Assembly: GCA_007134865.1 (NCBI GenBank)
Contig: SLJW01000095.1
Span: 1 to 51,026, forward strand
Source: Paracoccaceae bacterium
Lineage (GTDB): Bacteria > Pseudomonadota > Alphaproteobacteria > Rhodobacterales > Rhodobacteraceae
Direction of reading: 5' to 3'
DNA length: 51,026 nt
Positions 1 to 51,026 of the stretch are shown here, piece after piece (position 1 is the stretch's first letter; every line of letters starts with the position of its first letter). Below the pieces are notes generated by a model that worked only from the letters and a program-made list of their open reading frames with translations, ran no database searches and was not told where the DNA came from. Both the position numbers and the translations under genes were made by a program.

Positions 1-1
1 A

Positions 2-643
2 CTGCTCGATGATTTCGCAGCGGGCAAGGTCCCGACACCGGGGCCGCAGAATGGCCGCTTTGCCTCGGAACCGCTGGGCGGGCTGACGACGCTCAAGGAT
101 TACACCGGCGAGGCGCAGAATGGCTCTGTCGCGCTGGCGACGGCTTTGGGCGACACCATCAAGCGCATGGACGGGACCGAAGTGCCGCTGGTCACGCCCT
201 GGCAGGGGGTCGAGGATATCAAGCCGATCGACAGCGCCACGATCAAGGCGCATGAGCCGAAACCGGCGATGGTCACCCCGGTCGATGATACGGGCGTCAG
301 CAAGCAGGAGGCCTGCGACAAGAACCTTGCCAAGCCCGAACCCGTCGCCAAGGGGGCAGAGATTGACGAGAGCATCGGCACCCGCCCCGAGATGCTGAAA
401 AAGGCGAAGGGCAAGGCCGATGATCTGAAGAAGATCAAGGGTGTGGGCAAGAAACTTGAAAAACAACTCAACGAGTTGGGCGTGTTTCATTTCTGGCAGA
501 TTGCCAACTGGGGGACCGAGGAAATCGCCTGGGTTGACGAAAACCTCGTCGGCTTCAAAGGGCGCGTCAGCCGCGATGATTGGGTGACGCAGGCCAAGAT
601 CCTCGCCGAGGGTGGCGAGACCGAGTTTTCGAAACGTCAATGA
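2..643 (+). CDS. nuoE: NADH-quinone oxidoreductase subunit E, C-terminal part (5' truncated by window), with lysine-rich helix-hairpin-helix-like extension
   Basis: Frame open from base 2: [33 protein letters not shown]..., then [29 protein letters not shown]; directly upstream of nuoF. Confidence 0.85.
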
Positions 644-657
644 CGGGATGCGCGCGC

Positions 658-885
658 ATGAGCAAACCCACCGACCACGACATGGCCCTCGCCCGGCAGG
701 CCCGGCAGGCCGCGCTGGTCATGGCGGTGGCCATCGTGGGCTGGGTCGTGCTGGGCTGGATCGGGCGCGACTATGGCTGGGACCCGCGCTATGCGTTCCT
801 GATCGACTTCGCAGCGCTGGCGGCCTTCGCCTGGGCGCTGATCGTGACATTCCGCGTCTGGCGGCAAGGCAAGTCCGGCAAGTGA
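658..885 (+). CDS. small membrane protein, DUF5337-like
   Basis: ATG at 658; MSKPTDHDMALARQARQAALVMAVAIVGWVVLGWIGRDYGWDPRYAFLIDFAALAAFAWALIVTF, two hydrophobic segments; lies between nuoE and nuoF. Confidence 0.7.
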   Translation: MSKPTDHDMALARQARQAALVMAVAIVGWVVLGWIGRDYGWDPRYAFLIDFAALAAFAWALIVTFRVWRQGKSGK

Positions 886-905
886 CCGGCAGCAAGGGGT
901 AAGAC

Positions 906-2204
906 ATGCTGAAGGATCAGGATCGCATCTTCACCAATCTTTACGGGATGCATGACCGTTCGCTGAAGGGCGCGATGGCGCGTGGCCATTGGGACGGCAC
1001 CAAGGCGATCCTGGAGAAGGGCCGCGACTGGATCATCGACGAGATGAAAAAATCCGGGCTGCGCGGGCGCGGCGGTGCGGGCTTTCCCACCGGGTTGAAA
1101 TGGTCCTTCATGCCGAAAGAGAGCGACGGGCGCCCCGCCTATCTGGTGGTGAATGCGGACGAATCCGAGCCCGGCACCTGCAAGGACCGCGAGATCATGC
1201 GCCATGATCCGCATACGCTGATCGAAGGCTGTCTGATCGCGTCCTTCGCGATGAATGCACACGCCTGCTATATCTACATCCGTGGTGAATATATCCGCGA
1301 GAAGGAAGCGTTGCAGAACGCGATTGATGAAGCCTATCAGGCGGGGCTTGTCGGCAAGAATGCCTGCGGGTCGGGCTGGGATTTCGACCTTTATCTGCAT
1401 CACGGGGCGGGCGCCTATATCTGCGGCGAAGAGACGGCATTGCTGGAAAGCCTCGAGGGCAAGAAGGGCATGCCGCGCATGAAGCCGCCCTTTCCGGCGG
1501 GGGCGGGGCTTTATGGCTGCCCGACGACGGTCAACAATGTCGAATCGATTGCCGTGGTGCCCACCATTCTGCGGCGCGGGGGGGCATGGTTCGCCGGGTT
1601 CGGGCGGCCCAATAATGCGGGCACCAAGCTGTTCGCCGTCTCGGGCCATGTGAACAAGCCCTGCGTGGTGGAAGAGGCGATGTCGATCAGTTTCGAGGAG
1701 TTGATCGAGACGCATTGCGGTGGCATTCGCGGCGGCTGGGACAATCTGCTGGCGGTGATCCCGGGCGGTTCTTCAGTGCCTTGCGTGCGCGGTGAGAGCA
1801 TGCGCAATGCGACCATGGATTTCGACTATCTGCGCAATGACCTGCAATCGGGCCTTGGCACGGCGGCGGTGATCGTGATGGACAAGTCCACTGATATCAT
1901 CAAGGCGATCTGGCGGCTCTCGGCCTTCTACAAGCACGAAAGCTGCGGGCAATGCACGCCCTGCCGCGAGGGCACGGGCTGGATGATGCGCGTGATGGAC
2001 CGCCTTGTGCGCGGCGAGGCCGAGCTTGAGGAAATCGACATGCTCTGGGATGTGTCCAAGCAGGTCGAGGGGCATACGATCTGCGCGCTGGGGGATGCGG
2101 CGGCCTGGCCGATCCAGGGGCTGATCCGCAATTTCCGGGGTGAGATCGAGGATCGGATCAAGGCTCAGAAGGCTGGGCGCGTGTCGAAAGTGGCGGCGGA
2201 GTAA
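906..2204 (+). CDS. nuoF: NADH-quinone oxidoreductase subunit F
   Basis: 432 aa; [17 protein letters not shown] (FMN/NADH motif), [15 protein letters not shown] (Fe-S ligand motif). Confidence 0.97.
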
Positions 2205-2208
2205 GCCG

Positions 2209-2703
2209 ATGACCGAATCCCGCCATCTCGCGCAGTTGAACATCGGGCGCCTCACGGCTCAGCCCGATGATCCGCGCGTGGCGGAGTTCATGGCGGCGCT
2301 GGACCGGGTGAACAGCATCGGCAAGCGCTCGCCCGGGTTCGTCTGGATGATGGAGGGCTCGGGTGAGCCCGGCCGGGGGAACACGGAGAATTTCATTGCA
2401 GGCGACCGCCAGCTTGTGTCCAACCTCACGGTCTGGACCGATGTCGCGTCGCTTGAGCAGTTCGTCTGGAACACGGTGCACCGGCAATTCTATGCCCGTC
2501 GGGCCGAGTGGTTCGAGGTGATGGACGAGCAACATTTCGTCATGTGGTGGGTGCCCGAGGGGCATCGCCCGACACTGGAGGAAGCGCTGGCTCGGCTGGA
2601 GCATCTGCGCGCACATGGTCCGTCTGAGCATGCCTTTGGCTGGGATTGGCTGGCCGAGGCGCAATTGTGGAGGCAGCGCGGATGCGCTGTCGCAGCGGAG
2701 TAA
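2209..2703 (+). CDS. DUF3291-like protein
   Basis: ATG 2209; MTESRHLAQLNIGRLTAQPDDPRVAEFMAALDRVN...GFVWMM...WTDVASLEQFVWNTVHRQFYARRAEWFE...HFVMWWVPEGHRPTLEEA. Confidence 0.75.
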   Translation: MTESRHLAQLNIGRLTAQPDDPRVAEFMAALDRVNSIGKRSPGFVWMMEGSGEPGRGNTENFIAGDRQLVSNLTVWTDVASLEQFVWNTVHRQFYARRAEWFEVMDEQHFVMWWVPEGHRPTLEEALARLEHLRAHGPSEHAFGWDWLAEAQLWRQRGCAVAAE

Positions 2704-2708
2704 GTGTT

Positions 2709-3137
2709 ATGAAGCAGTCCATCCTGGCCATGGCGGTCGCAGCAATCCTGACTGGCGGGGCAAGTGCCGCCACCACGCAGGCCGAAGTCAACGAGGCGCT
2801 GCGCGGCAATCCCGATATCTACAACGGGTTGTTCACAGCAGCCCTGATCTACCATGTTGCGCGGACCTGCCCGGATATACGTGGCCCGAACAGGCTCACG
2901 CGGGCCAGTTATCTGCTGTCGCTCTATAACCGGGCGCGGAGTATGGGGTTCAGCCGCTCGCAGATCGAGGCGTTTGTCGAGGATGATGTCGAAAAGGCGC
3001 GGATGCAAGAGCTCGTGGACCGGCATCTGCAGCGGGCCGGAGTGGCGGACCCCTATAGTGAGGCTGATATCTGTGCCTTTGCCCGCACTCAGATGGCCGA
3101 AGGCACGATGATCGGTCGCCAATTGACGGAAAGGTAA
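2709..3137 (+). CDS. secreted protein, DUF5333-like
   Basis: MKQSILAMAVAAILTGGASA signal peptide; 142 aa; between nuoF and nuoG. Confidence 0.7.
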   Translation: MKQSILAMAVAAILTGGASAATTQAEVNEALRGNPDIYNGLFTAALIYHVARTCPDIRGPNRLTRASYLLSLYNRARSMGFSRSQIEAFVEDDVEKARMQELVDRHLQRAGVADPYSEADICAFARTQMAEGTMIGRQLTER

Positions 3138-3140
3138 GTG

Positions 3141-5159
3141 ATGTCGGAATTGCGCAAGATCATTATCGACGGCAACGAGGTCGAAGTTCCGCCCGAGATG
3201 ACGCTGATTCAGGCCTGCGAGGAAGTGGGGATCGAGATCCCGCGCTTCTGCTATCACGAGCGGCTGTCGATTGCCGGCAATTGTCGGATGTGTCTGGTCG
3301 AGGTCGTCGGCGGCCCACCCAAGCCTGCGGCCTCTTGCGCGATGCAGGTGCGTGACCTGCGCCCCGGCCCCGAGGGCCAGCCGCCGCAAGTGCGCACCAA
3401 CTCGCCGATGGTGAAAAAGGCGCGCGAGGGGGTGATGGAGTTCCTGCTCATCAACCACCCGCTGGATTGCCCGATCTGCGATCAGGGCGGCGAGTGTGAT
3501 CTGCAGGATCAGGCCATGGCTTATGGCGTTGATTTCTCGCGCTACCGCGAGCCCAAGCGGGCGGTGGAGGATCTGCAGCTTGGCCCGCTCGTCGAGACGC
3601 ATATGACGCGCTGCATTTCCTGCACACGTTGCGTGCGCTTCACGACCGAAGTCGCGGGTGTGCAGGTGATGGGCCAGACCGGGCGCGGCGAGGATGCCGA
3701 GATCACGACCTATCTGGGTGCGCTGATCGAGTCCGAGATGGTCGGCAATATCGTCGATCTCTGCCCCGTGGGGGCGCTGGTCTCGGCGCCCTACAGCTTC
3801 ACCGCTCGGCCATGGGAGTTGACCAAGACCGAAACCATCGACGTGATGGATGCGCTGGGTTCGAATATCCGGGTGGATACCAAGGGGCGCGAGGTGATGC
3901 GCATCCTGCCCCGCAACCATGATGGCGTGAACGAGGAATGGCTGTCGGACAAGTCGCGCTATGTCTGGGACGGTTTGAAGCGGCAGCGGCTGGACCGGCC
4001 CTATATCCGCCGCGATGGCAAGCTGAAACCCGCGACCTGGCCCGAGGCGCTCTCGGCGGCGGCCTCTGCCATGAAGGGCAAGAAAGTCACGGGGCTGGTC
4101 GGTGATCTGGTCTCGACCGAGGCGGCCTATGCGCTCAAGCTCCTGATCGAAGGACAGGGCGGCACCGTCGAGTGCCGGACAGACGGAGCGCATCTGCCGG
4201 CCGGTAATCGCTCGGCCTATGTCGGCACCGCGCTGGCCGAGGATATCGACCATGCCCAGAAAGTGCTGCTGATCGGCACCAATCCGCGGATCGAGGCGCC
4301 GGTGCTGAACGCGCGCATCCGCAAGGCGTGGCTCAATGGCGCCGATGTGGTGCTGGTGGGTGAGGCTGCAGACCTGACCTATGAGTATGAGCATTTCGGC
4401 ACCGACCGCGCTGCGCTCGAGAAGCTGGCCGGGTTGGATATGAGCGATCTGGCCAACAAGGAATGCGTCGTGATCGTGGGCCAGGGCGCGCTGCGCGAGG
4501 CCGATGGCGCAGCCGTGCTGGCCAAGGTGCAGGAGATCACCGAGAAATCGGGCGCGAAACTCCTGGTGCTGCATACGGCTGCGAGCCGCGTGGGCGCGAT
4601 GGATATCGGCTGCACGACCGAAGGCGGGATCAAGGCCGCGACCGAAGGGGCCGAGGTGATCTACAACCTTGGCGCGGATGAGATCGACATCGCCGAGGGC
4701 GCGTTCGTCATCTATCAGGGCAGCCATGGCGACCGGGGCGCGCACCGCGCCGATATCATCCTGCCGGGTTCGGCCTATACCGAAGAGCCGGGGATTTTCG
4801 TCAATACCGAAGGGCGCCCGCAGCTTGCGCTGCGCGCAGGATTCGCCCCCGGCGAGGCGAAAGAGAACTGGGCGATCCTGCGCGCGCTTTCGGGCGAGAT
4901 GGGCGCCAAACTGCCTTTCAACTCGCTGCCTGCGTTACGCAATCATCTGACCGAGGTGGTGCCGCATCTGGGTGAGATCGACCTCGTGCCGGAGAATACC
5001 TGGGAGAAGCTTGAGGCCGCGCCGCTGGGTAAGGGGCCGTTCCGCAATGCGATCAGTGACCACTATCTGACCAACCCGATCGCGCGCGCGTCCAGTCTGA
5101 TGGCAGAGTTGTCGGCCATGGCCAAGGCCCGACGCGAGACGCCCATGGCTGCCGAGTGA
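3141..5159 (+). CDS. nuoG: NADH-quinone oxidoreductase subunit G
   Basis: 2Fe-2S ferredoxin motif [44 protein letters not shown]; long molybdopterin-oxidoreductase-like C-terminus. Confidence 0.97.
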
Positions 5160-5161
5160 GG

Positions 5162-5578
5162 ATGCGATGGCTGCTTTCGCCCCTCGCGCTGCTCTGCCTT
5201 GCCAGCCTCGGGCTGGCGGCCTGCGCTCGCGACGAGGAGCGGCCCCCGCGCCCGATCGAGCCACCGCGCGATGCGCAATATCTGGGTGTGGAGACGCGGC
5301 TCCTCGACGACTCGCTGGTGAGCTTTCAAGTGCGGATGCGGGGCGCGCGCGGGCGCGAGGATGTCGTCGCCTATGCGCGTTGTGCCGCCGCGCAATATGC
5401 GCTAATCCGCGGCTACAGTTTCGCTCAGCATGTGCGCACCAATGTGGAACGACGCGGCGATATCTGGGAGGGGGATGGCGGTTTCGTCATCTCACCGGAT
5501 CTGCCGCTGGGGCTGCGCAACATGGATGCCGAGGTGATTGTGGATGACTGCAAAGAACAGGGCATCCCGACCGTATGA
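5162..5578 (+). CDS. putative lipoprotein of unknown function in the nuo operon
   Basis: MRWLLSPLALLCLASLGLAAC lipobox-like N-terminus; 138 aa; between nuoG and nuoH. Confidence 0.6.
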   Translation: MRWLLSPLALLCLASLGLAACARDEERPPRPIEPPRDAQYLGVETRLLDDSLVSFQVRMRGARGREDVVAYARCAAAQYALIRGYSFAQHVRTNVERRGDIWEGDGGFVISPDLPLGLRNMDAEVIVDDCKEQGIPTV

Positions 5579-5593
5579 AGATTTGAGGGACAC

Positions 5594-6631
5594 ATGAACG
5601 CCTTTCTGGACACTGGCCTTGGGATCACCGTGCTGATTGCGGCGCAATCGCTGCTGGTGGTGGCTTTCGTGATGATCAGCCTCGTGTTTCTGGTCTATGC
5701 CGACCGCAAGGTCTGGGCAGCAGTCCAGATGCGGCGCGGGCCGAATGTGGTCGGGCCCTGGGGGCTGTTGCAGACCTTTGCCGACGCGATCAAATTCGTG
5801 GTCAAGGAAGTTGTTATCCCGGCGGGGGTGGACCGCCCGGTCTATTTCCTGGCACCGCTTTTGTCCTTCGTGCTGGCGATGCTCGCCTGGGCGGTTATCC
5901 CGTTCAACGATGGCTGGGTGCTGGCCGATATCAACGTCGCGATCCTCTTCGTCTTCGCCATTACCTCGCTCGAAGTCTATGGCGTGATCATGGGCGGTTG
6001 GGCGTCGAACTCGAAATACGCCTTTCTCGGCTCGCTGCGCTCGGCCGCGCAGATGGTCTCCTACGAGGTGTCGCTGGGCCTGATCATCATCGGGGTGATC
6101 ATTTCCACTGGCTCGATGAATTTCGGCAATATCGTCGCCGCGCAGGACACGGGCTGGGGCGCGCTGGGCTGGTACTGGCTGCCGCATCTGCCAATGGTGG
6201 TGCTGTTCTTCGTCTCCTGTCTGGCAGAGACCAATCGCCCGCCATTTGACCTGCCCGAGGCCGAGTCGGAACTGGTTGCGGGCTTCATGGTCGAATATGG
6301 CTCGACGCCTTATCTGCTGTTCATGGCCGGCGAATATATCGCCATCTTCCTGATGTGCGCGTTGATCTCGCTGCTGTTCTTCGGCGGCTGGCTGTCGCCC
6401 ATCCCGGGGCTGCCCGACGGGTTTCACTGGATGTTCCTGAAGATGGCCTTCTTCTTCTTCCTCTTCGCCATGGTGAAGGCCATCGTGCCGCGCTACCGCT
6501 ACGACCAGTTGATGCGGATCGGCTGGAAAGTCTTCCTGCCTCTGTCGCTCGCATGGGTGGTGATCGTCGCATTCCTCGCCAAGTTCGAGGTGTTGGGCGG
6601 CTTCTGGGCGCGCTGGGCCGTGGGGGCGTAA
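5594..6631 (+). CDS. nuoH: NADH-quinone oxidoreductase subunit H
   Basis: [39 protein letters not shown]...[25 protein letters not shown]. Confidence 0.97.
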
Positions 6632-6632
6632 G

Positions 6633-6860
6633 ATGAGCGAGAATATCGACAACATGGTGCTGGAACAGTTGCGCTTGATTCGCGAGGATCTGAACGGATT
6701 GCGCGACGGCATGCAGTCGTTGGAGACGCGCATGGACGCACGCTTTGACGATATCGAAGCCGAATTGCAGGGCCACCGCATGATGATCTTCGGCCTGAGT
6801 TCGGTGATCGGTCAGATCGACAAGCGCGTTGAGCGCCTCGAAACAAAGATCGGAGGGTAA
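6633..6860 (+). CDS. small coiled-coil protein within the nuo operon
   Basis: 75 aa MSENIDNMVLEQLRLIREDLNGLRDGMQSLETRMDARFDDIEAELQGHRMMIFGLSSVIGQIDKRVERLETKIGG; heptad-like; tightly packed between nuoH and nuoI. Confidence 0.65.
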   Translation: MSENIDNMVLEQLRLIREDLNGLRDGMQSLETRMDARFDDIEAELQGHRMMIFGLSSVIGQIDKRVERLETKIGG

Positions 6861-7355
<495 letters not shown>

Positions 7356-7391
7356 ATCGGCGCGCAACGTAGAATAAAGGATCCGAGGGAC

Positions 7392-8009
7392 ATGGGGATT
7401 GCCGACATCACATTCTACGCCTTCGCAGTCACGCTGCTGGGCGCAGGGTTGCTGGTCACTGTTTCACGTAGTCCGGTGCATTCGGTGCTCTGGCTGATCC
7501 TCACCTTCATCTCAGCGGCCGGCATGTTCGTGCTGTTGGGCGCCGAGTTCATCGCGATGCTGTTGATCATCGTCTATGTCGGCGCGGTCGCGGTGCTGTT
7601 CCTCTTCGTGGTGATGATGCTCGACATCGATTTCGCCAAGCTCAAGGGCGAGATGGCGCGATATTTCCCGATTGCAAGCGTTATCGGGTTGGTGCTGCTG
7701 ATGCAGATGGCGCTTCTTTTCGGCACTTGGCAGGAGGCTGAGGCCGCGCGCGATCTGCGCCAGGCGCCAACGCCTGAACTGGCCGAGATGCACAACACCA
7801 AGGCTTTGGGCATGATCATTTATGATCAGTATTTCCTGCTGTTTCAGGTCGCTGGCCTGATCCTGCTGGTGGCCATGATCGGGGCGATCGTGCTGACTCT
7901 GCGCCACCGCAAGGATGTCAAGCGTCAGGATGTGGTCGCGCAGATGCACCGCGACCCGGCCAAGGCGATGGAATTGAAAGACGTGAAACCGGGGCAGGGG
8001 CTGGGCTGA
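7392..8009 (+). CDS. nuoJ: NADH-quinone oxidoreductase subunit J
   Basis: 205 aa membrane protein; [31 protein letters not shown]. Confidence 0.95.
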
Positions 8010-8073
8010 GCCACCTGCTGCGGCACCAAGGCGGGCGCAAGACTTCCGCCAGAAATGGAACGAGGGAACCGGA

Positions 8074-8379
8074 ATGGTTGGACTGGAACATTACCTGACA
8101 GTGGCGGCTGCCCTGTTCGTGATCGGCATTTTCGGGATTTTCCTGAACCGCAAGAATATCATCATCATCCTGATGTCGATCGAATTGATCCTCTTGTCGG
8201 TCAATATCAACCTCGTGGCCTTTTCCAGCTTCCTGAATGATCTGGTCGGGCAGGTGTTCACCATGTTCATCCTGACCGTGGCCGCCGCCGAGGCGGCGAT
8301 CGGGCTGGCCATTCTGGTCTGTTTCTTCCGCAATCGGGGCACCATTGATGTCGAAGACGTCAATGTGATGAAAGGCTGA
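8074..8379 (+). CDS. nuoK: NADH-quinone oxidoreductase subunit K
   Basis: 101 aa; [31 protein letters not shown]...[13 protein letters not shown]. Confidence 0.96.
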
Positions 8380-8383
8380 GGCG

Positions 8384-10348
8384 ATGGCAGTAACTGTACT
8401 TCTGGCCCCTCTGCTGGGCGCGATCATCGCAGGGCTGTTCTGGCGCGTGATCGGTGAGAGACCAGCGCAGATCGTGGCGACGGCGCTCTTGTTCCTGTCG
8501 GCCTTCCTGTCCTGGGTGATCTTCCTGACGCATGACGGCTCGGTGCAACAGATCACGCTGATGCGCTGGATCGACAGCGGCACGCTGGTCGGTGACTGGG
8601 CGATCCGGCTCGATCGGCTGACGGCGGTGATGCTGATCGTGATCACCACGGTCTCGGCGCTCGTGCACCTGTATTCCTTCGGCTACATGGCGCATGACGA
8701 CAATTTCCGCGAGGGCGAGAGCTATCGCCCGCGCTTCTTCGCCTATCTGTCGCTCTTCACATTCGCTATGCTGATGCTGGTGACCGCCGACAACCTCGTG
8801 CAGCTCTTTTTCGGCTGGGAGGGCGTGGGCCTCGCCTCGTATCTGCTGATCGGCTTCTATTTCCGCAAGCAATCGGCGGGGGCGGCGGCGATGAAGGCCT
8901 TCATCGTCAACCGGGTCGGCGATATGGGGCTGATCCTGGCGCTGATGGTGATCTATTTTCTGGTCGACTCGATCCAGTATGACGATCTCTTTGCCGCCGT
9001 GCCAACGCTGGCAGAGACCACCGTCACCTTCCTCTGGACCGACTGGAATGCCGCCAATCTGATTGCCTTCCTGCTGTTCGTGGGCGCGATGGGCAAATCG
9101 GCGCAGCTCTTCCTGCACACCTGGTTGCCCGATGCAATGGAAGGCCCGACACCCGTCTCGGCGCTGATCCACGCGGCAACCATGGTCACGGCGGGCGTGT
9201 TCCTTGTTGCGCGCATGTCGCCGCTGATGGAATACACCCCGCAGGTGATGGCCTTTGTCGTCTTTATCGGGGCGATGACCGCGTTCTTTGCCGCGACTGT
9301 TGGTCTGGTGCAGAACGACATCAAGCGCGTGATCGCCTATTCCACCTGTTCGCAGCTTGGTTTCATGTTCGTCGCGGCCGGTGTGGGGGTCTATTCGGTC
9401 GCCATGTTCCACCTGCTGACGCATGCCTTCTTCAAGGCGATGCTCTTTCTTGGCGCGGGCTCGGTGATCCACGGCATGCATCATGAACAGGACATGCGGA
9501 ATTATGGCGGGCTGAAGGACAAACTTCCCTATACCTTCTGGGCCATGTTGATCGGCACGCTGGCGATTACCGGCGTGGGTATTCCGCTGACGATGATCGG
9601 CTTTGCCGGGTTCGTTTCCAAGGATGCGATCATCGAGTCGGTCTTTGCCTCGGGCACAACCTATGCCTTCTGGATCCTCGTGATCGCGGCGCTGATGACC
9701 AGCTTCTATAGCTGGCGGCTGATGTTCCTGACCTTCTGGGGCGAGGCGCGGGGCGACAAGCACACCCATGAGCACGCGCATGAAAGTCCGCAGACCATGC
9801 TGATCCCGCTGGCAGTGCTGGCCGTGGGCTCGGTGCTCGCGGGGATGGTCTGGTATGGCCCGTTCTTCGGCTCTACCGAACAGGTCGCCGAATGGTTCGG
9901 CCCCGCGATCTACATGGCCGAGGGCAACAACCTGATCACCGAGGCGCATTACGTGCCCGCCTGGGTCGCAGTCTCACCCTTCATCGCCATGCTGATCGGG
10001 CTGGGGCTGGCCTATCAGTTCTACATTCGCGACACCTCGCTGCCCAAGCGGCTGGCCGAGACTTTCCCCGGCGCGTATCAGTTCCTGCTCAACAAGTGGT
10101 ATTTCGACGAGATTTTCGACTTCCTCTTCGTGCGTCCGACCATGTTTGTCGGTCGCTTCCTTTGGAAGAAGGGCGACGGGGCGACGATTGACGGGGGCAT
10201 CAACGGGCTGGCGATGGGGGTCATTCCCTTCTTCACCCGCCTCGCCGGTCGGGCGCAGTCCGGGTATGTCTTCCACTATGCCTTTGCCATGGTTCTGGGG
10301 ATTGTCGTCATCGTCACCTTTGTCACGCTGGCAGGAGGGTCCAACTGA
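8384..10348 (+). CDS. nuoL: NADH-quinone oxidoreductase subunit L
   Basis: 654 aa; [50 protein letters not shown]. Confidence 0.97.
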
Positions 10349-11889
10349 TGCTGAACCTTCTGTCCATCATCACCTTCACCCCGGCCATCGCAGCAGCGAT
10401 CCTCGCGATCTTCCTGCGCGGCGAGGATGAGGCCGCGCAGAACAATGCCAAATGGGTGGCGCTGGTCGCGACTTTGGCGACCTTCGCGGCCTCGCTGATC
10501 ATGCTGATCGGGTTTGACCCGCAGGACACGGGCTTCCAGTTCGTCGAAGAGCATGACTGGATCATGGGCTTCACCTACAAGATGGGGGTGGACGGCATCT
10601 CGATCCTGTTCGTGATGCTGACGACGGCACTTATGCCCATCACCATCGGGGCCTGCTGGAATGTCACCCACCGGGTGAAGGAATACATGATCGCCTTTCT
10701 GGTGCTGGAAACGCTGATGATCGGCGTGTTCACCGCGCTCGATCTGGTGCTGTTCTACCTGTTCTTCGAGGCCGGGTTGATCCCGATGTTCCTGATCATC
10801 GGTATCTGGGGCGGCAAGGACCGGATTTATGCGGCCTTCAAGTTCTTCCTCTACACCTTCCTCGGCTCGGTGCTGATGCTGGTCGCGATGATCGCGATGT
10901 ATGTGGATGCGGGCACGACCGATATCCCGACGCTGCTCACGCACCAGTTCAGCACGGAAACGATCAGCCTCGCAGGCTGGCAGATCATCGGGGGCATGCA
11001 GTCGCTCTTGTTCCTCGCCTTCTTCGCGAGCTTCGCGGTCAAGATGCCGATGTGGCCAGTGCATACCTGGCTACCCGATGCGCACGTTCAGGCGCCGACC
11101 GCCGGCTCGGTCATTCTGGCGGCCGTGCTGTTGAAGATGGGGGGCTATGGCTTCCTGCGCTTCTCGCTGCCGATGTTCCCGGTCGCCTCGGACATTTTCG
11201 CGCCGCTCGTGCTGTGGCTCTCGGCGATTGCGATTGTCTACACAAGCCTCGTCGCGCTTATGCAGGACGACATGAAGAAGCTGATCGCCTATTCCTCGGT
11301 GGCGCATATGGGCTTTGTCACCATGGGCATCTTTGCCGCCAATCAGCAGGGGCTGGATGGCGCGATCTTCCAGATGATCAGCCACGGCTTCATCTCGGGC
11401 GCGCTCTTCCTCGCCGTCGGCGTGATCTATGACCGAATGCATACGCGTGAGATCGTGGCCTATGGCGGGCTCATCAACCGGATGCCGGTCTATGCGGCAG
11501 TGTTCCTGCTCTTTACCATGGCCAATGTCGGCCTGCCCGGCACCAGCGGGTTCGTGGGTGAGTTCCTTACTTTCCTCGGCGTGTTCCAAGTCAACACATG
11601 GGTCGCCTTCTTCGCCGCGACGGGTGTGATCCTCTCGGCGGCCTATGCACTGTGGCTGTTCCGTCGCGTGGTGATGGGCGATCTGATCAAGGCGTCGCTC
11701 AAGTCGATCACGGATATGGACCGGCGCGAAAAGACCCTGATGGCGCCGCTGGTGGTGATGACGCTGCTGCTTGGCGTCTATCCCGCACTTGTCACCGATA
11801 TTATCGGCCCCTCGGTCACCGCATTGGTCGATGGGCATGCGCTGGCGTTGCAGGCCCATGAGGCCGCGTCCCAGATGGCACAGAACTGA
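10348..11889 (+). CDS. nuoM: NADH-quinone oxidoreductase subunit M
   Basis: 513 aa; overlaps nuoL stop by one base (TGATG); [30 protein letters not shown]. Confidence 0.97.
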
Positions 11890-11900
11890 AAGGTCCCGCG

Positions 11901-13340
11901 ATGATCGCTGCAGATCTCTACACGGCGCTTCCCGAGATTGTCCTCGCGCTCTTTGCCATGGCCGCGCTGATGGTCGGTGTCTATGGCGGCAAGGACAAGC
12001 TGGCCGAACCGATCCTCTGGGCCACGGCGGCGCTGATGGTGATGCTCGCGCTGTTCGTGGGCTCCAAGGGGCTCGAGACGCGAGATGCGTTCAACGGCAT
12101 GTATCTGTCGGATGCGTTTTCGCATTTCTCCAAGATGGTGATCCTGCTCTCGGCGGCGGTGGTAATGGTCATGGGCCAGAGCTACATGGTCGCGCGGGGG
12201 CTCTTGCGGTTCGAATATCCGATCCTGATCGCGCTTTCGGTCGTGGGCATGATGCTGATGGTTTCCTCGGGCGACCTGATCGCGCTCTACATGGGGCTCG
12301 AGCTGCAATCGCTGGCGCTCTATGTCGTCGCCACCATGAACCGCGACTCGGTGCGCTCGACCGAGGCCGGGTTGAAATACTTCATCCTTGGTGCATTGGC
12401 CTCGGGCCTGCTGCTTTATGGGGCGTCGCTCACTTATGGCTATGCCGGCACAACGCTGTTCGCAGGCATCATATCGACCATCTCGGAAGACGGCATGTCG
12501 ATCGGCCTCTTGATGGGTCTCGCCTTCATGCTGGCCGGGCTCGCCTTCAAGGTCTCGGCCGTGCCGTTCCATATGTGGACACCCGACGTTTATGAGGGCG
12601 CACCGACCCCGGTGACGGCGTTTTTCTCCACCGCGCCCAAGGTGGCCGCGATGGCACTGATCGCGCGCGTGGTGCATGAGGCCTTTGGCGTGGTGCCGGG
12701 TGACTGGTCGCAGATCATCGCCTTCCTCGCAGTGGCTTCGATGTTCGTGGGCGCCATTGCCGCTATCGGACAGCGCGACATCAAGCGGCTGATGGCCTAT
12801 TCCTCGATCTCGCATATGGGTTTCGCGCTGGTGGGTCTCGCCGCTGGCACGGCACAGGGCGTGCAGGGGATGCTGGTCTATCTGGCGATCTATGTGACCA
12901 TGAATATCGGTGTCTTCGCCTTCATCCTGACCATGTCGCGCGATGGCAAGGCGGTGACCGATATCGACAGCCTGCGCCAGTATTCCAACGCCGAGCCGTT
13001 GCGCGCGCTTGCCCTTCTGGTGTTGATGTTCTCGCTTGCGGGCGTGCCACCGCTGGTGGGCTTCTTCGGCAAGTTCTATGTGCTCTGGGCCGCTGTTCAG
13101 GCCGGGCTGACATGGTTGGCGGTGGCCGGGGTGATCGCCTCGGTGATCGGGGCATTCTATTACCTGCGCATCGTTTATTACATGTATTTCGGTGAAGAGA
13201 CCGACCCGCTCGACCGCGTGGCCGCCCCCGTGCAGGGCACGCTGCTGGTGGTTTCGGCGGCGATCATGGTGCTGGGCGTGATCAACCTCTTCGGGATTGA
13301 GGGTCTGGCAGCATTGGCGGCAGAAGCCCTTGTCAACTGA
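11901..13340 (+). CDS. nuoN: NADH-quinone oxidoreductase subunit N
   Basis: 479 aa; [72 protein letters not shown]. Confidence 0.97.
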
Positions 13341-14076
13341 GTGGCCTGCGGGCGTCGGGCGGGTTGTCCTGCCCGAGATCGACAGCACCAATGCCGAGGC
13401 TCAGCGCCGGGCGGCTTCTTACGCGGGGCCGGTCTGGATACTGGCGTTGCGCCAGGTCGCGGGTCGCGGGCGGCGAGGCCGGGCGTGGCAGGACCCGGCT
13501 GGCAATTTCGCCGCCACCTATCTCACCCGCCCCGAGGGGCCGCTCGATCAGGTCGCACTGCGCTCATTCGTCGCCGCGCTCGCGCTGCACGAGACATTGG
13601 TGCAGGTGACAGGGCGGCCCGAGGCATTTGCGCTCAAATGGCCCAATGATGTGCTGCTCAACGGGGGCAAGCTGGCGGGCATCCTGCTTGAGAGCCTCGG
13701 GCACAAGGGGGGTGTCGGGCATCTGGCCATCGGCATCGGGGTGAACCTGCGCGAGGCGCCCGAGGCCGAGCCGGGCGCTGTGCCGCCGGTGAGCCTGATG
13801 GGTGAGACGGGCTGCGCGGTCACGCCGGAAGAGTTCCTCGACCTGCTCGCCCCTGCCTATGCCCGATGGGAGACGCAGCTCGTGACCTATGGCTTCGCGC
13901 CGATCCGCACTGCATGGCTTGACCGCGCCGCGCGTCTGGGCGCAGAGATCACGGCGCGCACCCAGCATGAGGAACAGACCGGCACATTCGAGGGGATCGA
14001 CACCACAGGTGCGCTGGTGCTGCGCACCAGCGCGGGTCGGCGCAGCATCCCGGCGGCGGATGTGTTTTTTTCCTGA
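13330..14076 (+). CDS. birA: biotin--[acetyl-CoA-carboxylase] ligase
   Basis: [15 protein letters not shown]...[22 protein letters not shown]...[21 protein letters not shown]; start probably TTG 13330 overlapping nuoN (alternative 13297). Confidence 0.9.
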
Positions 14077-14086
14077 GGGGGGCGGG

Positions 14087-14869
14087 ATGCTTCTGACCAT
14101 CGATTGCGGCAATACCAATACCATATTCGCGATCTGGGACGGGACCGAGTTCGTCGCGACCTGGCGCACCTCGACTGAGGTCACGCGCACGGCGGATCAG
14201 TATTTCGTCTGGCTGTCGAGCCTTATGGACCTGACCGGGATTTACGCTGATATCACTGAGGTCATCATATCATCGACCGTGCCGCGCGTGGTGTTCAATC
14301 TGCGTGTGCTCTGTGATCGCTATTTCAAGACGCGTCCCCTCGTGGTGGGCAAGCCCGATTGCCTGCTGCCTGTGGCGCCGCGCGTCGAGCAGGGCGTGCG
14401 ACCCGGTCCCGACCGGCTGGCCAATGCGGTCAGCGCCTTTGACCGACATGGCGGTGATGTGGTGGTGGTGGATTTCGGCACGGCCACGAATTTCGATGTG
14501 GTGGCCGAGGATGGCGCCTATGTCGGTGGTGTGATCGCACCGGGGGTGAACCTGTCGCTGCAGGCACTCCATCAGGGAGCGGCGGCGCTGCCGCATGTCG
14601 ATATCTCGCAGCCCGAGAAGGTGATCGGCACCGACACGGTCGCCTGCATCCAGTCAGGCGTGTTCTGGGGCTATATCGGGCTGGTCGAGGGGATCACGGC
14701 GCGGATAAAGGCCGAATATGGCCGCCCGATGACCGTGATCGGCACCGGCGGGCTCGCGCCGCTCTTTGCGCAGGCCGAGAACCTGTTTGACTCGGTCGAG
14801 GATGATCTGACATTGCATGGCCTTCGCGTTATCCACGACTATAACCGGATGGCAGGGGGCGAACGCTAG
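14087..14869 (+). CDS. coaX: type III pantothenate kinase
   Basis: MLLTIDCGNTNTIFAIWDG...RPGPDRLANAVSAF...VVDFGTATNFDVV...GGVIAPGVNLSLQALHQGAAALPHVDI. Confidence 0.95.
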   Translation: MLLTIDCGNTNTIFAIWDGTEFVATWRTSTEVTRTADQYFVWLSSLMDLTGIYADITEVIISSTVPRVVFNLRVLCDRYFKTRPLVVGKPDCLLPVAPRVEQGVRPGPDRLANAVSAFDRHGGDVVVVDFGTATNFDVVAEDGAYVGGVIAPGVNLSLQALHQGAAALPHVDISQPEKVIGTDTVACIQSGVFWGYIGLVEGITARIKAEYGRPMTVIGTGGLAPLFAQAENLFDSVEDDLTLHGLRVIHDYNRMAGGER

Positions 14870-14909
14870 ATGACGGATAACAACTGATGACAGAAGGCAG
14901 CATGCAGGC

Positions 14910-16583
14910 ATGAGCAAGGAACGGCTGATCTATCTTCCCCTCGGGGGGGCAGGCGAAGTGGGCATGAATGCCTATGTCTTCGGCTATGGGCCAAAGGGGC
15001 GCGAGCGGCTGATCCTAGTGGATCTGGGCGTGACCTTTTCGGATATGGATTCCTCGCCGGGGGTGGATCTGATCATGCCCGATCTGCGCTGGCTGGAAGA
15101 ACGGCGCGACCGGTTGGAGGCGATCATCATCACCCATGCGCATGAGGACCATGTCGGCGCATTGGGCCAGATGTGGGACCGTCTGCGGGTGCCGGTCTAT
15201 GCACGCGACTTCACCGCGCGCATCGCCCGGCTGAAGATGCAGGATGCAGGCCAAGACCCGGAACAGGTGATCACGGTGGACAAGGCGCCCGAAGCGCTCG
15301 ATCTCGGCCCCTTCCGGGTGCAGTTCTTTCCGGTGGCGCATTCGCTGCCCGAAGCCTCGGGGCTGATCATCGACACGCCTGCAGGCCGTGTGGTGCATTC
15401 GGGCGATTTCAAATCCGACCTGACACCGGGCGTGGGCGAGGCGCATGACCCGAAACTCTTGGGCGATATCGGCAAGACCGGGGTCAAGGTGCTGCTCTGT
15501 GACAGCACCAATGTCATGAACCCCGCGCCGGGGCGATCCGAGGCGACACTGGTCGAGCCGATCACCGATCTGATGCGCAATGCCAAGGGGATGGTGGTCG
15601 CGACGACCTTCGCCTCGAATGTGGCGCGTCTGCGCACGCTGGCCATGGCCGCGCAAGAGGCCGGGCGCTCGGTCTGCGTGATGGGCCGCGCCATGCTGCG
15701 CATGATCCAGGTTGCGACCGAGGCGGGCATCCTGAAGGATTTCCCCTCGACGATCAGCCCCGAGGCCGCGAAGGACATCCCGCGCGAGAACCTGCTGCTG
15801 ATCGTGACCGGCAGCCAGGGCGAGCGGCGCGCGGCCTCGGCGCAGCTTGCGCGCGGTACCTATATGGGCATGCAGATGAAAGAGGGCGATACCTTCCTGT
15901 TTTCCTCGATGACCATTCCGGGCAATGAGCGCGAGGTCGGGCGCGTGGTCAACGGGCTCTCGGCGATGGGTGTCGATGTGCTCGACAATGCGGGGCGGCT
16001 CTATCATGTCTCGGGCCATGCCAACCGCCCCGATCTGGAAGAGATGCATGACCTGATCGCGCCCGAAATCATGATCCCGATGCATGGCGAACACCGCATG
16101 CTGCGGGAACACGCGAAGCTCGCGCTGGCGCGCGGGATGCGGGCAATGGTGGTGCCCAATGGCTCGGTCTGCGATCTGACCGACGCGGCGCCTGCGCTGG
16201 TCGATGAGGTCGAGACCGGCCGGATCTATCTGGACGGCTCGCGCCTGATCGGCGCGATGGACGGCGTGGTGCGCGACCGGTTGCGCATGGCCATGGGCGG
16301 GCATGTCTTCGTGACCGTGATCCTCGATGAAGAGAACGAGATGCTCGGTGCCCCCTGGGCCGAGATCGCGGGCTTGCGCGCCGAGGGGCGCGGGGGTGAA
16401 GGTCTCAACGAGATCATCGAGGCAGAACTGGAAGATTTCATCGCACGCGCAGGGCACAAGGTGCTGGCCGATGATGACCGGCTGACCGACGGCATGCGCC
16501 GGGTAGTGCGACAGGTGGTGATGGAAGAGATCGGCAAGAAGCCCGAGGTCACGATTGTGGTGAGCCGTCTGGTCGGGGAGTGA
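14910..16583 (+). CDS. rnj: ribonuclease J
   Basis: 557 aa metallo-beta-lactamase/beta-CASP protein; ITHAHEDHVGAL, GDFKSDLTP, LLCDSTNVMNPAPGRSEA, HVSGHANRPDLEEMHDLIAPEIMIPMHGEHRM. Confidence 0.94.
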   Translation: MSKERLIYLPLGGAGEVGMNAYVFGYGPKGRERLILVDLGVTFSDMDSSPGVDLIMPDLRWLEERRDRLEAIIITHAHEDHVGALGQMWDRLRVPVYARDFTARIARLKMQDAGQDPEQVITVDKAPEALDLGPFRVQFFPVAHSLPEASGLIIDTPAGRVVHSGDFKSDLTPGVGEAHDPKLLGDIGKTGVKVLLCDSTNVMNPAPGRSEATLVEPITDLMRNAKGMVVATTFASNVARLRTLAMAAQEAGRSVCVMGRAMLRMIQVATEAGILKDFPSTISPEAAKDIPRENLLLIVTGSQGERRAASAQLARGTYMGMQMKEGDTFLFSSMTIPGNEREVGRVVNGLSAMGVDVLDNAGRLYHVSGHANRPDLEEMHDLIAPEIMIPMHGEHRMLREHAKLALARGMRAMVVPNGSVCDLTDAAPALVDEVETGRIYLDGSRLIGAMDGVVRDRLRMAMGGHVFVTVILDEENEMLGAPWAEIAGLRAEGRGGEGLNEIIEAELEDFIARAGHKVLADDDRLTDGMRRVVRQVVMEEIGKKPEVTIVVSRLVGE

Positions 16584-16613
16584 GCGTCCAGGTTGGTCCG
16601 GGGCGCGATCTGC

Positions 16614-16665
16614 GTGGGGGCTGCCGCCCCCACACCCCCGCGAGTATTTCTGGCAAGAAAATGAG
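16614..16665 (+). terminator. terminator-like hairpin plus recurrent motif (copy A) between convergent rnj and kpsC
   Basis: Perfect 8-bp stem GTGGGGGC-tgcc-GCCCCCAC (16614-16633) followed by GAGTATTTCTGGCAAGAAAATGAG (16642-16665). Confidence 0.6.
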
Positions 16666-16669
16666 ACGA

Positions 16670-18661
16670 TCAGCGCCAAAGCCAGTTGTGGCTTGCGAGC
16701 GCGCCCTGGAGTTTTGCCAGCAGCCGCAATGACGGCTTGCGCGGGAGCGGGCCGGAGGTGAGCCGCTCAAGCGCCACTTCGGGCGGGCAGGGCAGGTTTG
16801 ACACTGGATCGTGATAGCGCGGATAGGCGATCAGCGCTGCATGGGCGACAGCCTCGAGGCTCGGGCGGGCCGTGCGGCGCGCAGGCGTTGGGCCAAGGTC
16901 GCGGGTGAGGCCCCAGCCCGCGTAGAAGGGCGCGCCGAGCGTGGTGACGGGCAGGCCGCGCAGCAGCGCCTCGAAGCCCATGGTGGAGGTGATGGTCCAG
17001 AGCGCATCGACCTCTGACAGCAGCCGCGCCGGATCGGCGCGCGGCAGGATCAGGTCGGCATATTGTTTTGCCTCGGTCTCGGGGATGGCGCCGGGTCGCA
17101 GGCCTGCCTCAATATCGGGATGGGGTTTGTAGAGGATCACCGCATTCGGGTTCTGGCGGCGGGTCTCTTGCAGCAGCGCAAGATTGCTGCGGATCGGGCC
17201 CGCGCCGAGGCGGATGGAGGCATCATCCTCGACCTGACCTGGCACGAGGATGCGATAGCCCTGGGGCAGGGGAGGCAGGGTGCCTGCGAGGTTGTATTTG
17301 CTGAGGTTATGGTTCGTGATTACCTCGATCAGTGCGCGGGCGCGGTCCTCGGCACCGGGGGGCAGGGGGGCGGCGATGAGCGCCTCGAGCCGCGAGGGCT
17401 GGCTGGGGTCATAGTAGATGCCCAGATCATCGGCCACGAGCGAGAGCGGTGGCGTGAGGTCTGCGCCCAACCCGCGCGAGCGCAGGAAGCCGTCCTCGAT
17501 GCGGATGTTGCGGTCCGTGGCGGGGGCGGGGGCGGTGCCCCAGACGAGGCTGGGGCGGTCGGGGCCGGGAGTTTTCGAAAACCGCAAGCGCTGCCACTGG
17601 CCGAAGAAGGCCTGCAGATGCGGGCGTTTCCAGAGCCGCATGTCAAGCGCGGTGTAGCCATGGCGGTCTGCGGCCCATGCACGGGTCAGGGCCTCCAGAT
17701 GGTCGAGCGTGTCCTCGAAGGCGCAGAGCCGGTCACGGCAGGGGTCGTACCATTTGGGGTAGAGCAGCATGGCCGCGGCGAAGAGTTGCGCGCGGGTCAG
17801 GCGACGGCGGCGGCGTGGGTGAGCGATGTGGTCCTCGGTCAGCCCCCATCCGGCATAGAAGGGCAGGCCGAAGACGCGGGGGCGGTGGCCAGCAAAAATC
17901 GCCTCGAAGCCGAGTTGAGAGGAGACCGTGTAGACGGCGATGGCGCCTTCGAGCAGTTCCCACGGGTTGGTGGGCGCGTCATGTAGCGTGATGTGTTCGG
18001 CTGCGGCGTCCTCGGGCAGGAATTGGCCGGGGCGGTGGCCGTTGCGCGCCTCTGGGTGGGTGCGGATCACGATACGCGCGCCGGGGAAGTCGAGTTGCGC
18101 CTGCACCAACATTTCGCGGAAGAGATGCGGTGGCAGCGGGCCATCAAGCCCACCATGGGTGAGCGAGGCATCGCCCTTGACCTGATCGATCACCAGCACA
18201 TAGCCGGGGGGCGGTGGGGCAAGCGCGGGGTCATGCGCGCTGTATTTGCTGAGTCCTGATGCCTTGAGCCGTGCCATGGCGCGGCGGGCGCGCTCGAGCA
18301 GCGCATGATCGTCAAGCGGGTGAGTGGCCAGCAGTGTCTCGAGATCGGAAGGGCGTGAGGGGTCATAATGAATGCCCTGTGCGTCGATCAGCAGCCCCAG
18401 TGTCGGCTCGCCTGCGCGGCCGGGGAAGAGCGAGCGCAGGAAGGCATCCTCGATCCGCAGAAGGGTGGCACCGGTGCGGCGCGCGACCGCCTCGCCACGA
18501 TGTGCGCGCGGTGCGTGGCCCCAGACAGCGATGCGCCCCTCGGGCGAGGGCCAGCCGAAGCGAAGCGGATATCCCGCCAGCCCCATGATGCGGCGGATGC
18601 GGCGTGGCTGTACACCCGGCCCGAGAAACCCGCCCGAATAGGCGTGGGTCGGGCCGGGCAT
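16670..18661 (-). CDS. kpsC: capsular polysaccharide biosynthesis protein KpsC-type, two related modules (beta-Kdo transferase family)
   Basis: Duplicated module architecture: RIEDAFLRSLFPG...LGLLIDAQGIHYDPSRPSDLE...GLSKYSAHDP and RIEDGFLRSRGLGADLTPPLSLVADDLGIYYDPSQPSRLE...NLSKYNLAG. ATG 18661 just after the upstream gene's stop. Confidence 0.88.
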   Translation of the reverse strand: MPGPTHAYSGGFLGPGVQPRRIRRIMGLAGYPLRFGWPSPEGRIAVWGHAPRAHRGEAVARRTGATLLRIEDAFLRSLFPGRAGEPTLGLLIDAQGIHYDPSRPSDLETLLATHPLDDHALLERARRAMARLKASGLSKYSAHDPALAPPPPGYVLVIDQVKGDASLTHGGLDGPLPPHLFREMLVQAQLDFPGARIVIRTHPEARNGHRPGQFLPEDAAAEHITLHDAPTNPWELLEGAIAVYTVSSQLGFEAIFAGHRPRVFGLPFYAGWGLTEDHIAHPRRRRRLTRAQLFAAAMLLYPKWYDPCRDRLCAFEDTLDHLEALTRAWAADRHGYTALDMRLWKRPHLQAFFGQWQRLRFSKTPGPDRPSLVWGTAPAPATDRNIRIEDGFLRSRGLGADLTPPLSLVADDLGIYYDPSQPSRLEALIAAPLPPGAEDRARALIEVITNHNLSKYNLAGTLPPLPQGYRILVPGQVEDDASIRLGAGPIRSNLALLQETRRQNPNAVILYKPHPDIEAGLRPGAIPETEAKQYADLILPRADPARLLSEVDALWTITSTMGFEALLRGLPVTTLGAPFYAGWGLTRDLGPTPARRTARPSLEAVAHAALIAYPRYHDPVSNLPCPPEVALERLTSGPLPRKPSLRLLAKLQGALASHNWLWR

Positions 18662-18665
18662 CAGA

Positions 18666-19784
18666 TCACTCGGGGCGACCCGCGCGGCGCACGGCACCGG
18701 CAGCCGTGATGGTGCCGGTCAGCGAGGCGATCTGGCGCGCCCAGAGCACGGCGGGAGCCTCGGTCACGAAGATCGTATCGCCGTCGCGCACCTTGAAGTC
18801 GCGGGCGTTGAACATGCCAGTGGGCGCGGTCAGGTCGAGCACATAGACGAAGCGGACATCAGTGGCAAACTGCCCGATGCCGAGGATTTCGGTCGCCACC
18901 TCGGGCACCTCGTCGCGGAAAATGAACACACCGGTCGGGTCGGCGCGCAACGGGTCAAGTCCGCCGACCATGGCCAGAGCATCGATGGCGGAGAGTTCGC
19001 GCGTGTCAAAGGTCATGCGGTTGGTGCTGCCTGTTGCACCCAGCACGCTGAAGGCGCGCTGGTCTTGCCGGACGAGGATACGGTCACCCCCGCGAAGCGC
19101 GATGTCGAGCCCGGGATGGGAATAGATATCCTGCAGCCAGGCGCTGTCCTGCCGTCCGCTGCGTGTGACCAGCACCTGCGCGGTCTCAAGCGGGATGCCG
19201 ATGCCGCCTGCCGTCGCGATCATCGCGCTGAGGCGGTTGGATGCGCGGGTGATCGGATAGACACCCTGCGCATTAACCCCGCCTGCAACCGAGACAGTCG
19301 CGCCATCGCCTTGCGCGCGCGAGACCACGACCTGCGGGTCAGGGGTCTGCTCATCGAGCGAGCGGGTCAGGATGCGGCGCAGCGCGTCCGGAGTCTGGCC
19401 CGCGGCGCGGATGCGCCCGGCATAGGGGACAAAGATGAAGCCCGCATCATCGACCTGCAGCTCTTCGACAATGGCGTTATTCGCGCCTGCAGGCGCCAGC
19501 AGCCCCTCCGGGACATTCTCGTAGACATTGAGCCGGATCGTGTCGCCCGGACGGATCGTGTCGCCGCCCAGCAGCGCGCCGGAGCGCAGCGCGTGCGAAA
19601 AGCCGAGGGCCTCGGGTTGGTTGGCGGCACGGCTTACGCGTTTCGTCACAAGGATGATATGCGCATCGCCTGCGCGCTGTACCGAGCCCTCGAAGATCTC
19701 GGCCTTGCTTGGGCCATCGCGCGAGACGGCACAGGAAGCGAGCGCTGAAAAAGCGCCCAGCAGGGCCATACGACGGCCCATCAT
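18666..19784 (-). CDS. polysaccharide export lipoprotein (Wza/KpsD-type, poly_export and SLBB-like)
   Basis: Lipobox MALLGAFSALASC; GDTIRPGDTIRLNVYENV...EELQVDDAGFIFVPYAGRIRAAGQTPDALRRILTRSL...VSVAGGVNAQGVYPI. Confidence 0.83.
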   Translation of the reverse strand: MMGRRMALLGAFSALASCAVSRDGPSKAEIFEGSVQRAGDAHIILVTKRVSRAANQPEALGFSHALRSGALLGGDTIRPGDTIRLNVYENVPEGLLAPAGANNAIVEELQVDDAGFIFVPYAGRIRAAGQTPDALRRILTRSLDEQTPDPQVVVSRAQGDGATVSVAGGVNAQGVYPITRASNRLSAMIATAGGIGIPLETAQVLVTRSGRQDSAWLQDIYSHPGLDIALRGGDRILVRQDQRAFSVLGATGSTNRMTFDTRELSAIDALAMVGGLDPLRADPTGVFIFRDEVPEVATEILGIGQFATDVRFVYVLDLTAPTGMFNARDFKVRDGDTIFVTEAPAVLWARQIASLTGTITAAGAVRRAGRPE

Positions 19785-19894
19785 TATTGTTTTCGCGGTC
19801 ACTGCTCGGGCTCCTGTTGAAGGATCAGCCTCTGATTTTTCCTCAAGCATACAGGCAAGAGCGGAAAACGCCAAGTGATGAAATGGCTTAGGCG

Positions 19895-21247
19895 TTATCG
19901 GACCATGCGCAACTGTTGCCGATGCGCCGCTTCGCCACAGATCAGCGCGGCGTAAGGATCATGCTTTGCGAGCATCATATCCACCAGATGTCGCATGAGT
20001 TGGCGTCGACCGCCCAAGGAATAGTAGCCGCCGGGCACTTGCGAGGTCTCCAGCAGGAAATGACGGTAGTCGCGATAGGCGCGGGCATCGGGGCGTTTGG
20101 GCTTCGCGAAAAACGCCTCGATTGGCTGATCCGAGACGAATTCCGGCTTGTCATAAACCGCGCGTCCGAAAATTTTCAGCGGCATACCGCGCCAGAGCAC
20201 CTGTTGCGCGGCCGTGGAGTTGACCGTGACCGCCGAGCGCGCGTGGTTGAGGAGCTGCGCAAGCTTGCCGCCGCGCAGGAAATGCACTCGACCCTTCAGG
20301 CCATGCGCTTCTGTCAGTTGGCGGATGGTCTTGCGGATGGGCGCGCGCCCGTCCTCAAGCGGGTGCGCCTTGATGACAAGGTGATGGTGGCGCGGCGCAC
20401 CTTTCGCGAAGCCTTCAAAGACCTTCTCCAGAAACTCGGTCTGGCTGGAAAACGGGCTATGCGCACGAAAGCTCGAGTCATGTTCGAGTTGCATCAGCAC
20501 GAGGTGATAGGGGAAGCCGCCATTTCGCACGCGCCACGTCTCGATCCGCCGTTCGAGCGAGTGCAGCGGCATCAGCCATAGCCGCTTGAGGTAGAGTTTG
20601 AACTCAAGCGCGACGCTCAGATCGCGATGGGGCTGGAAACTGCGGTAGCGCCCGTTCAGCGCCATGACGCAGAAATGATAGACCGCGCCGTAGAAGATAT
20701 GTTGGCGCATGTCGCCCCAATGCGCTGGCGGATCGGGCAATTCGAGGTCGCATTTCTTCAGCGCCTTGCGCATGTCGCGAAGGCTGAGATCCATGAGGGT
20801 CGAATGCCCGTTTGACCCGTCACGCTCATAAGTGACCCAATAGGGGCGCAGGTAGCCTTCCTCAAAGACATGGATGGTGAGCCCTATGTCACGGGCGATT
20901 GCGATTGCCTCTGCGTGGATGGGGCGGACATCACCATAGAGGGCCAGATCCGTGATCTGGTGGCGCGCGACACAGTCGCGAAAGAAGCCGTCCCAGGTCT
21001 TGCGGGGCTGGGTAAAGGGGATGTAACGCGCCTTGTCGCGCCAGAAAACGGAATCTCCTTTGTTGAAGCCGATCCGCCAGCATTCTGCGCCACTGGCGCG
21101 CAGCATGCGGGCCAGTCGGTTGAAAAACCACCCGTGTGGGCCCTGCAGGAACAGGAAACGCCTGTTGTCACCATTTACCGGCATGAAAGGACGTCCTTCA
21201 TATGCAGTCTGCAAAATAGCAGAGTGTCTTTCCGCCTGTCTTAACAT
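19895..21247 (-). CDS. kpsS: capsular polysaccharide biosynthesis/export protein KpsS-type
   Basis: RRFLFLQGPHGWFFNRLARMLRASGAECWRIGFNKGDSVFW; FEEGYLRPYWVTYERDGSNG; HPLEDG, VTVNSTAAQQVLWRGMPLKIFGRAVYD. Alternative start at 21184. Confidence 0.85.
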   Translation of the reverse strand: MLRQAERHSAILQTAYEGRPFMPVNGDNRRFLFLQGPHGWFFNRLARMLRASGAECWRIGFNKGDSVFWRDKARYIPFTQPRKTWDGFFRDCVARHQITDLALYGDVRPIHAEAIAIARDIGLTIHVFEEGYLRPYWVTYERDGSNGHSTLMDLSLRDMRKALKKCDLELPDPPAHWGDMRQHIFYGAVYHFCVMALNGRYRSFQPHRDLSVALEFKLYLKRLWLMPLHSLERRIETWRVRNGGFPYHLVLMQLEHDSSFRAHSPFSSQTEFLEKVFEGFAKGAPRHHHLVIKAHPLEDGRAPIRKTIRQLTEAHGLKGRVHFLRGGKLAQLLNHARSAVTVNSTAAQQVLWRGMPLKIFGRAVYDKPEFVSDQPIEAFFAKPKRPDARAYRDYRHFLLETSQVPGGYYSLGGRRQLMRHLVDMMLAKHDPYAALICGEAAHRQQLRMVR

Positions 21248-21359
21248 CTCACACCTTCCGGATTGGAAATATGGTAAATAATTGCGGTAAAACTATGGCC
21301 CGCTTGCCAAATCCGGGTGCTGCCGCTACCTCTGGCGCCGGGGCGACAAGGGGTGAGCT

Positions 21360-21953
21360 ATGTTCACGGGGATCATCACGGATGTCGGCGAAGTGCGCGC
21401 GCTGGAACAGGCGGGCGATCTGCGCGCGCGGATCGGCACCGGCTATGACACGGGCGGCATCGATATCGGCGCCTCGATTGCCTCGGACGGGGTGTGCCTT
21501 ACGGTCGTGGCGCTGGGGCCGGACTGGTATGAGGTGCAGGTCTCGGCCGAAACAGTGGCCAAGACCAACCTCGGTGACTGGCGCGTCGGGCGCCGGGTCA
21601 ATCTGGAACGCGCGCTGAAGGTGGGCGATGAGCTGGGCGGGCATATCGTTTCTGGCCATGTCGATGGCGTGGCCGAGGTGGTGGGGCTACACCCCGAAGG
21701 CGACAGCCTGCGCGTCATGTTCCGCGCGCCCGAGGCCTTGGCGGGGTTCATTGCGCCGAAAGGATCGGTCGCGCTGAATGGCACCTCGCTGACTGTGAAC
21801 GAGGTCGAGGGGGCCGAGTTCGGCATCAACCTGATCCCGCACACGCAGGCTGTCACGAACTGGGGCGATGTCGCGCTCGGTGATCGCATCAATCTCGAGA
21901 TCGACACGCTGGCGCGCTATGTGGCACGGCTCAGGGAGTGGGAGCGGCGGTGA
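21360..21953 (+). CDS. ribE: riboflavin synthase (alpha subunit)
   Basis: MFTGIITDVGEVRALE...GDELGGHIVSGHVDGVAEV...GSVALNGTSLTVNEVEG; 197 aa, duplicated lumazine-binding domain. Confidence 0.96.
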   Translation: MFTGIITDVGEVRALEQAGDLRARIGTGYDTGGIDIGASIASDGVCLTVVALGPDWYEVQVSAETVAKTNLGDWRVGRRVNLERALKVGDELGGHIVSGHVDGVAEVVGLHPEGDSLRVMFRAPEALAGFIAPKGSVALNGTSLTVNEVEGAEFGINLIPHTQAVTNWGDVALGDRINLEIDTLARYVARLREWERR

Positions 21954-22026
21954 GGTGCGGCTGTTGCATGGCAAGGCCGGATCTGCGGCAGACGCGTTCC
22001 TGTTGGCCTGCGGGACTGGCGTAACT

Positions 22027-22093
22027 GCGGTCTTATGTAGCAAACGCACCAAGGCCGGGAAGTTCAGCGCGGCATTCATGCTTCATTGCCTAG
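22027..22093 (+). repeat. left terminal inverted repeat (outer 30-bp plus inner box)
   Basis: Outer 22027-22056 identical to reverse complement of 22995-23024; inner GCTTCATTGCCTAG 22080-22093. Confidence 0.88.
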
Positions 22094-22123
22094 ATGCAAC
22101 TGGAGTCCACCAGTTGCATCTAG
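22090..22123. repeat. perfect 14-bp inverted repeat (hairpin) inside the cassette, downstream of ORF 2
   Basis: CTAGATGCAACTGG-agtcca-CCAGTTGCATCTAG; no U-tract on either strand. Confidence 0.8.
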
Positions 22124-22136
22124 ATTAAGCTCTGAC

Positions 22137-22547
22137 TTAGTTGGCAGGGGCCGACAATATTCCCGTAGTCATTTCAACTGCTTGGTTCCATAGGGCGAAT
22201 CCGCCATAGGCTAGAGCAACGACCGTAAGCCCCACAAAAACGTAGTTCCAAATAATGCGCCCGGCCGCCGCTTCGGCACGTTCTGCGGCCGCCCTTACTG
22301 TGCGCAAGTCGCTATCTACAGCATCAAGCCGAGTCCTTATCACCTCGCCCTGACTTGTTAAAATATTGCCGACCTTTTCGATCCCGGCGATGACCTCTGC
22401 GAACCGAGCGTCATTCTGCGCCCGTGTTTTTTCGTCTTGGGCGTCAACGTATTCCCTCATGGTGACCTCCACGGTTCCACCACCGGACCCACCAGAACCA
22501 GACGAACTCCCACCGCTGGTGGGGTACATGGGGATAGGTTCAGCCAT
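22137..22547 (-). CDS. cassette ORF 2: Gly/Ser-rich N-terminus, coiled-coil, C-terminal transmembrane helix, unknown function
   Basis: 136 aa MAEPIPMYPTSGGSSSGSGGSGGGTVEVTMREYVDAQDEKTRAQNDARFAEVIAGIEKVGNILTSQGEVIRTRLDAVDSDLRTVRAAAERAEAAAGRIIWNYVFVGLTVVALAYGGFALW...; start overlaps the stop of ORF 1 (ATGGCTGA). Confidence 0.7.
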   Translation of the reverse strand: MAEPIPMYPTSGGSSSGSGGSGGGTVEVTMREYVDAQDEKTRAQNDARFAEVIAGIEKVGNILTSQGEVIRTRLDAVDSDLRTVRAAAERAEAAAGRIIWNYVFVGLTVVALAYGGFALWNQAVEMTTGILSAPAN

Positions 22548-22857
22548 CTTTTTCCCCTGCATCTCCCGTTCCAGCGTCGCCGGTAGGCGGCACCTGAACG
22601 GCCAAGAATTGCTTTTCGATTCCTGCAAGCATTTCTGCTAAAACTTTGTGTAGTTGAATGGCGTCGGCTGGGTGCAATGTAACGGCCGCGCGCAAAAGCG
22701 GCGTCATTGTGTTCGGGATAAGTTCGCAGAACGCGATCCTGACCCCGGGCTGGCCAATCGTTATGTAGAACTTGTTCGCGCCTGGAGCCGGTCCGGCAAA
22801 GGCCGCAGCCAACTCGTCTTGTGTGACTTCTTGGCGAATCTTTTCCGCGTCGCTCAT
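22540..22857 (-). CDS. cassette ORF 1: small soluble protein of unknown function
   Basis: 105 aa MSDAEKIRQEVTQDELAAAFAGPAPGANKFYITIGQPGVRIAFCELIPNTMTPLLRAAVTLHPADAIQLHKVLAEMLAGIEKQFLAVQ; RBS-like GGGAG 6 nt before ATG. Confidence 0.7.
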   Translation of the reverse strand: MSDAEKIRQEVTQDELAAAFAGPAPGANKFYITIGQPGVRIAFCELIPNTMTPLLRAAVTLHPADAIQLHKVLAEMLAGIEKQFLAVQVPPTGDAGTGDAGEKDG

Positions 22858-22880
22858 CCGCAACTCCCGTAACCGCAAAC

Positions 22881-22909
22881 AGGCTACGTAAACATATAGA
22901 AAGAGTCAA
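22881..22909 (-). promoter_or_regulatory. candidate sigma70-type promoter for the cassette genes
   Basis: Minus strand TTGACT (22909-22904), 17-nt spacer, TAGCCT (22886-22881), ~24 nt upstream of ORF 1 ATG. Confidence 0.45.
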
Positions 22910-22959
22910 TTTTTCATCCTCCGCGCCGGGACCTGTGTGTACAGTGTCGCTGGTTAACG

Positions 22960-23024
22960 CTAGGTAATGAAGCGTACGCTCCATAGCTGGCTTCGGCCTT
23001 GGTGCGTTTGCTACATAAGACCGC
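22960..23024 (-). repeat. right terminal inverted repeat (outer 30-bp plus inner box)
   Basis: Outer 22995-23024 perfect inverse of left end; inner box read on minus strand GCTTCATTACCTAG (22973-22960), 13/14 identical to left inner box. Confidence 0.88.
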
Positions 23025-23066
23025 GTAAGTGCCCGTGGCGGGCCTCGCGGACCGCGCCTCCGGCGG

Positions 23067-23088
23067 GAGTATTTGGGGCAAGATGAAA
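23067..23088 (+). repeat. recurrent intergenic motif, copy B
   Basis: CGCCTCCGGCGG-GAGTATTTGGGGCAAGATGAAA; compare copies at 16642, 36083, 45465. Confidence 0.6.
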
Positions 23089-23195
23089 GCGGGTTTGAGC
23101 GGGTCTGCCTGCCGGGGCGGCAAATTATCTGGTGGAGCCGTTCGGGCGCTTGGCGTAGTTTGGGCGCAAGTTTGGAGCGCAGCGACTCGGACCGG

Positions 23196-23987
23196 ATGAC
23201 AGATGACTGGGAAAGCCGCGACGATATCAGCGCCCGCCGTGCGGCAGAGGCGCTTATTGTCGATGTGGACGGCTATGAGGGTCCGCTTGATCTGCTGCTG
23301 ACGCTTTCGCGCGCGCAGAAGGTCGATCTTAGGCGCATTTCGGTGCTGCAACTGGCCGAGCAATATCTGGGCTTTGTCGAACAGGCGCGCGCGCTGCGGA
23401 TCGAGCTGGCGGCGGATTACCTCGTCATGGCGGCCTGGCTCGCCTATCTGAAATCGCGCTTGCTGCTGCCGCCCGAACCGGGCGAGGAGGGACCATCGGG
23501 TGAGGAACTCGCGGCGCATCTGGCCTGGCAGCTTGAACGCCTGCAGGCGATGCGCGAGGCGGCAGCGCGGCTGATGGGGCGCGACCAGAAGGGTCGCGAT
23601 TTCTTCGCCCGTGGCCAGCCCGAGGCCCTGGCGATCTCGCGCAAGACGCGCTTCGAGGTCGCGCTGATCGACCTGATGCGCGCCTATGCCCGGCTGCGCA
23701 CGCGCGACGAATTCCGCCCCTTTGCCTTTGACCGCTCCGACATCTACCCCTATGAGGCCGCGCTGGAGCGGCTGTCGACGCTGGTGCCGGGGGCGTCCGA
23801 CTGGACGGCGCTGCAGGCCTATCTGCCCGAGGGCTGGCGCGGCGCGGCCAAGCGCAAGCGCTCGGTGATTGCATCGACCTTTGCGGCTTCGCTGGAACTG
23901 GCCAAACAGGGGTCGATCGAGCTGCGCCAGACCGAGAGTTTCGCGCCGTTGCAATTGCGGCGGCGTCAGGGGCGAGCAGATGAGTGA
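23196..23987 (+). CDS. scpA: segregation and condensation protein A
   Basis: VDVDGYEGPLDLLLTLSRAQKVDLRRISVLQLAEQYLGFV...YLVMAAWLAYLKSRLLLP. Confidence 0.94.
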   Translation: MTDDWESRDDISARRAAEALIVDVDGYEGPLDLLLTLSRAQKVDLRRISVLQLAEQYLGFVEQARALRIELAADYLVMAAWLAYLKSRLLLPPEPGEEGPSGEELAAHLAWQLERLQAMREAAARLMGRDQKGRDFFARGQPEALAISRKTRFEVALIDLMRAYARLRTRDEFRPFAFDRSDIYPYEAALERLSTLVPGASDWTALQAYLPEGWRGAAKRKRSVIASTFAASLELAKQGSIELRQTESFAPLQLRRRQGRADE

Positions 23988-24648
23988 TGACCGCGAGCAG
24001 ATGACGGGCGAGGCACCCGAGCGCGGGGAACCGGGTCTGTTTGCGGCCCCGCCCATGGCCGAGCAGGAGCGCATGGTCGAGGCGATCCTCTTCGCCAGCG
24101 CAGAGCCGCTGAGCGCGGCACAGCTTGCCGAGCGCCTGCCTCCGGGCTGCGACGCGACCGAGGCACTCGCGCATTTGCGCTCGCGCTATTCCGGGCGCGG
24201 GGTCAATCTGGTGCGCGTGGGCGATGCCTATGCCATGCGCACCGCGCCCGATCTGGGCTGGCTGATGCAGGCCGAACGGGTCGAGACGCGCAAGCTCTCA
24301 CGCGCGGCCATCGAGACGCTGGCGATTGTCGCCTATCACCAGCCCGTCACCCGCGCCGAAATCGAGGAGATTCGCGGCGTGGCGGTCTCGCGCGGCACCA
24401 TCGATCAGTTGCTGGAACTGGACTGGATCCGCCTCGGGCGGCGGCGGATGACACCGGGGCGGCCCGTGACCTTTGTCGTCACCGAAGAATTCCTCGATCA
24501 TTTCGGGCTCGAGTCTGCGCGCGATCTGCCGGGGCTCAAGGAATTGCGCGAGGCGGGGCTTCTCGACAGCCGCCCGATGCCGGGGCAGCCGGGTGATGAT
24601 GAAGGAGAGGGCGCCGCCACGGGTCAGAGCGAGCTTTTCGAGGATTGA
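23980..24648 (+). CDS. scpB: SMC-Scp complex subunit ScpB
   Basis: Overlaps scpA by 8 bp; MVEAILFASAEPLSAAQLAERLP...LSRAAIETLAIVAYHQPVTRAEIEEIRGVAVSRGTIDQLLELDWI. Confidence 0.95.
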   Translation: MSDDREQMTGEAPERGEPGLFAAPPMAEQERMVEAILFASAEPLSAAQLAERLPPGCDATEALAHLRSRYSGRGVNLVRVGDAYAMRTAPDLGWLMQAERVETRKLSRAAIETLAIVAYHQPVTRAEIEEIRGVAVSRGTIDQLLELDWIRLGRRRMTPGRPVTFVVTEEFLDHFGLESARDLPGLKELREAGLLDSRPMPGQPGDDEGEGAATGQSELFED

Positions 24649-24721
24649 ACCCGGGCCCCCTTGAGGTCTACGCGGCAAGAGTCTAGGTGTTTTTGCATCA
24701 CTACACATGTTCAGGGACCCC

Positions 24722-25882
24722 ATGCCGATCCGCAACCGCTTCGCCGAAATGCTGCCCGAAATCGCCGCCTGGCGGCAGGATTTCCACGCCCATCCCGAAT
24801 TGCGCTTCGAGTGCCACCGCACCGCGCATATCGTCGCCGAAAAGCTGCGCGAATTCGGTTGTGATGAGGTGGTGGAGGGGATCGGCGTGACCGGAGTCGT
24901 CGGGCTGATCCATGGCCGCACGCGGGCAGCGGGGCGTGTGATCGGCCTGCGCGCCGATATGGATGCGCTGCCGATTCATGAAGCCACTGGCAAACCCTAT
25001 GCCTCAATTCACCACGGCAAGATGCATGCCTGCGGCCATGACGGGCACACGGCGATGCTGCTGGGGGCGGCGAAATACCTCTGCGAGACGCGGAATTTCG
25101 ACGGCACGGTGGCGGTGATCTTCCAGCCCGCCGAAGAGGGCGGCGCTGGGGCCAAGGTCATGTGCGAGGCCGGACTGATGGAACGCTTCGGCATTCAGGA
25201 AGTTTACGCGATGCACAACCGCCCCGGCCACCCGCTGGGCGAGTTCAACATTCGCGAAGGCGCGTTCTATGCCGCCTGCGACGAGTTCCGCATCACCATC
25301 GAGGGCAAGGGCGGGCATGCGGCGAAGCCGCATGCCACGATCGATCCTGTCATGGTGTCGAGCCATCTGATCATGGCACTGCAGACCATCGCCAGTCGCA
25401 ATGCCGATCCGACGCAGAATATCGTCCTGTCGGTCTGCGGCGTGCGCAGCGAGACAACGGCGTTCAACGTGATCCCGCAGCATGTGGAATTGCGCGGCAC
25501 GATCCGGACCCATGATCCTGCGGTGCGTCAATTGGTCGAGCGGCGGCTGCATGCTGTGGTCGAGGCAACGGCGGCGGGGTTCGGGGCGCAGGCCGAAGTC
25601 GAGTTCGTCGAGGGCTATCCGGTGATGGTGAACCATCCCGCCGAGACCGAGATCGCCCGGCAGGTGGCCAAGGATGTGTCGGGTCAATGCCTTGAAGCCG
25701 GTTACAACATGGGCGGCGAGGATTTCTCCTATATGCTGGAAGAACGCCCCGGCGCCTATATCGTGCTCGGTGCGGGCGAGGGGGCGGGGCTGCACCACCC
25801 CGAATATGATTTCAATGACGAGATCATCCCCTATGGCTGTTCCTGGTTTGTCGGCATTGCCGAGCAGCGTTTGCGGGCCTGA
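24722..25882 (+). CDS. M20 family amidohydrolase (hippurate hydrolase / N-acyl amino acid hydrolase type)
   Basis: WRQDFHAHPELRFECHRTAHIVAEKLREFG...LRADMDALPIHEATG...MHACGHDGHTAMLLGAAKYL...GGEDFSYMLEERPGAYIVLG. Confidence 0.93.
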   Translation: MPIRNRFAEMLPEIAAWRQDFHAHPELRFECHRTAHIVAEKLREFGCDEVVEGIGVTGVVGLIHGRTRAAGRVIGLRADMDALPIHEATGKPYASIHHGKMHACGHDGHTAMLLGAAKYLCETRNFDGTVAVIFQPAEEGGAGAKVMCEAGLMERFGIQEVYAMHNRPGHPLGEFNIREGAFYAACDEFRITIEGKGGHAAKPHATIDPVMVSSHLIMALQTIASRNADPTQNIVLSVCGVRSETTAFNVIPQHVELRGTIRTHDPAVRQLVERRLHAVVEATAAGFGAQAEVEFVEGYPVMVNHPAETEIARQVAKDVSGQCLEAGYNMGGEDFSYMLEERPGAYIVLGAGEGAGLHHPEYDFNDEIIPYGCSWFVGIAEQRLRA

Positions 25883-26335
25883 CGACCCTATGCCCTTGTG
25901 ATACATACAGGTTTTCCAAGCGAGCGCTGCGCGAAGCGCAGCGCCCGCTTGACCTGGAAGACTGGTCTTCTGACCCTGCTGCCCGTCTGATTGAACGGAT
26001 ACGCAGCGCGCAGTGCGGCGCCCCGCGACTGGCTGGGTTCTGCAACACGGATCTCTCGCCATTATCGAGCGCATGGCCCCAGTTCGGCTGTGGGGTTTCG
26101 CGCGAGCTTGAAGGTATCTGACTCGTCCAGGCCGTGCTGCGCTGCGCGCAGCACGGCCATCATATCTCAGTAAATAATCATAACTTTGCAGGATCATAGC
26201 GCGCTCTGTTCATTCAGACTTGACTCCCGGCCTGTGCCGGAGTCCACTTGTGTCATGGGTCACGGGTAGCGCAACCCGCTGCCGCGTGCCCGAAGAGCTG
26301 CCGTTCATGAGCAGCGATCTGACATGGAGGAATAC

Positions 26336-27301
26336 ATGAACAAGCAACTGGCAACTGGTCTTGTCGCCCTCGGCACGATGATGGGATCGGCCGCAATGGC
26401 GCAGGAGACCTTCATCTCCATCGGCACTGGCGGGGTGACAGGGGTCTATTATCCGGCTGGTGGCGCCATCTGCCGTCTGGTCAATCGCGACCGGGCCGAG
26501 CATGGCATCCGCTGCGGGGTGGAATCGACCGGTGGGTCGATCTTCAACATCAACGCCATCCGCTCGGGCGAGCTGGAATTCGGCGTGGCGCAATCGGACT
26601 GGCAGTATCACGCCTACAACGGCACCTCGCGCTTCGAGGATGATGGCCCGTTCGAAGGTCTGCGTGCGATGTTCTCGCTGCACCCGGAGCCCTTCACTGT
26701 GGTCGCCCGCGCCGATGCCGGCATCACCAGCTTTGACGATTTGCCCGGCAAGCGCGTCAATATCGGCAACCCCGGCTCGGGCCAGCGCGGCACGATGGAA
26801 GTCGTGATGGCGGCCATGGGCTGGACCGAGGATACGTTCGGCCAAGTGACCGAACTGCCCGCCGGTGAGCAGTCGCTGGCGCTGTGCGACAACAATGTGG
26901 ACGCCATCGTCTACACAGTCGGCCACCCCTCGGGCGCGATTCAGGAAGCCACGACGGCTTGCGATACGGTGCTGGTGAATGTGGACAATGACACGATCCG
27001 CGAGCTGGTCGAGGATCGTGACTATTACCGCATGGCGACCATCCCCGGCGGCATGTATCGCGGCACGGACGAGGATATCACCACCTTCGGTGTTGGCGCG
27101 ACCTTCGTCACGTCGGATGCCGTGCCGGAAGAAGTCGCCTTCCAGGTGGCGCGCGCGATCTTCGAGAATCTCGACCAGTTCACCTCGCTGCACCCGGCAC
27201 TGGCGAATCTCGACCCCGCGGAAATGGTCAGCGACGGCCTGTCGGCTCCGCTACATGACGGGGCGGCACGCTTCTTTACCGAAGCGGGCATGATGGACTG
27301 A
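26336..27301 (+). CDS. TAXI family TRAP transporter solute-binding protein
   Basis: Signal peptide; FISIGTGGVTGVYYPAGGAICRLVNRDRAEHGIRCGVESTGGSIFNINAIRSGELEFGVAQSDWQYHAYNGT. Confidence 0.93.
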   Translation: MNKQLATGLVALGTMMGSAAMAQETFISIGTGGVTGVYYPAGGAICRLVNRDRAEHGIRCGVESTGGSIFNINAIRSGELEFGVAQSDWQYHAYNGTSRFEDDGPFEGLRAMFSLHPEPFTVVARADAGITSFDDLPGKRVNIGNPGSGQRGTMEVVMAAMGWTEDTFGQVTELPAGEQSLALCDNNVDAIVYTVGHPSGAIQEATTACDTVLVNVDNDTIRELVEDRDYYRMATIPGGMYRGTDEDITTFGVGATFVTSDAVPEEVAFQVARAIFENLDQFTSLHPALANLDPAEMVSDGLSAPLHDGAARFFTEAGMMD

Positions 27302-27324
27302 TTGTCTGACTTGATCTGACAGAT

Positions 27325-27352
27325 GGCGCAGCGCGGGTACCCGCGCTGCGCC
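27325..27352. promoter_or_regulatory. 28-bp perfect palindrome between TRAP binding-protein and permease genes (candidate mRNA stem-loop)
   Basis: GGCGCAGCGCGGGTACCCGCGCTGCGCC is its own reverse complement. Confidence 0.7.
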
Positions 27353-27411
27353 ACACAGCAGGCTCGTAAAAGCCTGACAAAAAAGACATCACGATCAACG
27401 GGGGAAGGCGC

Positions 27412-30117
27412 ATGTCCACGGCGCAAAAGCCGGAAGGCCGCAAGTTCAGCGACGAAGAGCTTCAGGACCTGGTTTCCAGCACCGATTCGGGCGCGCGCAA
27501 CCCAGATAACCGGATTGTGGCGCTGCTGATCGCGGCGGTGGCCTTTCTCTGGTCGAGTTTTCAGATCTGGATCGCCGATCCGCAATTCCAGTTCGCCCAG
27601 CATATCCCCTTTGCGCGCGTCATCGGCTCGGACCAGACCCGCCCGCTGCACCTGACATTCGCGATGTTTCTGGCCTTTCTGGCCTATCCCGCCTTCAAGA
27701 ATTCGCCGCGCCGCTACATCCCCTGGTATGACTGGATCCTGGCGCTCGTGGCCTCGGGCTGCGCTTTCTACGTGTTCTGGTTCTCGCGCGAGATCTCGCG
27801 CACCGCGCGCGAGGGGCGGTTGGAACAATGGGTGACGGCCGACACGCCGATCCTGAGCAATTTCGAATGGCTGTTCGGCCCGGTGATCTTTCCGCAGATC
27901 ATTGTCGGGACGATCGGCCTCGTGCTGCTGCTCGAAGCCTCGCGCCGGGCGCTGGGGCCTGCGCTGACCATCGTTGGCGGTATCTTCCTTGCCTATAGCT
28001 ATTTCGGGCAGGGCTGGCTGATCCCCGATCTGATCGCGCATGAGGGGCGTAGCTTCAACGCCATCATCAACACGCAATGGCTTGGCACCGAGGGTGTGTT
28101 CGGCATCCCGCTCGGGGTCTCGACGGCCTTTGTCTTCCTCTTCGTGCTGTTCGGCGCGCTTCTCGACAAGGCGGGTGCCGGCAATTACTTCATCAAGCTC
28201 GCCTTTGCCGGGCTGGGCCACCTGCGCGGCGGGCCTGCCAAGGCCGCTGTCGTTGGCTCGGGGGCGACCGGGCTGATCTCGGGCTCCTCCATCGCCAATG
28301 TGGTCACCACCGGCACCTTCACCATCCCGCTGATGAAGCGCGTGGGCTTCACCCGCGAAAAGGCGGGCGCGGTCGAGGTGTCAAGCTCGGTCAATGGACA
28401 GATCATGCCGCCAGTGATGGGCGCCGCCGCCTTTCTGATGGTCGAATTCGTCGGCATCTCCTATCTGGAAGTGATCAAGCACGCCTTCATCCCGGCAGTG
28501 ATCTCCTATATCGCGCTGATCTATATCGTCCATCTGGAAGCGCTGAAGAACGGCATCCCCGCGCTGGGGCAGGGGGCGAGCCTGCTGAGGATGCTGTTCA
28601 AGGTCGCGATTGGCTTTGTCGTTGCGGGCACAGTGTTCTACGGTGTTGTAGCGGCTGTGGGTTTCCTGCGCGATGTGGCCCCGGCGATTTCCGAGCCGGT
28701 TATCATCGGGGTGATCCTTGTGATTTACCTCGCCTGTCTCTGGGTGGCCGCGCAGCGCTCGGATCTGGAACTCGACGATCCGAATGCCAAGGAAATCAAG
28801 CTGCCGGTGATGCGCGAGGTCTTCCCGACCGGGCTGCATTTCCTGCTGCCGATCCTCGTGCTGATCTGGTTCCTGATGGTCGAGCGCCAGTCACCTGCCA
28901 AATCGGCCTATTTCGCTGTCGTGACCATGCTGTTCATCATCCTGACCCAGCGCCCGATCAAGGCGATGTTCCGGGGCGAGGGCGGGTTCGTGCAGCAAGC
29001 GCGCCGCGGGGTCGAGGATCTGATTGATGGCATGATCGCAGGCGCGCGCAACATGATCGGGATCGCGGTGGCGACCGGTGCTGCCGGTGTGATCGTGGCG
29101 ACAGTGACGCGCACGCCCATCGGCACGGAGCTCGCCGGGCTGGTCGAGATGCTGGCGCTGGGCAACCTGTTCCTGATGCTGCTGCTGGTGGGTCTGTTCT
29201 CGCTGATCCTGGGGCTGGGGCTACCGACAACGGCGAATTATATCGTGGTCTCGTCGCTGATGGCGACTGTGGTGGTCTCGCTTGGGGCGCAGGAAGGGCT
29301 GATCGTGCCGCTGATCGCCGCGCACCTTTTCGTCTTCTATTTCGGGCTCATGGCCGATGTCACGCCACCTGTGGGGCTTGCGAGTTTCGCGGCTTCGGCG
29401 GTCTCGGGCGGCGACCCGATCCGAACCGGCTTTCAGGCCTTTTTCTACAGTTTGCGCACGCTCGCGCTGCCCTTCCTCTTCATTTACAACCCCACGCTGA
29501 TCCTCTACGGGGTCGATCTGGGCACGGTAGCGGGGCTCGCGCAGGCGGCGTTCATCTTTGTGGTGGCGACCTTTGCGATGCTGCTGTTTGCAGCCGCATC
29601 GCAAGGCTATTTCCTCGCCCGCTCGAAGATCTACGAATCCGCCGCCTTGCTGCTTGTGGCCTTCACCCTCTTCGTGCCGAATTTCTGGCTCGACCGTGTC
29701 CAGCCCGAATTCGAGCGTATGCCGGGGCTGCAATTCGAGGAGGTGCTGAGCGCGGCAGAGCCGGGCGAGGAGTTGCGCATCGAAGTGCGCGGGCCGGATT
29801 TCACGACCGGGCAGATGCGTGACCTGACACTGGTGCTGGATGTGGATGACACACCCGAGGCGCAGCGTGTGGCCGATACCGGGCTGTTCCTGATGCCCGA
29901 GGAGGACCGCATGGTGCTGGATGAGCCGATGTTCGGCTCGCCCTTCCAGCAGAGTCTTGGCGATTATGACTTCTATGGCAGCGAGCCAGTCGAGCTTGTC
30001 GCCGTCTTGCGCCCCGCCGATCGGATGCCCGAGCAGCTCTTCTACATTCCCGCTCTCCTCCTGTTGCTGGGTGTGATCCTGCTGCAGCGGCGGCGGCAGA
30101 CGCAGCCAGCCTTCTGA
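27412..30117 (+). CDS. TRAP transporter fused permease (4TM/12TM), with C-terminal DUF3394-like region
   Basis: 901 aa; many TM segments; GSSIANVVTTGTFTIPLMKRVGFTREKAGAVEVSSSVNGQIMPPVMGAAAFLMVEFVG; GLGLPTTANYIVVSSLMA; HLFVFYFGLMADVTPPVGLASFAASAVSGGDPI. Confidence 0.95.
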   Translation: MSTAQKPEGRKFSDEELQDLVSSTDSGARNPDNRIVALLIAAVAFLWSSFQIWIADPQFQFAQHIPFARVIGSDQTRPLHLTFAMFLAFLAYPAFKNSPRRYIPWYDWILALVASGCAFYVFWFSREISRTAREGRLEQWVTADTPILSNFEWLFGPVIFPQIIVGTIGLVLLLEASRRALGPALTIVGGIFLAYSYFGQGWLIPDLIAHEGRSFNAIINTQWLGTEGVFGIPLGVSTAFVFLFVLFGALLDKAGAGNYFIKLAFAGLGHLRGGPAKAAVVGSGATGLISGSSIANVVTTGTFTIPLMKRVGFTREKAGAVEVSSSVNGQIMPPVMGAAAFLMVEFVGISYLEVIKHAFIPAVISYIALIYIVHLEALKNGIPALGQGASLLRMLFKVAIGFVVAGTVFYGVVAAVGFLRDVAPAISEPVIIGVILVIYLACLWVAAQRSDLELDDPNAKEIKLPVMREVFPTGLHFLLPILVLIWFLMVERQSPAKSAYFAVVTMLFIILTQRPIKAMFRGEGGFVQQARRGVEDLIDGMIAGARNMIGIAVATGAAGVIVATVTRTPIGTELAGLVEMLALGNLFLMLLLVGLFSLILGLGLPTTANYIVVSSLMATVVVSLGAQEGLIVPLIAAHLFVFYFGLMADVTPPVGLASFAASAVSGGDPIRTGFQAFFYSLRTLALPFLFIYNPTLILYGVDLGTVAGLAQAAFIFVVATFAMLLFAAASQGYFLARSKIYESAALLLVAFTLFVPNFWLDRVQPEFERMPGLQFEEVLSAAEPGEELRIEVRGPDFTTGQMRDLTLVLDVDDTPEAQRVADTGLFLMPEEDRMVLDEPMFGSPFQQSLGDYDFYGSEPVELVAVLRPADRMPEQLFYIPALLLLLGVILLQRRRQTQPAF

Positions 30118-30150
30118 CAGCGGTGCGAGTCGTATTCGTGGTCTCGCAGC

Positions 30151-30179
30151 GCAAGCCGGGGGCGCAGCTCCCGGCTTGC
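30151..30179 (+). terminator. terminator-like hairpin downstream of TRAP permease
   Basis: GCAAGCCGGG-ggcgcagct-CCCGGCTTGC then TTGATTGC. Confidence 0.55.
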
Positions 30180-30403
30180 TTGATTGCTGATCTTTGCAAA
30201 TAACTCATGCGCAGCGCCTGAACCTCTGGGCCTCCACGGCCTGTGCGACAGACGCTTGTCTGGATGGCTGGCTTCCTTGGCGCGGTCAGTAAGCGACAAA
30301 GCCGGTTGCCAAAGCGCTTTGGTCGGGCGGGGGCGAAGCCGCCGCCCGCCTCCAGGACGTATCACATTGAGAGTTTTCAGGGCGCGCGCCCCTGCGGGCG
30401 CGC

Positions 30404-31582
30404 CTATTCTGCGCTGATCGCGTGCGAATAGCGCGGGGGCGTGTCCTGCGCCATGGGCTCGTCATCCTCGGGCGGCAGGAGTGGAAATTCTTCCTCCGGC
30501 AGGCCCTCGCGCGAGAGCAGCACGGCCACGGGCCGCGCGGCCGGGATATGCGAGCAGACGATCATCACCGCCACCATGAAGGGCACGGCCAGGAACATCC
30601 CCGGAACCCCCCAGACCGCCCCCCAGAAGGCCAGCGAGATGATGATGCCGAAAGACGAGAGCCGCAGCGTCTTGCCCATCAGCATCGGGTCGATGACATT
30701 GCCGAGCAGAAACTGCGTCATCCCTGCCAGCACGAAGATAAGCACGGCGGTTTGCGGCTCTGGCACCTGAATATAGGCGACCAGTGTCACCACCAGCGTG
30801 GCGATGATCGAGCCCACCGAGGGGATGAAATTCAGCACGAAGGTCAAGAGACCCATGGCCACGGCGAATTCGAGATTGAACACCCGCAGTAGCAGGAAGA
30901 TCGCCACCCCGGTCACTGTCGAGATCAGCGCCTTGACCAGCAGGTAGTGGTTCACGCGGCGGATGATCGATCCGATGATCGCGCTGACGCGCTTGGCTTG
31001 CGTCTTGTCGGCCATCAGATTCTCGAGCTTGGTGCCGAACCAGACTCGCTCTGCAAACAGGAAACCCACGAAGAGGATGATCAGCACCACTTGGCTCAGG
31101 ATCGTCCCGGCCTGGCCCGCGGCCGAGCGGAGATAGCCCGTGATCTGGATGCTGCGCACCGTCTCCAGCACTGATGCCTCGACATCTTCGCCCATCCAGG
31201 CGAACATCTGGGCAATCGCGCGTTGGGCGTCTTCAGTATAGGAGAGGGTGGTGCTCAGCACAGTGTTGATCTGCGCGATGACAAGCCCTGCAAGTGTCAA
31301 CAGCCCCGAGGCGATCAGCGCCACAGCCACGATCGAGGCCAGCCAGTTGGCAATACGGAAATGCCCGATCTGCAGGCGCGAGATCGAGTTGATCGCATCC
31401 GAGGTGAGCGAGAACAGAATGATCGCGATGGCGAGTGCGATGAGGATGAATTTTGCCTGAACCAGAAGAAACAGCACCACAGCGAAGGCGATGATCCCCA
31501 TCAGCCATGTCTGCAGGCGGAACTTCTCATTGAAGCTCAGCCGTGCCACAGAATTGGCGCTGGGTCTCGTCGGCTCGGACAT
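30404..31582 (-). CDS. AI-2E family transporter (PerM-like permease)
   Basis: 392 aa; multiple TM; LRVFNLEFAVAMGLLTFVLNFIPSVGSIIATLVVTLVAYIQ; GNVIDPMLMGKTLRLSSFGIIISLAFWGAVWGVPGMFLAVPFMVAVMIVC. Confidence 0.93.
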   Translation of the reverse strand: MSEPTRPSANSVARLSFNEKFRLQTWLMGIIAFAVVLFLLVQAKFILIALAIAIILFSLTSDAINSISRLQIGHFRIANWLASIVAVALIASGLLTLAGLVIAQINTVLSTTLSYTEDAQRAIAQMFAWMGEDVEASVLETVRSIQITGYLRSAAGQAGTILSQVVLIILFVGFLFAERVWFGTKLENLMADKTQAKRVSAIIGSIIRRVNHYLLVKALISTVTGVAIFLLLRVFNLEFAVAMGLLTFVLNFIPSVGSIIATLVVTLVAYIQVPEPQTAVLIFVLAGMTQFLLGNVIDPMLMGKTLRLSSFGIIISLAFWGAVWGVPGMFLAVPFMVAVMIVCSHIPAARPVAVLLSREGLPEEEFPLLPPEDDEPMAQDTPPRYSHAISAE

Positions 31583-31703
31583 GCGTGTTTCAGCCAGGGT
31601 TGCGCAGGTGCTCTTCTACAGTATGGGCCGAGCGTGTTGTGCAGACAAGGGCAGATGGGGTGTTTTTGATTGACAGCCCGTTTACCCGTGGTTTTTGACC
31701 ATT

Positions 31704-32588
31704 TCAGTCGCGCAAGCGCAGAAGATAGGCCGCGATGGCCTCGCGCTCGGCAGGCTCGAGTTGCTGGAGATTGGCCACCACAGCGGCCATCGTTCCACCC
31801 ACCACGTCAAACTCGGGGGTAAAACCCGTCTCGAGATAGGCGCTGATGTCGAAGGCGGTCCAGGTGAAACCCTCGCCCGCAATCGGCGGGATGCGCCCAC
31901 GTCCCGAGGGGTTGGGTGCGCCCTCCATCCAGCGCGCAGTATCGAGCGCACCAAGCATATTCCGCGGCGTGTGGCATTCGGCGCAATGCGACAGCGCCTC
32001 GACCAGATAACGACCGCGCGCCTCTTCTTCGGTCAGATCATCTGTCAGGACCCACTCTTCTTGCAGGAAGAGCGTCTTCCAAAGCCCGACCGCGCGGCGG
32101 ATATTGAAGGGAAAGCCGATGTCATGGTTGCGCGATGCTGTTTCATCACCCGGCAGGGTCATCATATAGGCATGCAGATCGGCGATATCCTGCGGCTCGG
32201 CGCGGATATAGGCGGTGTAGGGAAACGCCGGGTAATAATGCTGCCCCTCGGGCGAGACCCCGCGCATCACAGCCGTGATGAACTGTTCCTGCGTCCAGTC
32301 GCCAATGCCATGTTCGGGATCGGGACTGATATTGGGGGCGTAGAACGTGCCGAAATCCGAGACGAACTCGCGCCCGCCCGACATTACCAGCGGATCGGCC
32401 TCGCGTCCGGGCGCCATGTGGCAGGACCCGCACCCGGCGGCCAGAAAGACATCGCGCCCACGCTCAGGCTCACCATCGAGCCCGGCAAGCATCTCGCTGT
32501 CGAGGCCGCGCGGTGCGCTGAGCACCCAAAGCGCGCCAGCAGCAATCAGCCCGATCACGACGAGTATCAGCACCACGCGCCGCAGCAT
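31704..32588 (-). CDS. diheme c-type cytochrome
   Basis: N-terminal TM/signal; two CXXCH motifs (CGSCH, CAECH); FYAPNISPDPEHGIGDWTQEQFITAVMRGVSPEGQHYYPAFPY. Confidence 0.9.
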   Translation of the reverse strand: MLRRVVLILVVIGLIAAGALWVLSAPRGLDSEMLAGLDGEPERGRDVFLAAGCGSCHMAPGREADPLVMSGGREFVSDFGTFYAPNISPDPEHGIGDWTQEQFITAVMRGVSPEGQHYYPAFPYTAYIRAEPQDIADLHAYMMTLPGDETASRNHDIGFPFNIRRAVGLWKTLFLQEEWVLTDDLTEEEARGRYLVEALSHCAECHTPRNMLGALDTARWMEGAPNPSGRGRIPPIAGEGFTWTAFDISAYLETGFTPEFDVVGGTMAAVVANLQQLEPAEREAIAAYLLRLRD

Positions 32589-32610
32589 GCCGCCCCCATT
32601 CACCAAGTGA

Positions 32611-32632
32611 CCCTGCACCTTGCGGTGCAGGG
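32611..32632 (-). terminator. terminator-like hairpin between cytochrome genes
   Basis: CCCTGCACC-ttgc-GGTGCAGGG. Confidence 0.5.
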
Positions 32633-32641
32633 CCTTTCGCG

Positions 32642-33100
32642 TCAGCTTGCCTCGTCGCGATAGTCTTCATGGCAGGCCTGACAGGCGCCGCCGACAGCCA
32701 TCACGCCCGCGCGCATTTCATCCAGTCCGCTGCCCGCAACACCTTGCAGGTCTTCGACAGCTTCCTGAAGGGCCACGAATTTTGAGACGAAATCATCTAG
32801 ATTGTCCCAGATATCCGCATTGGCGCGGGTGCCTTCGGTGCTGGCACTGTCGGTGCCCTCGGGCCAGAGCCGCCCCTGATCGACGCGGGTCAGGTGAAAC
32901 AGGTTGTCGGCTGCAGTCTGCGCCATCTCGGCATCATAATCCATCCGGCCCTGCGCCATGCCGCCCATGACGCCGAAGTTATGCGCAAAGAGCTTGAATT
33001 GCCCCTGACGCGCGGCAATGGCCGGGTCCTCATCGGCAACTGCAGGTAGTGCCAGCACTACCCCCAGCACCACGCTCGCCAATGTCCTTTTCACTGCCAT
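32642..33100 (-). CDS. cytochrome c' (class II c-type cytochrome)
   Basis: Signal peptide; single C-terminal CQACH heme motif; four-helix-like sequence. Confidence 0.88.
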   Translation of the reverse strand: MAVKRTLASVVLGVVLALPAVADEDPAIAARQGQFKLFAHNFGVMGGMAQGRMDYDAEMAQTAADNLFHLTRVDQGRLWPEGTDSASTEGTRANADIWDNLDDFVSKFVALQEAVEDLQGVAGSGLDEMRAGVMAVGGACQACHEDYRDEAS

Positions 33101-33186
33101 CTCGTTCTCTCCTGTAAAGTTACGTCCTACAACATAATGACGTTAGCGTGACCGCGCACCATATCAAACACACGGCCGCGTGAGGC

Positions 33187-33723
33187 TCAGGTGAAACGCA
33201 CCTTGCCGATATAAGGCAGGTTGCGGTTGCGCTGCGCATAGTCGATCCCGTAGCCGACCACGAATTCATCCGGGATCTCGAACCCGGTCCAGCTCGCCTT
33301 GATCTCGACCTCGCGGCGCGAGGGCTTGTCCAGAAGCGCGCAGACCTCCAGCCGGGCCGGGTTGCGCGCCAGCAGGATGTGCAGCACATGGTTGAGCGTG
33401 AAGCCGGTGTCGACGATATCCTCCACCAGCAGCACATCGCGCCCCTCGATCTTGCCCGAGAGGTCCTTGAGAATGCGCACCTCGCGCGACGAGGTCATGC
33501 CATCGCCATAGGACGAGGCTTCCAGAAAATCGACCTCCACCGGCAGGTCGATCTCGCGCACCAGATCGGCGATGAAGACGAAAGAGCCGCGCAAGAGCCC
33601 CACCACCACCAGCTTTTCGGTGCCCGCAAAGGCGCGGGTGATCTCTTCGGCCAGTTCCTCGACCCGCGCGGCGATCTGTTTCGCACTGATCATCTGGTCG
33701 ATGACATATGGTTTCTGCGTCAT
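33187..33723 (-). CDS. hpt: hypoxanthine phosphoribosyltransferase
   Basis: [83 protein letters not shown]. Confidence 0.95.
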
Positions 33724-33804
33724 TTCGGCCCCTTCATGCGGCTGCCCCTTGATTTTTCGGCCCGACTTTAGGACATAGCCGCGCAGTCTCACAAGAGCGC
33801 CCGC

Positions 33805-34251
33805 ATGCCGAGCCACCGCGAACATCGCCATATGCCCTATACTGCGTCACAGATCTTCGATCTGGTGGCCGACGTGGCGCGTTACCCTGAGTTCCTGCCC
33901 TGGACCGCCGCTGCCCGCATCCGCTCGCGCAAACCCATCGAGGGCGGCGAGGAGATCGAGGCCGATCTGGTGATCTCCTTCAAGGTGTTCCGCGAACGCT
34001 TCGGCAGCCGCGTGCAGCTTTACCCCGAGGCCGGGCGTATCGACACGACCTATCTCGACGGCCCGTTCAAATACATGATCTCGCATTGGGAGGTGCGCGA
34101 TGCCGAGGGCGGCGGCTGCATCGTTGATTTCTCGGTCGATTTCGAATTCCGCAACGCGATGCTGCAACGGCTGGTCGGCGTGGTGTTCGACCAGGCCATG
34201 CGCCGGGTGGTGGGCGCGTTCGAGGCAAGGGCGAAGGCGCTTTACGGGTAG
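33805..34251 (+). CDS. type II toxin-antitoxin RatA/COQ10-like SRPBCC protein
   Basis: [30 protein letters not shown]...[30 protein letters not shown]...[44 protein letters not shown]. Confidence 0.92.
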
Positions 34252-34288
34252 GGCGCTTGTGGCTAGCCTGCCCGGGAAAGGGGCGGGT

Positions 34289-35446
34289 ATGCGGGTTAAG
34301 GATATCAAGGATCGCGAGAGCCTGCAGGCATGGCTGGAGGCCCTGCCGCAGGGGACCGAGGCCGAGCGTGAAGAGGCGCGGCGCTGGGCGGTGGCGATTG
34401 CGCATCGCGCGGCGATGCGGGTGTTGCCGGTGTTCTGGGGCTGGAGCCTGAGCGCGCCCGCACGCAAACGAGAAGTGACAGCCCTACCGATATTGCGCTC
34501 CAGTTTGGTTTCCGGTGTTGCCGCAATCCGTCTAACGTCTGAAATCAACAGTGCAAACGCCTTTGCAGCAAGGGCTATTCATGTACCAAAAAATGCTCTA
34601 GCCCTTCGTCGTGCCCAGGCCTATCAGGCTTCTAACGCCGTTGAGGCCACTTCGATGGCAGCCGATGTCGCGGCTGCTTTCGATACAGCGACTTACGTTG
34701 CTAATGCCGTCGGGGCCGTTGGCTTTTCCACTACTAACTCAGCCCGAAGGTTCAAGATGGTTCGCGCCGATTGCTCCGCACTGTCGCAAAATGAAGCACT
34801 CGATCTCATGCCCCTTTGGCAGGACGAAAACCGGCTCACCCAACTCTGGGCCGACACAAGCCCGCAAATTCTCGCCCAGGGCGAGGGCTGGCGCTTCTGG
34901 GTGGACTGGTATGACAACGCCCTCCACGGCCGCCCGCAGGATGACGATCTGCTCACCAAGATCGCCCTGATCGCCTCCGAAGACTGGGACAAGGGCGCCG
35001 ATCACGTCAATGCGCTGATCCGGCGGATCATCGAGCAACACCGCCTTGCCAATGAAGCGCGCGCGCTCAAGGAAGAAGTCGCGCAACTCAAACGCCAACT
35101 CGACGCCATCGAGCAACGCAGCCACAACAACCCGCCCGAACTGGTCGATTACACCATTGCCACGCGCGAACAGGTCACGATCATCTGGGCCGTGCTCGAT
35201 GAGGCAGAGCAGGAACTCGAAAAGCCAGACCCTGACCCCGGCACCCTCGCGCGGGTCGGTCAGTTGCTGATCGACACAGCCAAGGCAATCGCAAGCTACT
35301 GCGCCTCGCTCGGGCATCTTGCGATGACCAGCGCCGTCAAGACTGCTGCCGCTGCAACGACCGGAATCATTATCGCCAGCCAGAGTGAACGCCTGCAAGC
35401 CTTCGGGCAAGCCCTTCTCCAGTTTGCCCGATCACTGGGAAACTGA
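34289..35446 (+). CDS. hypothetical protein (MRVKDIKDRESLQAWL N-terminus; C-terminal coiled-coil), internally heterogeneous in GC
   Basis: ATG 34289, 385 aa; continuous frame; WRFWVDWYDNALHGRPQDDDLLTKIALIASEDWDKGADHVNALI. Confidence 0.75.
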   Translation: MRVKDIKDRESLQAWLEALPQGTEAEREEARRWAVAIAHRAAMRVLPVFWGWSLSAPARKREVTALPILRSSLVSGVAAIRLTSEINSANAFAARAIHVPKNALALRRAQAYQASNAVEATSMAADVAAAFDTATYVANAVGAVGFSTTNSARRFKMVRADCSALSQNEALDLMPLWQDENRLTQLWADTSPQILAQGEGWRFWVDWYDNALHGRPQDDDLLTKIALIASEDWDKGADHVNALIRRIIEQHRLANEARALKEEVAQLKRQLDAIEQRSHNNPPELVDYTIATREQVTIIWAVLDEAEQELEKPDPDPGTLARVGQLLIDTAKAIASYCASLGHLAMTSAVKTAAAATTGIIIASQSERLQAFGQALLQFARSLGN

Positions 35447-35472
35447 AGCTCCCGTCATCCTGCCCCAAATCA

Positions 35473-35655
35473 TCACCGCCCCTTGGGCCCCAGCAGGAAC
35501 CACAGGATCAGCCCCACCACCGGAAAGACCAGCACCACGAGGATCCAGAGCACCTTCCGCCCCTGTGACGCGGGCGAGCCCATGATTGACACCGCCGCCC
35601 AGATCACCAGCGCCAGATGCAGGATGCCGAGAAGGCCGGAATAATTCGCATTCAT
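35473..35655 (-). CDS. PLDc_N-like small membrane protein
   Basis: 60 aa MNANYSGLLGILHLALVIWAAVSIMGSPASQGRKVLWILVVLVFPVVGLILWFLLGPKGR. Confidence 0.75.
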   Translation of the reverse strand: MNANYSGLLGILHLALVIWAAVSIMGSPASQGRKVLWILVVLVFPVVGLILWFLLGPKGR

Positions 35656-35736
35656 GGTTTCGCCTTGCCTTTACTGCCCGAAATTGCCTTGATCGGTTCA
35701 GAAGCTTTCACACTTGCACCCCAAAGGCAAACCCAT

Positions 35737-36081
35737 ATGCCCCCGCTCCACCTCACCCTCTCCACCGACCGCACCCCGGACGAAACCTCCCGCCCCGACC
35801 CCGCCAAACGCCTCCATGGCGACCCGATCCACACGACCTGGCTCCACGAGGACCGCGCACCGCTTTACGCAGGCGTCTGGCACTCCACCCCCGGCGCATG
35901 GCGCGTCCAGTATGACGAATGGGAGTATTTCCACGTCCTCGAAGGCCACGGCACCCTGACCGATGCCGAGGGCGCCACCACCCCGCTGACCCCCGGCAGC
36001 CGCCACATCATCCGCCCCGGTTTCGCGGGCATCTTCGAGGTCACCGAACCCCTCACCAAGGATTTCGTGATCCTCACCTGA
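35737..36081 (+). CDS. cupin-domain protein (DUF861-like)
   Basis: YAGVWHSTPGAWRVQYDEWEYFHVLEGHGTLTDAEGATTPLTPGSRHIIRPGFAGIFEVTEPLTKDFVIL. Confidence 0.82.
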   Translation: MPPLHLTLSTDRTPDETSRPDPAKRLHGDPIHTTWLHEDRAPLYAGVWHSTPGAWRVQYDEWEYFHVLEGHGTLTDAEGATTPLTPGSRHIIRPGFAGIFEVTEPLTKDFVILT

Positions 36082-36082
36082 G

Positions 36083-36106
36083 CCCATTTTCTTGCCCCAA
36101 ATACTC
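36083..36106 (-). repeat. recurrent intergenic motif, copy C (minus orientation)
   Basis: CCCATTTTCTTGCCCCAAATACTC, reverse complement GAGTATTTGGGGCAAGAAAATGGG, next to CCGCCGGAGGC. Confidence 0.6.
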
Positions 36107-36162
36107 CCGCCGGAGGCTTCCGCCCTCTCGACACCACCCCCCGCCCGCGCTAACCCCCAAAC

Positions 36163-37146
36163 ATGACCCCCGACCAGATCCCCATTCGCGGCACGCTCAC
36201 CGCCCAGAAACCCCTCGACAGCCTGACATGGCTGCGCGTGGGCGGGCCCGCCGACTGGCTGTTCCAGCCCGCGGATGAGGATGACCTCGCGAGCTTCCTC
36301 AAGGCGCTGGACCCGGTGATCCCCGTATTCCCCATGGGCGTCGGCTCGAACCTGATCGTGCGCGACGGGGGCTTGCGCGGGGTGGTGATCCGGCTCGGGC
36401 GCGGTTTCAACGCCATCGAAATCACCGACACGATCCGCGCTGGTGCCGCCGCGCTCGATGCCCATGTCGCCCGCAAGGCCGCCGATGCCGGGCGCGATCT
36501 GACCTTTCTGCGCACGATCCCCGGCAGTATCGGCGGGGCGGTGCGGATGAATGCGGGCTGCTACGGCACCTATGTCGCCGATCATCTGATCGAGATCACC
36601 GCCATCGACCGGCAGGGCGTGCGCCACCAGATACCTGCCAGCGCGCTCAACCTGCGCTACCGCCAGTCCGATCTGCCCGAGGGCATGGTCATCACTGCGG
36701 CCCGGCTCCACGCGCCCGAGGCCGACCCGGCAGAGCTTCATGCCCGGATGGAAGACCAGCTCGCGCGCCGCGACGCGACCCAGCCCACCAAGGAACGCAG
36801 CGCGGGCTCGACCTTTCGCAACCCGGCGGGGTTTTCCTCGACGGGCCGGGCCGATGACAGCCATGAGTTGAAGGCGTGGAAGGTGATCGAGGAGGCGGGG
36901 CTCAGGGGCGCGCGGCTGGGTGGGGCGCAGATGTCACCCAAACACCCGAATTTCCTGATCAATGCAGGTGGGGCCACAGCGACTCACCTCGAGGCGCTGG
37001 GCGAGGAAGTGCGAAAAAGGGTTTTGCAAGCGCGCGGGATTTCGCTACAGTGGGAAATCATGCGGGTTGGCGACACACTGTCCGACGCGCAGGTGCCTGA
37101 AATCGAACTCGACAATATCGAAGGCGACACGGGCGAAGCAGAATAG
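36163..37146 (+). CDS. murB: UDP-N-acetylmuramate dehydrogenase
   Basis: [23 protein letters not shown]...[21 protein letters not shown]...[15 protein letters not shown]...GSTFRNPAG...[16 protein letters not shown]. Confidence 0.96.
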
Positions 37147-37194
37147 CCCCGGCAAACGGGGCAAACGGGCCACAAAGGTCCAGAGGCAGTGGGA

Positions 37195-38115
37195 ATGGGC
37201 ATGTCGAGCAGGGCAGCCCCCCGGATATGTGTGCTCAAGGGCGGACTCTCGGCTGAACGCGAGGTCTCGCTGTCCACGGGGCACGAATGCGCGAAAGCGC
37301 TGCGGGTGGCGGGTTATGAGGTGATCGAACTGGATGCGCGCGGCGATGTCGTGCAGCGTCTGGTCGAGATCGCGCCCGATATCGTGTTCAATGCATTGCA
37401 TGGCCGCTTTGGCGAGGATGGCTGTATTCAGGGCATCCTCGAATGGCTGCGTATCCCCTATACGCATTCGGGAGTGCTGGCCTCGGCGCTGGCGATGGAC
37501 AAGGCGCGCTCGAAGGCGGCCTTTGTCGAGGCGGGCCTGCCTGTGGTGACAAGCCTGATTGCAGCCAAAGAGGATGTGATGGCGGGCCACCTGATGGACC
37601 CGCCCTATGTCGTGAAGCCGAACAACGAAGGGTCGTCCGTCGGGGTCTATCTGGTGCATGAGGCCGCGAACGGCCCGCCCCGGCTTGACGCCGATATGCC
37701 CGCGCAGGTGATGGTCGAGGCCTATGCGCCGGGGCGCGAACTGACCACCACCGTGATGGGCGACCGCGCGCTGACCGTGACCGATATCGTCACCGAGGGC
37801 TGGTATGATTACGAGGCGAAATACACCCCCGGCGGTTCGCGCCATCTGCTGCCCGCCGAGATACCGCAAGAGATTTTCGACGCCTGCCTCGATTACGCGC
37901 TGCGCGCGCATCGCGCGCTGGGCTGTCAGGGTGTCTCGCGCACTGATTACCGCTGGGACGAGGCGCGTGGGCTTGATGGGCTGATCCTGCTCGAAACCAA
38001 TACCCAGCCCGGCATGACGCCCACCTCGCTCTCGCCCGAACAGGCCGCGCATTGCGGCATCAGCTTTTCCGATTTCTGCCGCTGGATCGTGGAGGATGCC
38101 TCATGCGACCGGTAG
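37195..38115 (+). CDS. ddl: D-alanine--D-alanine ligase
   Basis: KGGLSAEREVSLSTG...ALHGRFGEDGCIQGILEWLRIPYTHSGVLASALAMDK...VVKPNNEGSSVGVYLV...LLETNTQPGMTPTSLSPEQA. Confidence 0.96.
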   Translation: MGMSSRAAPRICVLKGGLSAEREVSLSTGHECAKALRVAGYEVIELDARGDVVQRLVEIAPDIVFNALHGRFGEDGCIQGILEWLRIPYTHSGVLASALAMDKARSKAAFVEAGLPVVTSLIAAKEDVMAGHLMDPPYVVKPNNEGSSVGVYLVHEAANGPPRLDADMPAQVMVEAYAPGRELTTTVMGDRALTVTDIVTEGWYDYEAKYTPGGSRHLLPAEIPQEIFDACLDYALRAHRALGCQGVSRTDYRWDEARGLDGLILLETNTQPGMTPTSLSPEQAAHCGISFSDFCRWIVEDASCDR

Positions 38116-39404
38116 CGCCTCTCGACCAGCCGCAGGACCCCTGTTTCACACGCGGCGAGGATCGCGACGCGGATGCGCCGGTCTCGGCGCTCACCGATGC
38201 GGGCAGCTTTTGGGACCATCTCGGCGCAACGAGGGCCGAGGAATATGCGACCGAGGACATCCTGCCCGGCGTGCCTGCGCCCTTGCTCCAGCCGACGCCG
38301 GAGCCTGTCATCCCGCCATTGAGCGATATGCCCGACACGACATCGGCCAGTCTCACTGATCTGTTGCAGGCGCATGATCTGGAGTTCAGTGAGACCCCGG
38401 TCGAGGACCTCGCCACAGGCATGACGAGCCCGGTTGCGCTGAACGCGGGCGAGGGTCTGGACCTGGACGAGGCGCATCTGCCGCCAGTCGCCCCGTTCGC
38501 CTCTGACCTGTCTCTGACGCCCGCGCGCAAACAGCGCTTGGCATCGCTGCGTTGGGGCGCTGCGCGCTCTGGGACCAGCCGCCTGGGCTACCGGCTGCAA
38601 CGTATCTGGCTGACACCGGTCTACCGCGCTGCGCTGAAGCTCGGCACACCAATCCTCGTGGTCGCCCTGGCGGCTGGCGCGTTCTTCAGTGACGAGGCGC
38701 GGCGCAGTGCTGTTCTCGAGGCGGTCGAGACGACGCGAATGGCCTTTATCGAGCGCCCGGAATTCATGGTGACTGACCTGAAACTGCCCGAAGTCACGCC
38801 CGAACTGGAAGTGGCGCTGACCGAAAAGCTCGACCTGTCGCTGCCGCAATCCTCTTTCATGCTCGATTTGGATGCGTTGCGCGTGCAAGTCGAAGAACTC
38901 GATTGGGTGCGTTCGGCTGATCTGCGCCTGATGGCCGAGGGGGTTTTGTCCGTCACGATCACCGAGCGCGTGCCCGCACTTCTCTGGCGTTCGGGCGAGG
39001 GGCTGGAATTGCTCGATACCGAAGGGGTGCGGGTCGCTTTTGTCACTCATCGCGGGGCGCGCCCCGATCTGCCGCTGATCGCCGGGCTTGGCGCTGATGG
39101 CCATGTCGCCGACGCGATGGAACTCCTTGACGCAGCATCGCCGCTTGGCGAGCGCGTGCGCGGCTTGGTGCGCGTGGGCGAGAGGCGCTGGGATGTGGTG
39201 CTTGATCGTGACCAGCGCATCAAACTGCCCGAGCGTGGCGCGCTGGCGGCGCTGGAGCGTGTGATCGCGCTCGAGCATGCGCAGGACCTTCTGGCACGCG
39301 ACCTGATCATTGCCGACATGCGCAACCCGACCCGCCCGGTTCTTCAGATCAGCGCAGGGGCGATGGACACCCTGCGCGACATTCGTTCTCAGACGAGGGA
39401 GTAA
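38103..39404 (+). CDS. ftsQ: cell division protein FtsQ
   Basis: Single TM then POTRA-like region; LDWVRSADLRLMAEGVLSVTITERVPALLWRSGEGLELLDTEGVRVAFV; between ddl and ftsA. Confidence 0.9.
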   Translation: MRPVAPLDQPQDPCFTRGEDRDADAPVSALTDAGSFWDHLGATRAEEYATEDILPGVPAPLLQPTPEPVIPPLSDMPDTTSASLTDLLQAHDLEFSETPVEDLATGMTSPVALNAGEGLDLDEAHLPPVAPFASDLSLTPARKQRLASLRWGAARSGTSRLGYRLQRIWLTPVYRAALKLGTPILVVALAAGAFFSDEARRSAVLEAVETTRMAFIERPEFMVTDLKLPEVTPELEVALTEKLDLSLPQSSFMLDLDALRVQVEELDWVRSADLRLMAEGVLSVTITERVPALLWRSGEGLELLDTEGVRVAFVTHRGARPDLPLIAGLGADGHVADAMELLDAASPLGERVRGLVRVGERRWDVVLDRDQRIKLPERGALAALERVIALEHAQDLLARDLIIADMRNPTRPVLQISAGAMDTLRDIRSQTRE

Positions 39405-39410
39405 TCCAGC

Positions 39411-40745
39411 ATGCTTGACCCCTATGCCTCTCAGCGTGCCATGCGGCAGTTTCGCCGTGTTGCCATGCAGCGCGGTGTCATCGCGGTGCTTGATATCGGT
39501 ACCTACAAGATCGCGGCGCTGGTCCTGAAACTCGACCCCGAACAGGTTGCGCCGCGCCATCCCGGCATCGGCAATATGGCGGGGCAGGCCGGGTTTCGCG
39601 TGATCGGGGCAGGCACCACGCGCTCGCGCGGGGTGCGCTTCGGCGAAGTGTCAGCCATGGCCGAGACCGAAAGCGCCATCCGCACCGCACTTCAGGCCGC
39701 GCAGAAGATGGCACAGACGCGGGTGGATCATGTCATCGTGTCGCTGGCGGGGGGTAATCTGCGGTCGTATGGGCTGGCGGGCGAGGTCGAGATCGATGGC
39801 GACACCGTGGCCGAGAATGACATCGCCCGCGTGATGGCCGCCGCCGAGATGCCGGATTTCGGGCATAATCGCGATGTGCTCCATGCCCAGCCGATCAATT
39901 TCGCGCTCGACCATCGCACCGGGCTGTCGGATCCGCGCGGCCAGATCGGGCGCAGGCTGGCTTGTGACATGCATCTGGTGACGGTCGATTCCAGCCTGAT
40001 CCAGAACATCTGCAACTGTCTCAGGCGCTGCGATGTCGAGTTGTCGGGGATCGTGGCGAGCGCTTATGCCTCGGGCATGGCCGCGCTGGTCGAGGACGAG
40101 CAGGAACTGGGCGCGGCCTGCATCGATCTGGGGGCAGGCTCCACAAGCCTTTCGGTCTTTATCAAGAAACACATGATCTACGCCGACACAGTGCGCATGG
40201 GTGGCGCGCATGTGACCTCGGATATTTCCAAGGGCTTGCAGATCGATTTCGGCATGGCCGAGCGGATCAAGACCGTGCATGGCGGGGTGCAGGCGACCTC
40301 GATGGACGATCGCGAGATGATCGAGTTGTCGGGCGACTCCGGCGATTGGGACAAGGACCGCCGCCGCGTCAGTCGGGCCGAACTGATCGGGATCATGCGG
40401 CCGCGGATCGAAGAAATTCTTGAGGAAGCGCGGGCGCGCCTCGACTCTGCCGGGTTCAACCATCTGCCCAGCCAGCAGGTCGTGCTTACAGGCGGTGCGG
40501 CGCAGGTGCCAGGGGTCGACGGTCTGGCAGCGCGCATCTTCGGCCAGCAAGTGCGGTTGGGTCGCCCTGTGCGCGTGCGCGGACTACCGCAGGCAGCGTC
40601 CGGCCCGGCCTTTGCCTGCGCCGTCGGTCTGAGCCTTCTGGCCACGCATCCTCAGGATGAGTGGTGGGACTTCGATTTGCCGGTCGAAAGCTACCCTGCG
40701 CGCTCGCTCAAGCGGGCTGTAAAGTGGTTTCGTGACAACTGGTAA
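39411..40745 (+). CDS. ftsA: cell division protein FtsA
   Basis: VLDIGTYKIAALV...GGNLRSYGLAGEVEIDGDTVAENDIARVM...CIDLGAGSTSLSVFIKKHMIYADTVRMGGAHVTSDISKGL...VVLTGGAAQVPGVDGLAARIFG. Confidence 0.96.
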   Translation: MLDPYASQRAMRQFRRVAMQRGVIAVLDIGTYKIAALVLKLDPEQVAPRHPGIGNMAGQAGFRVIGAGTTRSRGVRFGEVSAMAETESAIRTALQAAQKMAQTRVDHVIVSLAGGNLRSYGLAGEVEIDGDTVAENDIARVMAAAEMPDFGHNRDVLHAQPINFALDHRTGLSDPRGQIGRRLACDMHLVTVDSSLIQNICNCLRRCDVELSGIVASAYASGMAALVEDEQELGAACIDLGAGSTSLSVFIKKHMIYADTVRMGGAHVTSDISKGLQIDFGMAERIKTVHGGVQATSMDDREMIELSGDSGDWDKDRRRVSRAELIGIMRPRIEEILEEARARLDSAGFNHLPSQQVVLTGGAAQVPGVDGLAARIFGQQVRLGRPVRVRGLPQAASGPAFACAVGLSLLATHPQDEWWDFDLPVESYPARSLKRAVKWFRDNW

Positions 40746-40753
40746 CCGCAAAA

Positions 40754-40781
40754 TCTGCCGAGCATGTGGAGACTCGGCAGA
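40754..40781 (+). promoter_or_regulatory. hairpin in ftsA-ftsZ intergenic region (attenuator/terminator candidate)
   Basis: TCTGCCGAG-catgtggaga-CTCGGCAGA, then GAATTGGAATTTTTTT. Confidence 0.5.
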
Positions 40782-40930
40782 GAATTGGAATTTTTTTGCC
40801 ACATTTTGTGTAAAATCATGACTTTTTTGATGACCTGCCGCGCCAAGCCCTGTAGGATTTCAGGAAAAATCAGGCTAACGGCGCGAAAAACGGGTTAAGG
40901 CGTCAGTCACAACGAGAGGCGGAGCGAGCA

Positions 40931-42589
40931 ATGGCACTGAATTTCACTGAGACAAATCGGCACGAAGAGCTTGCACCCCGGATTACCGTCTTTGGTATCG
41001 GTGGGGCTGGCGGGAATGCGGTCAACAACATGATCGAGAAGCAACTCGAAGGTGTTGACTTCGTGGTCGCCAATACCGATGCACAGGCGCTGCAGCAAAG
41101 CCGCGCGCCCGGTCGCGTGCAGATGGGCGTGAAAATCACCGAAGGACTTGGCGCAGGCGCGCGGCCTTCGGTCGGCTCGGCCGCTGCCGAAGAGACGATC
41201 GAAGAGATCATCGACCATCTCGCGGGCTCGCATATGTGCTTCATCACCGCTGGTATGGGGGGTGGCACCGGCACGGGCGCCGCCCCGATCATCGCCCAGG
41301 CGGCGCGCGAATTGGGCGTCTTGACCGTCGGTGTCGTGACCAAGCCGTTCCAGTTCGAGGGTGTGAAGCGCATGCGCCAGGCCGAAGAAGGGGTCGAGGC
41401 GCTGCAGAAAGTGGTCGATACGCTGATCATCATCCCCAACCAGAACCTGTTCCGGTTGGCTAATGAAAAGACGACCTTCACCGAAGCCTTCGCGCTGGCG
41501 GATGACGTGCTCTATCAGGGCGTAAAGGGTGTGACCGACCTGATGGTGCGCCCCGGTCTGATCAATCTCGATTTCGCCGATGTGCGCGCGGTAATGGACG
41601 AGATGGGCAAGGCCATGATGGGGACGGGCGAGTCGACCGGCGAAGACCGCGCCATCCAGGCCGCCGAGAAGGCCATCGCGAACCCGCTGCTGGACGAGAT
41701 CAGCCTGCACGGCGCGCGCGGTGTGCTGATCAACATCACTGGCGGTTACGATCTGACGCTGTTCGAGCTTGATGAAGCTGCCAATCGCATCCGCGAGAAG
41801 GTCGACCCCGAGGCGAATATCATTGTCGGCTCGACGCTCGATCCCTCTATGGAAGGCGTTCTGCGCGTGTCGGTCGTTGCGACCGGTATCGATGTCGAGC
41901 CCAATACCGAGGTGCAGGACATCCCGCGCCGGTCCATGGTCGAGCCCGTGCGCCCAACAGTTGCCGAGCGGCCTGCGCCCGCTCCGACACCTTCTCCGGC
42001 CCCACAGCCCGCTGTGGCGCGCGAGCCGGCTGTGGCGCGCGAGCCCGAACAACAGACCCTGTTCGAACAGCAGCGCCCGGCAGCCCCGGTGCATGAGGAG
42101 CCCGAGTATGACCGCCGGCCCGCAGCCGCGGAGCCGATGCCGCGCTTTGCCAGCACCCGCTCGGAGCCTGTGCAGGATGAAACCTTCAACAGCGACGAGG
42201 GTTTTGCCGATCATGCCGCCTCAGCACAGGGAGGGCATTCCCACAGCCCCGAGGCCAGCTTTACTGCACCACGCCGCCCGAAGGCCGGAACGCCGTCGCG
42301 TGAGGCTCTGTTGCGGCTGGAGCAGGCGGTTGCCAAGGCGCCCGAGCATGGCTACCGGCGCCCGCCAAGCCGCCCGGCGCATGAGCCTGCGGAAGAGCGT
42401 TCGCCCGAGAAAGGGTCGCGGTTCGGCCTTGGATCGCTGATCAACCGCATGGCAGGGCATGGCTCCGAGCCCGCAGCGCCGCAGCGTCGCGTGACTCCGC
42501 AGGTGACGCAATATGACGAGGACCCGGCGCCGTCGGCATCGGATGAGCGGATCGAGATCCCGGCCTTCCTGCGCCGGCAGGCGAACTGA
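40931..42589 (+). CDS. ftsZ: cell division protein FtsZ
   Basis: [33 protein letters not shown]...[34 protein letters not shown]; long disordered Pro-rich C-terminal linker, terminal [11 protein letters not shown]. Confidence 0.98.
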
Positions 42590-42649
42590 ACGCCGCCGCG
42601 CACCAGAGTTTCCGAGGCAAGCGACAGACGCTCGCTGAAGACTGCGCCC

Positions 42650-42674
42650 AAACCCGGCCATTTTGGCCGGGTTT
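42650..42674 (+). terminator. rho-independent-like terminator after ftsZ
   Basis: AAACCCGGCC-atttt-GGCCGGGTTT, perfect 10-bp stem. Confidence 0.75.
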
Positions 42675-42771
42675 GTTGCATCTTGCGCGCTCTTCGTTTT
42701 GTCCCGGCCTTGTACTGGATTGATGCTGCGCACGCGCATAGACTGCAGGCGAGTCACTCAAGGGGGAATAC

Positions 42772-43947
42772 ATGGACAGCATTGTCATTCTGGGCGGAGC
42801 GCGCACTGCAATCGGCACGTTCGGCGGCAGCCTGGCGGGAACACCGCCGATCGATCTTGCAACGCTGGTCTCGAAAGAGGCCATGTCGCGCGCCGGGGTG
42901 GCGCCCGATCAAATCGGGACCACAGTATTCGGCACCGTGATCGCGACTGAGCCTGCCGATATGTATCTGTCGCGCCGCGCTGCCGTTGGCGCGGGTGTGC
43001 CCGATACGGTGCCTGCGATGAATGTGAACCGGCTCTGTGGCTCTGGTGTGCAGGCCATTGTTTCGGGCACGCAGGCGCTTGCGATGGGTGACGCCGATTT
43101 CGCGCTGGTGGGCGGGGCCGAGGGCATGAGCAGGTCGCCCTATGCGATGCAGGCCGCGCGCTTCGGCCAGAAGATGGGCGATGCGCGCGTCACCGACATG
43201 ATGGTCGGCGCGCTGACCTGCCCCTTCGGCACCGGCCATATGGGCGTCACGGCTGAGAATGTCGCGCGCGAGCACAGCATCACCCGCGAGATGCAAGACG
43301 CTTTCGCGCTGGAAAGCCAGACCCGTGCGGCCAAGGCGATTTCCGAAGGCCGCTTTGCCGATCAGATCGTCCCTGTGATGCTCAAGACCCGCAAGGGCGA
43401 GGTCGCTTTCGAGGTGGATGAGCACCCCAAACCCACCACCGCCGAGGTGCTGGCCGGGCTGCGTCCGGCCTTCGAGAAGGGCGGCTCGGTCACGGCGGGC
43501 AATGCGAGCGGCATCAATGATGGCGCTGCGGCACTGGTGCTGGCGCGCGAAGAGGCGGTGGAGAGTGCCGGGCTGACGCCCATGGCGCGGATCATCGGCT
43601 ATGCCCATGCCGGTGTCCGGCCCGAAGTGATGGGGATCGGCCCGGTGCCCGCGGTCGAGGCGCTTTGCGCGCGCACGGGGCTGTCGGTCGGGGATTTCGA
43701 TGTGATCGAATCTAACGAGGCCTTCGCCGCGCAGGCGCTCGCTGTCAGTGCCGCGCTGGGGCTGGATGCCGACCGGGTCAACCCCAATGGCGGCGCGATT
43801 GCGCTGGGTCATCCGGTTGGCGCGACCGGGGCGATCATCACGATCAAGGCACTTTATGAACTGGCGCGGATCGGGGGAAAACGCGCGCTGGTGACCATGT
43901 GCATTGGTGGCGGTCAGGGCATCGCGCTCGCGATCGAGCGGGTCTGA
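42772..43947 (+). CDS. acetyl-CoA C-acyltransferase (thiolase family)
   Basis: 391 aa; VILGGARTAIGTFGGSLA...NVNRLCGSGVQAIVSGTQAL...NPNGGAIALGHPVGATGA...VTMCIGGGQGIALAIERV. Confidence 0.95.
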   Translation: MDSIVILGGARTAIGTFGGSLAGTPPIDLATLVSKEAMSRAGVAPDQIGTTVFGTVIATEPADMYLSRRAAVGAGVPDTVPAMNVNRLCGSGVQAIVSGTQALAMGDADFALVGGAEGMSRSPYAMQAARFGQKMGDARVTDMMVGALTCPFGTGHMGVTAENVAREHSITREMQDAFALESQTRAAKAISEGRFADQIVPVMLKTRKGEVAFEVDEHPKPTTAEVLAGLRPAFEKGGSVTAGNASGINDGAAALVLAREEAVESAGLTPMARIIGYAHAGVRPEVMGIGPVPAVEALCARTGLSVGDFDVIESNEAFAAQALAVSAALGLDADRVNPNGGAIALGHPVGATGAIITIKALYELARIGGKRALVTMCIGGGQGIALAIERV

Positions 43948-43952
43948 CGGGG

Positions 43953-43978
43953 GCAGGGTGGTGCAAGCACCACCCTGC
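43953..43978. terminator. bidirectional terminator-like hairpin between convergent thiolase and FAH genes
   Basis: GCAGGGTGGTG-caag-CACCACCCTGC. Confidence 0.6.
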
Positions 43979-43989
43979 TCGGCCCTCGG

Positions 43990-44835
43990 TCACTCGGCGC
44001 TCGTCACCGCGCTGTCCTGCACGCCCAACCCCTCGACTTCGAGCCGAACGCGGTCACCGGGGCGCAGGAATTGCGGCGGTGACATGCCCGCGCCGACACC
44101 CGAGGGGGTGCCCGTGGCGATGATATCGCCGGGCAGGAGCGTGAAGAACTGCGACATGTAGGAGATGAGCTGCGCCACCGGGAAGATCATGTCGGAGGTG
44201 CTCGAATCCTGCCGCACATCGTCATTGACCCAGAGCCGCACGGTCAGCGATTGCGGGTCCGCGACCTCGTCAGGCGTGACCAGCCACGGGCCGATCTTGC
44301 CGAAAGAGGGCGCGGATTTACCCTTGATCCATTGCCCTCCGCGATGCTTCTGGAAATCGCGCTCCGAGACATCATTGACCGCCACATAGCCCGCGACATG
44401 GTCGAGCGCTTCGGCTTCGGAAATGTAGCTCGCGCGCTTGCCGATCACGACACCGAGTTCGACCTCCCAATCGACCTTGTCGGACCCGCGCGGGATGATG
44501 ATGGGCTCCTCGGGTCCGGCGAGCGACGAACTGGCCTTGGAGAAGATCAGCGGCTCACTTGGTAGCTCGGCGCCGGTTTCGGCGGCGTGGAGCGCATAAT
44601 TCAGCCCGATACAGTAGAAATTGGGCACCCGTGCCAGCGGCGGGCCCAAACGTACCGGGCCGTCGATGACGGGCGCTGCCGACAGGTCGCGCACGGCGAG
44701 GGCGGCGAGCGTGTCGCAGGTGACCGTGGCGGGGGTGAAATCGGGGGCGATGGCGCTGAGATCGCGCAGGCGGCCCTCGGCATCCAGAAATCCGGGTTTT
44801 TCTTTCCCATCAGGACCATGGCGCAGAAACTTCAT
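43990..44835 (-). CDS. fumarylacetoacetate hydrolase family protein
   Basis: FYCIGLNYALHAAETGAELPSEPLIFSKASSSLAGPEEPIIIPRGSDKVDWEVELGVVIGKRA...AGYVAVNDVSERDFQ...GDIIATGTPSGVGAGM. Confidence 0.95.
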   Translation of the reverse strand: MKFLRHGPDGKEKPGFLDAEGRLRDLSAIAPDFTPATVTCDTLAALAVRDLSAAPVIDGPVRLGPPLARVPNFYCIGLNYALHAAETGAELPSEPLIFSKASSSLAGPEEPIIIPRGSDKVDWEVELGVVIGKRASYISEAEALDHVAGYVAVNDVSERDFQKHRGGQWIKGKSAPSFGKIGPWLVTPDEVADPQSLTVRLWVNDDVRQDSSTSDMIFPVAQLISYMSQFFTLLPGDIIATGTPSGVGAGMSPPQFLRPGDRVRLEVEGLGVQDSAVTSAE

Positions 44836-44887
44836 GTGTTACCTCGTGTTTTTGGTCTGGTCTGACACAGGCTCGCCGCCTGCGCAA

Positions 44888-45349
44888 TCATCCCTTTGAG
44901 ACGGCTTCCAGACGATCGCGTGACAATTCACCGGGTACGATGGTGATCGGGATCGGCAAGGTTCCGGAATTGCGCGAAAGCTGCGTCACAAGCGGCCCCG
45001 GATTGTTGCCGGTCGTGCCTGCGCCCAGCACGAGGATACCGATTTCGGGGTCATCCTCGATCTGGGCGAGTATCTGCTCGACCGCCTCGCCTTCGCGGAT
45101 CACCAGTTCGGGGTCGATGCCCTGGCGGTCACGCATCCATTTGGCGAAGACCTCGTAATGCGCCTCGATCCGCTCGCGCGCCTCCTCTCGCATGACATCT
45201 GCGACACCGATCCAGCCGGAATATTCCTCAGGGGCGATGATCGAGAGGATCTGGACCTGACCGCCAGTATGCGCCGCGCGAAGCGCGGCGAAGCGCATCG
45301 CGTTCAGGCATTCGCGGCTGTCATCAAGGATGACGAGAAACTTGCGCAT
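44888..45349 (-). CDS. universal stress protein UspA family
   Basis: MRKFLVILDDSRECLNAMRFAALRAAHTGGQVQILSII...VIREGEAVEQILAQIEDDPEIGILVLGAG. Confidence 0.88.
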   Translation of the reverse strand: MRKFLVILDDSRECLNAMRFAALRAAHTGGQVQILSIIAPEEYSGWIGVADVMREEARERIEAHYEVFAKWMRDRQGIDPELVIREGEAVEQILAQIEDDPEIGILVLGAGTTGNNPGPLVTQLSRNSGTLPIPITIVPGELSRDRLEAVSKG

Positions 45350-45464
45350 CTTGCCCCCGGCAGTGGCGTCAGGAAGTGTATCTTCGCGAAAAGAGGGCGC
45401 GCTGTAAACAGGCAGTGCGTGGGCTGCGTACGCAAGCGCTGCGCAGGGCCGCAGGCGGCAGAGT

Positions 45465-45488
45465 GAGTATTTGGGGCAAGAAAATGAG
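45465..45488 (+). repeat. recurrent intergenic motif, copy D
   Basis: GAGTATTTGGGGCAAGAAAATGAG preceded by GCCGCAGGCGGC. Confidence 0.6.
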
Positions 45489-45514
45489 CAAGGGCTTCAT
45501 AAGCACAGGTGGCC

Positions 45515-46222
45515 TTAGCCCCAGTGGACATCGCCGAGGAAGATATAGCCTGCGCCGTAGATGGTCTTGATCAGGCGGGGGTTGCGCGGGTCTTCGCCGA
45601 GCTTGGTGCGCAGCCGTGAGATGCGTACATCCATGGCGCGGTCGAAGCTCTCTCCAGCAGCTCCTCCCAGCGTATCCAGCATCTGCGCGCGAGAGATCAG
45701 CCGCTTGGGGCTTTCGAGAAACAGGCGCAGCACTTCGCCTTCGGCATGGCTGAAGGGAATTTCCTGTCCCTCTGCATCTATCAGCAGGTAGCGGTCGAAT
45801 TCGGCGGTCCAGCCATTGAAGCGCGCGCGCATGGCGCGGCTCTCGCTCTGGGGCGCGGGTTTGCGCAGCCGGGCGCGGATGCGGGCGACGACTTCGGCGG
45901 GGTCGAATGGCTTGATGATGTAATCATCGGCGCCGAGTTCCAGCCCGGTCACGCGGTCCTGCACCTGAGCCCGGCCCGAAATGATGATGATCGTGGCGCC
46001 GGATTCGAGCGCGAGGCGATGGACCAGCGCCAGACCGTCGCGGTCGGGCAGGCCGAGATCGACGAGGCAGACATCGGGGGTGGTGCGGCGGAGTGCGGCC
46101 TCGAACTCGGTGGCGCGTGCATAGGCCGTGGTCTGAAAGCCAGCCTCGCGCAGCGCGGTCGAGAGCACCTGCCTGATTTCGGGTTCGTCATCGAGGATTG
46201 CGATATGCGGCGCGGCGCTCAT
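45515..46222 (-). CDS. OmpR-family response regulator transcription factor
   Basis: Receiver: IAILDDEPEIRQVLSTALREAGF...VCLVDLGLPDRDGLALV...LGADDYIIKPFDPAEVVARI; C-terminal winged-helix. Confidence 0.95.
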   Translation of the reverse strand: MSAAPHIAILDDEPEIRQVLSTALREAGFQTTAYARATEFEAALRRTTPDVCLVDLGLPDRDGLALVHRLALESGATIIIISGRAQVQDRVTGLELGADDYIIKPFDPAEVVARIRARLRKPAPQSESRAMRARFNGWTAEFDRYLLIDAEGQEIPFSHAEGEVLRLFLESPKRLISRAQMLDTLGGAAGESFDRAMDVRISRLRTKLGEDPRNPRLIKTIYGAGYIFLGDVHWG

Positions 46223-48144
46223 GGGGCGTGCTCCAGGGCATGGGCGAGATCGGTCAGGGTGAAGGGTTTGGGCAGCACTGGAAACTCGGCTGCAGCCGCA
46301 CGGTGCAGCGCGTCGGATGCGGGCAGCGCGGTCATCAGATGCAGCCGATTGAGCCCGCGTGCGCGGGCCGTGCGCAGCAAGTCCAGCCCCGAGCCCTGAC
46401 CTGCGAGATTGATATCCGAGAGCACCAGCCCCAGCCCCGGCAGGTCGATCAGCCCGAGCGCCTCGTCATGGCTGGCCGCCTCGATCACGCTATGGCCGAG
46501 ATCGCAGAGCATGGCGCGTACGCTTTCGCGGATGGCCTCGGTGTCTTCGACCAGCAGCACCAGCGCGCCTTCGCGCATCCGCGGGGCCGGGGCGGGTTTA
46601 TAGGGCAGGCGCAGGGTCACCTGCGCGCCGCCCTCGGCGCGGTTGGCGAGGCGCACGGTGCCGCCCGCCAGCGTGATCTGGTCATAGACCATGGCGAGCC
46701 CCAGCCCCGAGCCATCATGGCCCTTCGTGGTGAAGAACGGGTCGAGCCCCTTTTCCAGCGCTTCCGGAGAGAAGCCTGCGCCAGTATCGGCGACGCGCAT
46801 CTCGAGCCAGGTATCGCTGACCCGCCGGGTCGTGAGCAGAATCTCGCCCTCGGCCCCGGCCAGCGCATCACGGGCGTTGAGGATGAGGTTCAGGAGCGTG
46901 TCCTGCACGGCCCCCTGATCGAGCATCAGGGCAGGCAGGTCCGGGTCCAGTTCGACGCGCAGGGCAATGGTTGCCGGCAAGGCAGGGCGGGCCATCAACA
47001 GCAGGTCATCAAAGAGCGCGCGCAGATCGGTGGGTTGCGGGCGCAATTCGCGATGACCTGAAATGGTCGCGATGCGTTCGAGCAGAACACCGCCGCGCCT
47101 TGCGGCTGCGATGGTCGATTGCACTTGCTGCAATGCCTCGGCGGGCAGGTCGTTGCGCCGCGCAAGCTGGCCCTGCAGCCCGAGGATGATGGTTAGCAGA
47201 TTGCCGAAATCATGCGCGAGACCGGAGGAGAGTTGTGCGGCCAATTCGCGTTTGCGCGTCTGGGCGAGGGCAGCGCGGGCCTGCGCTTCTTCGGTGACAT
47301 CCATTGACAGCACATAGATGCCATTTATCGGCCCGCTCTCCACCTGATCAGGGGTGAGCGCCAGCCGGATGCGCCGCCCCGAGGCGTCATGGGTGAACTC
47401 ATGGACCGAATTCTCACCCTCCAATGCGCGGCCCAGCCAGGGACGGATCTTGTCGAAAACCGGCCCCAGCGCCTCGGATGCGGGCAGGCCGACGATCTCT
47501 TGTGGCAGGCCGGGGAAGATCGCGGAGAGCCGGCGGTTGGAAAAGGTATAGGTCAGGTCGCGATCCAGATGGGCGATATGCGCGGGCATCATTTCGGTGG
47601 TCAGCCGCGTACGCGCCTCCATCTCGGTCAGTTCGCGCTTGGCCTGTTCCAGCGCGGCATTCGAGGCTGCCAGCGCGCGGTTGGTCTGGGCCAGCCGTTC
47701 GGCATGGGCGATGAGGTCATGGCTCAACTCTTCCGAGCGCGCCTGCAGCAGGCTCTCCTGAATCTTGACCTCGGTGATGTCGGTATAGACTGTCACCCAG
47801 CCGCCCTGCGGCAGCGGCGCGCCCTCGACCGAGATCCAGCGGCCATTGGCGCGCTCGCGCTCCATGTAATGCGGGACAAAGGCACGCGCGGCTTCGACCC
47901 GAACGCGCACCGCCTCCTCGATATCCTCTATCGGGCCATATTCGCCGCGCGTGACCAGATAGCGGATCGTGTCCTCGAACTCGGTGCCGGGCTGGACCAG
48001 CCAGTCGGGAAGGCCGAACATTTCCTGATAGCGCCGGTTGCTGACCGAGAGGCGCAGATCGCGGTCGAAGATCGACAACGCCTGCTGGATCATGTTCAGC
48101 CCGGCGCCCATCAGTTTGGTATGGGTCAGCTCTGACACAGACAT
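46219..48144 (-). CDS. PAS-domain hybrid sensor histidine kinase with C-terminal receiver domain
   Basis: PAS segments, GLAHDFGNLLTIILGLQ H-box, NLILNARDALAG N-box, VADTGAGFSPEALEKGLDPFFTTKGHDGSGLGLAMVYD, terminal LVLLVEDTEAIRESVRAML receiver; 4-bp overlap with response regulator; ATG 48144. Confidence 0.93.
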   Translation of the reverse strand: MSVSELTHTKLMGAGLNMIQQALSIFDRDLRLSVSNRRYQEMFGLPDWLVQPGTEFEDTIRYLVTRGEYGPIEDIEEAVRVRVEAARAFVPHYMERERANGRWISVEGAPLPQGGWVTVYTDITEVKIQESLLQARSEELSHDLIAHAERLAQTNRALAASNAALEQAKRELTEMEARTRLTTEMMPAHIAHLDRDLTYTFSNRRLSAIFPGLPQEIVGLPASEALGPVFDKIRPWLGRALEGENSVHEFTHDASGRRIRLALTPDQVESGPINGIYVLSMDVTEEAQARAALAQTRKRELAAQLSSGLAHDFGNLLTIILGLQGQLARRNDLPAEALQQVQSTIAAARRGGVLLERIATISGHRELRPQPTDLRALFDDLLLMARPALPATIALRVELDPDLPALMLDQGAVQDTLLNLILNARDALAGAEGEILLTTRRVSDTWLEMRVADTGAGFSPEALEKGLDPFFTTKGHDGSGLGLAMVYDQITLAGGTVRLANRAEGGAQVTLRLPYKPAPAPRMREGALVLLVEDTEAIRESVRAMLCDLGHSVIEAASHDEALGLIDLPGLGLVLSDINLAGQGSGLDLLRTARARGLNRLHLMTALPASDALHRAAAAEFPVLPKPFTLTDLAHALEHAP

Positions 48145-48327
48145 CTGGTTCCCCCTCGCGCCGATGCTAGCCTGCTGCGCAGCAGTGGAAAAGCCCGTAA
48201 AAAGACTGGTTACAATTCGTAAGGATTGCGCAAAACTGCCGCAAGAATCGCCCGTGCATCTGGGCGCCGGGTGCTGCGGGCTGTCGAGGAGGATGGCCCC
48301 CGCCCGATACGAGGAAGAGGAGGCCCC

Positions 48328-50304
48328 GTGACCGTGACCCCTGAGATCAAACTTGCCCCCGAGGAATCCTCGATCCCGGCGCTGCTCGCGCGCAATGCGC
48401 GTAACTACGGGATGCAGACCGCCTATCGCGAAAAGGAATTCGGCATCTGGCAAAGCTGGACCTGGGCCGAGACGCAGGCCGAAGTGCGCGCCATGGCGCT
48501 GGGCTTTCTGGCGCTGGGCATGGCGCGCGGGGATTATGTCGCCATCATCGGGCGCAACCGGCCGGCGCTTTACTGGGCGATGGTCGCAGCGCAATCGGTG
48601 GGGGCGATCCCGGTGCCGCTATATCAGGACGCGGTCGCCGAAGAGATGGCCTATGTGCTCGACCATTGCGGCGCGCGCTTTGTCGTTTGCGGCGATCAGG
48701 AACAGGTCGACAAGGTGATCGAGGTGCAGGAGAAAGTGACCTGCATCGAGCAAATCCTCTATCACGACAAGCGCGGCATGCGGAAATACGACCACAGCCA
48801 TATGAACTGGCTGGAAGACGTGATGCGCGAGGGGCGCGCGGCGGAAACCCGTTTTGCGAAAGAGCTTGAGGCGCGCACCAAGGAGCTGACGCTCGATCAT
48901 ACCTGCGTCATGCTTTACACGTCGGGCACGACCGGCAAGCCCAAGGGCGTGGTGCTGTCGAACCGCAATATCATCGTGACCTCGAAGAATTCCTCGGAAT
49001 TCGACCATCTCAAGCCGGGGGATGAGATCCTCGCCTATCTGCCGATGGCCTGGGTGGGGGATTTCATCTTCGCCATCGGGCAGGCTTACTGGACAGGCTT
49101 CTGCGTCAACTGCCCGGAATCGGCACAGACCATGATGACCGACCTGCGCGAGATCGGGCCGACGTATTACTTCGCCCCTCCGCGCATCTTCGAGAACATG
49201 CTGACCACGGTGATGATCCGGATGGAAGATGCCTCACCCCTCAAGCGCCGGATTTTTCACCATTTCATGGGTTTCGCGCGGGATGTCGGGCCGAAGTTGC
49301 TGGATGGCAAGGATGTGGGCCTCGGCGCGCGGCTGAAATACCGGCTGGGGCATTTTCTGGTCTACGGGCCGCTGAAGGACACGCTCGGCCTGCGTCGCAT
49401 TCGCGTGGCCTATACGGCGGGTGAGGCCATCGGGCCGGAGATCTTCGATTTCTACCGCTCGCTCGGGATCAACCTGAAACAGCTTTATGGCCAGACCGAA
49501 GCGTCGGTCTTCATCACCCAGCAACCCGATGGCGAGGTGCGTTCGGATACGGTCGGCGTGCCCTCACCGGGGGTCGAGGTGCGCATCGCGGATAGCGGCG
49601 AAGTCTTCTACCGCTCGCCCGGCACATTCGAGAGCTATTACAAGAATGCCGAGAGCACGGCATCGACAAAGGACCCGGAAGGCTGGGTCGCCACGGGCGA
49701 TGCGGGTTTCTTCGAGGAAGGCTCGGGGCATCTGCGCATCATCGACCGCGCGAAGGATGTCGGCAAGATGGCCGATGGCAGCATGTTCGCGCCGAAATAT
49801 GTCGAGAACAAGCTGAAGTTCTTCCCAAATATTCTGGAATCGGTGGTGTTTGGCAACAACCGCGACCGCTGCGTGGCCTTCATCAATATCGACCTGAATG
49901 CGGTCGGGTCCTGGGCCGAGCGCAACAACATCGCCTATTCCAGCTATCAGGAGCTTGCCGGGCTCGAGCGTGTGCTCGACACGATTCAGGAGCATGTCGA
50001 ACAGGTCAACGAGAGCGTTGCAGAGGACGAGATGCTGGCGGGCTGTCAGATCCACCGCTTCCTCGTGCTGCACAAAGAGCTTGATGCCGATGATGGCGAG
50101 ATGACCCGCACCCGCAAGGTGCGCCGCCGGATCGTCGAGGAGAAATACGCCGATCTGATCGACGCGCTCTATGGCGGCAAGGACAGCATATATACCGAGA
50201 CCGAAGTCACCTATGAAGATGGCCGCAAGGGCAAGCTGAAGGCGACGCTGGAAATTCGCGATGCCAAGGTCTTTGGCACCGAGCAGAAGATGGCAGCGGA
50301 ATGA
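48328..50304 (+). CDS. long-chain acyl-CoA synthetase / AMP-dependent ligase
   Basis: MLYTSGTTGKPKGVVLSNRNI, AYTAGEAIGPEIFDFYRSLGINLKQLYGQTEASVF, WVATGDAGFFEEGSGHLRIIDRAKDVGKMADGSMFAPKYVENKLKFFPNI; GTG start 48328. Confidence 0.93.
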   Translation: MTVTPEIKLAPEESSIPALLARNARNYGMQTAYREKEFGIWQSWTWAETQAEVRAMALGFLALGMARGDYVAIIGRNRPALYWAMVAAQSVGAIPVPLYQDAVAEEMAYVLDHCGARFVVCGDQEQVDKVIEVQEKVTCIEQILYHDKRGMRKYDHSHMNWLEDVMREGRAAETRFAKELEARTKELTLDHTCVMLYTSGTTGKPKGVVLSNRNIIVTSKNSSEFDHLKPGDEILAYLPMAWVGDFIFAIGQAYWTGFCVNCPESAQTMMTDLREIGPTYYFAPPRIFENMLTTVMIRMEDASPLKRRIFHHFMGFARDVGPKLLDGKDVGLGARLKYRLGHFLVYGPLKDTLGLRRIRVAYTAGEAIGPEIFDFYRSLGINLKQLYGQTEASVFITQQPDGEVRSDTVGVPSPGVEVRIADSGEVFYRSPGTFESYYKNAESTASTKDPEGWVATGDAGFFEEGSGHLRIIDRAKDVGKMADGSMFAPKYVENKLKFFPNILESVVFGNNRDRCVAFINIDLNAVGSWAERNNIAYSSYQELAGLERVLDTIQEHVEQVNESVAEDEMLAGCQIHRFLVLHKELDADDGEMTRTRKVRRRIVEEKYADLIDALYGGKDSIYTETEVTYEDGRKGKLKATLEIRDAKVFGTEQKMAAE

Positions 50305-50564
50305 CCCGGACACCGCCCCCCGCCGAGAGCTCGAATTACCCGGTCGCCGGCGTGATTGCGGTTGCCGGGCTGATACTCGCCTTTGCGGTCGTGCGCTTCT
50401 TTCCGGAATTCCTGAAACCCGCCATCAGTGGCTCGATCACCGGTGCATTCGGAATTCTGGCCCTGCAACGTATCTGGCCGGGCCTGCCCCTGGGCAAGAT
50501 TCACTACATCATCGGTTCGATCATCGCCTACGGGCTGGTGGTCGGCCTAGTCGGGAGGCTCTGA
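50301..50564 (+). CDS. small membrane protein, unknown function
   Basis: 87 aa with two or three hydrophobic segments; ATGA overlap with acyl-CoA ligase stop. Confidence 0.65.
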   Translation: MTRTPPPAESSNYPVAGVIAVAGLILAFAVVRFFPEFLKPAISGSITGAFGILALQRIWPGLPLGKIHYIIGSIIAYGLVVGLVGRL

Positions 50565-50567
50565 GCA

Positions 50568-51026
50568 ATGCTCGATACCCATCCAGATCCAAAGTCAGAC
50601 GAGGGCTATGTCACCGCCGACGGTCGCAAGATCGGTGGCGTGGCGATGGAGATGAAGAACATCACGTTGCGCTTCGGTGGGGTGGTGGCGATCAAGGATA
50701 TCTCGTTCGACATCCGCTGGGGTGAAGTGCGCGCGATCATCGGGCCGAATGGCGCGGGCAAGTCCTCGATGCTCAATGTCATCTCGGGCTTCTACAACCC
50801 GCAGGAGGGTGAGATCATCTACAAGGGCTATCGCCGTCCGCGGATGCGCCCCTATCAGGTCGCCCGCACTGGTATTGCCCGGACCTTCCAGAACATCGCG
50901 CTGTTCGAGGGCATGTCAGTGCTCGACAACATCATGACGGGCAGGTTGCACCACATGAAGGCCAATCTGTTCCAGCAGGCGATCTGGTGGGGCAAGGCAC
51001 AGCGCGAGGAACAGGAGAACCGCGAG
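50568..51026 (+). CDS. branched-chain amino acid-type ABC transporter ATP-binding protein (LivG-like), 3' truncated by window
   Basis: ITLRFGGVVAIKDISFDIRWGEVRAIIGPNGAGKSSMLNVISGFYNPQEGEIIYKG...RTGIARTFQNIALFEGMSVLDNIMTGR. Confidence 0.93.
   Translation, partial: MLDTHPDPKSDEGYVTADGRKIGGVAMEMKNITLRFGGVVAIKDISFDIRWGEVRAIIGPNGAGKSSMLNVISGFYNPQEGEIIYKGYRRPRMRPYQVARTGIARTFQNIALFEGMSVLDNIMTGRLHHMKANLFQQAIWWGKAQREEQENRE

Follow-up and report, generated by a model that had tools for sequence, protein, structure and literature searches.

A probable transposase-less derivative of an IS1595-family transporter IS between ribE and scpA in a Paracoccaceae bacterium

IS231A belongs to the IS4 family. MIC231 of Bacillus cereus, a mobile insertion cassette (mic), has been reported to be mobilised in trans by IS231A (PMC3913671). 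IS that carry passenger genes are termed transporter IS (tIS), and ISNha5 is an example from the IS1595 family (PMC11891212; PMC8496243). As cited in these two papers, a regulator is the passenger of ISNha5 (Siguier et al., 2009). The IS1595 family itself is known for 8-bp target duplications and a zinc ribbon (PMC8101967). Both the IS1595 tIS and the mic are known kinds, and the element described here resembles both.

The window, that is, the whole stretch of 51,026 nucleotides analysed here, comes from contig SLJW01000095.1 of a Paracoccaceae bacterium. Between the housekeeping genes ribE and scpA, it contains a 996-bp element (22028-23023), which is very probably a non-autonomous, transposase-less, mic-like derivative of an IS1595-family tIS. 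Two IS-like ends, gene cargo in the place of a transposase and a target duplication are all present, as in MIC231, and mobilisation in trans is proposed for both. The partners are different, since trans-mobilisation is reported for IS231A, whereas the partner of the window copy would belong to the IS1595 family and its action in trans is putative. The intact relatives of the element resemble the tIS in their IS1595-type transposase with a zinc ribbon, 8-bp duplications, inverted ends and adjacent passenger genes. They differ, however, in carrying a conserved DUF6471 gene and in having two slots for cargo, and the window copy has no transposase. Short IS1595 elements on plasmids of Tritonibacter scottomollicae (NZ_CP136707) and Limimaricola variabilis (NZ_CP139696) are also similar, with ends near CGGTCTTAGGTAGCAAATGCACCAA, 8-bp duplications (GAGGCACT, CAGCAGCT) and a transposase about 60-62% identical, but they are 1.1-1.5 kb long and lack the two-slot cargo plan.

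Ends, target duplications and relatives of the element

A first-pass annotation, made from the letters of the window, had described a perfect 30-bp inverted repeat, abutting 6-bp direct repeats (GTAACT/GTAAGT) and an interior with two genes and no transposase. The repeat is exact and in fact covers 31 nt (22027-22057 and 22994-23024, 100% complementary), and the interior does hold two minus-strand genes, a transposase being absent. The duplication had to be corrected to 8 bp. The tips of the element were placed by alignment with 27 other end-pairs, and a perfect 8-bp duplication lies right outside the same tip in 23 of them; therefore, the tips in the window are set at 22028 and 23023, and the duplication reads CGTAACTG/CGTAAGTG, with seven of the eight bases matching. 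The family consensus of the terminal repeat is CGGYCTTATGTAKCAARCGCACCAA. The G+C content of the element is 54.8%, compared with 63.2% for the whole window, and is the lowest of any 996-nt stretch in 50-nt steps. The features of the element are listed in Table 1.

Table 1. Features of the element and its borders (window positions)
Feature	Position	Strand	Basis or remark
Left target-site duplication copy, CGTAACTG	22020..22027		Set by the tips of the relatives; 7/8 versus the right copy
Left terminal inverted repeat, CGGTCTTATGTAGCAAACGCACCAAGGCCG	22028..22057	+	Exact repeat and alignment with relatives
DUF6471 remnant, last 23 codons and stop (GKFSAAFMLHCLDATGVHQLHLD*)	22057..22128	+	PF20075; protein and DNA similarity
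Left second box, GCTTCATTGCCTAG	22080..22093	+	Inside the coding sequence of the DUF6471 remnant
14-bp perfect hairpin	22090..22123		Between the convergent DUF6471 remnant and gene A; -27 kcal/mol, z -5.5
Cargo gene A, 136 aa	22137..22547	-	ORF call; Gly/Ser-rich N-terminus, coiled-coil-like middle, C-terminal membrane segment (by inspection)
Cargo gene B, 105 aa, DUF3467-like	22540..22857	-	ORF call; PF11950 E=0.022, below cut-off
Right second box, GCTTCATTACCTAG on the minus strand	22960..22973	-	Treated as private to the window copy
Right terminal inverted repeat	22994..23023	-	Exact repeat and alignment with relatives
Right target-site duplication copy, CGTAAGTG	23024..23031		One mismatch versus CGTAACTG

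Relatives were sought in 37 congeners and in 397 genomes of the bacterial family of the host, almost all of them from different genera. In a DNA search of the latter, the ends alone were matched, often as inverted pairs about 3 kb apart. With the consensus as the search pattern (up to 2 mismatches, the reversed pattern serving as control), the ends were detected in 41 of the 397 genomes, about one per genus, versus none with the reversed pattern, and in 3 of the 37 congeners. One congener, G025, contains an intact 3.3-kb element (L117) with a perfect duplication. The exact end had no match in genome_contigs, where the 28-base pattern was too strict (private ...AAGGCC form plus GGTC), and the element DNA had none in the plasmid collection.

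The 27 end-pairs besides that of the window were taken from genomes and viral contigs. An IS1595-family transposase of ~320 aa, with the DDE_Tnp_IS1595 domain and an N-terminal zinc ribbon, is encoded by 25 of them and is interrupted in two (L069, L121); no gene of the window copy is of this type. The transposase models, which were run on the L056 copy, gave E-values of 5.5e-37 for DDE_Tnp_IS1595 (PF12762) and 2.5e-13 for Zn_ribbon_IS1595, and 142 bits for the NCBIfam model IS1595 (NF033547, cut-off 75). The proposal of a cargo-carrying non-autonomous cassette with transposon ends holds: the ends are found again in about 41 genera, and full-length relatives exist with a transposase between the same ends. 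The family, which had been left unassigned, is IS1595, as given by that transposase. Since the window copy lacks a transposase, its own membership follows from its ends and its descent.

The targets are AT-rich and roughly palindromic, for example GAAATATC, GATATTTG and CAGATCTG. Many insertions are found in targets of the GATATTTG/GAAATATC type (flanks of L056, L060, L061, L066, L070, L119, L123, L126, L127 and L129), and several of these adjoin a G+C-rich intergenic motif (CCTCCGGCGGGGATATTT...) that is repeated in these genomes. A version of this motif is also present in the window, 30-70 bp to the right of the element (about 23053-23093). Complete cargo-carrying elements occur on viral contigs as well (L074, L077, L079 and L080), with perfect 8-bp duplications in L079 and L080.

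Plan of the intact copies, internal deletion and mobility

The intact copies are 2.3-3.9 kb long and follow one common plan. With the transposase leftward, the order is end, small variable ORF, slot 1, transposase, DUF6471, slot 2 and end. The first ORF (~110-155 aa) starts 60-100 nt inside the end and is of at least two sequence types (MQDKTI... and MEHTIFGLIKKRGEIAGQ...). The DUF6471 gene matches PF20075 (1e-31), and a literature search returned no mention of DUF6471 by name. Dispensable passengers inside the ends, the mark of a tIS, are found in both slots. Slot 1 contains DUF3800, SocA/Panacea, DUF4258 plus HTH or similar genes, or little. In slot 2, most genes encode membrane proteins or proteins of ~280 aa that fall into several recurring families; one slot 2 combines an IrrE-type peptidase with a neighbouring membrane protein. 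Toxin-antitoxin (TA)-like genes recur in slot 1, such as the DUF4258 plus HTH pair of L067 and L122, a similar pair in L070, SocA/Panacea in L066 and an IrrE-type peptidase-like gene in L118.

The order in the window, namely left end, DUF6471 tail, slot-2 genes and right end, equals the intact order minus its left part. Both protein and DNA comparison show the DUF6471 remnant fused directly to the left end. The remnant is 45-70% identical in protein sequence to the DUF6471 C-termini of about 16 other elements, and its DNA shares 74% identity with L056 across 61 nt and 80% with L068 across 41 nt. The comparison thus shows an internal deletion: slot 1, the transposase and the bulk of DUF6471 were lost, the final 23 DUF6471 codons came to lie against the left end, and both ends and slot 2 remained. 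The order of the parts is the main evidence for such an origin, and the junction illustrates how a transposase-less passenger cassette arises from a full tIS. A repeat-bounded cassette without an assignment is thus explained, ordinary in kind and well resolved in detail. The hairpin between the remnant and gene A is probably a bidirectional terminator.

A second, independent deletion derivative is L070 (1548 bp), which has the perfect duplication CAAATATC. Of the intact plan, it retains the first ORF, both slot-1 genes and the 21 final transposase codons, and lacks DUF6471 and slot 2. That is, L070 is the complementary case to the window copy, with the opposite cargo slot retained.

By analogy with the family, the two ends (~25-30 bp each) would be bound by a transposase given in trans. 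The cassette would then enter an 8-bp target, AT-rich and roughly palindromic, and this target would be duplicated. The insertion between ribE and scpA probably occurred after divergence from the close relatives without the element. In the host genome (3.08 Mb in 271 contigs, 95.6% complete), the element is present as a single copy with no further matches, and neither protein search nor Pfam model detected an IS1595 transposase, the G025 element serving as positive control. Therefore, movement would need a helper, and the window copy is presumably stranded now. The first-pass annotation had considered mobilisation in trans plausible; nothing detected in the host genome could provide it at present. 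As complete relatives are carried on viral contigs, a helper could be brought in by a phage or a plasmid.

Could the transposase have been lost in place instead? A full-length IS1595 tIS would then have inserted here and, by an internal deletion, become a dead remnant that never moved as a cassette, to which we give somewhat less than an even chance. The single copy, the mismatch in the duplication and the lack of a transposase in the genome all agree with such a loss, and no second copy with the deletion junction of the window was found in the 37 congeners or the 397 family genomes. However, 30 nt of each end are free of mismatches and neither cargo ORF is broken, a state that would not outlast long decay, and the duplication around L070, likewise a short derivative, is perfect. 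Several points count against the preferred reading of a mic-like cassette: the duplication has one mismatch in the window and none in most relatives, no exact empty site was found, and the deletion could, as far as the sequence goes, have followed the insertion of a full-length element in place. The copy is single and no other copy with this cargo was found; movement after the deletion is therefore hypothetical, and one copy does not separate it from deletion in place.

Cargo genes and the ribE-scpA interval

The cargo is a two-gene accessory module, composed of a DUF3467-like protein (gene B) and a membrane protein with a coiled-coil-like stretch (gene A), in which the last 8 nt of gene B are also the first 8 nt of gene A. 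Neither gene matched a family above cut-off in Pfam, PHROG, PADLOC or NCBIfam. Gene A shares 38% identity across 134 aa with a gene in L055 and weakly matches the slot-2 gene of L060; no viral relative of it was found. Gene B is rare (2 of the 397 family genomes). It has a relative on one viral contig (L141), and none in genome_contigs, plasmids or phages at the sensitivity used. Its predicted structure, helix-three strands-helix, is of modest confidence (mean pLDDT 74.5); the model gave no significant fold match in the PDB or among viral models, and a relative with a solved structure was sought and not found. The closest A-B pair belongs to another genus (G412), where it lies beside groES without the ends, with 47% identity for gene B and 38% for gene A. 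A literature search for DUF3467 gave one passing mention only.

Because other slots in the IS1595 clade hold TA-like genes, our working guess is that the cargo may be a small membrane-linked stress, defence or TA-like module. A broader proposal, which we regard as rather unlikely, is that the clade would be a modular two-slot platform in which small accessory systems (TA-like, membrane, defence-like) are exchanged repeatedly and from which cassettes without a transposase are shed, the window pair being an undescribed two-gene stress or anti-phage module spread by them. Occurring in about a tenth of the sampled family genera and on viral contigs, the clade is a natural set for the study of trans-mobilisation and for the discovery of accessory systems in its slots.

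The ribE-scpA gap is 26-84 bp long, without the element, in 22 of the 24 congeners measured. The earlier claim that removal of the element rejoins the ribE and scpA sides cleanly holds only loosely, in that congeners have this short element-free gap. After subtraction of the element and one duplication, about 238 bp unshared with the relatives still remain in the window, and the flanking 66 and 164 nt have no match to the intergenic DNA of the relatives. Consequently, the empty sites looked for in relatives yielded no exact one; the nearest relatives have a short element-free gap.

It could also be supposed that genes A and B are a native accessory operon of this interval, the repeats being incidental or acquired later. 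All three carriers of a DUF3467-like gene among the 37 congeners (the window genome, G008 and G033) have it in the ribE-scpA gap, and G028 has TadE/G-like together with larger Tad-type genes there (L136, 918-3082, by inspection), so the interval may be a gain hotspot. However, the pair in G008 (L012) and G033 (L015) is a distant DUF3467-like/membrane pair on the opposite strand and without the ends, its gene B being only 20-27% identical. Furthermore, the nearest homologue of gene B (47%) is at another locus in another genus, the nearest relatives of the window have no A-B pair, and genes A and B of the window are linked to the transposon by the DUF6471 tail. A native operon is thus improbable. 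A gain hotspot is the simplest reading of the interval, and the coincidence of the three carriers itself is left without explanation.

The inner inverted box and other IS1595-type sequences

The first-pass annotation had also noted a second inverted box, GCTTCATT(G/A)CCTAG, at each end. The box is indeed present at 53 and 51 nt from the ends, in inverted orientation with 13 of 14 positions matching, and none of 200 shuffles gave a match as good, which makes simple chance unlikely. It is not a family feature: no box with at most 2 mismatches occurs in the terminal 200 nt of the 27 other elements, and comparison with these relatives revealed no repeated transposase-binding boxes at each end. In addition, the left box is DUF6471 coding sequence. 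Multi-box ends of the Tn7-like kind were rejected on these grounds, and we treat the box as private to the window copy; the good match of the right box to the left one is unexplained. A two-box-ended transposon of unassigned family, with a transposase binding several sites per end, for which the paired boxes would speak, is scarcely credible, since the transposase between the same ends is of the IS1595 type and the duplication measures 8 bp rather than 5.

Two other kinds of IS1595-type sequences were observed. On the viral contig IMGVR_UViG_3300037882_001744 (L076, 4194-4298), there is a 105-bp near-palindromic, MITE-like mini-element with both IS1595-type ends, which has no genes and no target duplication. 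The congener G021 contains about 12 loci (e.g., L143) of a different IS1595-type transposase, which scores 72 bits to PF12762 and is not accompanied by the ends studied here.
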